Source of the DNA: Pseudomonas putida
Lineage (GTDB): Bacteria > Pseudomonadota > Gammaproteobacteria > Pseudomonadales > Pseudomonadaceae
Reading direction: 5' to 3'
Length of the DNA: 64,000 bases
Assembly: GCA_041879295.1 (NCBI GenBank)
Contig: CP047152.1
Coordinates: 4,345,501-4,409,500, forward strand
In this document: in pieces, positions 1 through 64,000 of the stretch
Numbering within the stretch: position 1 is the stretch's first letter
Layout of the letters: each line of letters starts with the position of its first letter
The notes under the pieces: generated by a model
What the model saw: the letters and a program-made list of their open reading frames with translations, nothing else
What the model was told of the DNA's origin: nothing
The model's database searches: none
Program-made: the position numbers and the translations under genes

Positions 1-60
1 GCCAATTATATTACCAACTCCGAGGTCTGTGCAGTTGAGGTGAGATTCAGGCCAGTTTCA

Positions 61-498
61 TCAGCTGTTGCGCTCCAGCCGCAGCGCTTCCGGGGTAGCC
101 GGCAGGCGCTCGACCACGCGTAGCCGCTCGGGTGCCTGGCTATCGCGCCAGGCCTTGAAGCGCGCCAATTCGTCGGCCACGGTTTTCAGCACCCAGCCCA
201 GCACCGCGATGTCATCAAGGAAACCTACCCCCAGCAACCAGTCCGGGATGGCATCGATAGGGCTGACGAAATACAGCAGGCCAGCCACGACAGTGACCAG
301 TGCCTTGGGGCTGATGGCGCGGTACTCCCCCCTCCACCAGGCCAGGCATAGCGACTGCAGCAGCTTCACGTCTTCGCGCAGTTGGCCGAGGCGCGGGCCT
401 TTGCGCGCTACCGCGAACAGCAAGGCCGGCAACCGACCGCGGCTGAGCAGGCGCTCGGCCAATGGCAGGAAACGGGCAAAATTCCAGGGTGCGCTCAT
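61..498 (-). CDS. DUF1232 (YkvA-like) small membrane-associated protein
   Basis: A 145-residue protein of unknown function. The central part (about residues 60-105) carries the DUF1232 signature: a hydrophobic stretch followed by YFVSPIDAIPDWL and GFLDDIAVLGWVL, which is how I recognise the family. The flanks are charged and not conserved in an obvious way. The ATG at 498 follows a GGAGG about seven bases upstream, so the start is well supported. Immediately upstream lies a perfect inverted repeat made of two DnaA boxes. No neighbour gives a clue to function; the next gene on the same strand (FKBP) starts about 1 kb upstream and has its own terminator, so this is probably a single-gene unit. 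Confidence 0.85.
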   Translation of the reverse strand: MSAPWNFARFLPLAERLLSRGRLPALLFAVARKGPRLGQLREDVKLLQSLCLAWWRGEYRAISPKALVTVVAGLLYFVSPIDAIPDWLLGVGFLDDIAVLGWVLKTVADELARFKAWRDSQAPERLRVVERLPATPEALRLERNS

Positions 499-515
499 GG
501 AGCCTCCAAGAGGAA

Positions 516-546
516 AAGGTTATCCACATTTATTGTGGATAACCTT
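516..546. promoter_or_regulatory. Perfect inverted repeat containing two consensus DnaA boxes
   Basis: Positions 516-528 (AAGGTTATCCACA) and 534-546 (TGTGGATAACCTT) are exact reverse complements separated by five bases. Each arm contains the 9-mer TTATCCACA, the consensus high-affinity DnaA box of Gammaproteobacteria. The repeat sits about 20 bases upstream of the DUF1232 start codon, over its likely promoter or leader. Seen: the repeat and the boxes. Inferred: DnaA binding; a hairpin role in RNA is an alternative. Confidence 0.6.
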
Positions 547-740
547 GTGAACAGGGCGAGGTTTCCGACCCCAGGTGCCTGCCAGGCAAGGGGCCCAGTC
601 AGATCGGGCGTTTTTTACACAGTCGTTTCACGCCATGGCTACCTGCGCCGCAAACGATTTGCGTCAGAAACATCCTACTTCTTCACGCTGCATTTCTTCG
701 GACAGTATCAGCTGTTGCTGGTTCGTCCAATCGGCACAAA

Positions 741-772
741 CGAAAACGCCCCATCAATGTGGGGCGTTTTCG
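741..772 (-). terminator. Rho-independent terminator after the FKBP gene
   Basis: A 13-bp stem, CGAAAACGCCCCA paired with TGGGGCGTTTTCG, with a short loop, lies 15 bases beyond the FKBP stop codon. Read on the minus strand it ends in a U-rich arm. Because the stem carries A-run and T-run arms it could also work on the plus strand. Confidence 0.75.
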
Positions 773-786
773 ACAACCAGCCAATG

Positions 787-1539
787 TTACTTGGCAGGTG
801 CTTCTTCAGGGGCTTCGGCTTGCGGCTCGGCGCCTTGCAACTGGGCCGGGTCCTTGATGGCGATCAGTTCCAGATCGAACACCAGTACCGAGTTGGCCGG
901 GATCAGCGGGCTTGGGCTTTGTGCGCCATAGGCCAGTTCAGCCGGGATGAACAACTTGTACTTTTCGCCGACGTGCATCAGCTGCAAACCTTCGACCCAA
1001 CCTGGGATCACACCGCTGACCGGCAGGTCGATCGGGCTGCCACGTTCGACGGAGCTGTCGAATACCTTGCCGTCGATCAGCTTGCCTTCGTAGTGGACAG
1101 TGACCACGTCAGTCGGCTTGGGCTGCGGGCCGTCGGCCTTCTTGACCACTTCGTACTGCAGGCCCGAGGCAGTGGTGACCACGCCTGGCTTCTTGGCGTT
1201 TTCTTCGAGGAACTTCTTGCCGGCGGAGGCGGCTTCTTCGCTGGCCTTGGCCAGGCGCTCCTCGGCGCGTTTCTGCAATGCGGTGAAGGCCTCTACCAGC
1301 TCTTCGTCCTTGATGCGTTGTTCTTTCTTGCTAACGGCGTCTTCGATGCCGAGGGCGACTGCTTTCGAATCAAGGTCTTCCATGCCTTCCTGAGCCAGGC
1401 TCTTGCCCATGTTCAGGCCGATACCGTAGGAGGCTTTCTGCGCCGGAGTCTTCAGCTCGGGGCTGCTGGCTTGTTGATCGCAGCCAGCCAGTACCAGGCC
1501 TACCAGGGCAACCGCAGCCGCCAAACGATGCTGTTTCAT
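787..1539 (-). CDS. FKBP-type peptidyl-prolyl cis-trans isomerase, lipoprotein (FkpA/Mip-like)
   Basis: Predicted envelope chaperone that isomerises proline peptide bonds. The ATG at 1539 has AAGGAA five bases upstream and gives 250 residues. The N-terminus is a lipoprotein signal with lipobox LVLAGC (Cys20). Residues about 30-120 match the helical FKBP_N dimerisation region (KTPAQKASYGIGLNMGKSLA, then a charged, coiled-coil-like stretch). The FKBP domain spans about 125-240, with VTVHYEGKLIDGKVFDSS, GVIPGWVEGL and ELAYGAQ. The C-terminal tail is rich in Ala, Pro and Glu. FkpA and Mip proteins share this two-domain layout; a lipid anchor is inferred from the lipobox. A terminator follows the gene, so it is probably monocistronic. 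Confidence 0.9.
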   Translation of the reverse strand: MKQHRLAAAVALVGLVLAGCDQQASSPELKTPAQKASYGIGLNMGKSLAQEGMEDLDSKAVALGIEDAVSKKEQRIKDEELVEAFTALQKRAEERLAKASEEAASAGKKFLEENAKKPGVVTTASGLQYEVVKKADGPQPKPTDVVTVHYEGKLIDGKVFDSSVERGSPIDLPVSGVIPGWVEGLQLMHVGEKYKLFIPAELAYGAQSPSPLIPANSVLVFDLELIAIKDPAQLQGAEPQAEAPEEAPAK

Positions 1540-1792
1540 GCTATTTCCTTGTTCATGCGCCATAAGGGCAATCAGGGTAAAGCCGCGAGCTTAGCAGGCG
1601 GCCATGACCAATGGCTACCGGCATAGGAGCGGGTTTTCGTAAGGAAGTTCAGTCGTTAAAAGCTTCTTCATCGAAGCGTTGCAGCCATTGGCCAGTATTG
1701 ACCCTTTGTGCCGGGCTCGCCGGTTTTTTGTGGCCTTTTATTTCTGCAGGTTCTGAGGTCAGAAACATCAGGGCAGGCAGCCCCCGAAAACC

Positions 1793-2725
1793 TCAAGGAT
1801 ACCGACCCTCTCGATATTCCCCCGCCACCTCCCGCAGCACCTCGCCCACCCACTGCCCCGGCAAACTCAACGGCAAGGCGGCATTGCGGCAAATCCCCAC
1901 CGACCCTCCCGGCTCGCGCACACCCAGGTCAAGCTCGACCAGTTCGCCACGGCGCAGGTCGAGCAGCACGGCATCACGCGGCGCCACCCACAGGCCATCG
2001 CTGCCCAGCAGGTAGCGCCGGCTCAGGGCCAGCGACAGGGTTTCCAGCCGCTGCGCCGGCATCTGGATGCCGCATTGCACAAACAGGCTGTCGGCGTGCT
2101 GGCGGATGGTGGTGCCGACGGGTGGCAGCACCAGCGGGTAACGCCCCACCTGCCCCCGCTCCACGGGCGTGCAGGCCAGCAGCGGGTGACCCGGGCGCAC
2201 CACCAGGCTCATCGACTCGCTGTACAGGTGCTCGAAGGACAACCCCTGGATTTGCGGACTGTCGGTCATGCGCCCCACCACCAGTTCCAGCTCCCCCAGG
2301 CGAAGCTGGCCAAGCAACTGCGCGCTGACCCCGGTGACCACGCTGATCACCAGCGCTTCATGGCGCTGATGCAGGCGGCACAGCACCTCGGGCATGAGCA
2401 GGCCTTCGACCGTGGACAGCACACCAATGCGCACCTGCGACGGCGCCCGCGCTTCACCGCGCAGGCTGCTGACGCCATCGCGCAGCGCCTGCACGCTGGG
2501 CCCGGCGTAACGCATGAAGCGGGTGCCGGCCGGGGTCAGCTCGACACCCTGGCGGCTGCGCTCGAACAGGCGCGCCTCGAGCAGGTCCTCAAGCTCCTTG
2601 AGGGTCTTGGAAATCGCCGGCTGGCTGATCGACAGGCTATCGGCCGCCCTGGCCAGGCTGCCCTGCCGGGCAATCTCCAGGAAGCACAGCAGGTGGCGGT
2701 ATTTGATGCGGGTGTCGAGGTTCAT
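1793..2725 (-). CDS. pcaQ: LysR-family transcriptional regulator, PcaQ-like
   Basis: A 310-residue LysR regulator. The N-terminal winged helix-turn-helix covers about residues 8-68 (RHLLCFLEIARQGSLARAA, SISQPAISKTLKELE), and the effector-binding domain follows from about 95 to 300. The opening and the recognition helix resemble PcaQ of the protocatechuate pathway and the related GbpR, so I use that name with reserve: no pca genes are in this window, and the target is unknown. LysR proteins usually act on a divergent neighbour, which here is the first delta-60-repeat gene 195 bp away. That gene looks like a later arrival, however, because pieces of this gene's 5' end are copied downstream at 4361-4398. 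Confidence 0.8.
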   Translation of the reverse strand: MNLDTRIKYRHLLCFLEIARQGSLARAADSLSISQPAISKTLKELEDLLEARLFERSRQGVELTPAGTRFMRYAGPSVQALRDGVSSLRGEARAPSQVRIGVLSTVEGLLMPEVLCRLHQRHEALVISVVTGVSAQLLGQLRLGELELVVGRMTDSPQIQGLSFEHLYSESMSLVVRPGHPLLACTPVERGQVGRYPLVLPPVGTTIRQHADSLFVQCGIQMPAQRLETLSLALSRRYLLGSDGLWVAPRDAVLLDLRRGELVELDLGVREPGGSVGICRNAALPLSLPGQWVGEVLREVAGEYREGRYP

Positions 2726-2920
2726 GGCAGCAAGCTTACCGCATCGCTACCTGCGGCGTATCCAGGTCTGCCGCCCCGTGCTCCCCGTTGCAGCCCAAAC
2801 TCCAGGACCGGATCGTTATCCATCGACCACCAACACCTATCATTTTTGCCAGTACCCGCAGCTATCCGGATCGCATTAAATGAGATCGCAAAAACCACTC
2901 CCCCAGTGACAGGTCATATC

Positions 2921-4201
2921 ATGCATCCAAATATGGTTTTTTTTGCCCAGACTCAACACAACCCCCGTGATTACCAAGGCGAGCGTCAGGAACTCAAGGC
3001 GCCCATTGACGTAACCTATGCCGACAAAGGGCACCTTCACATCGGCGAGCCTATCGCGGATCCTAGAAACGCGGTTTCGCAAATCCTGGCAAGCAACTAC
3101 TATCCCGAGCGATTTTACTTGAGAGGCGTCCACAACGGCACGAAACCTTTCATTGCGCGCACCTTGAAAGATGGCGAGCTGGATACGTCTTTCAACAAAA
3201 CAGGTCTTGTCTATCTGACTGACCTGAGCACAGTTTTTGATTATCATAGTTTCTCTCATATGGCCGAGGATGCGGAGGGTCACATCCTGCTCACTATGAA
3301 TGATCTAACCCAAGGCTTCACACACCTGTGGAAGCTTAAGCCAAACGGAAAGCCAGATACTGATTTCGGCAGCAACAACGGCTACATCATCCTAAATAAT
3401 TTTTTCAATTTTAAAGATATCACGCTCTACCAATTCACCACTTACAAGAACGACTATATCTTCTCAGGCTCCCTTGAAAACGCTCCCATCCTTTTCGTGC
3501 TCACCCATGAAGGTGTCCCACGCCAGAGCTTTGGTAAGCTAGGCATCCTCAAGATGCAAGATCTTATTCCGGACCTCCGTTATGTCATTGGGGCGCCTAA
3601 GATGCTGGAGGTTGGTGAGAAGGTGCGCATCATCATCTACACGCGCTATTTCAACGATTCGTCGAGCATAAACGGAATCGCAGCACTGACATTGTCCGGA
3701 GCGCTCGACCAGCGCTTCGCTGACAACGGGGTCTATTGGTCAAAGCCTGGCATTATCATTTATGATTTCACGCTAAATAACGCCAGTCAGCGCATCACCG
3801 TCCACGGCCAGGTGTGGTCCGAAGGGACCAGTACTCCCATGATCTATCGGCTAGACTACACAGGAAAACCTGCTAAAGAATTCAACGAGGGTCGTGTCGT
3901 ATTATTCCCCATTGAGGGTGCCTGGGACTATATGACAGAGGCCGATGGAAAACTGGTAGGTTATGGTTCATTTCTCGATCGCGGCATGGCGGTGCGTTAC
4001 CGTCTGGACGGCCAACTTGATACTACATTCGTGCCGCCGAATGGTTACGGTGTTTTTACGGCAATCGGGTCGCAACCAGGATTCTATGGTAACAGCCATT
4101 CCGCGACGGTAATGCCAGAAAGCCAACGCCTACTCGTAGCGGGGCGGGAAATACAGACGGGTTCCACCCCTTGTGTCATTGCCGTCTCATTGAAGCAATA
4201 A
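2921..4201 (+). CDS. Delta-60 repeat protein (TIGR02608-like), copy 1
   Basis: A 426-residue protein of unknown function built from about seven spaced units with a core like G.LD..F...G: APIDVTYADKGHL, GELDTSFNKTG, GKPDTDFGSNNGY, VPRQSFGKLG, GALDQRFADNGV, KPAKEFNEG and GQLDTTFVPPNGYG. This is the pattern of the delta-60 repeat family, thought to form beta-rich, possibly propeller-like folds. I chose ATG 2921 because the upstream part of the open frame runs antisense to the LysR gene. There is no clear signal peptide and only a weak ribosome site. AT content and codon use differ from the neighbours (more AAA, AAT and TTT codons), suggesting acquisition by transfer. A paralogue follows at 4504. 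Its role is unknown; secreted or cell-contact functions are speculation. Confidence 0.75.
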   Translation: MHPNMVFFAQTQHNPRDYQGERQELKAPIDVTYADKGHLHIGEPIADPRNAVSQILASNYYPERFYLRGVHNGTKPFIARTLKDGELDTSFNKTGLVYLTDLSTVFDYHSFSHMAEDAEGHILLTMNDLTQGFTHLWKLKPNGKPDTDFGSNNGYIILNNFFNFKDITLYQFTTYKNDYIFSGSLENAPILFVLTHEGVPRQSFGKLGILKMQDLIPDLRYVIGAPKMLEVGEKVRIIIYTRYFNDSSSINGIAALTLSGALDQRFADNGVYWSKPGIIIYDFTLNNASQRITVHGQVWSEGTSTPMIYRLDYTGKPAKEFNEGRVVLFPIEGAWDYMTEADGKLVGYGSFLDRGMAVRYRLDGQLDTTFVPPNGYGVFTAIGSQPGFYGNSHSATVMPESQRLLVAGREIQTGSTPCVIAVSLKQ

Positions 4202-4360
4202 AAATGAGACTAACTGGCACTTCACCAGAGACTGCATGAAAGTCTTGAGACGAAGTTCAGGCAATGCGAAAACAGCCAAGGAAGCGGAGTTTACGGGCTG
4301 TAAACCGACATCCCGAGGCTGTTTTCAACGCAGCATCAACGCGTATCAAGACTTAAGTGC

Positions 4361-4398
4361 TCGACAGGATATCGGCCGCCCCGGCCAGGCTGCCCTGC
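4361..4398. repeat. 38-bp copy of the 5' region of the LysR gene, left between the delta-60 genes
   Basis: Positions 4361-4398 match 2629-2666, inside the LysR coding region, at 36 of 38 bases in the same orientation. Downstream, 4399-4465 is loosely alignable to the leader of delta-60 copy 1 (about 2800-2880; both contain GATCGTT and TGCCAGTA). The simplest reading is that the LysR 5' end, the leader and the delta-60 gene were duplicated together, after which the second leader lost about 130 bases. Confidence 0.7.
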
Positions 4399-4503
4399 AT
4401 GTCCAGATCGTTGACGCACCTGTCACTTCTGCCAGTAGCCGATCCTACCGAAACATCGCTCAATAGGCGTTCAGCGGTTTTATTGTGAATGGAGCTCAAC
4501 GCC

Positions 4504-5824
4504 ATGATCCGAGTCAAGAATCACTTCCCTTCAATCCATTCAGCGCACCCGTATCGCAAGGCTGTTCAGCAGCAACCCAAGGCCCCCATCGATACCCGCT
4601 ATGGCGACAACGGCCATGGCCACTTCACCAAAAGCGACCCGGGCACCTTAGGGGCAGCGACCAGCGTGCTGAGGAGCAAAGTGCGGCCGGGCCGTTTCTA
4701 CGTGACTGGCCAGAAAGCCGATCCCGATGGGCTACACAGTGTTTTCATTGCCTGCCTGGACGCAAGTGGAAAGCTTGACATCACGTTCAATGGCAGCGGC
4801 ATGGTCGACTTCAACACGTTGTCCACGGGTTTCTATCTGGACGCCAATGCGGTAGCGGAAGACATGTCGGGCAATCTGCTGGTGACTGTGGCGCCTCATG
4901 AGCAATCAACCACTCACTTGTGGAAGCTGACAGCCCAAGGCGAAGCCGATCCGAGCTTTGGTCAAGGGAAGGGCTATATCGACAGTCGCGCTTTGTTCGG
5001 TGTGGATCTGCTGCTGGAGAGGCTGGCCTGCCACCAGGAAGGGGTGGTGGCGACTGCGGTCAGATACGAAGCGGGGGGGGCTCAAAGCAGTGGTTGTCGC
5101 CCTGGACGCTCACGGTGGAAAGGACCACGGTTTCGGTGAAGATGGGCTGCTGGCCTTGAGCACTCTAATTCCCGAAAGTTCATCGCACGCGCTTGACGGC
5201 ATTGCCGTTATATCCCCAGCCGCCGGCGTGCAGCGCATCGTGATATCGACTACGTTGCGACGCGGTCCGGACTGGTATGGAGTAACCAGTGGCCTGTCGC
5301 TGGCGGGGGTACTTGATGACGCATTCGGCGAGGGGGGTCACCACTGGTCAGACGCGTGGATTCTCAATAACGGCTTTTCCATAGAGGACAGCAGCAAACG
5401 CATCACGTTATACGGCCAGCACTACTCGGAAGACGACGATAGCGGCAAACCGACCCTCTACCGGTTGGATTATGAAGGTAGGCCTGCTCTTGAGTTCAAT
5501 CAGGGCCAGGTAGTGCGTTTTCACATCGACGGCGGGTGGAGCCATATTGAAGAAGCCGAGGGTGGCCTGATCGGTTACGGTGGTTTCTATGCCTTCAACA
5601 TGGCGGTGCGCTACCACTCAAGCGGTCAACTTGACACTCGCTTTGCCCCCCCATATGGCTACGGTCAGTTTGGAGCGTTTTCGGGGGAATTTGGCTTCAT
5701 CACTCACACCGACTCGATGGTAATCGATACCGACAACCAGCGCATGCTCGTGAGCGGGCAAGACGTACAGCAGGGCTACCGACTCCCCTGCCTGCTCGCC
5801 CTCTCTCTGAGACCGGTCCAGTAG
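4504..5824 (+). pseudogene. Delta-60 repeat protein, copy 2, frameshifted at a G8 run
   Basis: Paralogue of the preceding gene: it shares the opening APID.(T/R)YGDNGH and the same spaced repeats (GKLDITFNGSGM, GEADPSFGQGKGY, VLDDAFGEGG, RPALEFNQGQ, GQLDTRFAPPYGYG). The ATG at 4504 has GGAG at a good distance. The frame is intact to the run of eight Gs at 5073-5080, after which the read frame ends at 5139. Removing one G restores the second open frame, which runs to 5824 without a stop and continues the homology (AGG then LKAVVVALDAHGG). The whole protein would be about 439 residues. This may be a true pseudogene, a phase-variable homopolymer switch, or a base-calling error; the sequence alone cannot decide. 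Confidence 0.75.
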
Positions 5825-5849
5825 TACGCCACGGCAGAAGCGGGCAGGC

Positions 5850-6779
5850 TTAAAGCATTGCCGCCTGCGGCGTATCCGGGTCGCGTTGCTGGCGTCGGAA
5901 CTGGCCAGGTGGCAGGCCGTGGATCTGGCGGAAACGTCGAGAGAAGTAGGCTTCGTCCGCAAAGCCACAAAGCCGCGCCACCTCGCCCACTGGGCGGCTG
6001 CCGTTGAGCAGGTAGTTGCGTGCGGCGTGCATGCGCCGCTCCAGCACCAGCTCGCTGAAGGTCTTGCCGATTTCCTTGCGCAGCCAGTGGGTCAGGTAGG
6101 TCGGCGACAGGTAGGTGGCGGCAGCGACTTTCTGCAGGTTCAGGTCGGGGTCGTCGATATGCCGGCGCAGGTAGTCGCTCATGCGGCCCAGCGCAGCACG
6201 GCGGCTGAGCTGGGCAGCGTTGCTGTCGGCCAGTTCGCGCAGCGGCTCGGCATACAGGCCACAGACCTGGCCGATCAGCTGCAGCAACAGGCCTTTGAGG
6301 ATTTCGCGGGTGCCGAAACGGCGGTTGGCATCCAGCGCACGCATGCGCTCGAGGGTTTGCCGTACCTCGGCAAAGTCCGGCTCACTCAGGTAGAAGTCGA
6401 GATGCTCCTGAAAGCGGAACGGCGACAGCTCCGGCGCCTGCAGGATCGACACTTCCTCCAGGTCCATCGGGTCGCAGGCCAGGTGCGGCAGCAGGAACGT
6501 CTGGGAGAAATTGATCACCACGAAGTCGCTGTCCTCCGGATGCGGGATCACATGCACCCGGTGCGGCAGGATGAAGGCCAGGGTGTTGCGTCTGAATGGG
6601 CGTTGCACGCTGCCGATGTGTTGCACCGTGTCGCCGCCGAGATTGACCTGGATCTGGAAGTACTCATGACGATGCGGCGCGGTCTCGGCGGGACGCCCGC
6701 GCTGGTCGCGGATGTAGAAATCCATCAGCTCGCTGCGCTGCTGCATGACATAGGTCGGAACCTCGCGCTTGGGGGGCAT
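5850..6779 (-). CDS. AraC/XylS-family regulator of the adjacent catabolic cluster
   Basis: A 309-residue regulator, taking the ATG at 6779, which has GGAG six bases upstream; the longer frame begins with TTG and lacks such a site. Residues about 35-115 form the cupin-type ligand domain (PHRHEYFQIQVNLGG, PHRVHVIPHPEDSDFV). Residues about 200-295 form the paired helix-turn-helix DNA-binding domain (LQKVAAATYLSPTYLTHWLR; VGEVARLCGFADEAYFSRRF; the family mark G.PPGQFRR). It diverges from the MFS gene at 7075, so it probably activates that operon in response to the imported compound. The repeats at 6809 and 7006 are candidate binding sites. The last codons resemble a non-coding stretch upstream of the delta-60 block (see findings). 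Confidence 0.9.
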   Translation of the reverse strand: MPPKREVPTYVMQQRSELMDFYIRDQRGRPAETAPHRHEYFQIQVNLGGDTVQHIGSVQRPFRRNTLAFILPHRVHVIPHPEDSDFVVINFSQTFLLPHLACDPMDLEEVSILQAPELSPFRFQEHLDFYLSEPDFAEVRQTLERMRALDANRRFGTREILKGLLLQLIGQVCGLYAEPLRELADSNAAQLSRRAALGRMSDYLRRHIDDPDLNLQKVAAATYLSPTYLTHWLRKEIGKTFSELVLERRMHAARNYLLNGSRPVGEVARLCGFADEAYFSRRFRQIHGLPPGQFRRQQRDPDTPQAAML

Positions 6780-6808
6780 GGGCAATCTCCGGGATACAGG
6801 CGCTTTAA

Positions 6809-7015
6809 GTTGTACGACGTCCAAACTCTGCAATTTAACCCCTTATGCAAAAACCTGCGCAACCGAAAATCCACGCAGCCCTCTGAGAATGCGCTATTCA
6901 ACCAATATTTCAGGCGAAACCCCGGCTGAGAAATTTCTTGGACAGCACAGCACTGCCCCGCCTCCAATGAAAAAAACGGTCTAAATACCCCGTTGCATTC
7001 ACCGCGTTGTACGAC
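6809..7015. promoter_or_regulatory. Divergent control region with two identical GTTGTACGAC sites
   Basis: The AraC-MFS intergenic region holds two exact copies of GTTGTACGAC in the same orientation, at 6809-6818 (30 bases before the AraC start) and 7006-7015 (60 bases before the MFS start). Their placement near both divergent starts suggests operators for the AraC protein or another regulator. The core GTAC is itself palindromic, as in many GntR-type operators, so the binding protein is uncertain. Confidence 0.45.
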
Positions 7016-7074
7016 CACCTTAGAAAAGGGACTTCAGCCCAACCTCTACCAACAACAACAAACGAGGTCGACTC

Positions 7075-8415
7075 ATGTCGAGCACGCCTACCCCCCGCGC
7101 CGCGTCGTCGTACACGCTGGACGCGGCCCCTGCCCAGCGCCTGCCTACCCGCCGCCGCTGGTTCATGCTGTCGCTGCTGCTGGTGGCGACCATCATCAAC
7201 TACGTCGACCGGGTGAACATTTCCATCGCCGCGCCGTTCATGGCCAAAGACCTGGGCCTGGACAAGGTCGAGATGGGCCTGATTTTCTCCGCCTTCGCCT
7301 GGACCTACGCGTTGGCCCTGGTACCGGCTGGCTTCATTGCTGACCGCTTCGGCTCGCGCCTGACCTATGGCGTGTCGCTGATCAGCTGGTCGGCGGTCAC
7401 CGTGGCCCAGGGCCTGGCCAGTGGCTTCGCCTCGCTGTTCGGCCTGCGCCTGGCGGTCGGCGCCATGGAGGCCCCGGCCTTCCCGGCCAACAGCCGTGCG
7501 GTTACGGTATGGTTCCCCGCTCGCGAGCGCGGCATGGCCAGCAGCATCTACGTATGTGGCCAGTACCTGGGCACCGCGCTGTTCACCGGCGCGCTGCTGT
7601 GGCTGGCGACCACCTATGACTGGCGCCACGTGTTCTACAGCACCGGCCTGGTGGGCATCCTGTTCGGCGTCGTGTGGCTGGTGCTGTACCGCGACCCGCT
7701 GAACTGCAAGAAGGTCAGCAAGGAGGAACTGGCCTATATCGAGCACGGTGGTGGCCTGGTGAAGAGCAGCCAGCAACGTACCCGCTTCGACTGGCGCCAG
7801 GTTGCCGAACTGTTCCGCTATCGCCAGATCTGGGCGATCTGCCTGGGCAAGTTCGCCAGCACTTCGGCGCTGTACTTCTTCCTCACCTGGTTCCCCACCT
7901 ACCTGATCGAAGAACGCCAGCTGACGCTGATCAAGGTCGGCATCTTCGCGGTCATGCCGTTCATTGGTGCCACGGTCGGCATCCTCCTGGCGGGCATCGT
8001 CTCCGACCTGCTGATCCGCAAGGGTTACTCGCTGTCGTTTGCCCGCAAGCTGCCGCTGGTGGTGGGCTCGATGCTGGGGATGTCGATCGTGCTGGTGAAC
8101 TTCACCGACTCCAATGTGCTGTGCATCGCCGTGCTGACCCTGGCGTTCTTCGCCCAGGGCATCGCCTCGTCGTCGTGGGCTGCCGTCTCGGAAGTGGCGC
8201 CAAAGGAGCTGATCGGCCTGACCGGCGGCATTACCAGCCTGGCGGCGAACATCGGCGGCATCGTCACACCGATCGTGATCGGCGCGATCGTGCACGCCAG
8301 TGGCTCGTTCGCCATGGCGTTCTGGTTCATCGGTGGTGTGGCGTTGATGGGCACACTGTCTTACTCGCTGCTGCTTGGGAAGCTGTATCGCATCGAGCTG
8401 AAGGCTGCGGGCTGA
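7075..8415 (+). CDS. MFS transporter, anion:cation symporter type (sugar-acid/aromatic-acid importer)
   Basis: A 446-residue, 12-helix inner-membrane transporter. After a hydrophilic start, helix 1 ends in the signature NYVDRVNISIAAPFM, typical of the ACS family (ExuT, GarP/GudP, phthalate permeases), which take up organic anions with H+ or Na+. Further ACS-like features are GFIADRFGSRLTYG in the loop 2-3 region and the glycine-rich helix 4-5. It is the first gene of the cluster that continues with an FAH-family hydrolase, an SDR and a 2-hydroxyacid dehydrogenase, implying import of a hydroxylated or keto acid. A REP pair separates it from the next gene, which may lower downstream expression. 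Confidence 0.88.
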   Translation: MSSTPTPRAASSYTLDAAPAQRLPTRRRWFMLSLLLVATIINYVDRVNISIAAPFMAKDLGLDKVEMGLIFSAFAWTYALALVPAGFIADRFGSRLTYGVSLISWSAVTVAQGLASGFASLFGLRLAVGAMEAPAFPANSRAVTVWFPARERGMASSIYVCGQYLGTALFTGALLWLATTYDWRHVFYSTGLVGILFGVVWLVLYRDPLNCKKVSKEELAYIEHGGGLVKSSQQRTRFDWRQVAELFRYRQIWAICLGKFASTSALYFFLTWFPTYLIEERQLTLIKVGIFAVMPFIGATVGILLAGIVSDLLIRKGYSLSFARKLPLVVGSMLGMSIVLVNFTDSNVLCIAVLTLAFFAQGIASSSWAAVSEVAPKELIGLTGGITSLAANIGGIVTPIVIGAIVHASGSFAMAFWFIGGVALMGTLSYSLLLGKLYRIELKAAG

Positions 8416-8438
8416 GCCAAGGCGTGTATTGACGGTAC

Positions 8439-8537
8439 CGGCCTCTTCGCGGCTAAAGCCGCTCCTACGGGGGGACGGTATTGCCCCTGGGTTTGACGCT
8501 ATCCCTGTAGGAGCGGCTTTAGCCGCAAAAGGGCCGG
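8439..8537. repeat. Inverted pair of REP palindromes (BIME)
   Basis: Two REP units face each other: CCTCTTCGCGGCTAAAGCC at about 8442-8460 and its inverted counterpart GGCTTTAGCCGC at about 8515-8526, each flanked by CTCCTAC or GTAGGAG. They fill the gap between the MFS and FAH genes. Such pairs are common in P. putida intergenic regions. Confidence 0.85.
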
Positions 8538-8635
8538 TCCAGGTGCCTTGGATAGTCCAACCCAACCCCGCTTTCGTCCAACTTTGCCGGCCAGCCGCTG
8601 GATACGCTGTCCACTCCAGTACGGAGGATCCACCC

Positions 8636-9346
8636 ATGACCTACCTGTTCAACCCGCCGGCCATCGTCAGCCTGCCGATCCGCGGCAGCGATGCGCGCTT
8701 CCCGGTCGGCCGGGTGTTCTGCCTCGGCCGCAACTACCCGTGGCCGGAATCCTACGGCGCGGCGCCGCAGGAGCCTGTGTTTTTCATGAAACCGGCAAGC
8801 AACGTGGTCGAGGCACTGGGCGAACTGCCCTTCCCGCCGCAGACCGACGAGTTCTGCCATGAAATCGAGCTGGTCGCGGCCATCGCCAAAGGCGGCGCCA
8901 ACATCGCCAGCGAGCATGCCCTGGAGCACGTGTTCGGCTTTGCCGCCGGTCTAGACATGACCCGTCGCGATCACCAGCGCAAGGCCAAGGCCGAGGGCCT
9001 GCCGTGGGAAGGCGCCAAGGTGTTCGAGGCTTCGGCACCGATGACCGCCATCGTCCCTGCCAGCGAATGCGACTGGCCGCTGGATACGTCGCTGTGGCTG
9101 CAGGTCAATGGCGAGGAGCGCCAGCGTGCCCACCTGAGCCAGCAGACCTGGGCATTGGCCGAAGTGATCAGCCGGCTGTCACGCCAGCTGCCGCTGCACC
9201 CGGGCGACCTGATCATGACCGGCAGCCCGCCTGGTGTGGCACCGCTGAACCCGGGCGACACGATACACGCCGGGATCGACGGCATTGGCGAGCTGCACCT
9301 GCGTGTCGGCCCCCGCCCTGCCGGGCAAACAGCCAACGCAGCCTGA
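8636..9346 (+). CDS. Fumarylacetoacetate hydrolase (FAH)-family protein
   Basis: A 236-residue single-domain FAH protein starting at ATG 8636, with GGAGG upstream. The fold is shown by RVFCLGRNYPWP, FFMKPASNVVEA, HEIELVAAIAKGG, GFAAGLDMTRRDHQ, LPWEGAKVFEASAP, LQVNGEERQ and GDLIMTGSPPGVAPLNPGD. The acidic residues of HEIELV and GLDMTRRD are in the places of the divalent-metal ligands. Members hydrolyse or decarboxylate 2,4-diketo acids (fumarylpyruvate, acylpyruvates, 2,4-diketo-3-deoxy sugar acids). It resembles the NagK/FAHD1 branch. With an SDR and a hydroxyacid dehydrogenase next to it, cleavage of a diketo acid to pyruvate plus a second acid is plausible, but the substrate is not readable from the sequence. 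Confidence 0.88.
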   Translation: MTYLFNPPAIVSLPIRGSDARFPVGRVFCLGRNYPWPESYGAAPQEPVFFMKPASNVVEALGELPFPPQTDEFCHEIELVAAIAKGGANIASEHALEHVFGFAAGLDMTRRDHQRKAKAEGLPWEGAKVFEASAPMTAIVPASECDWPLDTSLWLQVNGEERQRAHLSQQTWALAEVISRLSRQLPLHPGDLIMTGSPPGVAPLNPGDTIHAGIDGIGELHLRVGPRPAGQTANAA

Positions 9347-9364
9347 ACCTGACGGAGACCCGAC

Positions 9365-10123
9365 ATGACCCAGAACAAGAAAATCGCCCTGGTCACCGGT
9401 GCCGGTAGCGGCATCGGCCGCGCCGTCGCCCTTGCCCTGCTGGATGACGGCTTCAGCCTGGTGCTCGCCGGGCGCCGCGCCGAACCCCTGCAAGCCGTGG
9501 TTGCACAGGCGCTGGCAGCAGGCGGTGAGGCACTGGCCGTGCCCACCGATGTACGCGACGAGCAAAGCGTCGCGCAGCTGTTCGCCACCATCGAAGAAGT
9601 GCACGGCCGGCTCGATGTGATCTTCAACAATGCCGGCATCAACGCGCCCGCCGTGCCGGTGGACGAGCTGCCGTTGGAGAACTGGCGCAACGTCATGGCC
9701 ACCAACGTCGATGGTGTGTTCCTGTGCGCCCGCGCCGCCTTCGGCCTGATGCGCCGCCAGCAGCCGCAAGGCGGGCGAATCATCAATAACGGCTCGATCT
9801 CGGCGCACACCCCACGCCCGTTCACCGCACCTTACACCGCCAGCAAGCATGCGGTGCTGGGCCTGACCAAGGCGCTGGCGCTGGATGGTCGGCCTTACCA
9901 CATCGTGTGCAGCCAGTTGGACATCGGCAACGCCCTGACCGAGTTGTCCGAGCGCATGACCCGTGGGGTGCGCCAGGCCAATGGCGAGATCGCCGCCGAA
10001 CCGATGCTCGACGTGCGCCATGTGGCCGATGCGGTGCGCTACATCGCAGCGCTGCCGCTCGACGCCAACGTACTGAACATGACCGTGATGGCCAGCAACA
10101 TGCCGTTCGTTGGCCGTGGCTGA
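9365..10123 (+). CDS. Short-chain dehydrogenase/reductase (classical SDR)
   Basis: A 252-residue classical SDR with the NAD(P)-binding motif [10 protein letters not shown] near residue 12, the NNAGI structural motif near 88, the catalytic Ser in [10 protein letters not shown] and the YTASK catalytic pair. The segment between the first and second strands (AGRRAEPLQ), with basic residues after the second strand, leaves the cofactor preference open. It begins 18 bases after the FAH gene with GGAG in front, so the two are cotranscribed. In known pathways an SDR oxidises a 2-keto-3-deoxy acid at C4 before FAH-type cleavage, as in L-rhamnose and L-fucose catabolism. That role is inferred here from gene order only. 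Confidence 0.9.
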
Positions 10124-10147
10124 TCCCTGTTTATGATGGAGTGACCG

Positions 10148-11098
10148 ATGAAACCAGAAGTCCTGCAACTGAGCCCTATCCTGATCCCGCAGATCCGTGA
10201 GCGCCTGGAACAGCTGTTCACCGTACACCGTTACTACGAACAGGCCGACAAGGATGCCTACGTCAGCCAGTATGCAAGCAACATTCGGGGCGTGATTACC
10301 GGCGGCCACACCGGCATCAGCCAGGCGCTGATGGCGCGCCTGCCCAACCTCGAAGTGATCGCCGTCAATGGCGTCGGCACCGACGCGGTAGACTTGGCCT
10401 ATGCCCGCGATCGCGGCATCCAGGTGACGGCGACCCTCGGTGCGCTCACCGAGGACGTCGCCGATCTTGCCATCGGCCTGCTGATCGGCTTGTGCCGGGG
10501 TATCTGCACCGGTGACCGCTTCGTTCGCGCCGGCCGTTGGGCCACCAGCACCACGCCGCTGGCACCGCTGCCACTGGCCCGGCAGGTGTCGGGCATGCGC
10601 GTGGGCATCGTCGGCATGGGCCGGGTCGGGCGGGCGGTAGCACAGCGGGCGACAGCCTTCGGTTGCCCGATCCGCTACACCGATCTACAGGCGCTGGATG
10701 TGCCCTACGGGTTCGAGGCAGATCTGCTGCAGTTGGCCAAGGACAGCGATGCGCTGATCCTCGCGGCGGCGGCTGACAAGGGCGAGGCGCTGATCAATCG
10801 CGACGTGCTGCGGGCGTTGGGCGCCGAGGGGTATCTGATCAATATCGCACGCGGCAAGCTGGTGGATGAACCCGCGTTGGTCGCGGCGTTGCAGGCCGGC
10901 GAGATCGCTGGCGCGGCGCTGGATGTGTTTGCCGATGAACCGCGAGCGCCCGAGGCGTTGTTCGAGCGCGAAGATGTAGTCCTGCAACCGCATCGCGCCA
11001 GTGCCACGGTACAGACACGCACGCGCATGGGCGAGATGGTGGTGGCCAGCCTGGTGGATGTATTTGCCGGACGCAAACCGCAGGGGTTGGTTATCTAG
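10148..11098 (+). CDS. D-2-hydroxyacid dehydrogenase (GhrB/hydroxypyruvate reductase-like)
   Basis: A 316-residue D-isomer-specific 2-hydroxyacid dehydrogenase. The nucleotide-binding motif is GMGRVGRAVA with an acidic residue (Asp in YTDLQ) after the second strand, favouring NAD over NADP. Catalytic residues are visible in order: Arg in NIARGKLVDE, Glu in DVFADEP and His in QPHRAS. The start at 10148 has a GGAG upstream. It interconverts 2-keto acids and D-2-hydroxy acids such as glyoxylate/glycolate or hydroxypyruvate/glycerate. As the last gene of the cluster it could handle the second product of diketo-acid cleavage, an inference from context. A REP pair follows. Confidence 0.9.
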   Translation: MKPEVLQLSPILIPQIRERLEQLFTVHRYYEQADKDAYVSQYASNIRGVITGGHTGISQALMARLPNLEVIAVNGVGTDAVDLAYARDRGIQVTATLGALTEDVADLAIGLLIGLCRGICTGDRFVRAGRWATSTTPLAPLPLARQVSGMRVGIVGMGRVGRAVAQRATAFGCPIRYTDLQALDVPYGFEADLLQLAKDSDALILAAAADKGEALINRDVLRALGAEGYLINIARGKLVDEPALVAALQAGEIAGAALDVFADEPRAPEALFEREDVVLQPHRASATVQTRTRMGEMVVASLVDVFAGRKPQGLVI

Positions 11099-11107
11099 TC
11101 GGCTTGT

Positions 11108-11212
11108 GCTGGCCTCTTCGCGGGAAGGCCCGTTCCCACAGGTGCAGCGCCGTATTTGAAGGCGGTGCAGATTCCGTAGGCGCGAGCTTGCCCGCGAAGA
11201 GGCCGGCACAGG
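11108..11212. repeat. Inverted pair of REP palindromes
   Basis: GGCCTCTTCGCGGG...CCCGTTCCCACAGG at about 11111-11142 and the inverted GCGAGCTTGCCCGCGAAGAGGCC at about 11182-11205. The pair fills the space between the convergent 2-hydroxyacid dehydrogenase and nirD genes. Confidence 0.85.
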
Positions 11213-11225
11213 CAGCAAAGGGGTA

Positions 11226-11588
11226 TCAGGTCACCGCCAGCTCCACCGCCTCCCCCTTCAACCGCACCGGCCACACCCGCAACCTCTGCCCGGCATCCTC
11301 CAGGCACTCCCCACTCAGCAGGCTGAAGTGCTGCTTGTAGAGCGGCGCTGCCACCACCAACTCACCTTGCACACTGCCCACCAGCCCGCGGCCGATGATG
11401 TTGGCGCCGGAGCGTGGGTCGCGGTTGTCCACTGCATACAGCGGCTGGGCCTGCCCCGGCAGGTAGAACAACGCCACCTGGGCCGCATCGAACCAAACCA
11501 CGACGCCGGAGTCGGCCACCAGGTCTTGTGCCTGGCACACCGTCTGCCAGTTTTCTTGCGTGTTCACAGCAGTATTGGCCAGGTTCAT
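11226..11588 (-). CDS. nirD: Assimilatory nitrite reductase small subunit NirD
   Basis: A 120-residue protein with the Rieske-like fold of NirD. Recognisable parts are WQTVCQAQDLVADSGVVVWF, the loop AVDNRDPRSGANIIGRGLVG and VVAAPLYKQHFSLLSGECLED. The iron-sulfur ligands of true Rieske proteins are absent, as is normal for NirD. Its ATG shares one base with the nirB stop codon (TGATG), so translation is coupled and the proteins are made in proportion. It supports the NirB catalytic subunit in reducing nitrite to ammonium in the cytoplasm. The longer upstream open frame lies inside nirB and is discounted. Confidence 0.95.
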   Translation of the reverse strand: MNLANTAVNTQENWQTVCQAQDLVADSGVVVWFDAAQVALFYLPGQAQPLYAVDNRDPRSGANIIGRGLVGSVQGELVVAAPLYKQHFSLLSGECLEDAGQRLRVWPVRLKGEAVELAVT

Positions 11589-14140
11589 CAGACAGCCTCC
11601 TCGACGGTTGGGATCAGGTGCAGCGGTGCTGCGGGCCGGCGTTGTTCGCGTTCGCGCACGAAGTGCACGTCCGGGTCGGCGCGTCGGTCGTTGACGAAGG
11701 TGCGGAAGCGCTTGAGCTTCTCCGGGTCGTTGAGGGCATTGGCCCACTCACATTCATACTGGTCGACCACATGCTGCATCTGCGCTTCCAGCTCGCTGGC
11801 CAGGCCCAGGCTGTCGTCGATGATCACCTGCTTCAGGTAGTCCAGCCCGCCTTCCAGGTTTTCACGCCACACCGAGGTGCGCTGCAGCTTGTCGGCCGTG
11901 CGGATGTAGAACATCAGCACGCGGTCGATCAGGCGTACCAGGGTTTCGTCGTCCAGGTCGGTGGCGAACAGCTCGGCATGCCGCGGGCGCATGCCGCCGT
12001 TGCCGCACACGTACAGGTTCCAGCCCTTGTCGGTGGCGATAACGCCGATGTCCTTGCTCTGCGCCTCGGCGCATTCACGGGTGCAACCCGATACCGCGAA
12101 CTTGAGCTTGTGGGGGCTGCGCAGGCCCTTGTAGCGGTCTTCCAGGCGCAGGGCCATGGCGACACTGTCCTGCACGCCGTAACGGCACCAGGTACTACCC
12201 ACGCAAGACTTCACCGTGCGGGTCGACTTGCCGTAGGCGTGGCCGGTTTCGAAACCGGCCTCGATCAGTTCGCCCCAGATCAGCGGCAGCTCGTGCAACT
12301 GGGCGCCGAACAGGTCGATGCGCTGGCCACCGGTGATCTTGGTGTACAGGTCGTATTTCTTGGCCACCTGGCCGATGACGATGAGCTTGTCGGGGGTTAT
12401 TTCACCACCGGGAATGCGCGGTACCACCGAATAGGTGCCGTTTTTCTGCATGTTGGCCATGAAGGTGTCGTTGGTGTCCTGCAGCGGTACCAGTGCCGGG
12501 TCCATGATCGGCTGGTTCCAGCACGAGGCGAGAATGTTGCCCACCGCCGGCTTGCAGATGTCACACCCCAGATGGCCCTTGCCATGGCGCTCGAGCAGTT
12601 CGCTGAAGGTGCGGATACCCTCCACCCGCACCAACCCGTACAGCTCCTGCCGGGTGTAGGCAAAGTGCTCGCACAGGCTCTTGTCCACCGCCACGCCGCG
12701 GGCCGTCAGTTCGTGCTCGAAGACTTGCTTGAGCAGGGCCGCGCAACCGCCGCAGCCGGTCGCGGCCTTGGTGCAGCCCTTGACCGCAGCCAAGTCGCTA
12801 CAGCCACTGTCGATCGCGGCGCACACCGCCCCCTTGCTGACGTTGTGGCAGGAGCAGATGGTCGCGCTGTCGGGCAGCGCATCGGCGCCCAAGGCCGGCG
12901 CACCACCGCCTTGCGGCAGGATCAGCGCTGCCGGGTCGGCCGGCAGGGCGATGCCGTTCTGGGCGTACTGCAACAGGGTGTCGTAATAGCTGTTGTCGCC
13001 GACCAGCACCGCGCCGAGCACGTGCTTGCCGCTGGCATCCACCACCAAACGGCGGTAAGCGCTGTTGGCTTCATCGATGAAGCGATAGCTGCGCGCGCCC
13101 GGCGTGGCACCGTGGGCATCGCCGATCGAACCGACATCCACCCCCAGCAGCTTGAGCTTGGTCGACATGTCGGCGCCGGTGAACGCCACCGCCGCCTCGC
13201 CCATCAGCAGCCCAGCCAGGTTGCGCGCCATGCTGTAGCCTGGGGCGACCAGGCCGAACACACTGCCGTTCCACGAGGCGCACTCGCCGATGGCGAAGAT
13301 GCGTGGGTCGCTGCTGCGGCAGTGGTTATCGATAACCACGCCACCGCGCGCGGCGATGTCCAGGCCGCAACCCCGGCCCAGTGCATCCTGTGGGCGGATA
13401 CCGGCGGAGAACACGATCAGGTCGGTTTCCAGGTGCTCACCGCCGTCGAAGTTCATGCGGTAGCGGTAGGTTTCACCGGCACTGACCGACTGGGTGGCGC
13501 GCGCCAGGTGCACCCCCACACCCAGCGCTTCGATCTGCGCCTTCAACGCGGCACCGCCCTCGCCGTCCAGCTGTACCGGCATCAGCCGTGGGGCGAATTC
13601 CACCACGTGGGCTTCCAGCCCCAGCGACTTGAGGGCGTTGGCCGCTTCCAGGCCAAGCAGGCCACCGCCGACCACCACCCCTCGGCGGGCACCGGCTGCG
13701 GCAGCACGAATGCCATCGAGGTCGTCCAGGGTGCGGTAGACCAGGCGGGCATTGCCGCTGGAGCCTTCGATTGGCGGCACAAAGGGATAGGAGCCGGTAG
13801 CCAGCACCAGTTGGTCGTAGCCGTAACGACCTTCGGCAGTGACGACTTCGCGGCGCTCGCGGTCGATCTCCAGAACGGCCTCACCCAGGTGCAGGTGCAC
13901 GCCATTGGCGTCGTAGAAATCGTGCTCACACAGGGCCAGGGTTTCGGCACAGCTGCCGCCGAAGTATTCGGACAGGTGCACGCGGTCATACGCGCGTTGG
14001 CGCTCTTCGCCAAATACCCGCACCTCGAAGCGCTGCAGGGCGCCGCGACTGACCAGTTGTTCGACGCAATGGTGGCCGACCATGCCGTTGCCGACGATGA
14101 CCAGTCGCTCTCGTTGCCCGCTGCTCGCTGTTGCCTTCAT
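11588..14140 (-). CDS. nirB: NAD(P)H-dependent nitrite reductase large subunit NirB
   Basis: An 850-residue sirohaem enzyme that reduces nitrite to ammonium with six electrons from NAD(P)H. In order: a FAD/NAD pyridine-nucleotide oxidoreductase region (1-320; IVGNGMVGHHCVEQL, VVVGGGLLGLEAA, IFAIGECA); a BFD-like [2Fe-2S] region near 415-480 (CSCHNVSKGAV, GCGGC); a ferredoxin-like half domain; and the sirohaem/[4Fe-4S] region with SCVGSTWCRYG and SGCTRECAEA supplying the four cysteines. I place the start at ATG 14140, which has GAGG upstream, rather than the TTG at 14158. A strong terminator hairpin sits only 17 bases before this start. Confidence 0.96.
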   Translation of the reverse strand: MKATASSGQRERLVIVGNGMVGHHCVEQLVSRGALQRFEVRVFGEERQRAYDRVHLSEYFGGSCAETLALCEHDFYDANGVHLHLGEAVLEIDRERREVVTAEGRYGYDQLVLATGSYPFVPPIEGSSGNARLVYRTLDDLDGIRAAAAGARRGVVVGGGLLGLEAANALKSLGLEAHVVEFAPRLMPVQLDGEGGAALKAQIEALGVGVHLARATQSVSAGETYRYRMNFDGGEHLETDLIVFSAGIRPQDALGRGCGLDIAARGGVVIDNHCRSSDPRIFAIGECASWNGSVFGLVAPGYSMARNLAGLLMGEAAVAFTGADMSTKLKLLGVDVGSIGDAHGATPGARSYRFIDEANSAYRRLVVDASGKHVLGAVLVGDNSYYDTLLQYAQNGIALPADPAALILPQGGGAPALGADALPDSATICSCHNVSKGAVCAAIDSGCSDLAAVKGCTKAATGCGGCAALLKQVFEHELTARGVAVDKSLCEHFAYTRQELYGLVRVEGIRTFSELLERHGKGHLGCDICKPAVGNILASCWNQPIMDPALVPLQDTNDTFMANMQKNGTYSVVPRIPGGEITPDKLIVIGQVAKKYDLYTKITGGQRIDLFGAQLHELPLIWGELIEAGFETGHAYGKSTRTVKSCVGSTWCRYGVQDSVAMALRLEDRYKGLRSPHKLKFAVSGCTRECAEAQSKDIGVIATDKGWNLYVCGNGGMRPRHAELFATDLDDETLVRLIDRVLMFYIRTADKLQRTSVWRENLEGGLDYLKQVIIDDSLGLASELEAQMQHVVDQYECEWANALNDPEKLKRFRTFVNDRRADPDVHFVREREQRRPAAPLHLIPTVEEAV

Positions 14141-14156
14141 AAGCCGATCCTCGATC

Positions 14157-14191
14157 AAAAAAAAAGCGCCTGGAGCCGAAGCTCCAGGCGC
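14157..14191 (-). terminator. Leader terminator (attenuator) immediately upstream of nirB
   Basis: An 11-bp perfect stem (GCGCCTGGAGC with GCTCCAGGCGC, loop of four) at 14166-14191 is followed on the minus strand by nine Us, and the nirB start codon comes 17 bases later. nasA ended 220 bases earlier, so transcripts reaching nirB must pass this site. NasT-dependent antitermination in the nirBD leader is established for P. aeruginosa; the same mechanism is inferred here. Confidence 0.7.
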
Positions 14192-14314
14192 CTTTGCCTG
14201 TATTCATCACGGTAGGGGGCCCGGGTTGATCGCCGTTGATCAGTGGGCTTTGTTGTATCCGAGGTTAAGCAGGGAGTGTGCCAATTGGGCTGCGTGGGAT
14301 GCCTGGGTTGCCTG

Positions 14315-14349
14315 TGCCGGCCTCTTCGCGGGTAAACCCGCTCCTACAC
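14315..14349. repeat. REP palindrome between nasA and nirB
   Basis: A single unit with core CCTCTTCGCGGG...CCCGCTCCTAC in the 270-bp nasA-nirB gap. It could affect mRNA stability or act as a gyrase site; no effect can be read from the sequence. Confidence 0.85.
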
Positions 14350-14411
14350 TTGCGCTGGGCCCGCCCAGCCAATGCACATTCAAAGTGCACAGCACCCCAT
14401 CTTGGAGCACT

Positions 14412-17400
14412 TCAGTACACATCGCGCCGATAACGCCTGGCCTTGCTCAAGCCTTCGACATAAGCCGCAGCCGCCGCCGCATCCATCCGGCCATGCTCGG
14501 CGATGATCACCCGCAACGCCGTATCTACATCCCTGGCCATGCGCTGGGCATCGCCACAGACATAGAAATACGCCCCCGCCTGCAGCCACTGCCACAGCTG
14601 CGCACCCTGCTCGAGCATGCGCTGCTGCACATAGATCTTCTCGACCTGGTCCCGCGAGAACGCCGTGTCCAGCCGCAGGTGCCCCGCCGCCTGCCAGGCC
14701 TGCAACTGCTCCTGGTAATAGAAGTCGGTCGCTGCGTACTGCTCACCGAAGAACAGCCAGTTGTCACCTTTTGCCCCCCGTGCCTCTCGCTCCTCGAGGA
14801 ACGCACGAAACGGTGCAATGCCAGTACCAGGGCCCACCATGATCACCGGCACGCCGTCGTCCTCGGGCAAGCGAAAGTGCTTCGACACCTGCGGGAAGAT
14901 AGCCACTTTCTGCACCTGCGCACGGTCGGCAAGGTAGCTTGAGCACACGCCTTTACGTTCGCCATAACGCACCGTCGACACCGTCAGATGCACCTGGCCT
15001 GGGTGCGCCAGTGGGCTGGAGCTGATCGAATAGAGCCGCGGCTGCAATGGCTTGAGCAGTTCCAGCCAGCTAGCCAGCGGCAACTGCTGGGGGAAGGCGC
15101 GCAGCACATCGACCAACTGCCGGCCCCACAGCCAATCTTGCAGCTCGGCCTTGCATTCAGGCTGCAGCAACCGCTGCAGGTCAGGCGCATTGCTGGCAAA
15201 TGCCTGCAGTTGTTGCGCAGTGACCTTGGCAATTTCCAGATGTGCTTGCAGGGCTTCGGCCAATGGCATGGCGCAATGACCTTTAAGCTCGACCATCGCC
15301 TGGCCATCGAGCTGCATCAGCGTCAGCAGCTCTTCTACCAGGGCCGGGCAGTTGCGCGGCCATACGCCCAGGGCATCGCCGGCAGCATAACTGAAGCCGC
15401 TGCTGCCCAAGTCGAAGACCAGCTGACGGGTTTCCTTGCTGGCGCCGGGGCCATTGAGCAGGCGGTTTTCCAGCACAGTGGCCATCCAGGGTTGCTGCTT
15501 GCTATAGACCGCCAAGGGTGCAGGTTCACTCGCCGGTGGTGGTGCCGCAGCACTGCCCAGTGCAGGCAATAGCGCTTCGAGCCAGCCGGCAAAGGCTTCG
15601 TCGAAGTCTGGCTCGCAGTCCACCCGTTGCAGTAGGCGCCGCGCTCCCAGCTCGGCCAGGCGCTGGTCGAGCTTGCGGCCAAAACCGCAGAACTGGTCGT
15701 AACTGGAGTCGCCCAGGGCCAGTACGGCATAGGACAGCCCGGCGCAGTGAGCGCCCTCCTCACCCTGCAAGGCCTGCCAGAATGCCGCGCCGCTGTCGGG
15801 CGCGTCGCCATCGCCAAAGGTGCTGGCGATCAACACCACACTGGCAGCGCCCTGCAACTGGCTTGGACTGACCACCTCCAGGCAACTGAGTTGCACGTTC
15901 AGACCAGCATCGCGCAGGCGCGCGGCACAGCGTTCGGCCAGTTGCTCACCAGTGCCGGTCTGCGAGGCCCACAGCACCTGATGCCATGGCGCGGCCTGTG
16001 CTGCGATGGGTGCAGTTGCAGGATGGGCGAACAGCCCGGCCAGCAAGCCGTCGACAAACAAACGACGGCTGGCAGCCAGCGGCGCACTGGCCGGCAGGCG
16101 GGGTACGCCCTCGGCGCGGGCCTGGTCCAGGCCCAGCAGGAAACCTTGCAGGTAATGACGCTCTTCTTCGGCCAGCACCGGAACCGGCAGGGTGTGCAGG
16201 CCAAGCAGACGGGACAGGGTGGCGATCGGCATGCGGACGGGCTCTACAGTGGCAGTGTTCAGATCAAGGGCGTCGATGCGCTCGCCTGCGACCCGCTCCA
16301 GGGCTATGGCGCAGTGTTTGAAGGCAGGCTGCAGCGACAGCGGGTCGACCGCATCGCAGGTCGCGGCATTGATCGCCAATTGCTCGCCGATCAGGTCATT
16401 CCAGTGAAACGGCGCAAAGCAGTTGCCCGGCATGACCCGGTCACTGATGCGCGCCGGCAGCACGGCGTTCCCCCGACGCGAGCGAACGGCCACCTGGTCC
16501 TTTTCAGCGACACCCAGCCGGGCAGCATCCTCGGGATGAATCTCAAGGTAGGGGCCGGGCTCCAGCTTGTTCAGTGCCGGCACCTTGCCGGTCTTGGTCA
16601 ACGTGTGCCATTGGTGCTGCACACGGCCAGTGTTCAGCACCATGGGGTAGTCATCGTCCGGCAATTCCGCTGCCGGTAACCAGGGCCGCGCAAAGAAGCG
16701 CGCCTTGCCACTGGCGGTGGGGAAAGCCAGTGCCGGCCGCCCACCTTGGGCATCGAGCAGGAGCGCCTGGCTGCTGCCGTCGTTGAGGTAGCGCAGCGGG
16801 CTGCGCTGCTGTTGGCTGCCCGGCGCACAGGGCCACTGGCGCGGCTGCGTACGCAATTCGGCATAGCCGATACCGCGCAGGTCATAACCGGTCACAGGGT
16901 TGTGGAAGCGGCGTATTTCCTCATACACCGCTTCGGCATTGGGGTAGTCGAAGGCGTCCGCATAGCCCATGGCACACGCCACGCGGGCAATGATCTGCCA
17001 GTCCGGCAAACTTTGCCCGGGCGGCTCGACAGCGCGTGGCATAAGGGTCATGTTGCGCTCGCTGTTGATCATCACACCCTCGCCTTCGGCCCACAGCGCG
17101 GCCGGCAGCAGGATGTCGGCGTAGCGATTGGTTTCGGTGTCGAGGAAGGCGTCCTGGGTAATGACCAGTTCGGCCTTGCGCAGGCCGTCGATCACTTGCT
17201 GGCGGTTGGCGACACTGGCCACCGGGTTGCTGCAGATGACCCAGCAGGCTTTCACTTCACCGGTTTTCATCTGCCCGAACAGCGCCACCGTACCCTCGCC
17301 GCCCTCGCTGCGCAGGCTGCCGGGTGGAAGTTGCCATTGTCGTTCGACGAATGCGCGGTCATTTTCCACCAACGCTGAGCGCTGGCCTGGCAAGCCAGGG

Positions 17401-18437
17401 CCCATGTAGCCCATGTCGCGGCCGCCCATGGCATTGGGCTGGCCGGTCAGCGAGAACGGGCCGCTACCGGGGCGGCAGATAGCCCCCGTGGCCAAGTGCA
17501 GGTTACAGATGGCGTTGCTGTGCCAGGTGCCGTGAATGCTCTGGTTCAAGCCCATGGTCCAACAGCTCATCCAGTTGTTGGCGCTGCCGATCCATTCGGC
17601 GGCCTTGATGATATCGGCCTCGGCCAGCCCGGTGATGGCGGCTACGCGCTCGGGGGTGTAGTCGTCGAGGAAGGCCGGCAGTTCGTCCCAGCCTTCGGTG
17701 TAGCGGGCAATGAAGTCGGGGTTGGTGTGGCCGTTGCGATGCAGCAGGTGCAAGAGGCCGTTGAGCAAGGCCATGTCGCTGCCGGGACGCACCTGCAGAA
17801 ACAGGTCGGCCTTGTCGGCCGTGGCGCTGCGCCGCGGGTCGACGACGATCATCCTGGCGCCGGCCTTGACCCGGTCAAGCAGGCGCAGGAACAGGATCGG
17901 GTGGCAGTCGGCCATATTGGCGCCGATCACCAGAAATACCTCGGCGTGCTCGAAGTCCTGGTAACTGCCAGGTGGGCCATCGGCGCCAAGCGACAGCTTG
18001 TAGCCACTGCTGGCGCTGGCCATGCACAGGCGCGAGTTGGACTCGATGTGGCGCGTACGGATAAAGCCCTTGGCCAGCTTGTTGGCCAGGTATTGGGCCT
18101 CCAGCGACATTTGCCCGGACACGTACAGCGCCATGGCATCCGGGCCGTGCTGGTCGATGATGCCGCGCAGACGCTCGGCGGTGGCAGCGATGGCCTGGTC
18201 CATGCTGGTGCGCACTGGCGGCTGGCTGCGTTGCTGGCGCACGTAGGCATCGGCCATGCGCCCGCTGGCACTCAGTGGCAGGTGTGCGGTGAGGCCTTTG
18301 GTGCATAGGCGGCCAAAGTTGCTCGGGTGCAGCTTGTCGCCGCTGATCTTGCCGACCTTGCCATCGGCAACGCTCATGACGATGCCGCAGCCCACGCCGC
18401 AGTAGGGGCAGACGCTGCGTACTTCGCTGTTGGCCAT
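14412..18437 (-). CDS. nasA: Assimilatory nitrate reductase fused to a CysJ-like NADPH flavoprotein
   Basis: A 1341-residue fusion. Residues 1-700 are a molybdopterin oxidoreductase of the NasA/NapA type with an N-terminal [4Fe-4S] motif ([11 protein letters not shown]), the region [15 protein letters not shown] around the Mo site, and the dinucleotide-binding C-terminal lobe ([19 protein letters not shown]). Residues about 800-940 are flavodoxin-like ([45 protein letters not shown]). From about 990 on there are FAD and NADPH domains of the CysJ/P450-reductase type ([50 protein letters not shown]). Electrons would flow NADPH-FAD-FMN-Fe/S-Mo within one chain. The ATG at 18437 has AGGAG. The classic separate reductase subunit is not needed and none is present nearby. 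Confidence 0.93.
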
Positions 18438-18461
18438 GGGCGGGCTCCTGTGAAAACGCAA

Positions 18462-18515
18462 AAAGGCGCCGGCTGCCCCGGCATGCTGATGCACGCGGGG
18501 CAACACGGCGCCTTT
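18462..18515 (-). terminator. Leader terminator (attenuator) upstream of nasA
   Basis: A long interrupted stem (AAAGGCGCCG with CGGCGCCTTT, then GCCCCG with CGGGGC) ends in a run of Us about 25 bases before the nasA start. No gene lies upstream on this strand (map is divergent), so there is nothing for it to terminate except a nasA leader transcript. The bases CAAAGGCGCC at the foot of the stem also begin the nirB leader hairpin, pointing to shared control. Confidence 0.7.
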
Positions 18516-18595
18516 GTCGTGAAGTGGTGAGGGCTGTCGACGTTGATAGCCCGGGATGAGGGTAAATCAGCAATTTATGGGCCAGCTATACCAGC

Positions 18596-18694
18596 CATTT
18601 CGCGGGCATGCCCGCTCCCACAGGGATATCGCAAGGCCTGAGGGCGGCGCCGTACCTATGGAAGCAGGCACGCCCGCGAAGAGGCCTGCACAGG
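18596..18694. repeat. Inverted pair of REP palindromes
   Basis: TTTCGCGGGCATGCCCGCTC at about 18599-18618 and the inverted CACGCCCGCGAAGAGGCCTG at about 18669-18688, in the nasA-map divergent gap. Confidence 0.85.
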
Positions 18695-18754
18695 CTACGC
18701 ACCATGCGGTGGCAAGCCGGTACCCGCTGGCGCTATGCTGGGGCAATTTCCAGC

Positions 18755-19552
18755 ATGAGCAACTACCCTCCCCCCATGTCCCAGGTGATCCTCAAGACCC
18801 CCACCCAGCTCGACCTGATGCGCCGCGCCGGCCAGCTACTGACCCAGGTGTTCGCCGAACTCGACAGCTTCATCCGCCCCGGAGTGACCACGATGCAGAT
18901 CAACGACCGCGCCGAGGCGTTCATCGTCGATACGCTCAAGGCACGGCCTGCAAGCAAAGGCCAGTACGGTTTCCCTTACTCGCTCAATACGTCGGTGGAC
19001 CACGTGGTATGCCACGGCATCCCCAAGGTCGATGAGGTACTCAAGGAAGGCTCGATCATCAACGTCGACATCACTCTGGAACAGGGCGGCTACATTGCCG
19101 ATTCGTCGAAGATGTATGGCATCGGCAAGATCAGCGATGAAGCCCGGCGCCTGGTCGACACCACCTATGACGCGTTGTGGAAAGGCATCGAGCAGGTGCG
19201 CCCTGGGGCAACGCTGGGCGATATCGGCCATGCCGTGCAGGCACATGCCGAGGCGGCGGGTTACAGCGTGGTGAGCGAGTATTGCGGGCACGGTATTGGC
19301 CAGCAGATGCATGAAGCACCAGAGGTGCTGCACATTGGCCAACGTGGCATGGGCATGAAACTGAAACCGGGCATGGTGTTTACCATCGAGCCGATGATCA
19401 ACCAGGGTGGGCGTGGGACGCGCACGCTGAAGGATGGCTGGACGGTGATTACCCGTGACCACAGCCTGTCGGCGCAGTGGGAGCATACCGTGGCGGTGAC
19501 TGAGGGTGGGTATGAGGTGCTGACATTGCGGGAGGAGGAACGTCGTGGCTGA
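18755..19552 (+). CDS. map: Methionine aminopeptidase, type I
   Basis: A cytosolic metallopeptidase that removes the initiator methionine. The family ligands are visible in order: Asp in NVDITLEQGGYIADSS (both Asp ligands), His in GHGIGQQMHEAPEV, Glu in FTIEPMI and Glu in WEHTVAVTE; the substrate His is in DHVVCHGIP. Length is 265 residues from ATG 18755, or 258 from ATG 18776; neither has a strong ribosome site, and I slightly favour the first because GGGG lies upstream. It stands alone, away from the rpsB region where the housekeeping map usually sits, so it may be a second copy. Confidence 0.93.
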   Translation: MSNYPPPMSQVILKTPTQLDLMRRAGQLLTQVFAELDSFIRPGVTTMQINDRAEAFIVDTLKARPASKGQYGFPYSLNTSVDHVVCHGIPKVDEVLKEGSIINVDITLEQGGYIADSSKMYGIGKISDEARRLVDTTYDALWKGIEQVRPGATLGDIGHAVQAHAEAAGYSVVSEYCGHGIGQQMHEAPEVLHIGQRGMGMKLKPGMVFTIEPMINQGGRGTRTLKDGWTVITRDHSLSAQWEHTVAVTEGGYEVLTLREEERRG

Positions 19553-19596
19553 AGCTGCGGCAAACGCTTGCAGGTATGAGTACAAAATTCAGGCAC

Positions 19597-19622
19597 AAAA
19601 AAAGCGACCCTAGGGTCGCTTT
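19597..19622 (-). terminator. Terminator of tRNA Val-Asp unit 1
   Basis: Stem AAAGCGACCC/GGGTCGCTTT with a two-base loop, followed on the minus strand by seven Us. It lies 44 bases past the tRNA-Asp 3' end, and is also well placed to stop map transcripts. Confidence 0.85.
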
Positions 19623-19665
19623 CTTTGTTACTTCCGGGTGTTCAGTGGGCCCTGGAAGTGGAATA

Positions 19666-19742
19666 TGGCGCAGCGGACGGGACTCGAACCCGCGACCCCC
19701 GGCGTGACAGGCCGGTATTCTAACCGACTGAACTACCGCTGC
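19666..19742 (-). tRNA. tRNA-Asp (GTC), copy 1
   Basis: A 77-nt cloverleaf read on the minus strand: acceptor GCAGCGG paired with CCGCTGC, anticodon loop CTGTCAC with anticodon GTC, T-loop GGTTCGAGTCC and encoded CCA. It is nearly identical in the body to E. coli tRNA-Asp. It lies 13 bases after tRNA-Val in the same transcript. Confidence 0.96.
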
Positions 19743-19755
19743 GCTATACATCGAG

Positions 19756-19831
19756 TGGTGGGTGATGACGGGATCGAACCGCCGACCCTCTGCTTGTAAG
19801 GCAGATGCTCTCCCGGCTGAGCTAATCACCC
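19756..19831 (-). tRNA. tRNA-Val (TAC), copy 1
   Basis: A 76-nt cloverleaf: acceptor GGGTGAT paired with ATCACCC, anticodon loop CTTACAA with anticodon TAC, T-loop GGTTCGATCCC and encoded CCA. It is the first gene of the Val-Asp unit. Confidence 0.96.
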
Positions 19832-19852
19832 ATGTCTCTCGGTGTGGCGCGC

Positions 19853-19881
19853 ATTCTACGGGCGACTTGGCGCTCTGGCAA
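19853..19881 (-). promoter_or_regulatory. Sigma-70 promoter of tRNA unit 1
   Basis: On the minus strand TTGCCA (19881-19876) and TAGAAT (19858-19853) are separated by 17 bases. They are followed by a GC-rich stretch (GCGCGCC) that fits the discriminator of stringently controlled stable-RNA promoters. The same promoter precedes unit 2. Confidence 0.75.
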
Positions 19882-19932
19882 GCACTTATCGAAGTTTTTT
19901 CACACTTCGATCAAACACCAAAAATCAGGCAC

Positions 19933-19958
19933 AAAAAAAGCGACCCTAAGGTCGCTTT
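19933..19958 (-). terminator. Terminator of tRNA Val-Asp unit 2
   Basis: Stem AAAGCGACC/GGTCGCTTT followed by seven Us on the minus strand. It differs from the unit 1 terminator by one base in the loop region (CTAAGG for CTAGGG). It separates the two units, which therefore transcribe independently. Confidence 0.85.
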
Positions 19959-20001
19959 CTTTGTTACTTCCGGGTGTTCAGTGGGCCCTGGAAGTGGAAT
20001 A

Positions 20002-20078
20002 TGGCGCAGCGGACGGGACTCGAACCCGCGACCCCCGGCGTGACAGGCCGGTATTCTAACCGACTGAACTACCGCTGC
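20002..20078 (-). tRNA. tRNA-Asp (GTC), copy 2
   Basis: Identical to copy 1 and offset by exactly 336 bases, with the same cloverleaf and encoded CCA. Confidence 0.96.
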
Positions 20079-20091
20079 GCTATACATCGAG

Positions 20092-20167
20092 TGGTGGGTG
20101 ATGACGGGATCGAACCGCCGACCCTCTGCTTGTAAGGCAGATGCTCTCCCGGCTGAGCTAATCACCC
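20092..20167 (-). tRNA. tRNA-Val (TAC), copy 2
   Basis: Identical to copy 1 and offset by 336 bases. It leads the second Val-Asp unit and is preceded by its own promoter. Confidence 0.96.
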
Positions 20168-20187
20168 TTCGTCTCGGTGTGGCGCGC

Positions 20188-20216
20188 ATTCTACGGAGCG
20201 TCCCGCACCCTGGCAA
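20188..20216 (-). promoter_or_regulatory. Sigma-70 promoter of tRNA unit 2
   Basis: TTGCCA (20216-20211) and TAGAAT (20193-20188) with 17-base spacing and the same GC-rich discriminator. The spacer sequence differs from that of unit 1 while the hexamers and discriminator are unchanged, which supports their function. Confidence 0.75.
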
Positions 20217-20383
20217 GCACTTTTTAAACTTTTTGCAAAAAAAACCTCAGGCCTTTCAAAGACCTAGCGTTGTCGGCCGATTCTTTCATGCATAAGCCAC
20301 TGCTGGCCCTCTGACAGGGCTGGCCTCAACTCACCGCTCGGAGAATAATGCCCGCCTTATGCATTAAGGAGAGATTGCCCCTC

Positions 20384-21304
20384 ATGTGGTTCAAGAACCT
20401 GCTGACCTACCGCCTGACCCAGGAAGTTCCGTTCGAGCCTGAAGCGCTGGAAGCCGCCCTGGCCAGCAAGCCGGCCCGCCCCTGCGCCAGCCAGGAGCTG
20501 ACCACCTATGGTTTCGTCGCGCCGTTCGGCAAAGGCGAAGACGCTCCCCTGGTGCATGTCAGCGGCGAGTACCTGCTGATTGCCGCGCGCAAGGAAGAAC
20601 GCATCCTGCCGAGCAGCGTGGTCAACGACGCGGTCAAGGAAAAGGTCGAAGAGATCGAGACCGAGCAAATGCGCAAGGTCTATAAAAAGGAGCGCGACCA
20701 GATCAAGGACGAAATCATCCAGGCGTTCCTGCCGCGTGCGTTCATCCGCCGCTCGATGATCTTCGCTGCCATTGCCCCGCGCCTGGGCGTGATCCTGGTC
20801 AACTCGGCCAGCGCCAAGCGCGCCGAAGACCTGCTGTCGACCCTGCGTGAAGTGATGGGCTCGCTGCCGGTGCGCCCGGCCACGGTGAAGATTGCGCCGG
20901 TGGCCACCATGACCGACTGGGTCAAATCGCAGCAAGCCGCCGAAGGCTTCTATGTACTGGACGAGTGCGAACTGCGTGACACCGCCGAAGATGGCGGTAT
21001 CGTGCGTTGCAAGCGCCAGGACCTGACCGGCGAAGAGATCCAGTTGCACCTTTCCACTGGCAAGGTGGTGACCCAGCTGGCCCTGGCCTGGCAAGACAAG
21101 CTGTCGTTCATTCTCGACGACAAGATGGTCATCAAGCGCCTGAAGTTCGAAGAGCTGCTGCAGGAGCAGGCCGAGCAGGACGGTGGCGATGAGGCTGCGC
21201 AGCAGTTCGATGCCAGCTTCCAGCTGATGATGATGACCTTTGCCGAATTCCTGCCGGTGCTGTTCGAGGCGCTGGGTGGGGAAGAGATCCCGCAAGGGGT
21301 CTGA
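20384..21304 (+). CDS. rdgC: Recombination-associated protein RdgC
   Basis: A 306-residue protein recognised over its whole length: [13 protein letters not shown] at the start, [32 protein letters not shown] and a C-terminus ending in the acidic [27 protein letters not shown] region. RdgC forms a ring that binds double-stranded DNA and restrains RecA; it associates with the nucleoid. ATG 20384 is preceded by AAGGAGAG; the upstream 12 codons of the open frame are not part of the family. It is transcribed divergently from the tRNA units and is followed by REP sequences, so it is probably monocistronic. Confidence 0.96.
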
Positions 21305-21348
21305 TTGGTATGAAATGCAGGTGCTGGCCTGAATCGTTTTCTGCCAGC

Positions 21349-21423
21349 ACCGGCCTCTTCGCGGGTAAACCCGCGCCTGCAAGTGGTAACCCCTTGCAGG
21401 CGCGGTCTTGCCCGCAAGGCCGC
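21349..21423. repeat. Inverted pair of REP palindromes
   Basis: CCGGCCTCTTCGCGGGTAAA at 21350-21369 and a degenerate inverted unit with GCGGTCTTGCCCGCAAGGCC at about 21402-21421. The pair ends just before the guanidine riboswitch. Confidence 0.8.
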
Positions 21424-21445
21424 AGACAGGCACCATGATGCCCAC

Positions 21446-21495
21446 GGTGAGGACGACCTCACGACGCACCGCGTGACCACTCCGGGGACGGCCCC
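21446..21495 (+). promoter_or_regulatory. Guanidine-II (mini-ykkC) riboswitch
   Basis: Two short hairpins with the diagnostic ACGR loops: GTGAGG-ACGA-CCTCAC (21447-21462) and GGGG-ACGG-CCCC (21484-21495), joined by 21 bases and ending 26 bases before the gdx start codon. Two such loops that dock on each other and bind guanidinium define the guanidine-II class, and genes under its control are mostly SMR exporters such as the one here. Its position suggests that ligand binding frees the ribosome-binding site. Confidence 0.92.
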
Positions 21496-21521
21496 ATCAT
21501 TCAAACGATGGAGACACACTC

Positions 21522-21839
21522 ATGTCCTGGATCATCCTGTTTTTCGCCGGCCTGTTCGAGGTCGGCTGGGCCGTCGGCCTCAAATACACCGACGGTTTCA
21601 CTCGACCGCTACCCACTGTCCTTACCGTCGGCGCCATGGTCATCAGCCTGGGCCTGTTGGGCCTGGCCATGAAGGAATTGCCGCTGGGCACCGCCTATGC
21701 CATCTGGACCGGCGTAGGCGCAGTCGGTACGGTCATCGCCGGGATCATTCTGTTCGGCGAGTCCATGGCCCTGGTGCGGCTGGTCAGTGTGGCGCTGATC
21801 GTCTGCGGCCTTGTCGGCCTGAAAGTCAGCGCCAGCTAG
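21522..21839 (+). CDS. gdx: Guanidinium exporter Gdx (SugE subtype of SMR family)
   Basis: A 105-residue, four-helix small multidrug resistance protein of the inner membrane that works as an antiparallel dimer. The essential Glu13 lies in helix 1 ([20 protein letters not shown]), and [16 protein letters not shown] is the helix 3 signature. The guanidine-II riboswitch directly in front marks it as a guanidinium/H+ antiporter rather than a broad drug pump. GGAG lies upstream of ATG 21522. Its stop is three bases from that of the converging LplT-PlsC gene, with no terminator between. Confidence 0.95.
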
Positions 21840-21842
21840 CCC

Positions 21843-23720
21843 CTATCGCAGATGGCCGCGCAGGCGGCTGACCTGTTCACGCAACACTTCAGGCTGCGCC
21901 GCCTCCACCGGGACGGCGGCGCCTGCCACGATGGTCACCCGCGACCACAGGCGCTTGAAGAAACCCTTGGCCGGGTCACGGCTGAAGAAGCTTCCCCACA
22001 ACCCCTGCAAGGCCAGCGGAATCACCGGTACCGGCGTTTCTTCGAGGATGCGGCTGACCCCACCCTTGAAGACATCGATTTCGCCATCGCCCGTCAGCTT
22101 GCCTTCCGGGAAAATGCACACCAGCTCGCCATCCGCCAGGTACTCGGCAATGCGCGCGAAGGCCCGCTCGTACGTCGCCTGGTCTTCGTTACGCCCGGCA
22201 ATCGGGATGGCACCGGCAGTGCGAAACACGAAGTTGAGCACCGGCAGGTTGTAGATCTTGTAGTACATGACAAAGCGGATCGGCCGGCGGATAGCCCCGC
22301 CCAGCAGCAACGCATCGACGAACGACACGTGGTTGCACACTAGCAACGCTGCACCCTCGTCGGGGATGCGCTCAAGGTCTCGGTGCTGCACGCGGTACAT
22401 CGAATGGCTGAGCAGCCAGATCAGGAAGCGCATGGTGAACTCGGGGACGATCCTGAAGATATAGGTGTTGACCGCGATATTGAGCAGCGACACCACCAGG
22501 AAGAGCTGCGGGATGCTCAGCTTGGCCACGCCTAGCAGGATGATGGTGAGCACCGCCGACACCACCATGAACAAGGCATTGAGGATGTTGTTGGCCGCGA
22601 TCACCCTGGCGCGCTCGTCCTCGGCCGTGCGGGCCTGGATCAACGCATACAATGGCACGATGTAGAAGCCGCCGAACACGCCCAGGCCAATGATCGACAG
22701 CAAGATCCACCAGGCCTGGCTCATGCCCAGCAATGCCAGCCAGTCGTGCGGCGCTGCTGCAGCCGGCACATCACCGGAGTGCCACCACCACAGCAGGCCG
22801 AACAGGGTCAGGCCGAACGAGCCGAACGGCACCAGGCCGATTTCCACCTTACGTCCACTGAGCCGCTCGCACAGCAGTGAGCCCAGGGCGATGCCCACCG
22901 AGAACAGTGTCAGCACCAGGGTCACCACCGTGCCGTCACCGTGCAGCCAATCCTTGGCATAGGCCGGGATCTGCGTGAGGTAGATGGCGCCGACAAACCA
23001 GAACCACGAGTTGCCGACGATCGAACGCGACACCGCCGGCGGCTGGCCCAGGCCCATGCGCAAGATCACCCACGACTGCTTGAAGATGTTCCAGTCCAGC
23101 GGCATTTGCGGCGAGGCGGCAGCAGCCCGGGGGATCCAGCGGCTGGCCAGGTAGCCGAGTACCGCCGTGCCGACCACGCCACCGGCCACCACCGTTGCGT
23201 AACTGTCGGCCGACATCATCACCCCGGCGCCGATAGTGCCGGCGAGGATGGCGAGGAAGGTACCGGTTTCCACCAGCCCGTTACCGCCCACCAGCTCTTC
23301 CTCGCGCAGGGCCTGCGGCAGGATCGAATACTTCACCGGGCCGAACAGCGCCGAGTGGGTCCCCATACCGAACAGCGCCACCAGCATCAGCGCCAGATGG
23401 TTGGTGACAAAGCCCAGCGCACCAATCGCCATGATCACGATTTCGGCCAGCTTGATTGCGCGGATCAGCGCATCCTTGGCGAACTTCTCGCCAAACTGCC
23501 CGCCCAGCGCCGAAAACAGGAAAAACGGCAGGATGAACAGCAAGGCACACAGGTTGACCCAGATCGATCGGTCACCATCGCCCAGGCTGAGCTTGAACAA
23601 AATCGCCAGGATCAGCGACTGCTTGAACAGGTTGTCGTTGAAGGCACCCAGCGACTGAGTGATGAAAAACGGCAGGAAACGCCGCTTGCCGAGCAACGTG
23701 AATTGCGAAGAGTGACTCAT
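21843..23720 (-). CDS. LplT-like lysophospholipid flippase fused to a PlsC-type acyltransferase
   Basis: A 625-residue membrane protein. Residues about 1-400 form an MFS domain of the LplT type (FFITQSLGAFNDNLFKQSLI, ADSYATVVAGG, IGLGVFGGFYIVPLYALIQ). Residues about 430-625 form a glycerophospholipid acyltransferase with the catalytic motif NHVSFVDALL (H-x4-D) and FPEGKLTGDGEI. Together they would flip lysophospholipid inward and re-acylate it. In E. coli the flippase is separate and the acyltransferase Aas also carries an acyl-ACP synthetase; that AMP-binding domain is absent here, so the acyl donor must be made elsewhere. ATG 23720 is chosen because both the MFS homology and an AAGGA begin there. 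Confidence 0.88.
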   Translation of the reverse strand: MSHSSQFTLLGKRRFLPFFITQSLGAFNDNLFKQSLILAILFKLSLGDGDRSIWVNLCALLFILPFFLFSALGGQFGEKFAKDALIRAIKLAEIVIMAIGALGFVTNHLALMLVALFGMGTHSALFGPVKYSILPQALREEELVGGNGLVETGTFLAILAGTIGAGVMMSADSYATVVAGGVVGTAVLGYLASRWIPRAAAASPQMPLDWNIFKQSWVILRMGLGQPPAVSRSIVGNSWFWFVGAIYLTQIPAYAKDWLHGDGTVVTLVLTLFSVGIALGSLLCERLSGRKVEIGLVPFGSFGLTLFGLLWWWHSGDVPAAAAPHDWLALLGMSQAWWILLSIIGLGVFGGFYIVPLYALIQARTAEDERARVIAANNILNALFMVVSAVLTIILLGVAKLSIPQLFLVVSLLNIAVNTYIFRIVPEFTMRFLIWLLSHSMYRVQHRDLERIPDEGAALLVCNHVSFVDALLLGGAIRRPIRFVMYYKIYNLPVLNFVFRTAGAIPIAGRNEDQATYERAFARIAEYLADGELVCIFPEGKLTGDGEIDVFKGGVSRILEETPVPVIPLALQGLWGSFFSRDPAKGFFKRLWSRVTIVAGAAVPVEAAQPEVLREQVSRLRGHLR

Positions 23721-23877
23721 CGTCCTTGGTCCTGAGGGCTTTTCAATTGGAGGCTCGCCAAGCGCGCCGGGCCACAAATCTGCATGGGAAATGCGCTGGC
23801 TGGCAAGCACCAGCTCAGGCATGGCCAGGCGAGATTGCTTTCAAGGACCTGCTGGCAGTTGCAGCACTGGCGCTAAG

Positions 23878-24720
23878 TCACTCGAAGCCAAACAACGCCC
23901 GCGCGGTATCCACCAACAGTGCCTGGCGCAACTGCGCTGAACACCCCAAGGCCTCGAACTGTTCGACAGCGGTGCCGAAACTGACCTCCGACTCATGTTG
24001 GGTATGCGGCCAGTCACTGCCCCACATCAACCGCTCTGCGCCGTAATGGGCTTCCAGCGCGCACAGCGCCTGACGGGCGAATGCCAGGTTCTGTTCCGGC
24101 GAGCCCTGCAGCCGGTAGATGCCGGACACCTTCACCCATACCTTGCCCCGACCGCTCAGGGTGAGCAGTTCGGCAAACCCCGGCTGGCCCAGGCCAAGGC
24201 GGGCATCTGGCCGGCCGAAATGGTCAATCACGATGTCCAGGCCATAGGGCTGCAATGCCCGCACCAGCACTGGAATGTCCGCCACCTGACGGTGCAGTTC
24301 CACGTGCCACCCCTGCTCGCCGATGTGTTCCAGCAGCGGCCGCCACTGCGCGTCGGTCAGGTCAGGCATATCCTGCCCCATGAGGTTGAGGCGTACACCC
24401 CTTACCCCCAACCGGGCCATTTCCGCCAACGTCGCGCGCTCGACATCCCGCTCCAGCATCACCACCCCGCGCAGTTGCCCAGGCACGGTCTGCAAGGCGC
24501 TGAGCAAATAGCGGTTGTCGGTACCCAGGAAGCTGGGCTGGACCAGTACGCCATGGCTGAAACCATGAGCCCGCAGCCGGCCCAGGTAGTCGCCCAGCGG
24601 CGCATCGTAACTGGGCGCATAACGCCGCTGGCTGGCCAGGTTCAGGCCACGGCTGAACACGTGGGCGTGGCTGTCGATGGCGGTCAGGTGCAAAGCGGGT
24701 GCGTGGGGCATGGTTCTCAT
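23878..24720 (-). CDS. Amidohydrolase-family TIM-barrel lactonase-like protein
   Basis: A 280-residue metal-dependent hydrolase of the amidohydrolase_2 type. The N-terminal metal motif is DSHAHVF; the later ligands are His in VELHRQ, His in VIDHFGRPDA and Asp in LMWGSDWPHTQHE. This pattern is shared by 2-pyrone-4,6-dicarboxylate lactonase (LigI) and D-galactarolactone isomerase. It follows an MFS gene by 15 bases on the same strand, with a GntR gene upstream, so it probably opens a lactone or dicarboxylate imported by that transporter. The substrate cannot be read from the sequence. The start could also be the Met three codons on; neither has a good ribosome site. Confidence 0.82.
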   Translation of the reverse strand: MRTMPHAPALHLTAIDSHAHVFSRGLNLASQRRYAPSYDAPLGDYLGRLRAHGFSHGVLVQPSFLGTDNRYLLSALQTVPGQLRGVVMLERDVERATLAEMARLGVRGVRLNLMGQDMPDLTDAQWRPLLEHIGEQGWHVELHRQVADIPVLVRALQPYGLDIVIDHFGRPDARLGLGQPGFAELLTLSGRGKVWVKVSGIYRLQGSPEQNLAFARQALCALEAHYGAERLMWGSDWPHTQHESEVSFGTAVEQFEALGCSAQLRQALLVDTARALFGFE

Positions 24721-24735
24721 ACAAACACGTTCAGG

Positions 24736-26010
24736 TTACTTGGCGACGGCACCGGCCGCTTCCGGCGCAGGTGCAGATTCAAGGTTGCGGCCACGGGTTT
24801 CGGGCAGGCACAGGGCTGCGATCACCGCAACGCCATACGCGATGCCGGCATCGATGCCGATGGCACTCCCCAGCGACATCGATTCGCTCATGTGCCCGAC
24901 CAGGAAGGGGAACACGGCCGACAGCACGCGACCGAAGTTGTAGCAAAAGCCCACCCCGGCGCCGCGTACGTCAGCCGGGTACAGTTCATTGAAAAACGCG
25001 CCAAGGCTGGCCGGGATGCCGGCGGCGAAAAAGCCCAGCGGGAAGCCGAGGAACAGCATCTGGGTATTGCTCAGCGGGAAGAACACGTAGGCCTGCACGG
25101 TCAGTACACAGCACAGGGCGAACAGCAGGATGTTCTTGCGCCTGCCAATACGGTCGATCAGCAGGCCGCTGACCACGCAGCCACACCAGAAGGCCAGGAT
25201 GATCACCGCCAGGTAACCGCCAGAGTTAAGCACCGAGAGGTTGCGCTCTGTCTTGAGAAAGGTCGGCAACCAGGTCATCACCGCGTGGTAGCCACCGTGG
25301 GCACCCAGGCCGAGCAAGCCGCCCAGCAGGGTCACACGCAGCAGTTCCGGGCGGAAGATGCCAGCCATCGACTGCAAGAAGCTGGAGGGGATGGCTTTTT
25401 CTTTCTGCAGGCGCTGGAAACTGTCCGGCTCAGGCACGTTGCGGCGTACCCAGATGATCAGCAGCGATGGCAGCAGACCGACGAAGAACATCACCCGCCA
25501 GGCAAACTCCTGCGGTACCAGTGAGTAAATCAGCGTAAACAGTGCCACCGCCAGCCCCCACCCCACAGCCCAGGCACTCTGCACCGTACCCATGACTTTG
25601 CCGCGATACCTGGGGTTGATGGTTTCGGCCATCAGCACAGCGCCGGCTGCCCATTCGCCACCAATGCCAAAGCCTTGCATGGCCTTGACGAACAGCAACG
25701 GGTAGAAACCGGTGACGAATGCCGAAAGGAAGGTAAAGAACGAGAACCAGAGAATCATCCATTGCAGGGTACGCACGCGACCATAGCGGTCGGACAGGGT
25801 GCCACCCAGCCAGCCGCCGATTGCCGAGGTCACCAGGGTCAGGCCACTGATCAGGCCGGCGTCGCCCTTGGTCAGGGAGAACGCGGCGATCAGCGCGGGG
25901 ATGGCCAGGCCGAACATCTGCACTTCCAGCGCATCGAGCGACCAACCGCCGAAACAGGCCCAGAATGTCTTGCGTTCCCGTGAGGTGATCTCGCGATACC
26001 AGCTGAACAT
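24736..26010 (-). CDS. MFS transporter (sugar/organic-acid H+ symporter type)
   Basis: A 424-residue, 12-helix inner-membrane protein. ATG 26010 follows AAGGATAA, and the longer open frame upstream overlaps the GntR gene and is discounted. Motifs include GGTLSDRYGRVRT (loop 2-3), GFGIGGEWAAGAVLMAE and NPRYRGKVMGTVQ (helices 4-5), plus GLLIDRIGRRK and LPETRGRNLE near the end. This pattern fits the sialate/lactate (SHS) and related aromatic-acid groups, importers of carboxylated compounds. It is cotranscribed with the downstream amidohydrolase and probably controlled by the GntR protein encoded just upstream. Confidence 0.87.
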   Translation of the reverse strand: MFSWYREITSRERKTFWACFGGWSLDALEVQMFGLAIPALIAAFSLTKGDAGLISGLTLVTSAIGGWLGGTLSDRYGRVRTLQWMILWFSFFTFLSAFVTGFYPLLFVKAMQGFGIGGEWAAGAVLMAETINPRYRGKVMGTVQSAWAVGWGLAVALFTLIYSLVPQEFAWRVMFFVGLLPSLLIIWVRRNVPEPDSFQRLQKEKAIPSSFLQSMAGIFRPELLRVTLLGGLLGLGAHGGYHAVMTWLPTFLKTERNLSVLNSGGYLAVIILAFWCGCVVSGLLIDRIGRRKNILLFALCCVLTVQAYVFFPLSNTQMLFLGFPLGFFAAGIPASLGAFFNELYPADVRGAGVGFCYNFGRVLSAVFPFLVGHMSESMSLGSAIGIDAGIAYGVAVIAALCLPETRGRNLESAPAPEAAGAVAK

Positions 26011-26105
26011 GATTGTTATCCTTCTAGTCGTGGGTGTGACGGGCAGGCGAAGCCACTGCGCCGTGGCAGCACGGCGCAGACAGGTAAAAGGGTGAAGCGA
26101 CCGGT

Positions 26106-26837
26106 TCAGCGAATGTCGATGCGGTAGCGGAAGTGCTGCGCATGGCCGCGCGAGCGGCGCCATTCCAGAGGTTTGCCGGCGTAATCCCGGGCCAGGCGCT
26201 CGATCACTACCACCGGGCTGTCGGCCGGCAGTTGCAGCAAGCGGCCATGCACCGCGTCGACCGCTTCGGCGGTCAGGGTCTCTTCGGCGTAGGCGACCAC
26301 CTGACCGCACAGCGCTTCGTAGATCGGGTACAGCAGTGGGCCCTTGCTGTTCAAATCCACGTCCAGCAGCGGCTGGAAGGTTTGACGCGGCAGCCAGATC
26401 TCTTCAGCCAGCACCGGCTGGGCGCCAAGCAGACGGGTGCGAACGATGCGGATCACATCAGCCTCCCCCGTCAGGCCCAATGCCTCGGCCACCGCCGAAG
26501 GCGCCGGAAGCGGCTCGATAGAGAGAATGCGGCTTTCCGGCACCACGCGCTCGCCATTGGCGGCTTCGAAACGGAAGAAGCGGAACAGCGACGACTGGAA
26601 CTGCGGGCGGCGAATGAAGGTGCCGCGACCCTGCTGACGCTCCAGCACGCCTTCGGCTACCAGCACATCGACAGCCTTGCGCACGGTGCCGATCGACAGG
26701 TCGAACTCGGTGGCCAAGGCTGCTTCGGTCGGGATCGCTTCCCCCGGACGCCAGCGGTTGTTGGCAATTTGCGCGACCATGTGGTCGCGCAGTTGTTGGT
26801 AGCGGGGCAGTCGAGCATCACCGGTCAATGGGTGCAT
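26106..26837 (-). CDS. GntR-family (HutC/UTRA) transcriptional regulator
   Basis: A 243-residue regulator from ATG 26837. The N-terminal winged helix (about 12-75) shows LPRYQQLRDHMVAQI, PTEAALATEFDLSIGTVRKAVDVLVAEGVLER and QGRGTFI. The C-terminal UTRA ligand domain runs from about 90 to 240 (LSIEPLPAPSAVAEALGL, VVVIERLARDYAGKPLEWRRS). The HutC subfamily usually represses transport and catabolic operons and releases DNA on binding the substrate. The MFS and amidohydrolase genes downstream on the same strand are the obvious targets. The AT-rich palindrome at 26858-26873 lies 20 bases upstream of its start and would allow autoregulation. Confidence 0.9.
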   Translation of the reverse strand: MHPLTGDARLPRYQQLRDHMVAQIANNRWRPGEAIPTEAALATEFDLSIGTVRKAVDVLVAEGVLERQQGRGTFIRRPQFQSSLFRFFRFEAANGERVVPESRILSIEPLPAPSAVAEALGLTGEADVIRIVRTRLLGAQPVLAEEIWLPRQTFQPLLDVDLNSKGPLLYPIYEALCGQVVAYAEETLTAEAVDAVHGRLLQLPADSPVVVIERLARDYAGKPLEWRRSRGHAQHFRYRIDIR

Positions 26838-26857
26838 GGGTCTCGCTCTCGTCTTGT

Positions 26858-26873
26858 TATATAAACATATATA
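26858..26873. promoter_or_regulatory. AT-rich palindrome, candidate GntR operator
   Basis: TATATA-AACA-TATATA sits just upstream of the GntR start codon in otherwise GC-rich surroundings. Its site may overlap the -10 region. HutC-type operators are often short inverted repeats, but the sequence alone does not name the binder. Confidence 0.45.
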
Positions 26874-27079
26874 TGAATTTTTCAAGAGTATTCCCCCAGC
26901 CTGTCGGGCTGTCAATCCTCCGCCCGTCGCCCTTTTGCTTGTGACGCGGCCTTGTGTCGCGGAGGGCTGTGAAGCGGCCGGAGAATTCCCGCATTCACTC
27001 GAATGTTGTCGGTGCTGCTGCAAGGGCCGCTTGTGGCTTATGCTTGTGCCCGGCAAACCCGCATAACAAGGACGTGGCA

Positions 27080-28258
27080 ATGCTCGCCGCCATAAAACGC
27101 TACCCGCACACCGTTCGCCTGCTGCTCACCACCACCTTCACGCTTACCATCGCCCGCGCCCTCACCCTGCCCTACCTGGTGGTTTACCTGGCAGACAATT
27201 TCCAGCTGCCGATCAGCCAGATCGGCCTGCTGATCGGTGGCGCGCTGATCGTCGCCTCGCTATTGAGTCTGTACGGTGGCCATCTGGTCGACACCTTGAG
27301 CAACCACGCGCTGGTCAGCATCAGTACCCTGCTGTTCGCCCTGGCCTTCGTCGGCGCGGTCGCCAGCCGTTCGGCACTGCCGTTCTTCTTTTGTCTGGTG
27401 TTGATCAACCTGGCCCTGGCAGTGGTCGACATCGCCGCCAAGGCGGGCTTCTGCGCGTTACTGCCAGTGGATGAGCGGGCCGAGGTTTTCGCCATCAAGT
27501 ACACCCTCAGCAACGTTGGCTACGCCGCCGGCCCGTTGCTGGGCGTGGCCATGCTTGAACTGAACGAACATGTGCCGTTCCTCGCCTCTGCCCTGCTTGG
27601 CCTGGCCATGTGCCTGGCTTATTGGCGCCTGGGTGATCGCAGCCTGCAGGCCAGCGCGCCGGACAAACCTGCGGCCGGCTTCGGCCAAGTGGCGCTGGGG
27701 CTGGCGCGGGATCGTCGGCTGGTGTGCTTTACCGCGGGAGGGGTGCTGAGCGCGGTGGTGTTCGGCCAGTTCACCGCCTACCTGTCCCAGTACCTGGTGG
27801 TAACCAGCAACCCCACCGCAGCCGCACGGCTGATCGGCTATCTGGTCACCACCAACGCCGTGACGGTCATTGCCTTGCAGTATCTGATTGGCCGGCGTAT
27901 CAGCCGCCAGCGCCTGATGCCGTGGCTGTTGGCCGGCATGGGCCTGTTTATCGCCGGCTTGCTGGGTTTTGCACTGGCTGGCTCGGTGCTGGCCTGGTGC
28001 CTGGCGATGCTGGTGTTCACGCTGGGTGAAATCATCGTGATCCCGGCCGAGTACATGTTCATCGACCTGATTGCACCGGAGCACTTGCGCGGGGTGTATT
28101 ACGGCGCACAGAACCTGTCCAATCTGGGGGCGGCGCTGGGCCCAGTGATGGTGGGGTTTGCACTGGCACACCTGTGGCCAGGGGCGGTCTTCTACCTGCT
28201 GGTGTTGTCGGTGATACTGGCAGGGGTGTTTTACGGGTTGGGTACCCGCACGGTTTGA
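27080..28258 (+). CDS. MFS transporter, MdtH-like drug/metabolite exporter
   Basis: A 392-residue, 12-helix membrane protein from ATG 27080, with AAGGA seven bases before it. Helix 1 has TTTFTLTIARALTLPYLVVYL and loop 2-3 GGHLVDTLSNHAL, in place of the usual G.L.DR.GRR; KAGFCALLPVDERAEVFAIKYTLSNVGYAAGPLLG covers helices 4-5, with the antiporter-like glycine/proline pattern. YCaD/MdtH-type exporters look like this; the substrate is unknown. It stands alone between the divergent GntR gene and a REP. Confidence 0.82.
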   Translation: MLAAIKRYPHTVRLLLTTTFTLTIARALTLPYLVVYLADNFQLPISQIGLLIGGALIVASLLSLYGGHLVDTLSNHALVSISTLLFALAFVGAVASRSALPFFFCLVLINLALAVVDIAAKAGFCALLPVDERAEVFAIKYTLSNVGYAAGPLLGVAMLELNEHVPFLASALLGLAMCLAYWRLGDRSLQASAPDKPAAGFGQVALGLARDRRLVCFTAGGVLSAVVFGQFTAYLSQYLVVTSNPTAAARLIGYLVTTNAVTVIALQYLIGRRISRQRLMPWLLAGMGLFIAGLLGFALAGSVLAWCLAMLVFTLGEIIVIPAEYMFIDLIAPEHLRGVYYGAQNLSNLGAALGPVMVGFALAHLWPGAVFYLLVLSVILAGVFYGLGTRTV

Positions 28259-28269
28259 TGTTGCCTGTT

Positions 28270-28301
28270 CCTGCCTATTCGCGGGTGAACCCGCTCCTAC
28301 A
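28270..28301. repeat. REP palindrome
   Basis: One unit with ATTCGCGGGTGAACCCGCTC, between the MFS gene and the kinase gene. Confidence 0.8.
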
Positions 28302-28384
28302 ACCATCGTCTGCGCTGACGAAGCGGCACTTGCGTGCCAGACTGATTGATCGGGACCGCGTTACCTTTTTGCTTCGGAGTCTTC

Positions 28385-31300
28385 ATGTCGTTGTCCAGCG
28401 GGCTGATCGCCGTGGTCGCCCTGGCCTATATGGCCATCATGTTCGCCATCGCCTTCTACGGCGACCGTCGCAGCACGCCCTTGCCGCCAAAGCTGCGCGC
28501 CTGGGTGTACAGCCTGTCGCTGGCCGTGTACTGCACCAGTTGGACCTTCTTCGGCGCGGTGGGCCAGGCCGCCGAACAGCTTTGGGCGTTCCTGCCAATC
28601 TACCTGGGCCCGGTATTGCTGCTGATCTTCGCGCCTTGGGTGCTGCAGAAGATGGTGCTGATCAGCAAGCAGCAGAACATCACCTCGATCGCCGACTTCA
28701 TTGCCGCGCGCTACGGCAAGTCGCAGACCCTGGCAGTGGTGGTGGCGCTGATCTGCCTGGTCGGCGTGCTGCCGTACATCGCCTTGCAGCTCAAGGGCAT
28801 CGTACTGGGCGTGAACCTGCTGATCGGCGCCAACGCCGATGCCACCGGCACCCGCGTGCAGGACACCGCGCTGGTGATATCGCTGGTACTGGCGCTGTTC
28901 GCCATCGTCTTCGGTACCCGCAGCCTGGATGTGACCGAGCACCACCGCGGCATGGTCCTGGCGATCGCCTTCGAATCAATGATCAAGCTGCTGGCGTTCC
29001 TTGCCGTGGGCATCTTCATCGTTTTCAACCTGTATGACGGTTTCGACGACCTGTTCAGCCAGGCCCGCCAGTCGATCCACTTGCAGGACTATTGGAAAGA
29101 AACCATCAATTGGCCGTCCATGGTGGTGCAAACCGCCGTGGCGATGATGGCAATCATCTGTCTGCCCCGGCAGTTCCACGTTACCGTGGTGGAGAACATC
29201 GAGCCGCAGGACTTGCGCCTGGCGCGCTGGGTATTCCCCATGTACCTGGCATTGGCCGCGCTGTTCGTGGTGCCGATTGCCCTGGCCGGGCAGATGCTGC
29301 TGCCAGGCACGGTGATCTCCGACTCGTTCGTCATCAGCCTGCCGCTGGCAGAGGCGCACCCGAGCCTTGCCCTGCTGGCGTTCATCGGCGGCGCCTCGGC
29401 GGCTACCGGCATGGTGATCGTCGAGGCCGTGGCGCTGTCGACCATGGTGTCCAACGACATGCTGCTGCCCTGGCTGCTGCGCCGCAATAACGCCGAGCGG
29501 CCTTTCGAAGCATTCCGCCACTGGATGCTTTCGGTACGCCGGGTAACCATCGTGGTGATCCTGCTGCTGGCCTATGTCAGCTACCGCCTGCTGGGTTCCA
29601 CCGCCAGCCTGGCGACCATCGGCCAGATCGCCTTTGCCGCCGTGACCCAGCTCACCCCGGCCATGCTTGGCGCGCTGTACTGGAAGCAGGCCAACCGTCG
29701 CGGTGTGTTCGCCGGCCTGGCCGCCGGCATTTTCCTGTGGTTCTACACCTTGGTGCTGCCGATTGCCGCGCACAGCCTGGGCTGGTCGTTGCAGTTGTTC
29801 CCTGGCCTGGCGTGGCTGCATGGCAACCCGCTGAACCTGCCGATCAGTCCGCTGACCCAAGGTGTGGTGCTGTCACTGGCAGGTAACTTCACCCTGTTCG
29901 CCTGGGTTTCGGTGCTGTCGCGCACACGGGTTTCCGAGCACTGGCAGGCCGGCCGCTTCATTGGCCAGCAGACCAGCGCGCGGCCCAGCAGCAAGCCGCT
30001 GCTGGCGGTGCAGATCGACGACCTGTTGACCCTGGCCTCGCGCTTTGTCGGAGAAGAGCGCGCACGGCAGAGCTTCATCCGCTTTGCCTACCGCCAGGGC
30101 AAGGGCTTCAACCCGAATCAGAACGCCGATGGCGACTGGATCGAGCACACCGAACGCCTGCTGGCCGGGGTGCTCGGCACCTCCTCGACCCGCGCCGTGG
30201 TCAAAGCGGCCATCGAAGGCCGCGACATGCAGCTGGAAGACGTGGTGCGCATCGCTGACGAAGCCAGTGAGGTGCTGCAGTTCAACCGCGCCCTGCTGCA
30301 AGGCGCCATCGAAAACATCAACCAAGGCATCAGCGTGGTCGACCAGAACCTGCACCTGGTGGCATGGAACCGCCGCTACCTGGAGCTGTTCAACTACCCG
30401 GACGGGCTGATCAGCGTAGGGCGACCGATTGCCGACATCATCCGCTACAACGCCGAGCGCGGCCTGTGCGGCCCCGGCGAAGCGCAGGTGCATGTGGCGC
30501 GGCGGCTACACTGGATGCGCCAGGGCCGCGCGCACTCCTCAGAGCGGCTGTTCCCCAATGGCCGGGTGATAGAGCTGATCGGCAACCCCATGCCGGGCGG
30601 CGGCTTTGTCATGAGCTTCACCGACATCACCCCGTTCCGCGAGGCCGAGCAGGCCCTGCGCGATGCCAACGAACGCCTTGAGCAACGCGTGGCGGAGCGC
30701 ACCCACGAACTGTCGCAGTTGAACCAGGCGCTGTCCGAAGCCAAGAGCCAGGCCGAAGCAGTGAGCAAGTCCAAGACCCGCTTCCTGGCCGCCGTCAGCC
30801 ATGACCTGATGCAACCCTTGAACGCCGCACGGCTTTTCTCTGCCGCCTTGTCGCAACAGGCCGAGGGCATGAACGAAGAGGCCCAGCAACTGGTACAGCA
30901 CATGGACAGCTCGCTGCGCTCGGCTGAAGAGCTGATCAGCGACCTGCTGGACATCTCGCGCCTGGAAAACGGCAAGATCACCCCGGATGCCAAACCCTTC
31001 GCCCTCAATGAGCTGTTCGACACCCTGGGCGCCGAGTTCAAGCTGCTGGCGGCCGAGAAGGGCCTGGAGTTCCGCCTGCGCGGCAGCCGCCTGCGGGTGG
31101 ACAGCGACATGAAACTGCTACGCCGGGTGCTGCAGAACTTCCTCACCAATGCCCTGCGCTATGGCAAGAGCCCGATCCTGCTGGGCGCGCGCCGACAGGG
31201 CGAGCGCCTGTGGCTGGAGGTCTGGGACCGTGGCCCGGGCATTGCTGACGACAAGCTGCAAGTGATCTTTCAGGAGTTCAAGCGCCTGGACAGCCACCAG

Positions 31301-31864
31301 ACCCGCGCCGAGAAGGGGCTAGGCCTGGGTCTGGCAATCGCAGACGGGCTGTGCCGGGTATTGGGGCATCCGCTGGAAGTGCGCTCATGGCCGGGCAAAG
31401 GCACGGTGTTCCGCGTCAGCGTACCGATTGCGCGCCAGGCCGCCGCGGCGCCAAGCGCCCCCGTGGAACAACAGGGCGGCCAGCCACTGGCCGGGCTACA
31501 AGTGCTATGCGTGGACAACGAAGACAGCATCCTGATCGGCATGAACAGCCTGCTGAGCCGCTGGGGTTGCCAGGTATGGACCGCGCGCAACCAGGCCGAA
31601 TGCGAAGCCTTGCTGGCCAAGGGCATGCGCCCGCACCTGGCATTGGTGGACTATCACCTGGACGACGGCGAGACCGGCACAGGGCTGATGGGCTGGCTTC
31701 GAGCACGGCTGGGTGAGCCGGTACCCGGTGTAGTGATCAGCGCCGACGGCAGCAAGGAAACCATTGCCCTGGTACACGCATCAGGCCTGGACTACCTGGC
31801 CAAGCCGGTCAAGCCGGCGGCCTTGCGCGCCCTGCTCAATCGCCATCTGAGCCTGGCTCAGTAA
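28385..31864 (+). CDS. mxtR: Hybrid sensor kinase with a sodium/solute symporter-like sensor (MxtR/CrbS-type)
   Basis: A 1159-residue inner-membrane kinase. Residues 1-500 are an SLC5/SSF-like bundle of about 13 helices (CTSWTFFGAVGQAAEQ, ITSIADFIAARYGKSQ). A linker leads to a PAS domain (about 635-755), a HisKA domain with phosphoacceptor His806 (AVSHDLMQPLNAAR), an HATPase domain (NFLTNALRYG, GLGLGLAIADGL) and a C-terminal receiver with Asp1089 (LALVDYHLDDG) and the conserved Lys in YLAKPVKP. This layout matches MxtR/CrbS, which with a LuxR-type response regulator controls acetate use. CbrA shares the symporter part but lacks the receiver. No partner regulator gene is adjacent. ATG 28385 has GGAG six bases upstream. 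Confidence 0.85.
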   Translation: MSLSSGLIAVVALAYMAIMFAIAFYGDRRSTPLPPKLRAWVYSLSLAVYCTSWTFFGAVGQAAEQLWAFLPIYLGPVLLLIFAPWVLQKMVLISKQQNITSIADFIAARYGKSQTLAVVVALICLVGVLPYIALQLKGIVLGVNLLIGANADATGTRVQDTALVISLVLALFAIVFGTRSLDVTEHHRGMVLAIAFESMIKLLAFLAVGIFIVFNLYDGFDDLFSQARQSIHLQDYWKETINWPSMVVQTAVAMMAIICLPRQFHVTVVENIEPQDLRLARWVFPMYLALAALFVVPIALAGQMLLPGTVISDSFVISLPLAEAHPSLALLAFIGGASAATGMVIVEAVALSTMVSNDMLLPWLLRRNNAERPFEAFRHWMLSVRRVTIVVILLLAYVSYRLLGSTASLATIGQIAFAAVTQLTPAMLGALYWKQANRRGVFAGLAAGIFLWFYTLVLPIAAHSLGWSLQLFPGLAWLHGNPLNLPISPLTQGVVLSLAGNFTLFAWVSVLSRTRVSEHWQAGRFIGQQTSARPSSKPLLAVQIDDLLTLASRFVGEERARQSFIRFAYRQGKGFNPNQNADGDWIEHTERLLAGVLGTSSTRAVVKAAIEGRDMQLEDVVRIADEASEVLQFNRALLQGAIENINQGISVVDQNLHLVAWNRRYLELFNYPDGLISVGRPIADIIRYNAERGLCGPGEAQVHVARRLHWMRQGRAHSSERLFPNGRVIELIGNPMPGGGFVMSFTDITPFREAEQALRDANERLEQRVAERTHELSQLNQALSEAKSQAEAVSKSKTRFLAAVSHDLMQPLNAARLFSAALSQQAEGMNEEAQQLVQHMDSSLRSAEELISDLLDISRLENGKITPDAKPFALNELFDTLGAEFKLLAAEKGLEFRLRGSRLRVDSDMKLLRRVLQNFLTNALRYGKSPILLGARRQGERLWLEVWDRGPGIADDKLQVIFQEFKRLDSHQTRAEKGLGLGLAIADGLCRVLGHPLEVRSWPGKGTVFRVSVPIARQAAAAPSAPVEQQGGQPLAGLQVLCVDNEDSILIGMNSLLSRWGCQVWTARNQAECEALLAKGMRPHLALVDYHLDDGETGTGLMGWLRARLGEPVPGVVISADGSKETIALVHASGLDYLAKPVKPAALRALLNRHLSLAQ

Positions 31865-33323
31865 CCGCTACGTCGGGCAGCGCTTCGTCGGACAGCGCCC
31901 GCTCCAGCAGGTCTGCCGGCAAGCTCTTGCTGGCGCGGGCCCCCAGCAGCTTCAGCTGCTCGCTTCGGCTGACCAGGTTGCCACGCCCTTCGCACAGCTT
32001 GTTGCGCGCTGCGGCATAAGCCTTGTCCACCTGCTGCAGGCGGCTGCCCAGCTCGTCCAGGTCCTGGATGAACAGCACGAATTTGTCGTAGAGCCAGCCG
32101 GCACGCTCGGCAATCTCGCGGGCGTTCTGTCCTTGACGTTCCTGCTTCCACAGGCTGTCGATGACCCGCAAGGTCGCCAGCAACGTGGTAGGGCTGACAA
32201 TCACGATCTGCCGGTCGAAGGCCTCCTGGAACAGGTTCGGCTCGGCCTGCAGGGCCGCCGAGAAGGCCGCCTCGATGGGCACGAACAACAACACGAAATC
32301 CAGGCTGTGCAGGCCTTCGAGGCGGCTGTAGTCCTTGCTCGACAGGCCTTTGACGTGGCTGCGCAGCGACTGCACATGCTGCTTGAGCGCGGCTTCGTCG
32401 TTGCCGGCAACGAACTGCTGGTACGCCGTGAGGCTGACCTTGGCGTCCACCACCACCTGCTTGTTGCCGGGCAGCATGATCAGCACATCCGGCTGGAAGC
32501 GCTCGCCGTCGGCGCTTTTCAGGCTGACCTGGGTCTGGTATTCGCGGCCCTTTTCCAGGCCGGCATGCTCCAGCACACGTTCGAGGATCAGCTCCCCCCA
32601 GTTACCCTGGGTCTTCTGGCCTTTCAAGGCCTGGGTAAGGTTGGTGGCTTCGTCGGACAGACGCAGGTTGAGCTGTTGCAGGCGCTCCAGCTCCTTGCCC
32701 AGCGAGAAGCGCTCGCGGGCCTCTTGTTGGTAGCTTTCCTCCACGCGTTTTTCGAAGGCATGGATGCGCTCCTTGAGCGGGTCGAGCAACTGGCCCAGGT
32801 GCTGCTGGCTGGTCTGGGCGAAGCGCTGTTCACGTTCGTCGAAGATTTTGGTGGCCATGTCGGCGAACTGGGCGCGCAAGGTGTCACGGGCCTCCTGCAG
32901 GTCTTCCAGACGTTGCTGGTGGCTCTCCTGCTGTTCACGCAGTTCTGCGTCCAGGCGCGCCGTTTGCGCCTCCAGGCGGCGCAGTTCGGCTTCGCGGTTG
33001 GCGCGCTCAAGGCTCCAGGCGTGGGCGGCGTCACGGGCATTGTCGCGGTCGATCTGCAGCAACTCCAGCTCACGGCCTTGGGCGGCCAGCTGGGCCTGTT
33101 TGACGGCATTGGCTTCACTGAGGTCGCTGACCTCGTCGCGACTGGCATCCAGTTGCGCCTGCAGACCGGCCTGGGCCAGCTGGGCAGCGTTGAGGCGCTC
33201 TTCGAGCAAGGCCTGCTCACCTTGCCGTGCGCCCTGGCGGCGCTGCACCTGCATGACCCACACCAGACAGGGTATTGCGCCTGCCACCAAGCCCAGCAGA
33301 ATGCTGGCCAGATCCACTGTCAT
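31836..33323 (-). CDS. rmuC: DNA recombination protein RmuC
   Basis: A 495-residue protein of the RmuC family, linked to limiting inverted-repeat recombination. One N-terminal membrane helix (about 5-24) is followed by a long coiled coil (40-190, rich in Gln, Glu, Leu and Arg), then the RmuC nuclease-like domain (about 215-430): KGQKTQGNWGELILERVLEHAGL, QPDVLIMLPGNKQVVVDAKVSL, DFVLLFVPIEAAF and the C-terminal WKQERQGQNAREIAERAG. Its last codons overlap those of the converging kinase gene by 29 bases, an antisense tail-to-tail overlap. It is probably monocistronic. Confidence 0.95.
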   Translation of the reverse strand: MTVDLASILLGLVAGAIPCLVWVMQVQRRQGARQGEQALLEERLNAAQLAQAGLQAQLDASRDEVSDLSEANAVKQAQLAAQGRELELLQIDRDNARDAAHAWSLERANREAELRRLEAQTARLDAELREQQESHQQRLEDLQEARDTLRAQFADMATKIFDEREQRFAQTSQQHLGQLLDPLKERIHAFEKRVEESYQQEARERFSLGKELERLQQLNLRLSDEATNLTQALKGQKTQGNWGELILERVLEHAGLEKGREYQTQVSLKSADGERFQPDVLIMLPGNKQVVVDAKVSLTAYQQFVAGNDEAALKQHVQSLRSHVKGLSSKDYSRLEGLHSLDFVLLFVPIEAAFSAALQAEPNLFQEAFDRQIVIVSPTTLLATLRVIDSLWKQERQGQNAREIAERAGWLYDKFVLFIQDLDELGSRLQQVDKAYAAARNKLCEGRGNLVSRSEQLKLLGARASKSLPADLLERALSDEALPDVAVTEPGSDGD

Positions 33324-33389
33324 GCTTACCCCGAACGCTCTGATGCAAATTGAGTGCAGCTTATCAGCCTGACTGGTGTGTTGCCTGCA

Positions 33390-33648
33390 TCGGCCTCTTC
33401 GCGGGCAAGCCCGCTCCCACAGGTGGAAGCAACTGTCTTGCTCAAAATCTGAAAAGCCTGCGCGGTCGCCTGTAGATGGGTTTACCCGCGAAAGGACCGG
33501 GCCTGCTGGCCAATTATCACCCGCCGTCCACCTTTGCTGCTGCTACCGTATTCGCGGGTAAACCCGCTTCTGCAAGTGCCGCGCAAGCCTGAAGACAGAG
33601 GTAATCTGGTGGGAGCGGGCTTGCCCGCGAAAGGGCCCGCGCAGGCAA
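33390..33648. repeat. Cluster of four REP palindromes
   Basis: Four REP units in 260 bases: about 33391-33424 (CGGCCTCTTCGCGGGCAAGC), 33476-33503 (inverted, GGGTTTACCCGCGAAAGG), 33549-33577 (ATTCGCGGGTAAACCCGCTT) and 33609-33648 (inverted, GCGGGCTTGCCCGCGAAAGG). They alternate in orientation and fill the whole 330-bp gap between rmuC and the Sel1 gene. Confidence 0.85.
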
Positions 33649-33654
33649 CAGCGC

Positions 33655-34074
33655 TCAGGCAGCAAACCACTGTCGCAGCAACCGGCGCGCTTCCTGCGAC
33701 CCCTGCCCTGCGGCAAGCTCGAGCCAATAGCGCGCCTGCTCCGGCTCGTTGTGCTGACACAGCCGAGCGTACTCCAGCTGCGCCCGCCGATCCCCTGCGC
33801 GGGCTGCCTGACGCAGCAGCTCATGGCCAATACGGCGGTCGCGGGCGTTGCCACAATCGCGGCACAACATCTGCCCCAGTCGGCTTTGCGCCACTACCAC
33901 CCCCTCGCGCGCCGGCTGCTTCAAAAGGTGCCCGGCCAGGTGCTTGACCTGAGGTTTGTCGCCCAGGCGCGGGCTGTCGAGCAACCACAGGGCCACTTTC
34001 AGGGAAAAGCGTTTAGCGGGAGGTGCAAGTGTCGATGCAGTGGGGCTGGCGAGGTGTTTACCGCGAAACTTCAT
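33655..34074 (-). CDS. Sel1-repeat (TPR-like) small protein
   Basis: A 139-residue protein from ATG 34074. It contains two or three helical Sel1-type repeats: AQSRLGQMLCRDCGN, GHELLRQAARAGDRRAQLEYARLCQ and EQARYWLELAAGQGSQEARRLLRQW. The first 45 residues are basic, with no signal peptide, so a cytoplasmic scaffold or adaptor is likely. Nearby genes give no partner. The ribosome-binding site is weak; a TTG two codons earlier is the alternative start. Confidence 0.75.
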   Translation of the reverse strand: MKFRGKHLASPTASTLAPPAKRFSLKVALWLLDSPRLGDKPQVKHLAGHLLKQPAREGVVVAQSRLGQMLCRDCGNARDRRIGHELLRQAARAGDRRAQLEYARLCQHNEPEQARYWLELAAGQGSQEARRLLRQWFAA

Positions 34075-35023
34075 GAGCAACAGGTTTGGTGACTCGAAAG
34101 GCGCGCCACTCTACTCTTTTTTTTTCGCCTTGGCCTGTCGATTTCTGGCGGATTGAAAAAAAATTCAATGATCTTTTCTTGACGTTTTCAGGTGGATGAC
34201 CAACCGGTCTGCTGGAGCATGACGATTGTCGGACAGTTCATCCCATTGCTGGCACGCCCGTGCTAGAGCAAGCGCTCGGGACAATCCACAGTTCCTGTGG
34301 ATAACTCGGTGGACAACCCCCTCTCACACCCCTCAAACCCCCATGAATTGGGGGCTTTGGTCAAACTGACGATTTTTTCACCAGCTAAAAATAGTGTTTT
34401 TTTTCATTGACTTAACCACGCAGTCAAGGCATTGGCGAGGCTGCGGGATGGTGTTGCCAAGCCGTTACAAGCGCTGCCCCGAATGTGAACAAGTGCACCA
34501 TAAACCTCCATTTGGGTGCCCGAAAAGGGCACATCGGCCGGCATTTGGGCCATTTACCCCCTCTTCCCAGCAGCGAGAATTCGCGCCATACTGCGCGGCT
34601 CACCTGAACAAACGTAGTGCTTGCTAAACATCTGCACTTCCGGTAAGGTGCCCCTCGTTAGTACCAAGCTGAAAGTCAATTCTGGCCGCAAGCGTCCTTG
34701 CAGACTCGCTCCCCCAAAAGCAGCTCTGCTGAAACCAGGACCGGCCCATTCAATGGTTCACTCGCCAGCCTTGCGCTGCGCAAGCACGAATCACATGACA
34801 GATTGATCAGGATCCCACCTCGACGGCCTAGAACCTTGGCCCCGGCGTGCTGCCTGCCTTCCGAAGTACCTACCAGTCAGCCCAAGCGCCTACATTTGAT
34901 TGCGCCCCCTCTGGCTGCCCTGTTCCAGTCAGGTTCGTTCGTCCCTTAATAAAGGCGTCACTGGAACGTTTCTATCATGCACGGATCATATCCCCCGTGT
35001 TTAAAGCAGGAACCTCCAACAAT
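34075..35023. other. 949-bp region without a convincing gene
   Basis: Unlike its surroundings this stretch has long A and T runs (34114-34125, 34157-34165, 34392-34401). Short open frames at 34394-34627, 34621-34806 and 34698-34949 lack ribosome sites and recognisable sequence. I see a DnaA-box-like TGTGGATAACTC near 34299, a hairpin CCCCCA/TGGGGG at 34338-34354, a six-bp hairpin with loop GAAAA at 34516-34532, and ATTGAA/TTCAAT near 34153-34170. A small RNA or a complex promoter region is possible; nothing proves it. Confidence 0.5.
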
Positions 35024-35248
35024 ATGCAAACTCATCATCAGATTCAGGCTGCCATTGGCACCCTCTCCCAGGCCTTCTCGCCGTTGAAGTGCCTTATCGT
35101 TGCCCCACGCAAGGGCAGCTTCAGCTTCACCCTGGTAGACGAACACGGCGTTGCCTGCCATACCGAACGCCTGTACCACGAGCAATACAGCCGCAACGAA
35201 CCGCTGCAGGCGGTGATCGCCCGGACTCGTCAGTCGCTCACCGCGTGA
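35024..35248 (+). CDS. Small conserved hypothetical protein
   Basis: A 74-residue protein from ATG 35024. It reads as one compact domain (AIGTLSQAFSPLKCLIVAPR, GSFSFTLVDEHGVACHTERL, PLQAVIARTRQSL), a predicted alpha-beta fold with no membrane helix or signal. The wording resembles short Pseudomonas-specific DUF proteins (possibly DUF3509), which I cannot confirm. The open frame extends upstream but that part has a different composition; AGGA lies 12 bases before the chosen ATG, rather far. Confidence 0.6.
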   Translation: MQTHHQIQAAIGTLSQAFSPLKCLIVAPRKGSFSFTLVDEHGVACHTERLYHEQYSRNEPLQAVIARTRQSLTA

Positions 35249-35497
35249 CCGGCGAATACCGGTGTATTCAAGCGCTGAATCATCCCATCGCAAGTCTGCC
35301 TGAACGCTCGCGGCATAATTGCCGTAGGGCATATAGCCCGGAGCATCAGGCAGCAATCGATTTAAAAACAGCTCTTTACACCACGATTATCACACTACAC
35401 TTCAACTCGAGCGGTGCTTTCCGCTCCCGGCGGGCCTGATCATTCACCAGCTGCCAAGCTCCAGCGCCCGTCCGGCCCTTACCTGCTCGAGGGCATC

Positions 35498-35980
35498 ATG
35501 GGTATTGCGGCGAATGAATTGTGTCAGTATGTGATCCGACCCACCTTGGTCTACCTGAACCGTCACTGCGCCAGCGCCGAAGCCTTGTTACTGGGCATCG
35601 CTGCCAGCCAGTCAGCCCTCGGCTCAGCCCTGCATGACCGACGCGGCCATGGTCTTTACCGTATCGGTGAACAGCGTCACCAGGCGCTCTGGGACGATTA
35701 CCTGGCCCGTGACCCCGACCTGGCCAGCCTGGTCCGCGGCCTGGCCAGCCAGCACGCCTTCCTTGGTGGCCCGCACCTGGAGCTCACCGTCAACCTGCGC
35801 TATTCCACCGCCATTGCCTGGATGCTCATCGAAGAGCAGGCCACACCATTGCCTGCGGCGGACGATCTATTGGCACTGGCGCGGATCTGGCGACAGATTT
35901 TCAACCCCCAAGGTCGCCTGCGCGACTTCACCCACGCCTGGCAGGCCTGCATAAATCAGAAAATGCCACAGGCATCTTGA
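35498..35980 (+). CDS. Conserved hypothetical protein, all-alpha
   Basis: A 160-residue protein from ATG 35498, with GAGGG five bases upstream. I do not recognise a family by name. The sequence looks helical and soluble, with GIAASQSALGSALHDRRGHGLYRIG, YLARDPDLASLVRGLASQHAFL and LELTVNLRYSTAIAWMLIEEQ. The LYRIG and LRYSTAIAW segments recall phage or Pseudomonas hypothetical proteins with lysozyme-like helices, but catalytic residues are not evident. It sits alone, 150 bases before the FadL gene and on the same strand. Confidence 0.7.
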   Translation: MGIAANELCQYVIRPTLVYLNRHCASAEALLLGIAASQSALGSALHDRRGHGLYRIGEQRHQALWDDYLARDPDLASLVRGLASQHAFLGGPHLELTVNLRYSTAIAWMLIEEQATPLPAADDLLALARIWRQIFNPQGRLRDFTHAWQACINQKMPQAS

Positions 35981-36127
35981 GACGCGTCCTACAACTAAAC
36001 CGGAAAAAAGGGAATTTTGGTCGGATTGTCCTACAAAACAGCTCTAACTCCTGCGATTGAGCCTATAGCGCAGCGCGTGATTTGTTGGTAGCTTTTCGCC
36101 CCGGAGATCCCAAGGAGTTTTCTAATA

Positions 36128-37408
36128 ATGAAAAAAGTAATGCTCAAAACCTCCCTCGGCGTAGCTGTTGCGCTTGCTTCCAGCCAACTGTTCGCCGCCG
36201 GGTTCGCGCTGAACGAACAAAGTATCAGCGGCATGGGAACCGGTTTCGCGGGGCGCTCGTCTTCTGCCGAAGATGCCAGCACTGTGTATGGCAACCCGGC
36301 CGGCATGTCCCGCCTCAAACGCGAACAATTCACCGTGGGCGGCGCTGCCGTCATCGCCAAGACCGATATATCGGGCCCAGGCAGCAACTTCGGGGGGGAA
36401 ACCGATGGTGACATGGTGCCTGTCGTTGGCGTACCCATGGGTTACTACGTCAAGCCGATCGATGACCACTGGAGCGTCGGTTTTGGTGTCTACGTACCGT
36501 TCGGCCTGGTAACCGACTACGGCAGCGACGATGCCGCGCGCTACTGGGGCAAGAAGAGTAAGGTCGAGGTTGTCACCTTCCAGCCAACCGTCAGCTACGC
36601 CTTCAACGACAAGGTGTCGATCGGTTTTGGCCCGACCATCAACCGCATCAAGGGTGAACTGGGTTCGAACCTGAGCAGCAAGGCCCTTCTGGGGCCCAAT
36701 GGCCCTGATGGCGAGACCAAGATCAAGGGAGACGACACCGCGATCGGTTACAACATCGGCGTCCTGGTACAAGCTACGGACCGAACCCGTCTGGGCCTGA
36801 CCTATCACTCGATGGTCGACTACAAGCTTGAAGGCAATACCCGCGTTTCCTACCCGATTCCACAGCTTGGCCTGAACGGCAAGTTCGACGCCAGCCTGAA
36901 AATCAAGACACCAGAGTCAGTGGACTTCTCGGTCACTCATGAACTGGATGACCACTGGACACTGTATGCGGGTAGCACCTGGACGCGCTGGAGCCGCCTG
37001 GAAAGCATCGTCGTCGAGAACGAAGCTCCGGCAGGCTACCCGCTGAAGACCATCACCGAAGAGCAGAACTGGCACGACACCTGGGCTCACGCCATTGGTG
37101 CATCCTACAAGGTGAACAAGGAGTGGACCCTGCGCGCAGGCTTCTCCGTCGACCAGTCGCCTACCAACAACCATGATCGCTCGCCACGTATTCCGACTGG
37201 CGATCGTAAAGCGGTCAGCTTTGGTGCCGGTTGGAGCCCGAACGATGACATGACCATTGATGTTGCCTACTCGTATCTGTGGGAAGAAGACACCAAGGTC
37301 AACAACCTGCCAAGCTCACAACAACAAGGGCTGTTGAAAGGCAGCTACCAGGCCAAGTACGAGAACAGCGCTCACGGCATCGGTGCTTCCCTCACCTACC
37401 GCTTCTGA
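36128..37408 (+). CDS. FadL/OmpP1/TodX-family outer-membrane transporter
   Basis: A 426-residue outer-membrane beta-barrel that lets hydrophobic molecules such as long-chain fatty acids cross. The N-terminus is a signal peptide (MKKVMLKTSLGVAVALASSQ, cleavage after LFAA). It is followed by the FadL plug GFALNEQSISGMGTGFAGRS and the family signature ASTVYGNPAGMSRL. Later strands alternate polar and hydrophobic residues, and the chain ends in aromatic Phe (SLTYRF), the BamA recognition signal. ATG 36128 has AGGAG nine bases upstream, and a clear terminator follows. Fatty acid or aromatic hydrocarbon uptake cannot be told apart by reading. Confidence 0.93.
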   Translation: MKKVMLKTSLGVAVALASSQLFAAGFALNEQSISGMGTGFAGRSSSAEDASTVYGNPAGMSRLKREQFTVGGAAVIAKTDISGPGSNFGGETDGDMVPVVGVPMGYYVKPIDDHWSVGFGVYVPFGLVTDYGSDDAARYWGKKSKVEVVTFQPTVSYAFNDKVSIGFGPTINRIKGELGSNLSSKALLGPNGPDGETKIKGDDTAIGYNIGVLVQATDRTRLGLTYHSMVDYKLEGNTRVSYPIPQLGLNGKFDASLKIKTPESVDFSVTHELDDHWTLYAGSTWTRWSRLESIVVENEAPAGYPLKTITEEQNWHDTWAHAIGASYKVNKEWTLRAGFSVDQSPTNNHDRSPRIPTGDRKAVSFGAGWSPNDDMTIDVAYSYLWEEDTKVNNLPSSQQQGLLKGSYQAKYENSAHGIGASLTYRF

Positions 37409-37425
37409 TTCTTGCGCGTTACATG

Positions 37426-37451
37426 AAAACCGCCTTCGTGGCGGTTTTTTT
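37426..37451 (+). terminator. Rho-independent terminator after the FadL-family gene
   Basis: AAAACCGCC-TTCGT-GGCGGTTTT followed by further Ts, 18 bases past the stop codon. Confidence 0.92.
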
Positions 37452-37618
37452 CATGCCTGCACTTGCCAGCTGTCGCCCGGGCACTACCCAGGCACCCAAT
37501 GCCAGGTTCGACGCACGATGCCATCTAGCTCAGGGCATCGATATCGTGCGGATCAATACACTGCCGAATACCGCTTCGAAGCGCAGGCCGTCCAGCTGGC
37601 GATGCCGGTGCAGCCTGG

Positions 37619-38170
37619 TTACTGCTGAGAGGCGATGGCCTTTTCGATAGCGGCGCGGAACGCGGGATCATCCGGTTTGGTCAGGCTGGAGAAGTTACCG
37701 ATCACCTTGCCCTTGCGGTCGACAACATACTTGTAGAAATTCCACTTCGGTGCACTGCTCTGGCTGGCCAGCTCCGCGAACAGCGGTATCGCATCCTTGC
37801 CCCGCACCGCCTGCGTCTTGGTCATGGTGAAGGTGACACCGTAGTTGGCATAGCAAACCTTGGCCGTCTTCTCACTGTCGGCGTCCTCCTGCTTGAAGTC
37901 ATTGGACGGCACGCCGAGCATTTCCAGCCCTTGCTCGTGATATTCCTTGTACGTCGCCTCAAGCCCCTCGAACTGCGGGGCAAAACCGCAATAACTGGCA
38001 GTGTTCACTACCACGAGCGGCTTGCCGGCAAAGCGCTCGCACAGCTCGACCTGCCCCTTGCCGCGCAATTCCGGCAGGCTGCCCTGCAACAACGCCGGGC
38101 AATCCGCTGCCCAGCTCGATGTACTGGCAAGCAGGGCCAGCACCGGCACCGTCAACCAATGTGCACGCAT
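37619..38170 (-). CDS. Glutathione peroxidase-family protein, exported
   Basis: A 183-residue thioredoxin-fold peroxidase. Met at 38170 begins a Sec signal peptide ([20 protein letters not shown], cleavage after SWA), so it acts in the periplasm, unlike the usual cytosolic enzyme. The peroxidatic Cys is in [16 protein letters not shown]. The second family motif is [15 protein letters not shown] (Gln in place), and the third is [14 protein letters not shown] with Trp and Asn of the catalytic tetrad. It reduces hydroperoxides, probably with thioredoxin-like donors. The upstream neighbour on this strand is the 40-residue membrane protein, 47 bases away. Confidence 0.9.
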
Positions 38171-38216
38171 GACTCGTTTCTCCCGCATGACAATCCTTGA
38201 GCTTGCAGGGTAGCGC

Positions 38217-38339
38217 CTAACACACACTCATGCCCAGTTGCATCAGCGCCATCCCACCCTGATGCCAGCCCCACCACACCAGTGCCAGCAGCAGCAAAGC
38301 GGCAATAGCCAACAGGCCGCGTATCAGGTAGCGGTTCAT
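38217..38339 (-). CDS. 40-residue single-helix membrane protein coupled to the MFS gene
   Basis: A short open frame whose ATG (38339) overlaps the MFS stop codon as ATGA, so translation would be coupled. The product begins [20 protein letters not shown], giving a basic end followed by one membrane helix of about 20 residues, then [20 protein letters not shown]. The positive-inside pattern, coupling and size suggest a real small membrane protein, perhaps a partner of the MFS transporter. There is no homologue I can name. Confidence 0.65.
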
Positions 38340-39538
38340 GCAGCCTGGGCCTGCAGGCGTGAGACCGGGCGTTCACGCACCGGCCAGTTAAGGGCAGCAG
38401 CCAGCAAGCTGAGCAGGATGGAAATCTGCCAAACCAGGTCGTAGCTACCGGTGCGGTCATACACCACCCCTCCCAGCCAGCCTCCCAGGAACGCGCCCAA
38501 CTGATGGAACAGGAACACGATACCGCCCAGCATGGACAGGTTGCGCACCCCGAACACGGTGGCCACGGTACCATTGGTCAACGGTACCGTGGACAACCAC
38601 AACAGGCCCATGGCAATGCCGAACAGGTAAGCACTGAACTCGCTCACCGGCGCCCACAGAAACAGCACGATCACCACCGCACGCAGCAGGTACAACCCGG
38701 TCAGCAGGCGTGGCTTGGACATGCGCCCGCCCAACCAGCCAGCGGTGAAGGTACCGACGATGTTGAACAGGCCGACCAGCGCCAGCACTGTTGTACCGGT
38801 GGTCGCAGCCAGGTGCTGGTCAACCAGATAGGCCGGCAGGTGCACGCCAATGAATACGACCTGGAAGCCACAGACAAAAAAGCCCAGCGCCAGCAACCAG
38901 AAACCGGAGTGCGTGCACGCCTCGCGCAGCGCCTGGCCCAGGGTCTGCTCGCCACCGTGACTGGGTAACGGGCGATCGCGCAGCAAGCCGACGAAAGGCA
39001 CGATGAACGCCACCATCAGCCCCAGCACCAGCAACGCTGCCGACCAGCCCAGCCACTGAATCAGGCCAAGGGTGCCCGGCAACATGGCGAACTGGCCGAA
39101 TGACCCGGCGGCGCTGGCGATACCCATGGCCATGCTGCGCTTTTCAGCCGGCACAGCACGCCCGACCACACCGAGGATGACCGAGAACGACGTGCCGGAC
39201 AGGCCGATGCCAATCAGCAAGCCCGCACTCAGCGACAACGACCAGGCCGAATCAGCCATGCCCATCAGGACCAAACCGACGGCATAGAGGATACCGCCGA
39301 TGATGACCACCCGTGCCGCGCCAAGCCGGTCGGCCAAGGCACCAGCGAACGGCTGCGCCAGCCCCCAGATCAGATTCTGCAGGGCAATGGCGAAGGCAAA
39401 CACCTCACGCCCCCAGCCAAAGTCAGCACTCATCGGCGCCAGGAACAGTCCGAAGCCGTGCCGTACGCCCAGAGACAGCGCCAGTATCAAGGCCGCCCCC
39501 ACCAATACCCATCCGCTGGTTCGCCACACCGAAGTCAT
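38336..39538 (-). CDS. MFS transporter controlled by the adjacent MarR protein
   Basis: A 400-residue, 12-helix transporter. ATG 39538 has GGAGATAA nine bases upstream. Signatures are SLGVRHGFGLFLAPMSADFG in helix 1, AGALADRLGAARVV in loop 2-3 and GLSGTSFSVILGVVGRAVPAEKRSMAMG in helices 4-5. It resembles the OFA/monocarboxylate-like branch of the MFS (YbfB, Cyn-type), whose substrates are often organic anions. The marR gene lies 65 bases upstream on the same strand, and a perfect palindrome between them also occurs in front of marR, so both are likely repressed together. Confidence 0.85.
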   Translation of the reverse strand: MTSVWRTSGWVLVGAALILALSLGVRHGFGLFLAPMSADFGWGREVFAFAIALQNLIWGLAQPFAGALADRLGAARVVIIGGILYAVGLVLMGMADSAWSLSLSAGLLIGIGLSGTSFSVILGVVGRAVPAEKRSMAMGIASAAGSFGQFAMLPGTLGLIQWLGWSAALLVLGLMVAFIVPFVGLLRDRPLPSHGGEQTLGQALREACTHSGFWLLALGFFVCGFQVVFIGVHLPAYLVDQHLAATTGTTVLALVGLFNIVGTFTAGWLGGRMSKPRLLTGLYLLRAVVIVLFLWAPVSEFSAYLFGIAMGLLWLSTVPLTNGTVATVFGVRNLSMLGGIVFLFHQLGAFLGGWLGGVVYDRTGSYDLVWQISILLSLLAAALNWPVRERPVSRLQAQAA

Positions 39539-39571
39539 TGTCGTTATCTCCAGCACATCGCAAGGTTTTTA

Positions 39572-39585
39572 CGGGTATATACCCG
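39572..39585. promoter_or_regulatory. Perfect 14-bp palindrome CGGGTATATACCCG, candidate MarR operator
   Basis: A fully symmetric site in the 65-bp marR-MFS gap. The same sequence with one change occurs upstream of marR at 40013-40026. Two matching palindromes flanking a MarR gene are typical of its operators. Confidence 0.65.
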
Positions 39586-39602
39586 CTTATAGTCGTATCA
39601 AT

Positions 39603-40007
39603 TCAGGCCAGTTGTTCCAGCAGTCGTACCAGTTCATCCCGCTGCCCCACCCCAAGCCGTTCAACCAGTTCTTTCTGGGCCTGCTCCCAGGCTGGGTGGG
39701 CAACGTGCAGCAGTTGCTTACCCGCCTCGGTCAACAGCACCACGCGGTTACGCTGGTCGTCGCCATCGCCCAGAGCGACCAGCCCATCCGCCTCCAGCAC
39801 ACGCAGGTTGCGGCCCAGGGTACTGCGCTCGAGCCCCATGGCTTCGGCCAATGCTGTGATACTGGGCCGGTCGAGCCGCTGCAGGTGCCGCAGCAGGGAA
39901 AACTGGGCGACATTGACCCCAAAGCCGGCCAGGGCTTCGTCGTAATGCCGGCTCACCCCGCGGGCGGCACGACGCAGATGGGTACAGATACATTCACTGG
40001 TCAGCAT
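39603..40007 (-). CDS. MarR-family transcriptional regulator
   Basis: A 134-residue winged-helix regulator from ATG 40007. Visible elements are the dimerisation helix (HLRRAARGVSRHYDEALAGF), the recognition region ITALAEAMGLERSTLGRNLRVLEADGLVAL and the wing GDDQRNRVVLLTEAGKQLL. MarR proteins repress transporter and detoxification genes and are released by phenolic or other small ligands, or by thiol oxidation; Cys in ECICTHL near the start could be redox-sensitive, a guess. It shares its operator palindrome with the downstream MFS gene and probably represses itself. Confidence 0.9.
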   Translation of the reverse strand: MLTSECICTHLRRAARGVSRHYDEALAGFGVNVAQFSLLRHLQRLDRPSITALAEAMGLERSTLGRNLRVLEADGLVALGDGDDQRNRVVLLTEAGKQLLHVAHPAWEQAQKELVERLGVGQRDELVRLLEQLA

Positions 40008-40012
40008 GGATA

Positions 40013-40026
40013 CGTGTATATACCCG
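40013..40026. promoter_or_regulatory. Second MarR-type site CGTGTATATACCCG
   Basis: Matches the perfect palindrome at 39572-39585 in 13 of 14 positions and lies six bases upstream of the marR start codon, where binding would block transcription or initiation of marR. Confidence 0.6.
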
Positions 40027-40068
40027 CATACTGACTGTTGCAAGAAGTTTCACAAGGGATGAGAAGCG

Positions 40069-41250
40069 TCAGTCCGGGTTCAAGCGCCTGCGGATCGGCT
40101 CGAACTCAATCGTGGCCTTGCGCGCCAAGGGGTCTGGCGCGCCCTGCTCGATCGCCTGCCAGTAGCGCCACGGCACCTTCGCAGTGCCCAGTTCGTAGTC
40201 CATGCCATCCCAGTTGTCTTCACGGAAGCTATAGAACGCCCAGTGCAACCGGTTGCGATCCAGCACGACGAGCACATCTTCAAGATACTGCCGGCAACCC
40301 GGCAGCCTGCGCATGCAGCCAAACTCGCCCACCACCAGGCGAGAAAGCGGCACACCCATGGCTTCGGCCCATGCCAGCGGCTGGCGCAGATAGCGTTCCA
40401 CTCGTTGCCCATCCCACAGCTGGATCTGCCCGGCAAAAGGTACGGGACCTGGATAGGCAATGGGATGTTTGCGCGCCATGTTCGGCGCACTGGTAGCGGC
40501 ATAGGGCTCGTACATGTGCACGCTGTACAGCACTCGCGCATCTTCCAGCGGGGCTGGCCAGTAGCCGAACGCGTCTGCACCTGCATACCAGCCGGCATCG
40601 ACCATGATCGGCGTATCAGCGTCTTCTTCGCGAATGGCCGCTATCAGTTGCCGGTACAGCAAGGGCAGATCGCGCGCACCGCCCTGCTCTTGCACATACC
40701 ACTGCTGCATCTGCCTGCGTTCGGCATGTTCAGCCAGGCCGCTCTGTTTCTCCGGTGCTGGCTCGTTGATCAGGTTGTAGGCAGCGATGGCCGGATGGTG
40801 CTTCAGTTCGCGCGCCATATCTCGCCAGAAGGCCGCAGCCTGGGACCAGTAGCGTTTGTCTTGCCACAGGCGATCATCGAACTGGCCCTGATTGTTTTGC
40901 GCCCAGCGCATACCCGGTAGCGAGAGTGGCGCGATGACCACCTTGAGCCCTGCCTGGTGCGCCCGGTCGAGGGTGGCACGCAGCACAGCCAGGTCGGCCT
41001 CGGGCAGGCCTTCATAGGTATCGGCGCTGCCGAGGAGGAAATCACGTCTCACCGGTTGCCATTTGTCGTACGACAGCCGCACCCAGGTGGCGCCGTACCC
41101 CCTCAGGGCATCGAAGTAGGCTTGATCGGGCGGCAGCCGGTTGAAGCTGTTGCCGCCGTGGCGTGGGGTGTCCCAGAACGCCATGAGATCTGCAGCAGTG
41201 GCTGGGAGGGTGGACAGGACCAATAGACTGGCAAAGATCCAGTGATGCAC
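40069..41250 (-). CDS. Exported glycoside hydrolase family 5 (cellulase-fold) protein
   Basis: A 393-residue secreted or periplasmic glycosidase, taking the GTG at 41250 that starts a signal peptide (HHWIFASLLVLSTLPATAA). The TIM-barrel has the GH5 acid/base Glu163 in AYNLINEPAPE and the nucleophile Glu309 in LVVGEFGCMR. Other conserved points are WVRLSYDKW, His246-containing SVHMYEPY and the late aromatic SFREDNWDGMDYE. GH5 members cleave beta-glucans, mannans and similar polymers. The substrate is unknown; remodelling of an own exopolysaccharide is possible. No carbohydrate-binding module is present. The longer frame upstream of 41250 is rejected because it would bury the signal peptide. 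Confidence 0.85.
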   Translation of the reverse strand: MHHWIFASLLVLSTLPATAADLMAFWDTPRHGGNSFNRLPPDQAYFDALRGYGATWVRLSYDKWQPVRRDFLLGSADTYEGLPEADLAVLRATLDRAHQAGLKVVIAPLSLPGMRWAQNNQGQFDDRLWQDKRYWSQAAAFWRDMARELKHHPAIAAYNLINEPAPEKQSGLAEHAERRQMQQWYVQEQGGARDLPLLYRQLIAAIREEDADTPIMVDAGWYAGADAFGYWPAPLEDARVLYSVHMYEPYAATSAPNMARKHPIAYPGPVPFAGQIQLWDGQRVERYLRQPLAWAEAMGVPLSRLVVGEFGCMRRLPGCRQYLEDVLVVLDRNRLHWAFYSFREDNWDGMDYELGTAKVPWRYWQAIEQGAPDPLARKATIEFEPIRRRLNPD

Positions 41251-41410
41251 GGGAAGCCTACCTGGTTGCGCGAGGGGAGACTGAGGATACGCCGACAAAG
41301 GAGATGCCGGCGCTATCGGACCGTTGCCGGAAGTTACTGCCCCTTCCACCTATGAGGCCTTTCGCGAAAGCACTGCAAAACAGCCCCGGAAGGGCCGTCG
41401 GGCCAAACGC

Positions 41411-42133
41411 TCAAAGCCCCAGCGCCAACCCGAGCACAACGGCCAGCTCCAGCAACTCCAGCAACGCGCCTGCGGTATCCCCGGTGGTCCCGCCCAGGCG
41501 CCGGCACATCAGATACCGCAACCAGGCAAACACCGCCAGCGCCAGCAGCACACTCCATCCGCCCAGGAACAGGCAGAACACCACACAAACCAGCAACACC
41601 CACCCGGCTGCACGCCGGGGCAAATATTCGGCCAACGCCTGGCCCAACCCGCCTGGTCGCACATAAGGTGTGCCAAGGAACAGGCCCAACATCGCCGACC
41701 GCCCGATCAACGGCGCCAGCAGCAATTGCGCCCCGACACCCTGCCCGACCAGCACCCACAATGCGCAGAACTTCAGCAACAACACCAAGACCAGGGTGAC
41801 CACGGCTATCGGCCCACTGCGCGGGTCTTTCATGATCCGCAAAGTGCGTTCACGGTCGCCGAAACCACCTAGCCAGGCGTCGGCACTGTCCGCCAGGCCA
41901 TCCAGGTGCAAGGCACCACTGAGCAGTACCCACAACGTCAGCAGCAAAGCCGCGTGCAGCGGCGGCGGCGTGCCCTGTAGCAGATGACTGGCCAACCACA
42001 GCAGCAAGCCGAACAGCAGCCCGACCAGCGGGTAGTACAGCAGCGAACGCCCCACCTCACGCGGTGCCGGCATGCCCGGCAGACTCACCGGCAGGCTGCT
42101 GAGAAACTGCAAGGCGATCCAGAACGGCAACAT
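41411..42133 (-). CDS. cobS: Adenosylcobinamide-GDP ribazoletransferase (cobalamin synthase)
   Basis: A 240-residue multi-span inner-membrane enzyme that joins adenosylcobinamide-GDP to alpha-ribazole(-phosphate), the final assembly step of the lower loop. Family marks are FWIALQFLSSLPV at the start, SGALHLDGLADSADAWLGG (acidic metal-binding DGLADSADA) and MKDPRSGPIAV. It is the last gene of the cob operon; ATG 42133 lies one base after the stop of the phosphatase gene, so translation is coupled. In Pseudomonas naming it is also called cobV. Confidence 0.95.
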   Translation of the reverse strand: MLPFWIALQFLSSLPVSLPGMPAPREVGRSLLYYPLVGLLFGLLLWLASHLLQGTPPPLHAALLLTLWVLLSGALHLDGLADSADAWLGGFGDRERTLRIMKDPRSGPIAVVTLVLVLLLKFCALWVLVGQGVGAQLLLAPLIGRSAMLGLFLGTPYVRPGGLGQALAEYLPRRAAGWVLLVCVVFCLFLGGWSVLLALAVFAWLRYLMCRRLGGTTGDTAGALLELLELAVVLGLALGL

Positions 42134-42134
42134 C

Positions 42135-42701
42135 TCAGGGCGCCTCGACCAGTTGCCCGTCGTCACCCGGCACCAGCTGCATCAATGCGCCATGGCCAAC
42201 CTCGACCTGCAGCAACTGCTCCCTGGGCAAGCCACGGGCGCGGGCCAGTAACAGCCGCATCACGCCGCCATGGGTCACCAGCAGCACGCGCTTGCCGGCA
42301 TGCTGAAGGCGCAAACGCTCGACCGCCGCCAGCACCCGTTCGGCGAACGCCTCGACCGGTTCGCCATTGGGCGGTGTGAAGGCGTAAGGGTCGGCCCAGA
42401 AACGCCCCAGTGCATCGGCCTGGTGCTCCATGATCTGCGCCGCAGTTTGGCCCTCCCAATCACCGAAGTGCAGTTCCTGCAGGGCGGGCTCACGCTGCAC
42501 TGGCAGTTTCAATTGCGCACCCAGCTCATCGGCAAAACGCCCGCAGCGCTGCAGCGGCGAACTGACCAGCACCTGCCATGGTCCGGCGTCGGCCACGGCG
42601 CGGCGCATCTGCAGCCAGCCCTTGTCGGTCAAGGCATCATCAAGGCTGCCACGCAGGCCGCCCTGTTCCGTTTCACCATGGCGCAGCAAGTCGAGGATCA
42701 T
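42135..42701 (-). CDS. cobC: Histidine phosphatase, alpha-ribazole phosphatase (CobC of enterics)
   Basis: A 188-residue phosphoglycerate-mutase-fold phosphatase. The phospho-His motif [10 protein letters not shown] lies at the N-terminus; other fold residues are [16 protein letters not shown] and [12 protein letters not shown]. It removes phosphate from alpha-ribazole phosphate or adenosylcobalamin phosphate. Its ATG overlaps the cobT stop (ATGA). The symbol follows Salmonella usage; note that the threonine-phosphate decarboxylase at 45724 is called cobC in Pseudomonas nomenclature. Confidence 0.9.
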
Positions 42702-43753
42702 GCCGGGCGGTCCGCCACCGCGGCCTCGGCAAAGGTCGCCATCTGCCCATGCAGCGCACAGGCCAGGCGCAACAGCGGCACCGCCAGGGCAGCGCCACTG
42801 CCCTCACCCAGTCGCAAGCCCAAGGCCAGCAAGGGTTCGGCCTGCAGCGCAGCAAGCAAGCCCTTGTGCCCAGGCTCAGCACCCTGGTGAGCGAACATCA
42901 ACCAGGCCCGACACTGCGGGTTGAGGCGCACTGCCACGAGCGCAGCGACACTGCAGATAAAGCCATCCACCAGCACCGCGACGCCCGCCTGCGCGCAACC
43001 GAGGTAGGCACCGGCCAACGCCGCGATCTCAAAACCGCCAACACAGCCCAGTACCTGCAACGGGTCTTCAGCACGCAGGCCATGCAGGCGCAGTGCCCTC
43101 TCGATGACTTCGGCCTTGTGCTGCACCCCGGCGTTGTCCAGGCCGGTACCCGGACCGCTCAGCGCCGACGCCGGGCACCCTAGCAGAACACTGGCCAAGG
43201 CTGCGGCGGCGGTGGTGTTACCAATGCCCATCTCGCCACCGATGAACAGCTGCGCGCCCTGTTCGGCAGCACGCTGGGCACTGTCGCGGCCGGCCTGCAA
43301 GGCCGCTTGCAGCTGGTTTTCGCTCATCGCGGGTTGACGGGCAAAGTTGGCAGTACCGGCGCCCAGACGCAGATGGCGCACGCCGGGCAGCTCCAACTGC
43401 GCGTCAATGGTGCCCAGGTCGACCACGTCCAGGCTGGCCTGCAGTTGCCGCGCCAGCACACTGATCGCCGCGCCCCCGCCGACGAAGTTACGCAGCATCT
43501 GCCCGGTCACCGCCTGCGGGTAGGCCGAGATGCCCTCCTCGACCACGCCGTGGTCGCCTGCAAAAATGGTGATGGCTACCTGATCCAGTGCTGGTCGTTC
43601 AAGGCCCTGAAGGCCAGCCAGCTGAATGGCCAGCTCTTCAAGTTGGCCGAGCGAGCCAGCAGGTTTGGTCAGTTGCTGCTGACGGGCGCGGGCCTGGTCC
43701 ATGGCGGCGTTGTCGAGGGGTTGGCAGGCGTCACGCCACCAGGCTTGGGTCAT
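42698..43753 (-). CDS. cobT: Nicotinate-nucleotide:dimethylbenzimidazole phosphoribosyltransferase
   Basis: A 351-residue enzyme that makes alpha-ribazole 5'-phosphate from nicotinate mononucleotide and dimethylbenzimidazole. Recognisable parts are [62 protein letters not shown] and the late [12 protein letters not shown], where Glu is the catalytic base. It overlaps the cobU stop by four bases. BluB, which makes the dimethylbenzimidazole, is encoded in the same operon. Confidence 0.95.
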
Positions 43754-44271
43754 AGTGCAGGTCCTTTGAGAATTAGGGGCAGGCCGGCCACGGTCAGCAC
43801 GACACGCTGACAGCGTTCGGCCACAGCCTGGTGCAGCCAGCCGGCCAGGTCGACATAGCGCCGGGTCAGCTCGCCCATGGGCACCACGCCCAGGCCGGTT
43901 TCGTTACTGACCAGGATAAGGGTGCCAGGTAACTGTTCCAGGCACGCCAACAGGGCATCACGCTCCTCGGCCAGGCGCTGGTCATCTTCGAGCATCAACA
44001 AATTGGTCAGCCACAGGGTCAGACAATCCACCAGCAGGCAGCGCCCTTCGGCCGCCTCGGCGCGCAGTACCGCAGCCAGGGCCAAGGGCTCTTCGATCAA
44101 CCCCCAGTCATCCGGCCGACGCTGGCGATGCAGCAACACGCGTTCGTTCATTTCACCATCCAGCGGCTGGCTGGTGGCGATGTAGGTCACCGGCAAGCCG
44201 CTGGCACTGGCCAACTGTTCAGCCAGGCGGCTTTTGCCAGACCGGGCACCACCGAGGATCAGGTTACGCAT
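43750..44271 (-). CDS. cobU: Adenosylcobinamide kinase / adenosylcobinamide-phosphate guanylyltransferase
   Basis: A 173-residue bifunctional enzyme (cobP in Pseudomonas naming). The P-loop [15 protein letters not shown], the guanylyl-accepting His in [22 protein letters not shown] and [10 protein letters not shown] are all diagnostic. It phosphorylates and then guanylylates adenosylcobinamide. The ATG at 44271 is one base past the cobQ stop; the longer upstream frame lies inside cobQ. Confidence 0.95.
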
Positions 44272-44272
44272 A

Positions 44273-45727
44273 TCAGGCCACCCCACACAGCTGGCGCAAT
44301 TGTGCGGTGTCCAGGTGCTTTTCCACCAGATCGGCCAGACGCTCGATGTCGTGTTCGCGCAACGCTTCGTAGTCGATAACCTGCACATCCTCCAGCCCGG
44401 CCCAGCGCAATAGCGCGGCACACGACTGGCTGCCTTCGAACAGGCCATGCAGGTAGGTGGCGAGGATCTGGCCATCAGCACTGACAGCACCATCATGGCG
44501 GCCATCAGCCAGTTGGACTGCGGGTTGCTCCAGAGCAGGCCCGGTGGTCACGCCAGCATGAATTTCATAACCGGTTACCGTTGCCGCCCCAAGGCTCAGT
44601 GTGCCGGCAACATTTCGCAGTTGCTTCTCGGCTTCGAGCACCGTGGCATAGTCGAGCAGGCCGAGCCCCTGACTTGAACCTGCGGCCCCCTCCAGCCCCA
44701 GCGGATCATGCACTTCGCGCCCCAGCATCTGCAGGCCACCGCAGATACCGATCAGCTTGCCGCCATAGCGCAAGTGCCGCTCGATAGCCTTGTCCCAACC
44801 GCGCTCGCGCAGTTGTGCCAGGTCGCCGCGCACGCTCTTGGAGCCCGGCAAGATGATGAGGTCGGCAGCCGGAATCGGCTGGCCCGGGCCGATGAACTGC
44901 AAGTCCACCTGCGGGTGCAGGCGCAGCGGGTCGAAGTCGGTGTGATTACTGATACGCGGCAGCACCGGCACGATCACCTTGAGCACACGCTCGTGCTTGA
45001 CGCCCTGGCGCACATCGATGCCGTCTTCGGCTTCCAGGTGCAGGTCAGTAACGTAAGGCAGGACGCCCAGCACCGGTTTGCCGGTGCGTTGTTCCAGCCA
45101 GTCCAGCCCTGGCTGCAGCAGGGCGATATCGCCACGGAAGCGATTGATGACAAAACCTTTGACCCGCGCCTGTTCAGTGGGCGACAGCAATTCCAGCGTG
45201 CCCACCAGATGGGCGAATACTCCACCGCGGTTGATGTCGGCCACCAGGATCACCGGGCAATCCACCGCTTCGGCAAAGCCCATGTTGGCAATATCGCCGG
45301 CACGCAGGTTGATCTCTGCCGGCGAACCCGCGCCTTCGACCATGACCACCGGGTACGCGCCACTCAGGCGCTGGTGAGAAGCCAGCACTGCCTGCATGGC
45401 CGTGGTCTTGTAGTCGTGGTAGGCCACTGCATTCATGCTGGTGACCGCGCGACCGTGGATGATGACCTGGGCGCCGGTATCGCTGTTGGGCTTGAGCAGC
45501 ACCGGGTTCATGTCGGTGTGCGGTTGTAGCCGGCAGGCCTGGGCCTGCACCGCCTGGGCACGGCCGATTTCGCCGCCATCAGCCGTCACCGCGCTGTTCA
45601 GCGCCATGTTCTGTGGCTTGAATGGCACCACAGCGACCCCCTGGCGCAGCAGCCAGCGGCACAACGCGGTCACCAATGTGCTCTTGCCTGCGTCGGAGGT
45701 GGTGCCTTGCACCATGAGGGTCGTCAT
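44273..45727 (-). CDS. cobQ: Cobyric acid synthase
   Basis: A 484-residue glutamine-dependent amidase that amidates adenosylcobyrinate a,c-diamide at four side chains. The N-terminal P-loop-like ATPase domain ([37 protein letters not shown]) is followed by the glutamine amidotransferase domain with the nucleophile Cys in [11 protein letters not shown] and the His in ATYLHGLFE. The four-base overlap with the upstream decarboxylase gene indicates coupling. Confidence 0.96.
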
Positions 45728-46716
45728 GCCGTTTCCTTTTGATAAGCCGCCAAGGCCTGGGCCAGGCGTTGTTCGTCCGCGGCGCAGGCAGGCAACCCCA
45801 GGCGCACGGCCGCTGGCTGTTCGAACAACCGTACAAGGATGCCGCGCCGGGCGAGAAATTCATGCAGTCGCGCAGCATGCGCGCTACGCACGTACTGGAA
45901 CAGGTCGCAGCCACCGCTGGGCGCCAGGCCGGCCGTGTGCAGCACGTGCGCAAGCCGCTGGCTGGCAGCAGCACAGCGTTCGGCCTGCGCGCGCTGGGCA
46001 GCTTGATCAGCCAGACTGGCCTGGGCCAGTACTCGGGTCGGGCCATTGACGGTCCATGGGCCGAGCAGCTCGGCCAGGCGCAGCAGCAAGCTGCGTTCGG
46101 CGGCAACGAAGCCCAGGCGCACGCCGGCCAGGCCGAAGAACTTGCCAAACGAGCGCAGCACGATCAGCCCCGGGCGTTCGGCGCAGTCCACCACGCTGTC
46201 TGCCGGGGTGTTGTCCATGAATGCTTCGTCGACCAGCAGCCAGCCACCGCGGGTAGCCAGGCGGGCATGCCAAGCCAGCAGGCGTTCGCGCGATACCCGG
46301 TGGCCGGTCGGGTTGTTGGGGTTCACCAGCACCAGCACATCGAGGCCGTCGAGCGCAGCCTCAACTTGCGCCTCCTCCAGCGCCAGCAGTTGGTGCCCCA
46401 CCCGTTGCCAGGCATAGGGGTGTTCGGCATAGCACGGCGTCAGCACGCCTACCCGGGCGGCTGTTCGCAGCAGCGGCAAGGCCTGGATCGCGGCCTGGGA
46501 GCCGGCGACCGGCAGCAACTGGCGGGCGCCGTAATACGCGCGCGCGGCGTCCTCCAGGCCGTCCTCGGTTTCCGGCAGGCGGGCCCAGGCGTCGACGGGA
46601 ATCGGCGGGATCGGGAATGGCCAGGGCGCAATGCCGCTGGACAGGTCGAGCCACTGCTCACGGGCGATACCGTATTGCTGCACCGCGCGAAGCAGGCGGC
46701 CACCATGTTCAAGCAT
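45724..46716 (-). CDS. cobC: Threonine-phosphate decarboxylase (PLP-dependent)
   Basis: A 330-residue aminotransferase-fold enzyme producing aminopropanol phosphate, the linker of cobalamin. Motifs are [46 protein letters not shown] and the PLP-lysine in [18 protein letters not shown]. It overlaps the cobD stop by eight bases. The enzyme is CobD in Salmonella and CobC in Pseudomonas nomenclature, so the symbol is ambiguous within this operon. Confidence 0.93.
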
Positions 46717-47617
46717 TGATATACGCCCCCAGGCAGATCACCAGCAGCCACAGCCACACGCCGCGCTGCACCAACTGCCAGCCGCGCTCGATGGCATCGG
46801 CATCGGCCACTGGCCCCTCGCCCAGGCGCGGCCGCTCATGCAACTCGCCGTGGTACACCGCCGGGCCACCCAGCTCCACGCCCAGCGCACCGGCGCCGGC
46901 AGCCATCACCGGCCCGGCGTTGGGGCTATCCCACAGCGGGCCCTGTTTGCGCCAGCAGACCAGGGCCAGACGGGTCTTGCCCAACAGGGCATACGTCAGG
47001 GCCACCAGCCTTGCAGGTATATAGTTGAGCACATCGTCGATGCGCGCCGCGCACCAGCCAAAGCGCTCGAAGCGTTCGTTTCGATAGCCCCACATGGCAT
47101 CCAGCGTGTTGCTGAGGCGGTACAGCACCACGCCGGGCGCACCGGCCACCACAAACCAGAACAACGCGGCGAATACTGCATCGCTGCCGTTCTCCAGCAC
47201 CGACTCGGTCGCCGCTCGGGCCACTGCTGGCTCGTCCAGTTCGCGCGTTTCGCGGCTGACCAGGTAGCCAACCCGGCGCCGCGCCTCCGCCAGATCGCCC
47301 TGGCGCAAAGCGTTGGCCACCGGCAGCACATGCTCGCCCAGGCTGCGCAGCCCCACGGCGCAGTACAGCGCCAGTACGTCAACCAGCCAGCCGATATATG
47401 GCAGCCACGAAAGGACCAGCGCCACCAGGGTCAGCGGCACCACCGCCAGAAACCACGCACTCACGCCGTGGCTACGCCAGCCGCGCCCGCCAGCATTCAG
47501 ACGGCGCTCAAGGTTGCCAGCCATATTGCCGAAGGCCACCAAGGGGTGGCGGCGCTGTGGTTCGCCCAGCAACGCGTCCAGGGCCACCCCGGCCACGGTC
47601 AGCAAGGCCACGCTCAT
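46709..47617 (-). CDS. cobD: Adenosylcobinamide-phosphate synthase (CbiB/CobD)
   Basis: A 302-residue membrane enzyme that attaches aminopropanol (phosphate) to cobyric acid. It has about five membrane segments and the family marks [56 protein letters not shown] and [13 protein letters not shown]. The ATG at 47617 overlaps the bluB stop (ATGA); five more upstream codons in the frame lie within bluB. Confidence 0.94.
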
Positions 47618-48264
47618 TGACGCTCTCCCCATTGGTTTTCGTAAAGCATTTCACTCAGCGGCCGCTCTTCGGCCCAGTTTTCCTGCACCAACATCGGCAC
47701 CGGGTAGAACTCGGCGACCGGCCCAAGGCACAGTACCGCCACCGGCTTGGCACCGGCGGGCATGCCCAGCAGCGCGGCCAACGCCTGCGGGTCGAACAGC
47801 GACACCCAGCCCATGCCCAGCCCTTCGCCACGCGCGGCCAGCCACAGGTTCTGGATGGCACAGGCCAGCGAGGCCAGGTCCATCTCCGGCAGGGTGCGGC
47901 GGCCGAAGATGTGTGGTTCGCGGTTGTCCATCAAGGCCGCCACCAGCAGCTCGGCGCAATCGTTTATGCCCTCCACCTTCAGTTTCATGAAGGCATCGGA
48001 TCGCTCGCCCAATGCCTCGGCCGTGCGTATCCGCTCCGCCTCCACCAAGGCCTGGATGTGCCCGCGCAGGTCACGCCGGGTGATACGGATAAATCGCCAT
48101 GGCTGCATAAGCCCGACACTGGGCGCCTGATGCGCGGCGGCCAGCAAGCGGCCAAGCAGCTCGGGCGCTACCTGGCCACCCGCGAAATGGCGCATGTCGC
48201 GGCGCTCGCCGATGGCCCGGTAGATTGCGGCGCGCTCGGCGTCGCTATAGGCGTGATCATTCAT
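47614..48264 (-). CDS. bluB: 5,6-dimethylbenzimidazole synthase BluB
   Basis: A 216-residue nitroreductase-fold flavoenzyme that breaks down reduced FMN with oxygen to give dimethylbenzimidazole, the lower ligand of B12. Signatures are [54 protein letters not shown] and [12 protein letters not shown]. Its presence means the organism makes its own lower ligand aerobically. It overlaps cobB by four bases and cobD by four bases. Confidence 0.95.
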
Positions 48265-49556
48265 GGTCGCAACAGCGCCGCCGCCGCATCCGGGCAGGAA
48301 GGGAAATAGAAGTGCACGTAAGAGGCCGTCAGCCGGCCCAGACGATAGACCGCCTCGTTGCCACGCCCGCCGTTGGGGCTCAGACCGCGGGCAATCGGTT
48401 CCAGCGCAGTACTGGTCAGCGAATGGTGATAGGTGTGACCGCGCAAGGTCCCCTCCGGCAGCTCCACCGCCTGCAGCGCCAGGGCGGCCAGGCGCTTCTG
48501 CATGGTCGCCTCGCCCGGCAGCAGGCCGAGCAGTTCGGCACGTTCACCGGCCACGTCAGTCAGGGCATCGAGCAGGTACAGCATGCCACCGCACTCGGCC
48601 AGCAATGGCTTGCCCTGCGCATGGTGGGCGCGGATTGCTTCGCACATCGGTGCGTTGGCGGCCAGCGCATGGTGATGCAGCTCTGGATAACCACCCGGCA
48701 GATACAGGCTGTCGACTGCCGGCAGTTCGCGGTCGTGCAGCGGCGAGAAGAACACCAGCTGGGCACCAAGGTTGCGCAGCAGATCGAGGTTAGCGCCATA
48801 CGTGAAGGCGAACGCCTCGTCCCGCGCCACGCCAATGCGCACACCGGCCAGCGAGGCAGCGCAGGTTTGCGGTTCGGGCTCGGCAAAGCTCACTGGCGGC
48901 GGCAACGCCGCATCGCAACTGGCACCCAGCGCTTCGGCGGCAGCGTCCAGACGGGTATCCAGGTCATTCAGCTCGCTGGCCTGCACCAGGCCCAGGTGGC
49001 GGCTGGGCAGTTCGATGCCGCGCTCGCGAGACAAGCCGCCATACCAGCGCAAGCCTTCGGTCAGGCTGCCTTCCAGCAGTTGCGCATGGCGCAGGCTGCC
49101 TACCCGATTGGCCAGCACGCCGGCGAACGGCAGATCGGCCTGGTAACGCGCCAGGCCCAGAGCCAGGGCGCCGAAGGTCTGGGCCATGGCTGTGCCATCG
49201 ATCACCGCCAGCACCGGCACGCCAAAGTGGCGTGCCAAGTCGGCGCTAGACGGGGTGCCGTCGAACAGCCCCATCACCCCTTCGATGAGGATCAGGTCAG
49301 CCTCGCCGGCAGCCTCCCACAGCAGGCGACGGCTTTCCTCGGCACCGATCATCCACAGGTCCAGCTGATACACCGGCGCGCCACTGGCCCGTTCGAGAAT
49401 CATCGGGTCAAGAAAGTCGGGCCCGCACTTGAACACCCGCACCTTGCGCCCGAGGTTACGGTGCAGGCGGGCCAGCGCAGCAGTGACGGTAGTCTTGCCC
49501 TGGCCAGAGGCCGGTGCCGCGATCAACACGGCGGGACAGTGGCGCGATCGACTCAC
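48261..49556 (-). CDS. cobB: Hydrogenobyrinic/cobyrinic acid a,c-diamide synthase
   Basis: A 431-residue glutamine-dependent amidase. The ATPase half has APASGQGKTTVTAALARLHR and KCGPDFLDPMIL, ILIEGVMGLFDGTPSSADL; the amidotransferase half has LYLPGGYPELH and the nucleophile Cys in LLAECGGMLYLL, with His in GHTYHHSLT. It amidates the a and c side chains. The gene overlaps cobO by four bases. No cobN-type chelatase or early corrin-ring genes are in the window, so they must lie elsewhere. Confidence 0.95.
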   Translation of the reverse strand: MSRSRHCPAVLIAAPASGQGKTTVTAALARLHRNLGRKVRVFKCGPDFLDPMILERASGAPVYQLDLWMIGAEESRRLLWEAAGEADLILIEGVMGLFDGTPSSADLARHFGVPVLAVIDGTAMAQTFGALALGLARYQADLPFAGVLANRVGSLRHAQLLEGSLTEGLRWYGGLSRERGIELPSRHLGLVQASELNDLDTRLDAAAEALGASCDAALPPPVSFAEPEPQTCAASLAGVRIGVARDEAFAFTYGANLDLLRNLGAQLVFFSPLHDRELPAVDSLYLPGGYPELHHHALAANAPMCEAIRAHHAQGKPLLAECGGMLYLLDALTDVAGERAELLGLLPGEATMQKRLAALALQAVELPEGTLRGHTYHHSLTSTALEPIARGLSPNGGRGNEAVYRLGRLTASYVHFYFPSCPDAAAALLRP

Positions 49557-50164
49557 AGTTCGACGCCTTTCTGTGCGCGGATACCGGCCTGGAAGGCGTG
49601 CTTGAGCATGCCCATTTCGGTCACGGTATCGGCCAGCTCGATCATCTCGGGCTTCGCAGCGCGGCCAGTGACAATCACATGCTGCATGGGCGGGCGGGCC
49701 TGAATGTCGGACAGTACCTGGTCCAGGTCGAGGTAACCATGCTTGAGGGCGATGTTGAGCTCGTCCAGCACCACGAACTGTACACCTGGGTCCTGCAACA
49801 ACTGGCGCGACACCGCCCAGGCGGCTTGCGCAGCAGCAATGTCACGCTGGCGGTCCTGGGTTTCCCAGGTAAAGCCCTCGCCCATCACGTGGTAGCGCAC
49901 CTGTTCGGGGAAGCGACGGAAGAACAGTTCCTCACCGGTGCTGTTGCGGCCCTTGATGAACTGCACCACGCCGCACTGCATGCCATGGCCCAAGGCGCGC
50001 GCGAGCATGCCGAAGGCCGAACTGCTCTTGCCCTTGCCATTGCCGGTCAGCACCAGCAGCAGGCCGCATTCGTTAGGGGAATTGGCGATGCGTTCGTCGA
50101 TGACCGCCTTCTTGCGCTGCATGCGCGCCAGGTGGCGTTCGTCGCGTTCGGTGGATTCGCTCAT
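49553..50164 (-). CDS. cobO: Cob(I)yrinic acid a,c-diamide adenosyltransferase (CobA/CobO)
   Basis: A 203-residue ATP:corrinoid adenosyltransferase adding the upper 5'-deoxyadenosyl ligand. The P-loop is LLLVLTGNGKGKSSSAFGM; further marks are GVVQFIKGRNSTGEE, GFTWETQDRQRD and LDELNIALKHGYL. ATG 50164 has GGAG seven bases upstream; the longer frame upstream would translate the riboswitch. It is the first gene of the ten-gene cob operon. Confidence 0.96.
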   Translation of the reverse strand: MSESTERDERHLARMQRKKAVIDERIANSPNECGLLLVLTGNGKGKSSSAFGMLARALGHGMQCGVVQFIKGRNSTGEELFFRRFPEQVRYHVMGEGFTWETQDRQRDIAAAQAAWAVSRQLLQDPGVQFVVLDELNIALKHGYLDLDQVLSDIQARPPMQHVIVTGRAAKPEMIELADTVTEMGMLKHAFQAGIRAQKGVEL

Positions 50165-50287
50165 CAGGGTTCTCCGCTGGCTGGCACCACGGCAACGCGC
50201 GGCGACAGGTAATAGGCAGGCAAACGGAGAACGCGCAGAGGCCATGGCAGGGCGCCACGGTGCACCGCGCATCACCCTCCGTGATGC

Positions 50288-50490
50288 CGTTGGCAGTATC
50301 AGGCCGGTCTCCGGGCTTGTGAGTGGGCCTTTGCCCTGGCCTGCGCGCCTTCCCGGATGCTGGCATCCAGTGGCCCTGCGCGGCCTTTTACTCATTTACC
50401 GTTGCGGGGGCAGCGCCGGAATCGCGCCATGCTGGCGCCCACCGGCTTCCCAGTTTCACCCTGCCCAGTCGGGGCTGGCAGGGCACCTGA
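50288..50490 (-). promoter_or_regulatory. Cobalamin (B12) riboswitch
   Basis: On the minus strand the leader of cobO shows the B12-aptamer landmarks in order: AGGTGCCC near 50489, the stretch GGGTGAAACTGGGAAGCCGG, CCCCCGCAACGG, the B12 box GCCACTGG, and CCGGGAAGG, ending in AGCCCGGAGACCGGCC and CTGATAC near 50292. It would shut down the cob operon when adenosylcobalamin is abundant. It ends about 125 bases before the cobO start, leaving room for an expression platform. Confidence 0.93.
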
Positions 50491-50627
50491 AACACGCCGC
50501 GAAGGTTAGAGGGTTGCACCGGGAGCGTCAATCGAAGCGGGTGATCAGGCGGGTGAGCAAAGCAACATGAATCTCGGCAGCCGCTAGCGGCCCCGAGCTC
50601 AACGGGGCCGCTGAACAGGCATGGACA

Positions 50628-51161
50628 TCAGGGGTTCTGCGCCAGATGCCCTTGCGGAATCACCCGCTTGGCCTGCAGGTAGGCCTTGGCCCAGTAGCTG
50701 TTGGAGAGGTAGTCCAGGCGGACAGTGCCACCCGTGGAGGGAGCATGCACGAAGCGCCCGTCCCCTACATAGATGCCGGCATGGCTGACCTGCGAGCCGC
50801 CACTGGTGGCGAAGAACACCAGGTCACCGGACTGCAGTGAACTGGCATCCACCGTCGGTGCACGCATGACGATCATCTCTCGTGTCGAGCGCGGCAGGCT
50901 GATGCCGGCAGCATCACGGTACACATATTTGATCAGGCCGCTGCAGTCGAAGCCGGAGTCCGGCGTATTGCCACCCCAACGATAAGGCGTGCCAACCAGA
51001 CCAATGGCACGAATCAGCACGTCATCGGCAACCGGTGAAGGACTGGGTTGGCTATAGGTAACCTGCGGCTGTACCACAGGGGCCGGCGCAGGCGCACGGC
51101 TGGAGCATGCAGCCAGCAAGGCTGCCAAGGAGAGAAATGCGAAGCGCGCCATCTTTACCAT
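50628..51161 (-). CDS. NlpC/P60 peptidoglycan endopeptidase, lipoprotein (copy 1)
   Basis: A 177-residue predicted murein hydrolase. A lipobox (LLAACS, Cys19) implies a lipid anchor; a Pro-rich linker leads to the catalytic domain from about residue 48: YRWGGNTPDSGFDCSGL with Cys73, RSTREM and His127 in SQVSHAGIYVGDGRF. The family cleaves peptide cross-bridges or stem peptides (MepS/Spr-like). The paralogue at 51302, 140 bases upstream on the same strand, has the same layout. ATG 51161 or the Met three codons on may be the start. Confidence 0.9.
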   Translation of the reverse strand: MVKMARFAFLSLAALLAACSSRAPAPAPVVQPQVTYSQPSPSPVADDVLIRAIGLVGTPYRWGGNTPDSGFDCSGLIKYVYRDAAGISLPRSTREMIVMRAPTVDASSLQSGDLVFFATSGGSQVSHAGIYVGDGRFVHAPSTGGTVRLDYLSNSYWAKAYLQAKRVIPQGHLAQNP

Positions 51162-51301
51162 GGCCAGAACATCCTGTCTGAGACCGCTGCGCTGCAGCCG
51201 AAAAGAGTTGAGAATTTAGATTAGACGCTTTCTGTAAATGCGCACGGCGGTGTGCTTTTTTTCAAAGCATCACCGCCGCGGCAGGGTACATCATTTTGAC
51301 A

Positions 51302-51946
51302 TCAGTTGCGCGCGATGTTGGTCGGCGCCATGGCCAAGGCTCGCTTGGCTTCAATGAAGGTCTTGCTCCAGTAGCGATCACCGAGGTTGTCGATGCGCAC
51401 ACCGCCGCTGCGGCGGCTGCTGGAGTGGATGAACTGATTGTCACCCAGATAGATGCCGGCATGGCTCACCCGGCCTCGGCCATTGGTGCTGAAGAACAGC
51501 AAGTCACCTGGCTTGAGTTTGTTGCGGGCCACTTTTGGCGCATCTACCTTGATCATTTCACGCGTGGAGCGCGGCAGCGTCATGCCCGCCTCTTCGCGGA
51601 ACAGGTAACCGATGAAGCCACTGCAGTCGAAGCCGGACTTTTCCGAGGTACCACCGAAGCGGTAGCGGGTGCCGATCAACGACATGCCGCGCTCGAGAAT
51701 GCTGTCAGCCAGAACGGGCAATTGGTAAGGCTTGCTGCCAGAGAAAGACGCCAGGTCATCTTCGGTGGCCAGCTCTTCCGGCTCGCCGAATACCGCCGAG
51801 GGAGAGGCTTTGGCCTTGATTGCCGATTGTGCGGTGACCGGGGTGTGATCCTGGGGCTGAGATACCGGGCCTTGGGCCGCGCAGCCAAAAAGCAGGGTCA
51901 CGAGTGCGAGTGGCACGAGGGGTGCGAAGCGCTTCAGCATGGGCAC
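51302..51946 (-). CDS. NlpC/P60 peptidoglycan endopeptidase, lipoprotein (copy 2)
   Basis: A 214-residue paralogue of the preceding gene with a lipobox (LLFGCA, Cys22), a longer 80-residue linker and the catalytic residues Cys108 (SEKSGFDCSGFIG) and His162 (GRVSHAGIYLGDNQF). The two domains share the same order of motifs (RSTREMI, then GDL(V/L)FF) but have different linkers, indicating an old duplication. It acts on the cell wall from the outer or inner membrane; which one is not certain from the +2 residue (Ala, typical of outer-membrane sorting). Confidence 0.9.
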   Translation of the reverse strand: MPMLKRFAPLVPLALVTLLFGCAAQGPVSQPQDHTPVTAQSAIKAKASPSAVFGEPEELATEDDLASFSGSKPYQLPVLADSILERGMSLIGTRYRFGGTSEKSGFDCSGFIGYLFREEAGMTLPRSTREMIKVDAPKVARNKLKPGDLLFFSTNGRGRVSHAGIYLGDNQFIHSSSRRSGGVRIDNLGDRYWSKTFIEAKRALAMAPTNIARN

Positions 51947-52067
51947 GACCGTGTCTGTAATCCTTTAGAAGGGTGAAACTATGCCCTCTATCATGGCCAT
52001 TTGCAAATTTTATCGAAAAAGATGTGACTTTTTTGTTCTACCGCTCTGGCCCAGTGTTTTCAGGGGG

Positions 52068-52775
52068 TTACCAGCCGAGGGTTTCCTTGAGAAAAGGAAT
52101 GGTGAGCTTGCGTTGTGCCTGCAATGAGGCCTGGTCGAGACGCTCGAGCAAGTCGAACAACGCGCTCATGCTCCGCGCGCCGCGGGTGAGGATGAAATGG
52201 CCGACTTCGTCGGTGAGGTGCAGGCCACGGCGCGAAGCACGTAGCTGCAAGGCGCGAAGCTTGTCTTCGTCGGACAGGCCGCGCATCTGGAACACCAGGG
52301 CCAGGGTCAAGCGCGACTTCAGGTCCGGCAGCTTGATCGGCAGCTCGCGCGGTGATGCCGAGGCTGCCAGCAGCAAGCGTCGGCCGCTGTCGCGCAGGCG
52401 GTTGAACAGGTGGAACATGGCCTCTTCCCAATCGGCCTTGCCGGCGATCACATGCAGATCGTCGATGCATACCAGTTCGTACTGGGCCAGGTAGTCGAGC
52501 AGCTCTACGCCACGATCGAGCAATTGCGCCAGGGGCAGGTAGACAGCGGGCTCGCCGCGTTGCTGGAAGCGATGGGTGGCAGCCTGCAGCAGGTGGGAAC
52601 GGCCAACACCCTGCTTGCCCCACAGGTAGATAAGGCTCTCGGTCCAGCCGGCGTCGGCTTCGCATAGCCGCTCGACGTAACCCAATGCCGCAGCATTGGC
52701 GCCCGGATAGTAGTTGATGAAGGTGGCGTCATCGCGCAGGCGCACACCCAGGGGCAACTGGATCGGTGGTTTCAT
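52068..52775 (-). CDS. hda: DnaA regulatory inactivator Hda
   Basis: A 235-residue AAA+ protein that, with the DNA-loaded sliding clamp, promotes hydrolysis of DnaA-bound ATP after replication starts. The N-terminal clamp-binding motif is IQLPLGV; the Walker A is LWGKQGVGRSHLLQA, with Arg in place of the usual Lys as in E. coli Hda; Walker B is VCIDDLHVIAG; then DLKSRL and a C-terminal lid domain. ATG 52775 is the family start; the upstream frame is not. The DnaA boxes at 516-546 are the only other DnaA-related element here. Confidence 0.94.
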   Translation of the reverse strand: MKPPIQLPLGVRLRDDATFINYYPGANAAALGYVERLCEADAGWTESLIYLWGKQGVGRSHLLQAATHRFQQRGEPAVYLPLAQLLDRGVELLDYLAQYELVCIDDLHVIAGKADWEEAMFHLFNRLRDSGRRLLLAASASPRELPIKLPDLKSRLTLALVFQMRGLSDEDKLRALQLRASRRGLHLTDEVGHFILTRGARSMSALFDLLERLDQASLQAQRKLTIPFLKETLGW

Positions 52776-52954
52776 GCTCGCGGGCGGTCGACAGGACCGC
52801 AGGGGGCCTTTGGTGAACAATGTGCAAAGTCTATACCCGCAACGCGGGGCGCACAATCTCGACTGCGGATAGGGCAAGCAAAATCAACAAGTTGCGCTGT
52901 GCAAGCGAACCGCGGATGCAGGCGCGAAAAGGCCCAAGACAAAACGCGTGGCGT

Positions 52955-54028
52955 TCAAAGCTCCGGGTCGATATTCCCGGCGTACATGTCCGATTCCTTG
53001 TACAGAGCATGCACATGCCGCAGCAGCACCATGATCACCGCTGCCACCGGCAGCGCCAGCAGCACGCCAGTAAAGCCGAACAGTTCGCCACCGGCGAGGA
53101 TGGCAAAGATTACCGCAACCGGGTGCAGGCCGATGCGATCGCCCACCAGCAGCGGGGTCAGCACCATACCCTCCAGTGCCTGCCCGACCATGAACACGGC
53201 AACGATGCCCAGCATCGGGTACAGGTCGCCACCGAACTGGAACAGGCCGGCCACCAGCGCAGCACCAATGCCAATGATGAAGCCCATGTACGGCACGATG
53301 GCCGCAAGGCCTGCGAGCATGCCGATCAGCAGACCGAGTTCGAGCCCTACCAGCATAAGCCCGGCAGAATAGATGATGCCCAGAGCCAGCATCACCATCA
53401 GTTGCCCGCGCACGAATGCGCCTAGCACTTCATGGCATTCACCTGCCAGGCCCATCACTTGCGGCTCGCGCTGGCGCGGCAGCAGGCCGCGCAGCTTGCC
53501 CATCATCAGGTCCCAATCGCGCAGCAGATAGAAGCCCACTACCGGGATCAGCACCATGTTGGCCAGCCAGGCCACCAACGCCAGGCTGGAGGCGGTGGCA
53601 TGAGACAGTAGCATACCGACGATATCGGTGGTCTGCCCCATGTGCGCGCCGATGGCGGCCTTGATCTTGTCGAACTTCCAGAAACCATCGGCCAGGCCAA
53701 GGCTGCCCTGTACCCACGGCAGCGCTACATGCTCGAGCCAGTCGAGTATCTGCGGCACCAATTCGTACAGGCGCACCAACTGCTTGGCCAGCATCGGCAC
53801 AAGCACCAGCAACAAGCCCAACAGCACCAGGGTGAACAGGCCGAACACCACCACCACACCCCAGGTACGCGATAGCCCCAGGCGCTCGAGGCGATCGACC
53901 AGCGGGTCAGCCAGGTAGGCCAGCATGATGCCGACCAGGAACGGCGTAAGGATGCTGTGCAGGCTATAAAGCAGCACAGCGATCAGCAGCGCAGCGCCCA
54001 GCCAGATCCAGCGACGCATGTCGGTCAC
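52955..54028 (-). CDS. AI-2E/PerM-family inner-membrane permease
   Basis: A 357-residue protein with seven or eight membrane helices. The first reads RRWIWLGAALLIAVLLYSLH, and the family features LTPFLVGIMLAYLADPLVDRLERLG, the central amphipathic region, and GGDLYPMLGIVAVFMVGQALEGMVLTP are present. Members include TqsA (AI-2 export), Na+/H+ antiporters and PerM-like proteins of unknown substrate; this one is of the PerM type usual next to purMN and hda in Pseudomonas. It is 12 bases after the DUF2066 gene, so they probably share a transcript. Confidence 0.88.
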   Translation of the reverse strand: MTDMRRWIWLGAALLIAVLLYSLHSILTPFLVGIMLAYLADPLVDRLERLGLSRTWGVVVVFGLFTLVLLGLLLVLVPMLAKQLVRLYELVPQILDWLEHVALPWVQGSLGLADGFWKFDKIKAAIGAHMGQTTDIVGMLLSHATASSLALVAWLANMVLIPVVGFYLLRDWDLMMGKLRGLLPRQREPQVMGLAGECHEVLGAFVRGQLMVMLALGIIYSAGLMLVGLELGLLIGMLAGLAAIVPYMGFIIGIGAALVAGLFQFGGDLYPMLGIVAVFMVGQALEGMVLTPLLVGDRIGLHPVAVIFAILAGGELFGFTGVLLALPVAAVIMVLLRHVHALYKESDMYAGNIDPEL

Positions 54029-54040
54029 GGCGAGCGCCCC

Positions 54041-55108
54041 TTACCAGCGAAAACGCAAGCCGTCGAACGGCTTGGGCGCTGGCTGCGCAGGTACGGCCTC
54101 CCCGGCAGCGGCGTCCACTGCCGGTGCTGGCATGGCCGGCACCGCGGGCGCCTGCTCTACGGGCACTTCCTGCAGCTTGGCCAGGCCAAGCTGGGCACGC
54201 AACTGTTCACGATTGCCAGTAACGCCGTAGGTCAAGGTAGTGCCTTCGGCCGCCTGCAAGTGTGGGCCGTAGGGCTCCAGCACGCGGGCCAGTTCGGCGT
54301 AGCGCTGCAGGTTCATGCCCTGCACTTGCACCTGCAATTGGCTGCTGGCACCCGGCCGGGTAACGTAGCGCGGTGCCAGGCGGCTGCTCACCGCCAGCAT
54401 CACCGCGTCAGCCAAGGCTGCCTGATCGGCACCCTCGGCATTGCCCTGCTCACGCTGGTCGCCCAGCCACAGCTGCCACTTGCCCTGCCACTTGCCGTCG
54501 GCTTCCTGGGCATGTACCGCCAGCAAAGCATCGGCACCGTAGCGCTCGGATGCTTCGCGCAGCTGCGCCGGGTCGCTACCTTCGATCTGCTTGGCATTGG
54601 CGACCAGTTGCTCCTGCAGGTCGGCCAGCGGCAAGCGCAGCGGCAGACCACGGTGCTGCGCGGCGCGGCGCAGGGGTTGGGCACTGGCCTGGCCATCACC
54701 GACCAGGCTGCTGCCCTCAACACTGTCGTTCAACCACCACCCCAGTATCGAGGGCCGGTTACTGCCCCACAGGGCCAGGCCAGCCTTGCGCAAAGCCCGC
54801 TCGGTGCTACCAGGGTCGAACTCGACCACCACCGACTCGGGCGGGCCGGCTTCGCTGCCCACCTGGTTGATGATTTGCCGAGGGTCCTTACGCAGCTCGG
54901 CCAACGCCGGGCTTTGCGCTGCCTTTGGGTCACCGGTCAGACGCTGCACCAACGTGTCCAGAGCTTTGGCCGTGGCCTCGGTACGGGCTTCGGCGCCCGG
55001 CCCGGTGACCGGCTCGCGCACCTGATAAAGGCCTGAGACATTTTCAGCCAGGGCAGTGGCCGAGATCAGCGCCAGGCAACCGGCTGCCAGAATATTGAAC
55101 AAACGCAT
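54041..55108 (-). CDS. DUF2066 exported protein
   Basis: A 355-residue protein with a Sec signal peptide (MRLFNILAAGCLALISATAL, cleavage after ALA). It matches DUF2066 through LYQVREPVTGPGAEARTEAT, LVQRLTGDP and EFDPGSTERALRKAGLALWG, and the late ELARVLEPYGPHLQ. The function is unknown; the family is conserved between hda/perM and purM in pseudomonads. A Pro/Ala-rich tail (about 320-350) is likely flexible. It is transcribed away from purM and ahead of the permease gene. Confidence 0.85.
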   Translation of the reverse strand: MRLFNILAAGCLALISATALAENVSGLYQVREPVTGPGAEARTEATAKALDTLVQRLTGDPKAAQSPALAELRKDPRQIINQVGSEAGPPESVVVEFDPGSTERALRKAGLALWGSNRPSILGWWLNDSVEGSSLVGDGQASAQPLRRAAQHRGLPLRLPLADLQEQLVANAKQIEGSDPAQLREASERYGADALLAVHAQEADGKWQGKWQLWLGDQREQGNAEGADQAALADAVMLAVSSRLAPRYVTRPGASSQLQVQVQGMNLQRYAELARVLEPYGPHLQAAEGTTLTYGVTGNREQLRAQLGLAKLQEVPVEQAPAVPAMPAPAVDAAAGEAVPAQPAPKPFDGLRFRW

Positions 55109-55215
55109 GGAGGATTCCTGTCCAGTTACCGCAATGCCTATACCTTATACACGGGGGCGCCAGGTAACCAGCCGCGGGGCGTGAAAGATTGCTTGCAGGT
55201 GTTGTCGGGCTTACC

Positions 55216-55298
55216 GGTGTTCGCCTTGAGCGGTTCAGCGCCAGTGAGATCGCGCGCCTGCCCGCGCGGCGCATCGCTGTTCCCTCAAGGCGAACGCC
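55216..55298. repeat. Long inverted repeat upstream of purM
   Basis: GTTCGCCTTGAG (55219-55230) and CTCAAGGCGAAC (55284-55295) are perfect reverse complements, extending to 14 of 15 with flanks. They enclose a GC-rich stretch with further pairing (GCGCGCC and GGCGC). No T-run follows, so it is not a simple terminator. It lies between the divergent DUF2066 and purM genes and could be a structured leader or a protein site. Confidence 0.5.
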
Positions 55299-55477
55299 CC
55301 AACTAATTATCTTTTTCATGCCCTGCCCGTCGGCCTGAGGATGGCCGCTGCCCGGCAACCCTGATAAAATCGCGCGCCTTCACAGACCACTGACGTTTCA
55401 GACCGCCGCCGCTTACCAGCCGGCCTTGGCCGTCATGGTCGTTTTTAAGAATCCCTCCCTCCTAAAGGCCTGGATCA

Positions 55478-56536
55478 ATGAGCAAGCAACCCTCCCTGAG
55501 CTACAAGGACGCCGGTGTAGACATCGACGCCGGCGAAGCACTGGTCGAACGCATCAAGGGCGTGGCAAAACGCACCGCACGCCCTGAAGTCATGGGTGGC
55601 CTGGGCGGCTTCGGCGCCCTCTGCGAGATCCCGGCCGGCTACAAGCAGCCGGTGCTGGTCTCCGGCACCGACGGCGTCGGCACCAAGCTGCGCCTGGCAC
55701 TGAACCTGAACAAGCACGACAGCATTGGCCAGGACCTGGTCGCCATGTGCGTCAACGACCTGGTCGTCTGCGGCGCCGAGCCACTGTTCTTCCTCGACTA
55801 CTATGCCACTGGCAAGCTGAACGTTGACGTGGCCGCCACCGTGGTCACCGGCATCGGCGCCGGTTGCGAACTGGCCGGCTGCTCGCTGGTCGGTGGTGAA
55901 ACCGCCGAAATGCCTGGTATGTACGAAGGCGAAGACTACGACCTGGCAGGTTTCTGCGTAGGCGTGGTGGAAAAGGCCGAGATCATCGACGGCTCCAAGG
56001 TTACCACCGGCGACGCGCTGATCGCCCTGCCGTCCTCGGGCCCGCACTCCAATGGCTACTCGCTGATCCGCAAGATCCTCGAAGTGTCGGCTACCGATAT
56101 CGAGAACACCCAGCTGGACGGCAAGCCGCTGACCGACCTGCTGATGGCGCCGACCCGCATCTACGTCAAACCGCTGCTGCAACTGATCAAAAACACCGGC
56201 GCAGTCAAGGCCATGGCCCACATCACCGGCGGCGGCCTGCTGGACAACATCCCGCGCGTACTGCCGAAAAACGCCCAGGCCGTGGTTGACGTGGCCAGCT
56301 GGCAGCGCCCGGCGGTGTTCGACTTCCTGCAGGAAAAAGGCAACGTCGACGAGCACGAAATGCACCGCGTACTGAACTGCGGTGTGGGCATGGTCATCTG
56401 CGTAGGCCAGGACCAGGTCGAAGCCGCCCTGAACGAACTGCGTGCCGCTGGTGAGCAACCGTGGGTCATCGGCCACATCGCCGAAGCCGCCGAAGGCGCT
56501 GCCCAGGTCGAGCTGCAGAACCTCAAGGCACACTGA
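55478..56536 (+). CDS. purM: Phosphoribosylformylglycinamidine cyclo-ligase (AIR synthetase)
   Basis: A 352-residue purine-pathway enzyme closing the imidazole ring with ATP. Diagnostic stretches are [65 protein letters not shown] and [18 protein letters not shown] [18 protein letters not shown] likely -10 (TAAAAT at 55365-55370) lies about 110 bases upstream; I saw no good -35 or PurR box. Its stop shares one base with the purN start (TGATG), so the two are coupled. Confidence 0.97.
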
Positions 56537-57189
56537 TGCCGAGCAAGACCTGCAATGTAGTGGTACTGCTGTCGGGCTCCGGCAGCAACCTGCAAGCCCT
56601 GATCGACAGCTGCCAAGGGCAGGACAGCCCGGTGCGTATCCGCGCGGTCGTATCCAACCGCGCCGATGCCTTCGGCCTGAAGCGCGCTGCGGCGGCCGGC
56701 ATCGACAGCGTCGTGCTCGACCACACCCAGTTCGACGGCCGGGAAGCCTTCGATGCCGCGCTGATGGCGCACATCGACGGCTTTGCCCCGGACCTGGTGG
56801 TGCTGGCCGGTTTCATGCGCATCCTCAGTGGCGACTTCGTGCGCCACTATCAGGGCCGCCTGCTCAATATCCACCCATCGCTGCTGCCCAAGTACAAGGG
56901 CCTGCATACGCATCGCCGGGCATTGGAAGCTGGCGACGCCGAGCATGGCTGCAGCGTACACTTCGTGACTGAGGAACTCGATGGCGGCCCACTGGTCGTA
57001 CAGGCTGTGGTACCGGTGGCGTCTGACGACACCGTCGAAAGCCTGGCACAGCGGGTACACCATCAGGAACACCTGATCTACCCACTGGCGGTGCGCTGGT
57101 TCGCTGAAGGGCGCTTGCGTCTTGGCGAACAGGGTGCATTACTGGACGGCCAGCCACTGGCGGCCAGCGGTCACTTGATTCGATCCTAG
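56536..57189 (+). CDS. purN: Phosphoribosylglycinamide formyltransferase
   Basis: A 217-residue enzyme transferring formyl from 10-formyl-tetrahydrofolate to GAR. Family marks are VVLLSGSGSNLQALID, VVSNRADAFGLKRA, VVLAGFMRILS, LLNIHPSLLPKYKGLHTH (with the catalytic Asn-His of NIHPS) and GCSVHFVTEELDGGP with the Asp. The start at 56536 overlaps the purM stop. The gene is followed closely by the DUF3108 gene, eight bases away. Confidence 0.96.
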   Translation: MPSKTCNVVVLLSGSGSNLQALIDSCQGQDSPVRIRAVVSNRADAFGLKRAAAAGIDSVVLDHTQFDGREAFDAALMAHIDGFAPDLVVLAGFMRILSGDFVRHYQGRLLNIHPSLLPKYKGLHTHRRALEAGDAEHGCSVHFVTEELDGGPLVVQAVVPVASDDTVESLAQRVHHQEHLIYPLAVRWFAEGRLRLGEQGALLDGQPLAASGHLIRS

Positions 57190-57197
57190 GAGAATTT

Positions 57198-57908
57198 ATG
57201 CGTCGCGCCCTGCTCTTGGCTCTCGCCGTGCTCGCCCTGCCCCTCCAGGCAGCTGATCTGAAGCCCTTCTCGGCCAGCTACACCGCCGACTGGAAACAGC
57301 TGCCCATGAGCGGCACCGCCGAGCGCAGCCTGGTCAAAAATGCCAACGGTACCTGGGACCTTAACTTCAAGGCTTCCATGATGATCGCCAGCCTGACCGA
57401 GGAAAGCACCCTACGTCTGGACAACGACACCCTGCTGCCGCAGAAGTACCACTTCGAGCGTGGCGGCCTGGGTAAGGCCAAAAAGGTAGACCTGAACTTC
57501 GACTGGGGCACCAAGAAGGTCACCGGTAGCGACCGTGGCGATGCCGTCAGCCTGCCACTGAACCGCGGTGTACTGGACAAGTCGTCCTACCAACTGGCCC
57601 TGCAGCACGACGTGGCCGCAGGCAAGAAGAGCATGACCTATCAGGTGGTCGACGGCGACGAGATCGACACCTACGACTTCCGCGTACTGGGCACCGAGAA
57701 GGTCACTACCAAGACCGGCCAGGTCGATGCAGTGAAGGTCGAGCGCGTGCGCGATCCAAGCCAGAGCAAGCGCATCACCGAGCTGTGGTTCGCCAAGAAC
57801 TGGGACTACCTGCTGGTGCAACTGCGCCAGGTAGAGACCGATGGCAAGGAGTACGTGATCGTGCTGCAGGATGGCACGGTCGATGGCAAGCCGGTGAAGG
57901 GCAACTGA
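57198..57908 (+). CDS. DUF3108 exported protein
   Basis: A 236-residue protein with a signal peptide (MRRALLLALAVLALPLQAA) and the DUF3108 pattern: FSASYTADWKQLPMSGTAER, a beta-rich repeat of strands, and FRVLGTEKVTTKTGQVDAVKVERVRD. The fold resembles periplasmic beta-barrel domains of unknown job. AGGAG lies seven bases ahead of ATG 57198. It is the third gene of the purM-purN unit, followed by a strong terminator; the link with purines may be only positional. Confidence 0.88.
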   Translation: MRRALLLALAVLALPLQAADLKPFSASYTADWKQLPMSGTAERSLVKNANGTWDLNFKASMMIASLTEESTLRLDNDTLLPQKYHFERGGLGKAKKVDLNFDWGTKKVTGSDRGDAVSLPLNRGVLDKSSYQLALQHDVAAGKKSMTYQVVDGDEIDTYDFRVLGTEKVTTKTGQVDAVKVERVRDPSQSKRITELWFAKNWDYLLVQLRQVETDGKEYVIVLQDGTVDGKPVKGN

Positions 57909-57931
57909 TCCTGCACTGCCTGCAACACCTG

Positions 57932-57956
57932 AAGCCCCGCCCAGTGCGGGGCTTTT
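57932..57956 (+). terminator. Rho-independent terminator of the purMN-DUF3108 unit
   Basis: AAGCCCCGC-CCAGT-GCGGGGCTT followed by TTCTTT, about 23 bases past the stop codon. Confidence 0.93.
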
Positions 57957-58108
57957 CTTTGCTGCGAAGAGACCCGCTCAGGCGGCATACCTCCCTGCTT
58001 CATGAAACTTGTTTCATGCCTGTTTTACTTACTTAGTCTGCTAACAAACTCTATAAAGAGGGTGTGCGACACACTGTCGCAGCCATCTTGAAGAAGTGGA
58101 GTTTACCG

Positions 58109-58291
58109 ATGACTGTCCAAGTAACCGAACGCGACGAATCGAAAATGTCCCACGAAGGCCTGGCCGCTGGCGTGCGGATCTGGGATGTGTACCAACAAGG
58201 CCAACTGGTGGGCATGTTCCATAACGAACACGAAGCACACCAATACCGCGTAGAGCTTGAAGACCTGGAAAACCAGCGCGCCACGCAATGA
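58109..58291 (+). CDS. Small conserved hypothetical protein
   Basis: A 60-residue soluble, acidic protein from ATG 58109, with GGAG nine bases upstream. It has a short beta-rich centre (GVRIWDVYQQGQLVGMFHNE) and a helical end (EAHQYRVELEDLENQR). The spacing to the preceding terminator suggests its own promoter: AT-rich bases near 58021-58060 (ACTTACTTAGTCTGCTAACA) would suit one. I do not recognise a named family. Confidence 0.75.
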   Translation: MTVQVTERDESKMSHEGLAAGVRIWDVYQQGQLVGMFHNEHEAHQYRVELEDLENQRATQ

Positions 58292-58335
58292 CCCTGCCCC
58301 TTGTTGCGACCCCATGATTTATCTGGGCTCAGAGA

Positions 58336-58379
58336 ACAACCCCACAATACCGCGCATTACCGGAGCATTGTGGGGTTGT
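58336..58379. terminator. Perfect 13-bp hairpin between convergent genes
   Basis: ACAACCCCACAAT (58336-58348) and ATTGTGGGGTTGT (58367-58379) pair exactly around an 18-base loop. It lies between the 60-residue gene and the converging GMC gene and could end both, although U-runs are missing on either strand. The long loop makes another role, such as a protein-binding site, possible. Confidence 0.55.
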
Positions 58380-58390
58380 CATGACAGGGC

Positions 58391-60649
58391 CTACACCACC
58401 CCGAAACGCACCTCCACCGACAGACTGCCCAGGTTATCGCTCAGGCCAGCCCCGTAACGCCCGTCCAGGTCGTCATTGATGCACAACTGCAACTCACCTT
58501 GCTGGCCGCGCGGCAATTGCACCTGGTTGCCGACCAGGAACGGCACGCCGCTGTTGCCGATACGCCCGATCAACGCCCCTTCCGGTTGACCGGGCATGGC
58601 ATAACCGGACTTCGCGATCAACCTTGGGTTGCCCGCCGCGCCGACCATCCCGGTGGCCGGGTTGGCCGTCCACTGCCCGCCCGTACAGACCGCCAACTGC
58701 CAGCTCTGCCCATTGACCTGCATGCCCGTGCCCTGCCAAGCCTGGTTGGCCTGCACCTGTACGGTGCACTTAAGCAGGTCGCTGGCCACCACGTCAGCGG
58801 CCTGGAAGGTCAACGCGGTAATGGTCAAGGTCGGGTTGGCGGTGCCGGTGGTGGGGAACACGCCGTCGCCGACCAGGAACAGGTTGGGGTGGTCCCAACT
58901 GCGCTGATCCTTGTCCACCACCGACTTGGTGCGGTCCGAGCCCATGCGGTAGGTGCCCATCAAGTGGCCAGCGCCGTAGAACGCGTAGTTCTGGCCGTCG
59001 TACTCGAACACCGTCTGCGAACCGGGCTCGAGCTTAGGGTTCAGGTCGGTCAGCTCGGTGGCGCCCATCAGCTCGGTGATGATGTGCGTGGCGGCCAGGC
59101 GCGCCTGCTTGAAACCCTCCTTAGTGTAGTCGGACAGTTCGTAGGTGATCTGTGGCCGAGGCAGGCCCAGGCCGTCGGTGAACTCCGTGCTCCTCTCCAC
59201 CCGGCAAAGCGCTTTGTCAGGGTCTTTCTCCACCTGTTCGATCAAGAAGCCCAGACGGAACTGGCGGGTCAGCACGCTATTGAGCTGCTGCACCAGCGCC
59301 TGGCCGGACAATGCCAGCTTGTTGGGGTTAGCGCCGCCATGGTTGGTGCCGTCGATGAAATCGCAGACTGAGGTGTAGGGGTCGTTTACCGACCAGTTCC
59401 AGCCCTCGTTGCCGATTTCGATACGCCAGGCGGCACGCTGGCTGCGGAACGGGCCATCGCGCATGTCCTCGATCCCCGAGGTGGACAATGGCCCACGGAA
59501 CGGGAACAGCGGCTTGCCTTCGGGCATCAGGCCCCAGGCCAGGTACACCGGGTGGTCAGCCAACGCCTGGCCGACCTGGCCGCTACTGTTGGCGACCCCT
59601 TTAGGGCTGTTCGGGCCGATGGAGTTGAGCAGCAGTTTCGGTGTTTCGATCGCGTGGGCGGCAATCACGTAACGTTTGCCCTGGGCCGTGCCGTTCTGGC
59701 GCGTACCATTGTTCTGGTACTGAATGAAATCGATTCCCGTGACCCCATTGGCATCGACCTGCACCTGGCTTGCCACGGTCTGGTAGAGGATGCGCACGTT
59801 GCCGGTATCCAGTGCCTTGGCCATGGTCACGGTGGCGTCGTACTTGGCCTGGATCGGGCAGATCGGCGTGCAGCTGGTGTTGCCAGCGCACACCCGGCGG
59901 CCGTTATCATTCTGCGAGTTGCGCCCGGCCGGGGTCTGCCGGACATTGAGGGTGACGCCTGGGTACGGCTTGCCGTCGGGCCCCTTCTCCGGGCTCTGGT
60001 ACACCGTCCCCGTGACGTTCTTGCCCAGGCCCTGGTCGACCAGCGACGGCGGGATGCCATGCATGCTGTATTTGTAGCCATGCGGGAAGGTCACGCCCAG
60101 GTAAGTCTGCGAGGCGACGTCGGCAGACACGCCCATCTCCTCTTCGGCGCGGCAGTAGGCGATCTGCAGGTCGTCGTAACTGATCGGCCAATCGACCCCG
60201 ACGTTGTAGGCAGTGCGCATGCGAAAGTCGTTGGGCAGCAGGCGCAAGGCCGTACCCATCCAGTGCCACATGGTGCCCCCGCCTACCCGCTCGTAAGTGC
60301 TGGCGAACAGTTGCGGCCCCTTCTGCACCAGGTAGCTCTTCTGCGCCTTGTTCGGGTCTTGGCTACCCGCGGTGATCAGGTCCTGGATGGTCGCCCTTGG
60401 CGCGAACTGCGTGGCCGGGGTCTGCTCGCTCTGCTCAGGTGGGTACGGCGACTCGGGCGCTTTGAGCACCGCGGTGTAAAAGCGCTCCAGGTACTCGCTG
60501 CGATTCGGCGGAATGGCCGGGCCCGATTCGAGCACCAGCACTTTCAACCCGGCCAGGCCCAACTGGTAGGCCATGACACTGCCGGCCATGCCGGCGCCCA
60601 CCACGATCACATCGGCGGTTTCGATGTTCTGGGTTTGTACATTGCTCAT
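58391..60649 (-). CDS. GMC-family flavin dehydrogenase with a C-terminal PA-IL (LecA)-like lectin domain
   Basis: A 752-residue protein. Residues about 10-620 are a GMC oxidoreductase: FAD-binding VIVVGAGMAGSVMAYQLG, TYERVGGGTMWHWMG, PICPIQAKYDATVTMAKAL and the C-terminal active-site half GHLMGTYRMGSDRTKSVVDK...LFLVGDGVFPTTGTANPTLT. The last 125 residues (about 628-752) resemble the galactose-binding lectin LecA: GALIGRIGNSGVPFLVG, ELQLCINDDLDGRYG and SGSF-like LGSLSVEVRFG, in the same order as in LecA. The flavoprotein oxidises an alcohol or sugar; electrons would go to the small-subunit/cytochrome partners encoded just upstream. It lacks an own signal peptide. Its ATG overlaps the small-subunit stop by four bases. 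Confidence 0.88.
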   Translation of the reverse strand: MSNVQTQNIETADVIVVGAGMAGSVMAYQLGLAGLKVLVLESGPAIPPNRSEYLERFYTAVLKAPESPYPPEQSEQTPATQFAPRATIQDLITAGSQDPNKAQKSYLVQKGPQLFASTYERVGGGTMWHWMGTALRLLPNDFRMRTAYNVGVDWPISYDDLQIAYCRAEEEMGVSADVASQTYLGVTFPHGYKYSMHGIPPSLVDQGLGKNVTGTVYQSPEKGPDGKPYPGVTLNVRQTPAGRNSQNDNGRRVCAGNTSCTPICPIQAKYDATVTMAKALDTGNVRILYQTVASQVQVDANGVTGIDFIQYQNNGTRQNGTAQGKRYVIAAHAIETPKLLLNSIGPNSPKGVANSSGQVGQALADHPVYLAWGLMPEGKPLFPFRGPLSTSGIEDMRDGPFRSQRAAWRIEIGNEGWNWSVNDPYTSVCDFIDGTNHGGANPNKLALSGQALVQQLNSVLTRQFRLGFLIEQVEKDPDKALCRVERSTEFTDGLGLPRPQITYELSDYTKEGFKQARLAATHIITELMGATELTDLNPKLEPGSQTVFEYDGQNYAFYGAGHLMGTYRMGSDRTKSVVDKDQRSWDHPNLFLVGDGVFPTTGTANPTLTITALTFQAADVVASDLLKCTVQVQANQAWQGTGMQVNGQSWQLAVCTGGQWTANPATGMVGAAGNPRLIAKSGYAMPGQPEGALIGRIGNSGVPFLVGNQVQLPRGQQGELQLCINDDLDGRYGAGLSDNLGSLSVEVRFGVV

Positions 60650-61137
60650 GGCTGCTGCCCTTCCTTGGCGTCGACACCGGTGAATTGCTTAAGGGTCGGT
60701 GGCTGCTCACCCCAGTATCCGAAATGGAACTGGCTGTAGCCCATGGGGTGGGATTGGGCGATCCTCCACGCCCAGCTCTCCTTGTAGGCCTGGTCGGAGA
60801 CCACACGCGTATCACCCGTGCGCGCGTTGCCCAGGTCGTAGGGTTGATACCAACTGCCGAGCAACCACAGCTTCATGATCGAGCGGGCGCCTTGGGCAAT
60901 TTGCGGGTTCGCGTTATCGAGCACGGCACTGGCGATTTGCGCAGGCGGCTGGCTCTGGATGCCGGCGTACAGCTCCAGCAGGCTGCTGAACGCCTCGAGG
61001 CCCATGCCTTGCTGGGCGGTGGCGAAGAACACCGGCGGCAGGTTGATCGGGTCGACGGACGGCGCCAGCAGCTTGGCCGACAGGCCAGTGAGCACGGCGG
61101 ACAAGCCGATGAAGTTTTGCAGGTTCTGGTCGCTCAT
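60646..61137 (-). CDS. Small subunit of the GMC dehydrogenase (sorbitol/gluconate dehydrogenase type)
   Basis: A 163-residue protein from ATG 61137, with GGAGTGAT before it. Its opening (NFIGLSAVLTGLSAKLLAPS) and helical body (AFSSLLELYAGIQSQPP, QGARSIMKLWLLGSWYQP) fit the small subunit of membrane-bound FAD sorbitol and gluconate 2-dehydrogenases, which stabilise the flavoprotein. The end MGYSQFHFGYWGEQPP is compatible. Known small subunits carry a twin-arginine signal that also exports the large subunit; here I see no RR motif, so localisation is open. Confidence 0.75.
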   Translation of the reverse strand: MSDQNLQNFIGLSAVLTGLSAKLLAPSVDPINLPPVFFATAQQGMGLEAFSSLLELYAGIQSQPPAQIASAVLDNANPQIAQGARSIMKLWLLGSWYQPYDLGNARTGDTRVVSDQAYKESWAWRIAQSHPMGYSQFHFGYWGEQPPTLKQFTGVDAKEGQQP

Positions 61138-61141
61138 GGCA

Positions 61142-62482
61142 TCACTCCTTGGCGCCGGTGGATTGGGCACGTTCAAGCAGGAAAGTGAAATCGGCGAAGC
61201 TGGTGCGCGGTGACTGAGTCACGCGGGTGGTCGCGTTGTTGTGGCACTCCATGCAGCTGGACGAGGCTTGGGGGGTAGTGCCCTGGTTGTAGGTCTCCAG
61301 GGTGGCGTTGGCCAGGAAGTTCGGCGCAGGCGTACCTAACGGGTTGGTCGGCGACGGCACCTGGCAGTCATCGGCCGGGGCGGTGGGCCACTGGGTGCTG
61401 ATCAGGTGGTAGTTGGCCCACACCGTGCCCTTGAGCGCACCTTGCCACTGCGCGTTGAGCTGTTGGGTGGCGGCGGTGACGGGAATTTCACGCACGATCT
61501 GCGAGGGGATGGCCTTCTTCGACGGGTCCCACGGTTGCGCGGGCGGCTCGTTCACCGGGCGATCGCTGGCCTGGGCGTCGTAGAACAGGTAGGGCCCCTT
61601 GCGCTCGTTCATTGGCGTGGTCTTTTCCGGCACGTTGCGCACGTGCTCGAACGTCGACCATACCCACTGCGGTGCGCCCTGGGTCTTGTGCACGATGTGC
61701 AGGCCTACCAGTCCGACCTTTTGTGCATTGCACGACTCGGGGATCACCGCCCCCTTGTTCGGGTCGGCATTGCCGGGCGTATAGACCAGCGCGTCGACGG
61801 CGTGGAATTCCTGCGGGTTGTCGCTGCCATCGAGCACTTTCCAGGCCGACTTGACCATGATCGCGCCAACCTGCCGGGCTTTTTGCGAACCGCAGGCGAA
61901 AGCAATGCGGTTGTCGGCCTTGCTCAGGAACGCTTGCTGGCCTTCCTTGCTGTACAGGCCATTGTTGACGATGTCATCGAACATCGGCTTGTTGACCATG
62001 ATCGCGTTGCGCGTGTAAGTGCCACTTTGGTCGACCAACGGGCCGGTCTTGAACGGCTGGATGAACTCATCGAGCACGCCGGCGACCTTGCCCATCTGCT
62101 GCAGCACCGGCAAGTCACCCTTGCCTTGGCAGGCCGCGGGCACTGGCGCCTGCTGGTCCCAGCCAACAGGTTTCTGTCCCTTGGGCAGGAAGATCTCGTA
62201 GCTTTCTTTCCACGACTCCCACACCGTCTTTCCGGGTGCGCCGATCTGCGCCGAGGTGTTGGCGCTGCCGTCGGCGTTGGCGGGCCAGTTCAGGGCGACG
62301 AAGGTCTGCCACGACAGCACGTCGAAATCGTGTTGCAAGCTGTCCAGCGTGAAGGGGGGATTGGCGGTGACGTCGAAGGGAACTGCAGGTGACAGCACCG
62401 GCGGGCTGGCCGCATCGGCCATGGCGAGCGCACTGGTGAAGCTCGCACCCAGGCACGCCAACCGTTTCAGGGTTATTTTCAT
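61142..62482 (-). CDS. Exported c-type cytochrome-like protein with one C-terminal heme motif
   Basis: A 446-residue protein with a Sec signal (MKITLKRLACLGASFTSALA, cleavage near ADA). Only one heme-binding motif occurs, CMECH, about 40 residues from the end (SSSCMECHNNATTR), so the 400-residue body is not a multi-heme cytochrome. The body contains LSWQTFVALNWPANADG, HIVHKTQGAPQWVWSTFEH and GTVWANYHLISTQWP, which I cannot place in a named domain. It is the first gene of the operon; its stop is four bases before the small-subunit ATG. It may accept electrons from the GMC flavoprotein in the periplasm. Confidence 0.8.
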   Translation of the reverse strand: MKITLKRLACLGASFTSALAMADAASPPVLSPAVPFDVTANPPFTLDSLQHDFDVLSWQTFVALNWPANADGSANTSAQIGAPGKTVWESWKESYEIFLPKGQKPVGWDQQAPVPAACQGKGDLPVLQQMGKVAGVLDEFIQPFKTGPLVDQSGTYTRNAIMVNKPMFDDIVNNGLYSKEGQQAFLSKADNRIAFACGSQKARQVGAIMVKSAWKVLDGSDNPQEFHAVDALVYTPGNADPNKGAVIPESCNAQKVGLVGLHIVHKTQGAPQWVWSTFEHVRNVPEKTTPMNERKGPYLFYDAQASDRPVNEPPAQPWDPSKKAIPSQIVREIPVTAATQQLNAQWQGALKGTVWANYHLISTQWPTAPADDCQVPSPTNPLGTPAPNFLANATLETYNQGTTPQASSSCMECHNNATTRVTQSPRTSFADFTFLLERAQSTGAKE

Positions 62483-62789
62483 TGTCGTCTCCTCAGCAGA
62501 TAAAGCGTCGGGACGACGAGGCGTACTGGCCCTTCCTGGACCGAATGTTCAGCGCTATCCCTGACGCTAAGCTGGAGGCTAGCCGCTGTGCCAGAACCCT
62601 AGGAAATGTCCGACGAACGGAAGGAACCAAGGCAATGGCGCAGCTGACTGATCGCGCCGGTTCGGCGAGCTGCGAACCAACGCGTATTTCACGATGGCCG
62701 CAGAAGCGACCTTGCGTCGCGAAAGGGCCGCAAAGCGGCCCTGGCGATCTTGAATGAACCGCGTTACCGCCAGGGCGGTGATTTCCTGT
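62483..62789. other. Intergenic region upstream of the redox operon
   Basis: No gene or REP is visible in these 307 bases. It must hold the promoter of the cytochrome-small subunit-GMC operon and the end of the DUF2058 unit. GGCGGTGATTT near 62774 is part of the tail of DUF2058; no clear terminator hairpin is seen apart from the pair AAAGGGCCGC/GCGGCCCT near 62723-62742, which is weak. Confidence 0.5.
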
Positions 62790-63329
62790 TTACCACATCA
62801 GATCATCAGGGATCTTGTAAGCCGCGTACGGGTCGTCTTCGTCCGCTTCCTCGACATGGCTATTGAGCAGCAGAATACGGTCGGGGTCGCGTTCCTGGAT
62901 CTTCAATGCGGCCTCACGGGGGATAACCTCGTAACCACCGGCATGGGCTACCACGGCCAGCGCACCATTGCTCAGCTTGGTACGCATGAGGGCGTTGACA
63001 GCAATGCGCTTGACCTTCTTGTCGTCGACGAAGTTGTAGTAATCCTCGGTGTTCAGCTTGGGCAGTCGAGTGGCCTCGATCAGTTGCTTGACCTGCGCGG
63101 CACGGGCCTTCTGCTCGGCCTTTTCCTGCTGCTGGCGGTTCAGTTCCTGGTCACGCCTGGCTTTTTCAGCCATGGCTTCCTTGGCCATGCGCTGCTGGCT
63201 GTCGTCGATCTCGACCTGGCCTTTGTGCTCCATGCGCTTCTGTTTCTTTTCAGCTTTGTTGGTCTGCGAGACCTGTTTCTGGTTGACCAGACCGGCTTTG
63301 AGCAATTGGTCGCGAAGGGAAAGGCTCAT
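62790..63329 (-). CDS. DUF2058 (YaiL-like) nucleoid/ribosome-associated protein
   Basis: A 179-residue, highly charged protein. It matches DUF2058: SLRDQLLKAGLVNQKQVSQ at the start, a Lys/Gln/Glu-rich helix (KKQKRMEHKGQ, EKARRDQELNRQQQEKAE), and a C-terminal domain with YNFVDDKKVKRIAVN, LAVVAHAGGYEVIPREAA and the acidic end EADEDDPYAAYKIPDDLMW. The function is unsettled, with DNA or RNA association suggested from charge. It lies 26 bases after mazG on the same strand and may share its transcript. Confidence 0.9.
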   Translation of the reverse strand: MSLSLRDQLLKAGLVNQKQVSQTNKAEKKQKRMEHKGQVEIDDSQQRMAKEAMAEKARRDQELNRQQQEKAEQKARAAQVKQLIEATRLPKLNTEDYYNFVDDKKVKRIAVNALMRTKLSNGALAVVAHAGGYEVIPREAALKIQERDPDRILLLNSHVEEADEDDPYAAYKIPDDLMW

Positions 63330-63355
63330 GAATACTCACTCACTTATGCAACAGC

Positions 63356-64000
63356 TCAGCCGCAGCTGGGCAGGTTCTTTTCCTGACGTTTGGCTTCACC
63401 CCAAAGGGCATCCAGCTCGTCAAGGTCACAATCTTCAATGGGGCGGCCACTGTCGCGCAATGCCTGTTCGATAAAACGGAAACGTCGTTCGAACTTGCGA
63501 TTGGCGCGGCGCAGCGCATGCTCTGGGTCTTGCTTGAGGTGGCGGGCGAGGTTGACCGCAGCAAACAGCAAGTCGCCGACTTCATCTTCCAGCGCATCGG
63601 CGTCGCCGTCGGCCATGGCCTGCAGCACTTCATCCAGCTCTTCGCGGACCTTGTCCAGCACCGGCAACGCCGCCGGCCAGTCGAAACCGACCGTGGCCGC
63701 ACGTTTTTGCAGTTTGGCTGCCCGCGACAGCGCCGGCAAGGTTGCAGGCACGTCATCAAGCAGCGACAGCTGTTCGGGCTGGCTCTTCTCCGCGCGCTCT
63801 TCGGCCTTGATTTCTTCCCAGCGCGACTTGACCTGGGCTTCGCTCAGGCTGGGCGTATCCACCGGCGCGTACAGCTCGCCAGTGGGGAATACGTGCGGGT
63901 GGCGGCGGATGAGCTTGCGGGTGATGCTGTCGACCACGCCATCGAACTCGAAACGCCCTTCTTCGCGGGCCAGCTGGCTGTAGTAGACCACCTGGAACAG
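63356..64000 (-). CDS. mazG: Nucleoside triphosphate pyrophosphohydrolase MazG (3' part; 5' end beyond the window)
   Basis: The final 214 or so residues of MazG; the frame stays open to the window edge and the full family is about 270 residues. Features are LVVYYSQLAREEG-like VVYYSQLAREEGRF, ITRKLIRRHPHVF, WEEIKAEERAEK and the second MazG fold with the Glu-rich metal site REELDEVLQAMAD..DALEDEVGDLLFAAVNLARHL. It degrades nucleoside triphosphates, including ppGpp-linked pools, to monophosphates. The Glu-x-x-Glu-12-28-Glu-x-x-Asp pattern is intact. Confidence 0.94.
   Translation of the reverse strand: MFQVVYYSQLAREEGRFEFDGVVDSITRKLIRRHPHVFPTGELYAPVDTPSLSEAQVKSRWEEIKAEERAEKSQPEQLSLLDDVPATLPALSRAAKLQKRAATVGFDWPAALPVLDKVREELDEVLQAMADGDADALEDEVGDLLFAAVNLARHLKQDPEHALRRANRKFERRFRFIEQALRDSGRPIEDCDLDELDALWGEAKRQEKNLPSCG

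Follow-up and report, generated by a model that had tools for sequence, protein, structure and literature searches.

Pseudomonas aeruginosa has a known stand-alone adhesin, LecA (PA-IL). Among fungal enzymes, the cellobiose dehydrogenases are sugar dehydrogenases of the GMC type and can have a CBM1 at their C-terminus. In LecA, calcium holds O3 and O4 of galactose, with Asp100 and Asn107 near, and His50 and Gln53 contact O6, as described in PMC10243309. EclA of Enterobacter cloacae was presented in 2024 as the first LecA domain fused to another domain; in the account given there, the crystal structure has calcium bound through Asp114, Asp121, Asn122 and two main-chain oxygens, and no ligand for the domain is reported to have been found "despite intense efforts" (PMC11875179). 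The FAD glucose dehydrogenase (FAD-GDH) family is described as being exported by a small subunit acting as Tat hitch-hiker and as possessing a three-heme cytochrome, and Cys213 of the FAD-GDH alpha subunit as forming a disulfide to the small subunit close to the Fe-S cysteines (PMC9727119).

Here we examine a 64,000-nucleotide stretch of Pseudomonas putida DNA (the window), in which an intact open reading frame at 58391..60649 encodes a 752-residue GMC flavoprotein dehydrogenase with a C-terminal LecA-fold module; this and all other window coordinates given below lie on the minus strand.

The dehydrogenase and its three-gene cassette

Residues 1-625 of the protein form a GMC flavoenzyme, as judged from both Pfam and PDB relatives. 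The two GMC domains score above their cut-offs (PF00732, 44.1 bits against 23; PF05199, 72.8 bits against 24.6), and the closest solved relative of the catalytic part is the FAD-GDH of Burkholderia cepacia (6a2u, E 1e-80), followed by fructose dehydrogenase (FDH; 7w2j, E 4.8e-65). The sequence opens with a Rossmann FAD-binding motif, GAGMAG (residues 18-23; 60581..60598). Further along, C254-x5-C260-x3-C264 (59858..59890) aligns with the cysteines of the Fe-S region of B. cepacia FAD-GDH, His562 (58964..58966) with the GMC active-site His of FAD-GDH and FDH, and Asn605 (58835..58837) with the GMC active-site Asn. All five residues fall on residues of the same type in both 6a2u and 7w2j and are invariant in 29 aligned rows (full-length rows for His562), so that the cysteines expected for an Fe-S cluster in the alpha subunit of a heterotrimeric FAD-GDH or FDH are all in place. 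We take His562 and Asn605 to have the corresponding active-site roles. At position 255, where a second Cys stands in FAD-GDH, the protein has Ala, and on our reading of the alignment Ala255 would be the counterpart of FAD-GDH Cys213. We likewise take PP_1661 of P. putida KT2440 to be the probable orthologue of the fused protein. One proteomics paper, where it mentions PP_1661, names it 'Dehydrogenase subunit, putative'.

Upstream of the GMC gene lie two further genes. The first encodes a small subunit similar to that of FAD-SLDH (163 residues from the ATG at 61137; 60646..61137), whose stop codon overlaps the GMC start in ATGA; at 19.0 bits it falls below the cut-off of PF12318 (24.2), as do two of three homologues (23.4 and 20.7), while the one from Symploca passes (29.1). 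The second encodes a 446-residue protein (61142..62482) of no Pfam family, with an N-terminus that looks signal-like by eye and a single C-terminal heme-c motif, CMECH (residues 410-414; 61241..61255). For comparison we assembled 57 loci, 56 from a peptide search plus one tailless Pseudomonas locus (L015). The set is not random, since one of the six peptides used as queries falls within the module. Within the retrieved stretches a match to the cytochrome was present at 54 of the 57 loci and to the small subunit at 53, and all three genes were kept in 15 of 15 stretches compared. This family of 446-residue CxxCH proteins, for which there is no Pfam model, neighbours the genes for the GMC protein and the small subunit in different phyla, and some homologues outside Pseudomonas appear lipoprotein-like by eye. 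At one locus, from P. putida KH-21-134 (L097), the GMC gene is reduced to a remnant covering residues 439-596; the cytochrome is matched there, the small subunit is not, and the cassette looks decayed.

Together these features suggest an FAD dehydrogenase specified by three genes and akin to the FAD-glucose and fructose dehydrogenases, with the GMC protein as its catalytic (alpha) subunit. Its FAD would oxidise a sugar or other alcohol, and electrons would pass from FAD to an Fe-S cluster on C254, C260 and C264 and from there to heme c in the cytochrome encoded alongside. Exactly one CxxCH was found in each of the 16 Pseudomonas-type cytochromes checked, not the three of the known family.

A Tat-like motif (RRx[FLIVMY]), which known relatives carry, was found in the first 40 residues of none of the 53 small subunits, with the Met closest to the start of the window's own small subunit taken as residue 1, so that a start far upstream would be missed. 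No signal was evident on the alpha subunit and no signal peptide was seen on the small subunit. In a crude hydropathy test, a hydrophobic N-terminus was detected in 40 of 52 cytochromes, compared with 3 of 53 among the small subunits and 4 of 117 among the module carriers; for the GMC proteins the test was uninformative, with 39 of 54 positive, probably owing to their hydrophobic first Rossmann strand. On these tests the alpha/small-subunit pair is apparently leaderless, unlike the presumably exported cytochrome. A sigma-70 promoter scan found none, terminator-like sites were close to chance level, and a search of plasmid DNA gave no match. Elsewhere in the window, a tRNA-Asp/tRNA-Val pair occurs in two tandem copies (19666-20167).

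Predicted fold and putative calcium site of the C-terminal module

The module spans residues ~628-750 (58400..58768). An AlphaFold2 model of this part alone has a pLDDT of 94.6, and Foldseek/VIA searches with the model match LecA, PllA and EclA, which points to a predicted LecA beta-sandwich. A LecA-like domain at the C-terminus of the dehydrogenase, proposed in an earlier note from a by-eye alignment, is thus recovered as a separate LecA-fold domain, and the likeness now has the better support of fold, profile alignment and conservation. Modelling the full-length fusion yielded a mean pLDDT of 63.8, too low to place the domains.

Sequence searches were less direct. The PA-IL family model PF07828, which the earlier note had proposed as a check, matched neither the whole 752-residue protein nor the cut-out domain; it matched one of 17 module rows (E 5.1e-4), and the whole protein carrying that row (P0088) reached 16.0 bits against a cut-off of 22.5. 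Two relatives do exceed this cut-off, P0309, which also has a GH64 domain (27.2 bits), and P0204 (26.4 bits). When the 17-row profile was aligned with hhalign to three PF07828-recognised domains, L001, L030 and P0204, it scored 36.8, 82.2 and 66.0, respectively, against 100 shuffled controls each that never rose above 18.0, 20.0 and 21.9. One more template, L041, had been picked up with the same profile rather than by PF07828, and scored 56.0 against a shuffle maximum of 18.4. Searched against PDB sequences, the profile gave no LecA among matches up to E 10, and in a protein database (85 hits among 2528 candidates) no hit was named LecA, P0204 being the only one with a PA-IL name; a single-sequence comparison of the tail with LecA was weak (E 0.19). 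The missing PF07828, PDB and protein-database matches are outweighed by the fold result, and on the profile alignments the relationship between LecA and the module is one of homology, beyond a shared fold alone. PF07828 itself gave no match in the genome of the window, one among 38 relatives and one among 274 genomes of the class; the 14 control genomes gave no match either, so that these scans do not establish absence. One Pseudomonas protein of 338 residues (L001:1483-2499) joins an N-terminal PA-IL domain to a different C-terminal part; its genome (G011) also holds the GMC fusion.

The putative Ca2+ site consists of N725-D726-D727 (58469..58477) and D738-N739 (58433..58438), so that the side-chain ligands expected of a LecA-type site (an Asp, then Asn-Asn or Asp-Asn) are present in the sequence. 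Conservation was assessed in 330 module copies from 325 proteins, reduced to 290 distinct copies, 79 borne by GMC proteins and 211 by other proteins. Among the GMC-borne copies, N725, D726, D727, D738 and N739 are kept in 78, 76, 78, 78 and 78, respectively, and among the others in 208, 208, 203, 203 and 204, the remainder being gaps and a few other letters. These residues rank among the most conserved positions of the module, although the count overstates independence, as the copies were gathered with an alignment holding those residues and include many close kin. The ligand Asp that had been read as retained is thus near-invariant, as is the Asp-Asn that had been noted in place of the LecA Asn pair. 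An Asp-Asn pair is compatible with calcium, since EclA is described as binding Ca2+ through such a pair (PMC11875179). The loop from Tyr-Gly to Asp-Asn is, in the alignment, four residues longer than in LecA, and the geometry of the site may therefore differ.

Galactoside specificity found no support. Ile678 and Ser681 align with His50 and Gln53 of LecA, in a weakly aligned stretch, and residues 676-682 contain neither His nor Gln, leaving the galactose O6 contacts without equivalents. Some relatives may keep part of this contact: 23 of the 79 GMC-borne copies have His at 677 and 99 of the 211 others have Gln at 680, each only one place off. Given the absent His50 and Gln53 equivalents and the EclA domain for which no ligand was found, the ligand of the Pseudomonas module is probably not simple galactose.

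Distribution of the module on GMC dehydrogenases and other proteins

Within the genus, 20 of 199 genomes gave a single copy of the module each, at most 21 candidates being scored in any genome, and in the same 20 the fused protein was matched over nearly its full length. Across the phylum, where 10 candidates were scored in each genome, the module turned up in 3 of 398 genomes, that of the window among them; the other two belong to a single genus and gave weaker module matches (E 6e-9 and 7e-8). The fusion, whose spread the earlier note had asked about, occurs at 32 of the 57 loci, always in the GMC frame, in 31 Pseudomonas and one gammaproteobacterial MAG. The remaining 25 loci include Lysobacter, Pedobacter, Mucilaginibacter, Acidobacteriota and Symploca, and their frames (the broken L097 aside) stop no more than 26 residues from the end of the catalytic match (residues 617-627). 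In one Pseudomonas cassette (L015:4159-6168) the GMC protein stops at the boundary of the module. This naturally tailless enzyme, useful for comparison, shows that the module is not essential to the enzyme.

In a tree of the catalytic part (56 rows, the short rows L095 and L097 left out, with a long-branch warning for the outer rows), the 33 module rows, window included, form one supported clade together with tailless L015. This topology requires two changes, yet a tree that groups all module rows in a single clade could not be rejected (p-AU 0.076), which leaves a loss in L015 unproven. Most simply, the tail would have been gained once in this Pseudomonas-type clade, added after residue ~627, with L015 as an early branch or a loss.

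The module is not confined to GMC proteins. A search with both modules of P0088 matched 220 proteins; among the 120 matches listed, Pfam assigned tyrosinase to 22, PF26676 to 10, decarboxylase (PF12588/PF02666) to 7, ferritin-like to 3, and amine oxidase, GH64 and GH72 to 2 each, with no Pfam family for 72. Its position varies among carriers, being N-terminal, internal (for example inside a tyrosinase) or C-terminal, and P0088 and P0091 hold tandem copies. Three tyrosinase-family proteins (P0088, P0207 and P0208) have two LecA-like modules mid-protein, those of P0088 lying inside the tyrosinase region. Short carriers occur, by database names, in Photorhabdus, Archangium and Vibrio splendidus. 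In addition, L041:1474-2631, one of the two weaker phylum matches, has an N-terminal LecA-like module on a protein that appears RTX-like by eye, with Gly/Asp-rich repeats.

The presence of relatives on many other enzymes suggests an overlooked family of glycan-targeting modules. We tentatively extend this to a broader reading, which may well prove wrong, that the CINDD...GLxDN module represents a widespread, unrecognised LecA-fold subfamily for calcium-dependent glycan targeting on many leaderless enzymes (GMC dehydrogenase, tyrosinase, amine oxidase, ferritin-like, decarboxylase, PI-PLC-like and glucanases), with LecA as its stand-alone offshoot. If true, LecA would become one member of a general enzyme-targeting class, its fold occurring with an intact calcium site on metabolic enzymes of several phyla, and a large set of unannotated proteins would gain a testable function.

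A proposed tethering role and comparison with known systems

As a whole, the observations are explained best, in our somewhat guarded judgement, by a module that tethers the enzyme. By homology and conservation, it would hold calcium at NDD...DN, bind vicinal hydroxyls of a glycan and, like a carbohydrate-binding module, fasten the dehydrogenase to a polymer or surface bearing, or near, its substrate. This is favoured by the LecA fold, the hhalign scores above all shuffles, the near-invariant NDD and DN and the calcium ligands of EclA, as well as by the mobility of the module among enzymes and the tailless homologues of other phyla that stop near its boundary; the enzymatic part draws support from the 6a2u and 7w2j matches, the aligned residues and the frequency of the cytochrome and small-subunit genes. 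Against it count the missing galactose contacts, the related EclA domain without a found ligand, the poor full-length model, tailless L015 and the PDB profile search that missed LecA. Furthermore, contact with glycans outside the cell is hard to explain for an alpha subunit without evident signal and a small subunit without a Tat motif (53 of 53). If true, the protein would be a natural enzyme that both binds and oxidises surface glycans, with a possible use in sensors, for which the FAD-GDH family is described as already studied (PMC9727119).

The main rival is an assembly role, in which the calcium site stiffens a multimerising fold and sugar binding has been lost. Descriptions of LecA and PllA as tetramers and of the N-terminal domain of EclA as a dimer without known ligand (PMC11875179) fit such a role, as do the galactose contacts not kept in the Pseudomonas protein. 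We nevertheless consider it rather unlikely, since the calcium/ligand site hardly varies among unrelated partner enzymes, beyond what an interface needs, and the tandem copies suit avidity equally well. Substrate capture is less probable still: LecA is described as binding catechols via the same calcium (PMC12684298), and the partners include tyrosinase-family and other small-molecule oxidoreductases, so that the module might bind a non-glycan cis-diol, for example a catechol or polyol, or the soluble substrate of the enzyme itself, but GH64- and GH72-type glucanases are also partners, and glycan targeting is simpler there. That the tail is a generic GMC extension resembling LecA by chance, as the weak single-sequence score, the lack of a Pfam match and the PDB profile search might suggest, is nearly refuted by the confidently predicted LecA fold, in addition to the shuffle controls, the module on non-GMC enzymes and the tailless GMC homologues.

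Among known systems, the proposed union of a sugar dehydrogenase with a sugar-binding module has a parallel in fungal cellobiose dehydrogenases with CBM1, which likewise unite a GMC sugar dehydrogenase, a carbohydrate-binding module and a cytochrome but differ in having an unrelated binding fold, a heme b domain in the same chain and fungal secretion. The statement of the earlier note that no enzyme of this kind had been described was in this respect too wide. What looks new is the LecA-type module, and a search of the open-licence literature found no account of one on an enzyme. The module differs from LecA (PF07828) in not being found by that family model, in lacking the His50 and Gln53 equivalents, in the longer loop before Asp-Asn and in being fused to an enzyme. 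It resembles EclA, whose N-terminal LecA domain is likewise part of a fusion protein and is described as having Asp and Asp-Asn calcium ligands with the galactose residues not conserved (PMC11875179). With the FAD-GDH of B. cepacia and with FDH, as described in PMC9727119, the Pseudomonas system shares a GMC alpha subunit with cysteines of the Fe-S region and genes for a small subunit and a c-type cytochrome; it is set apart from them by a cytochrome with one CxxCH in place of three, a small subunit in which no Tat motif was seen, and an alpha subunit with Ala255 for the second Cys and an additional LecA-fold tail.
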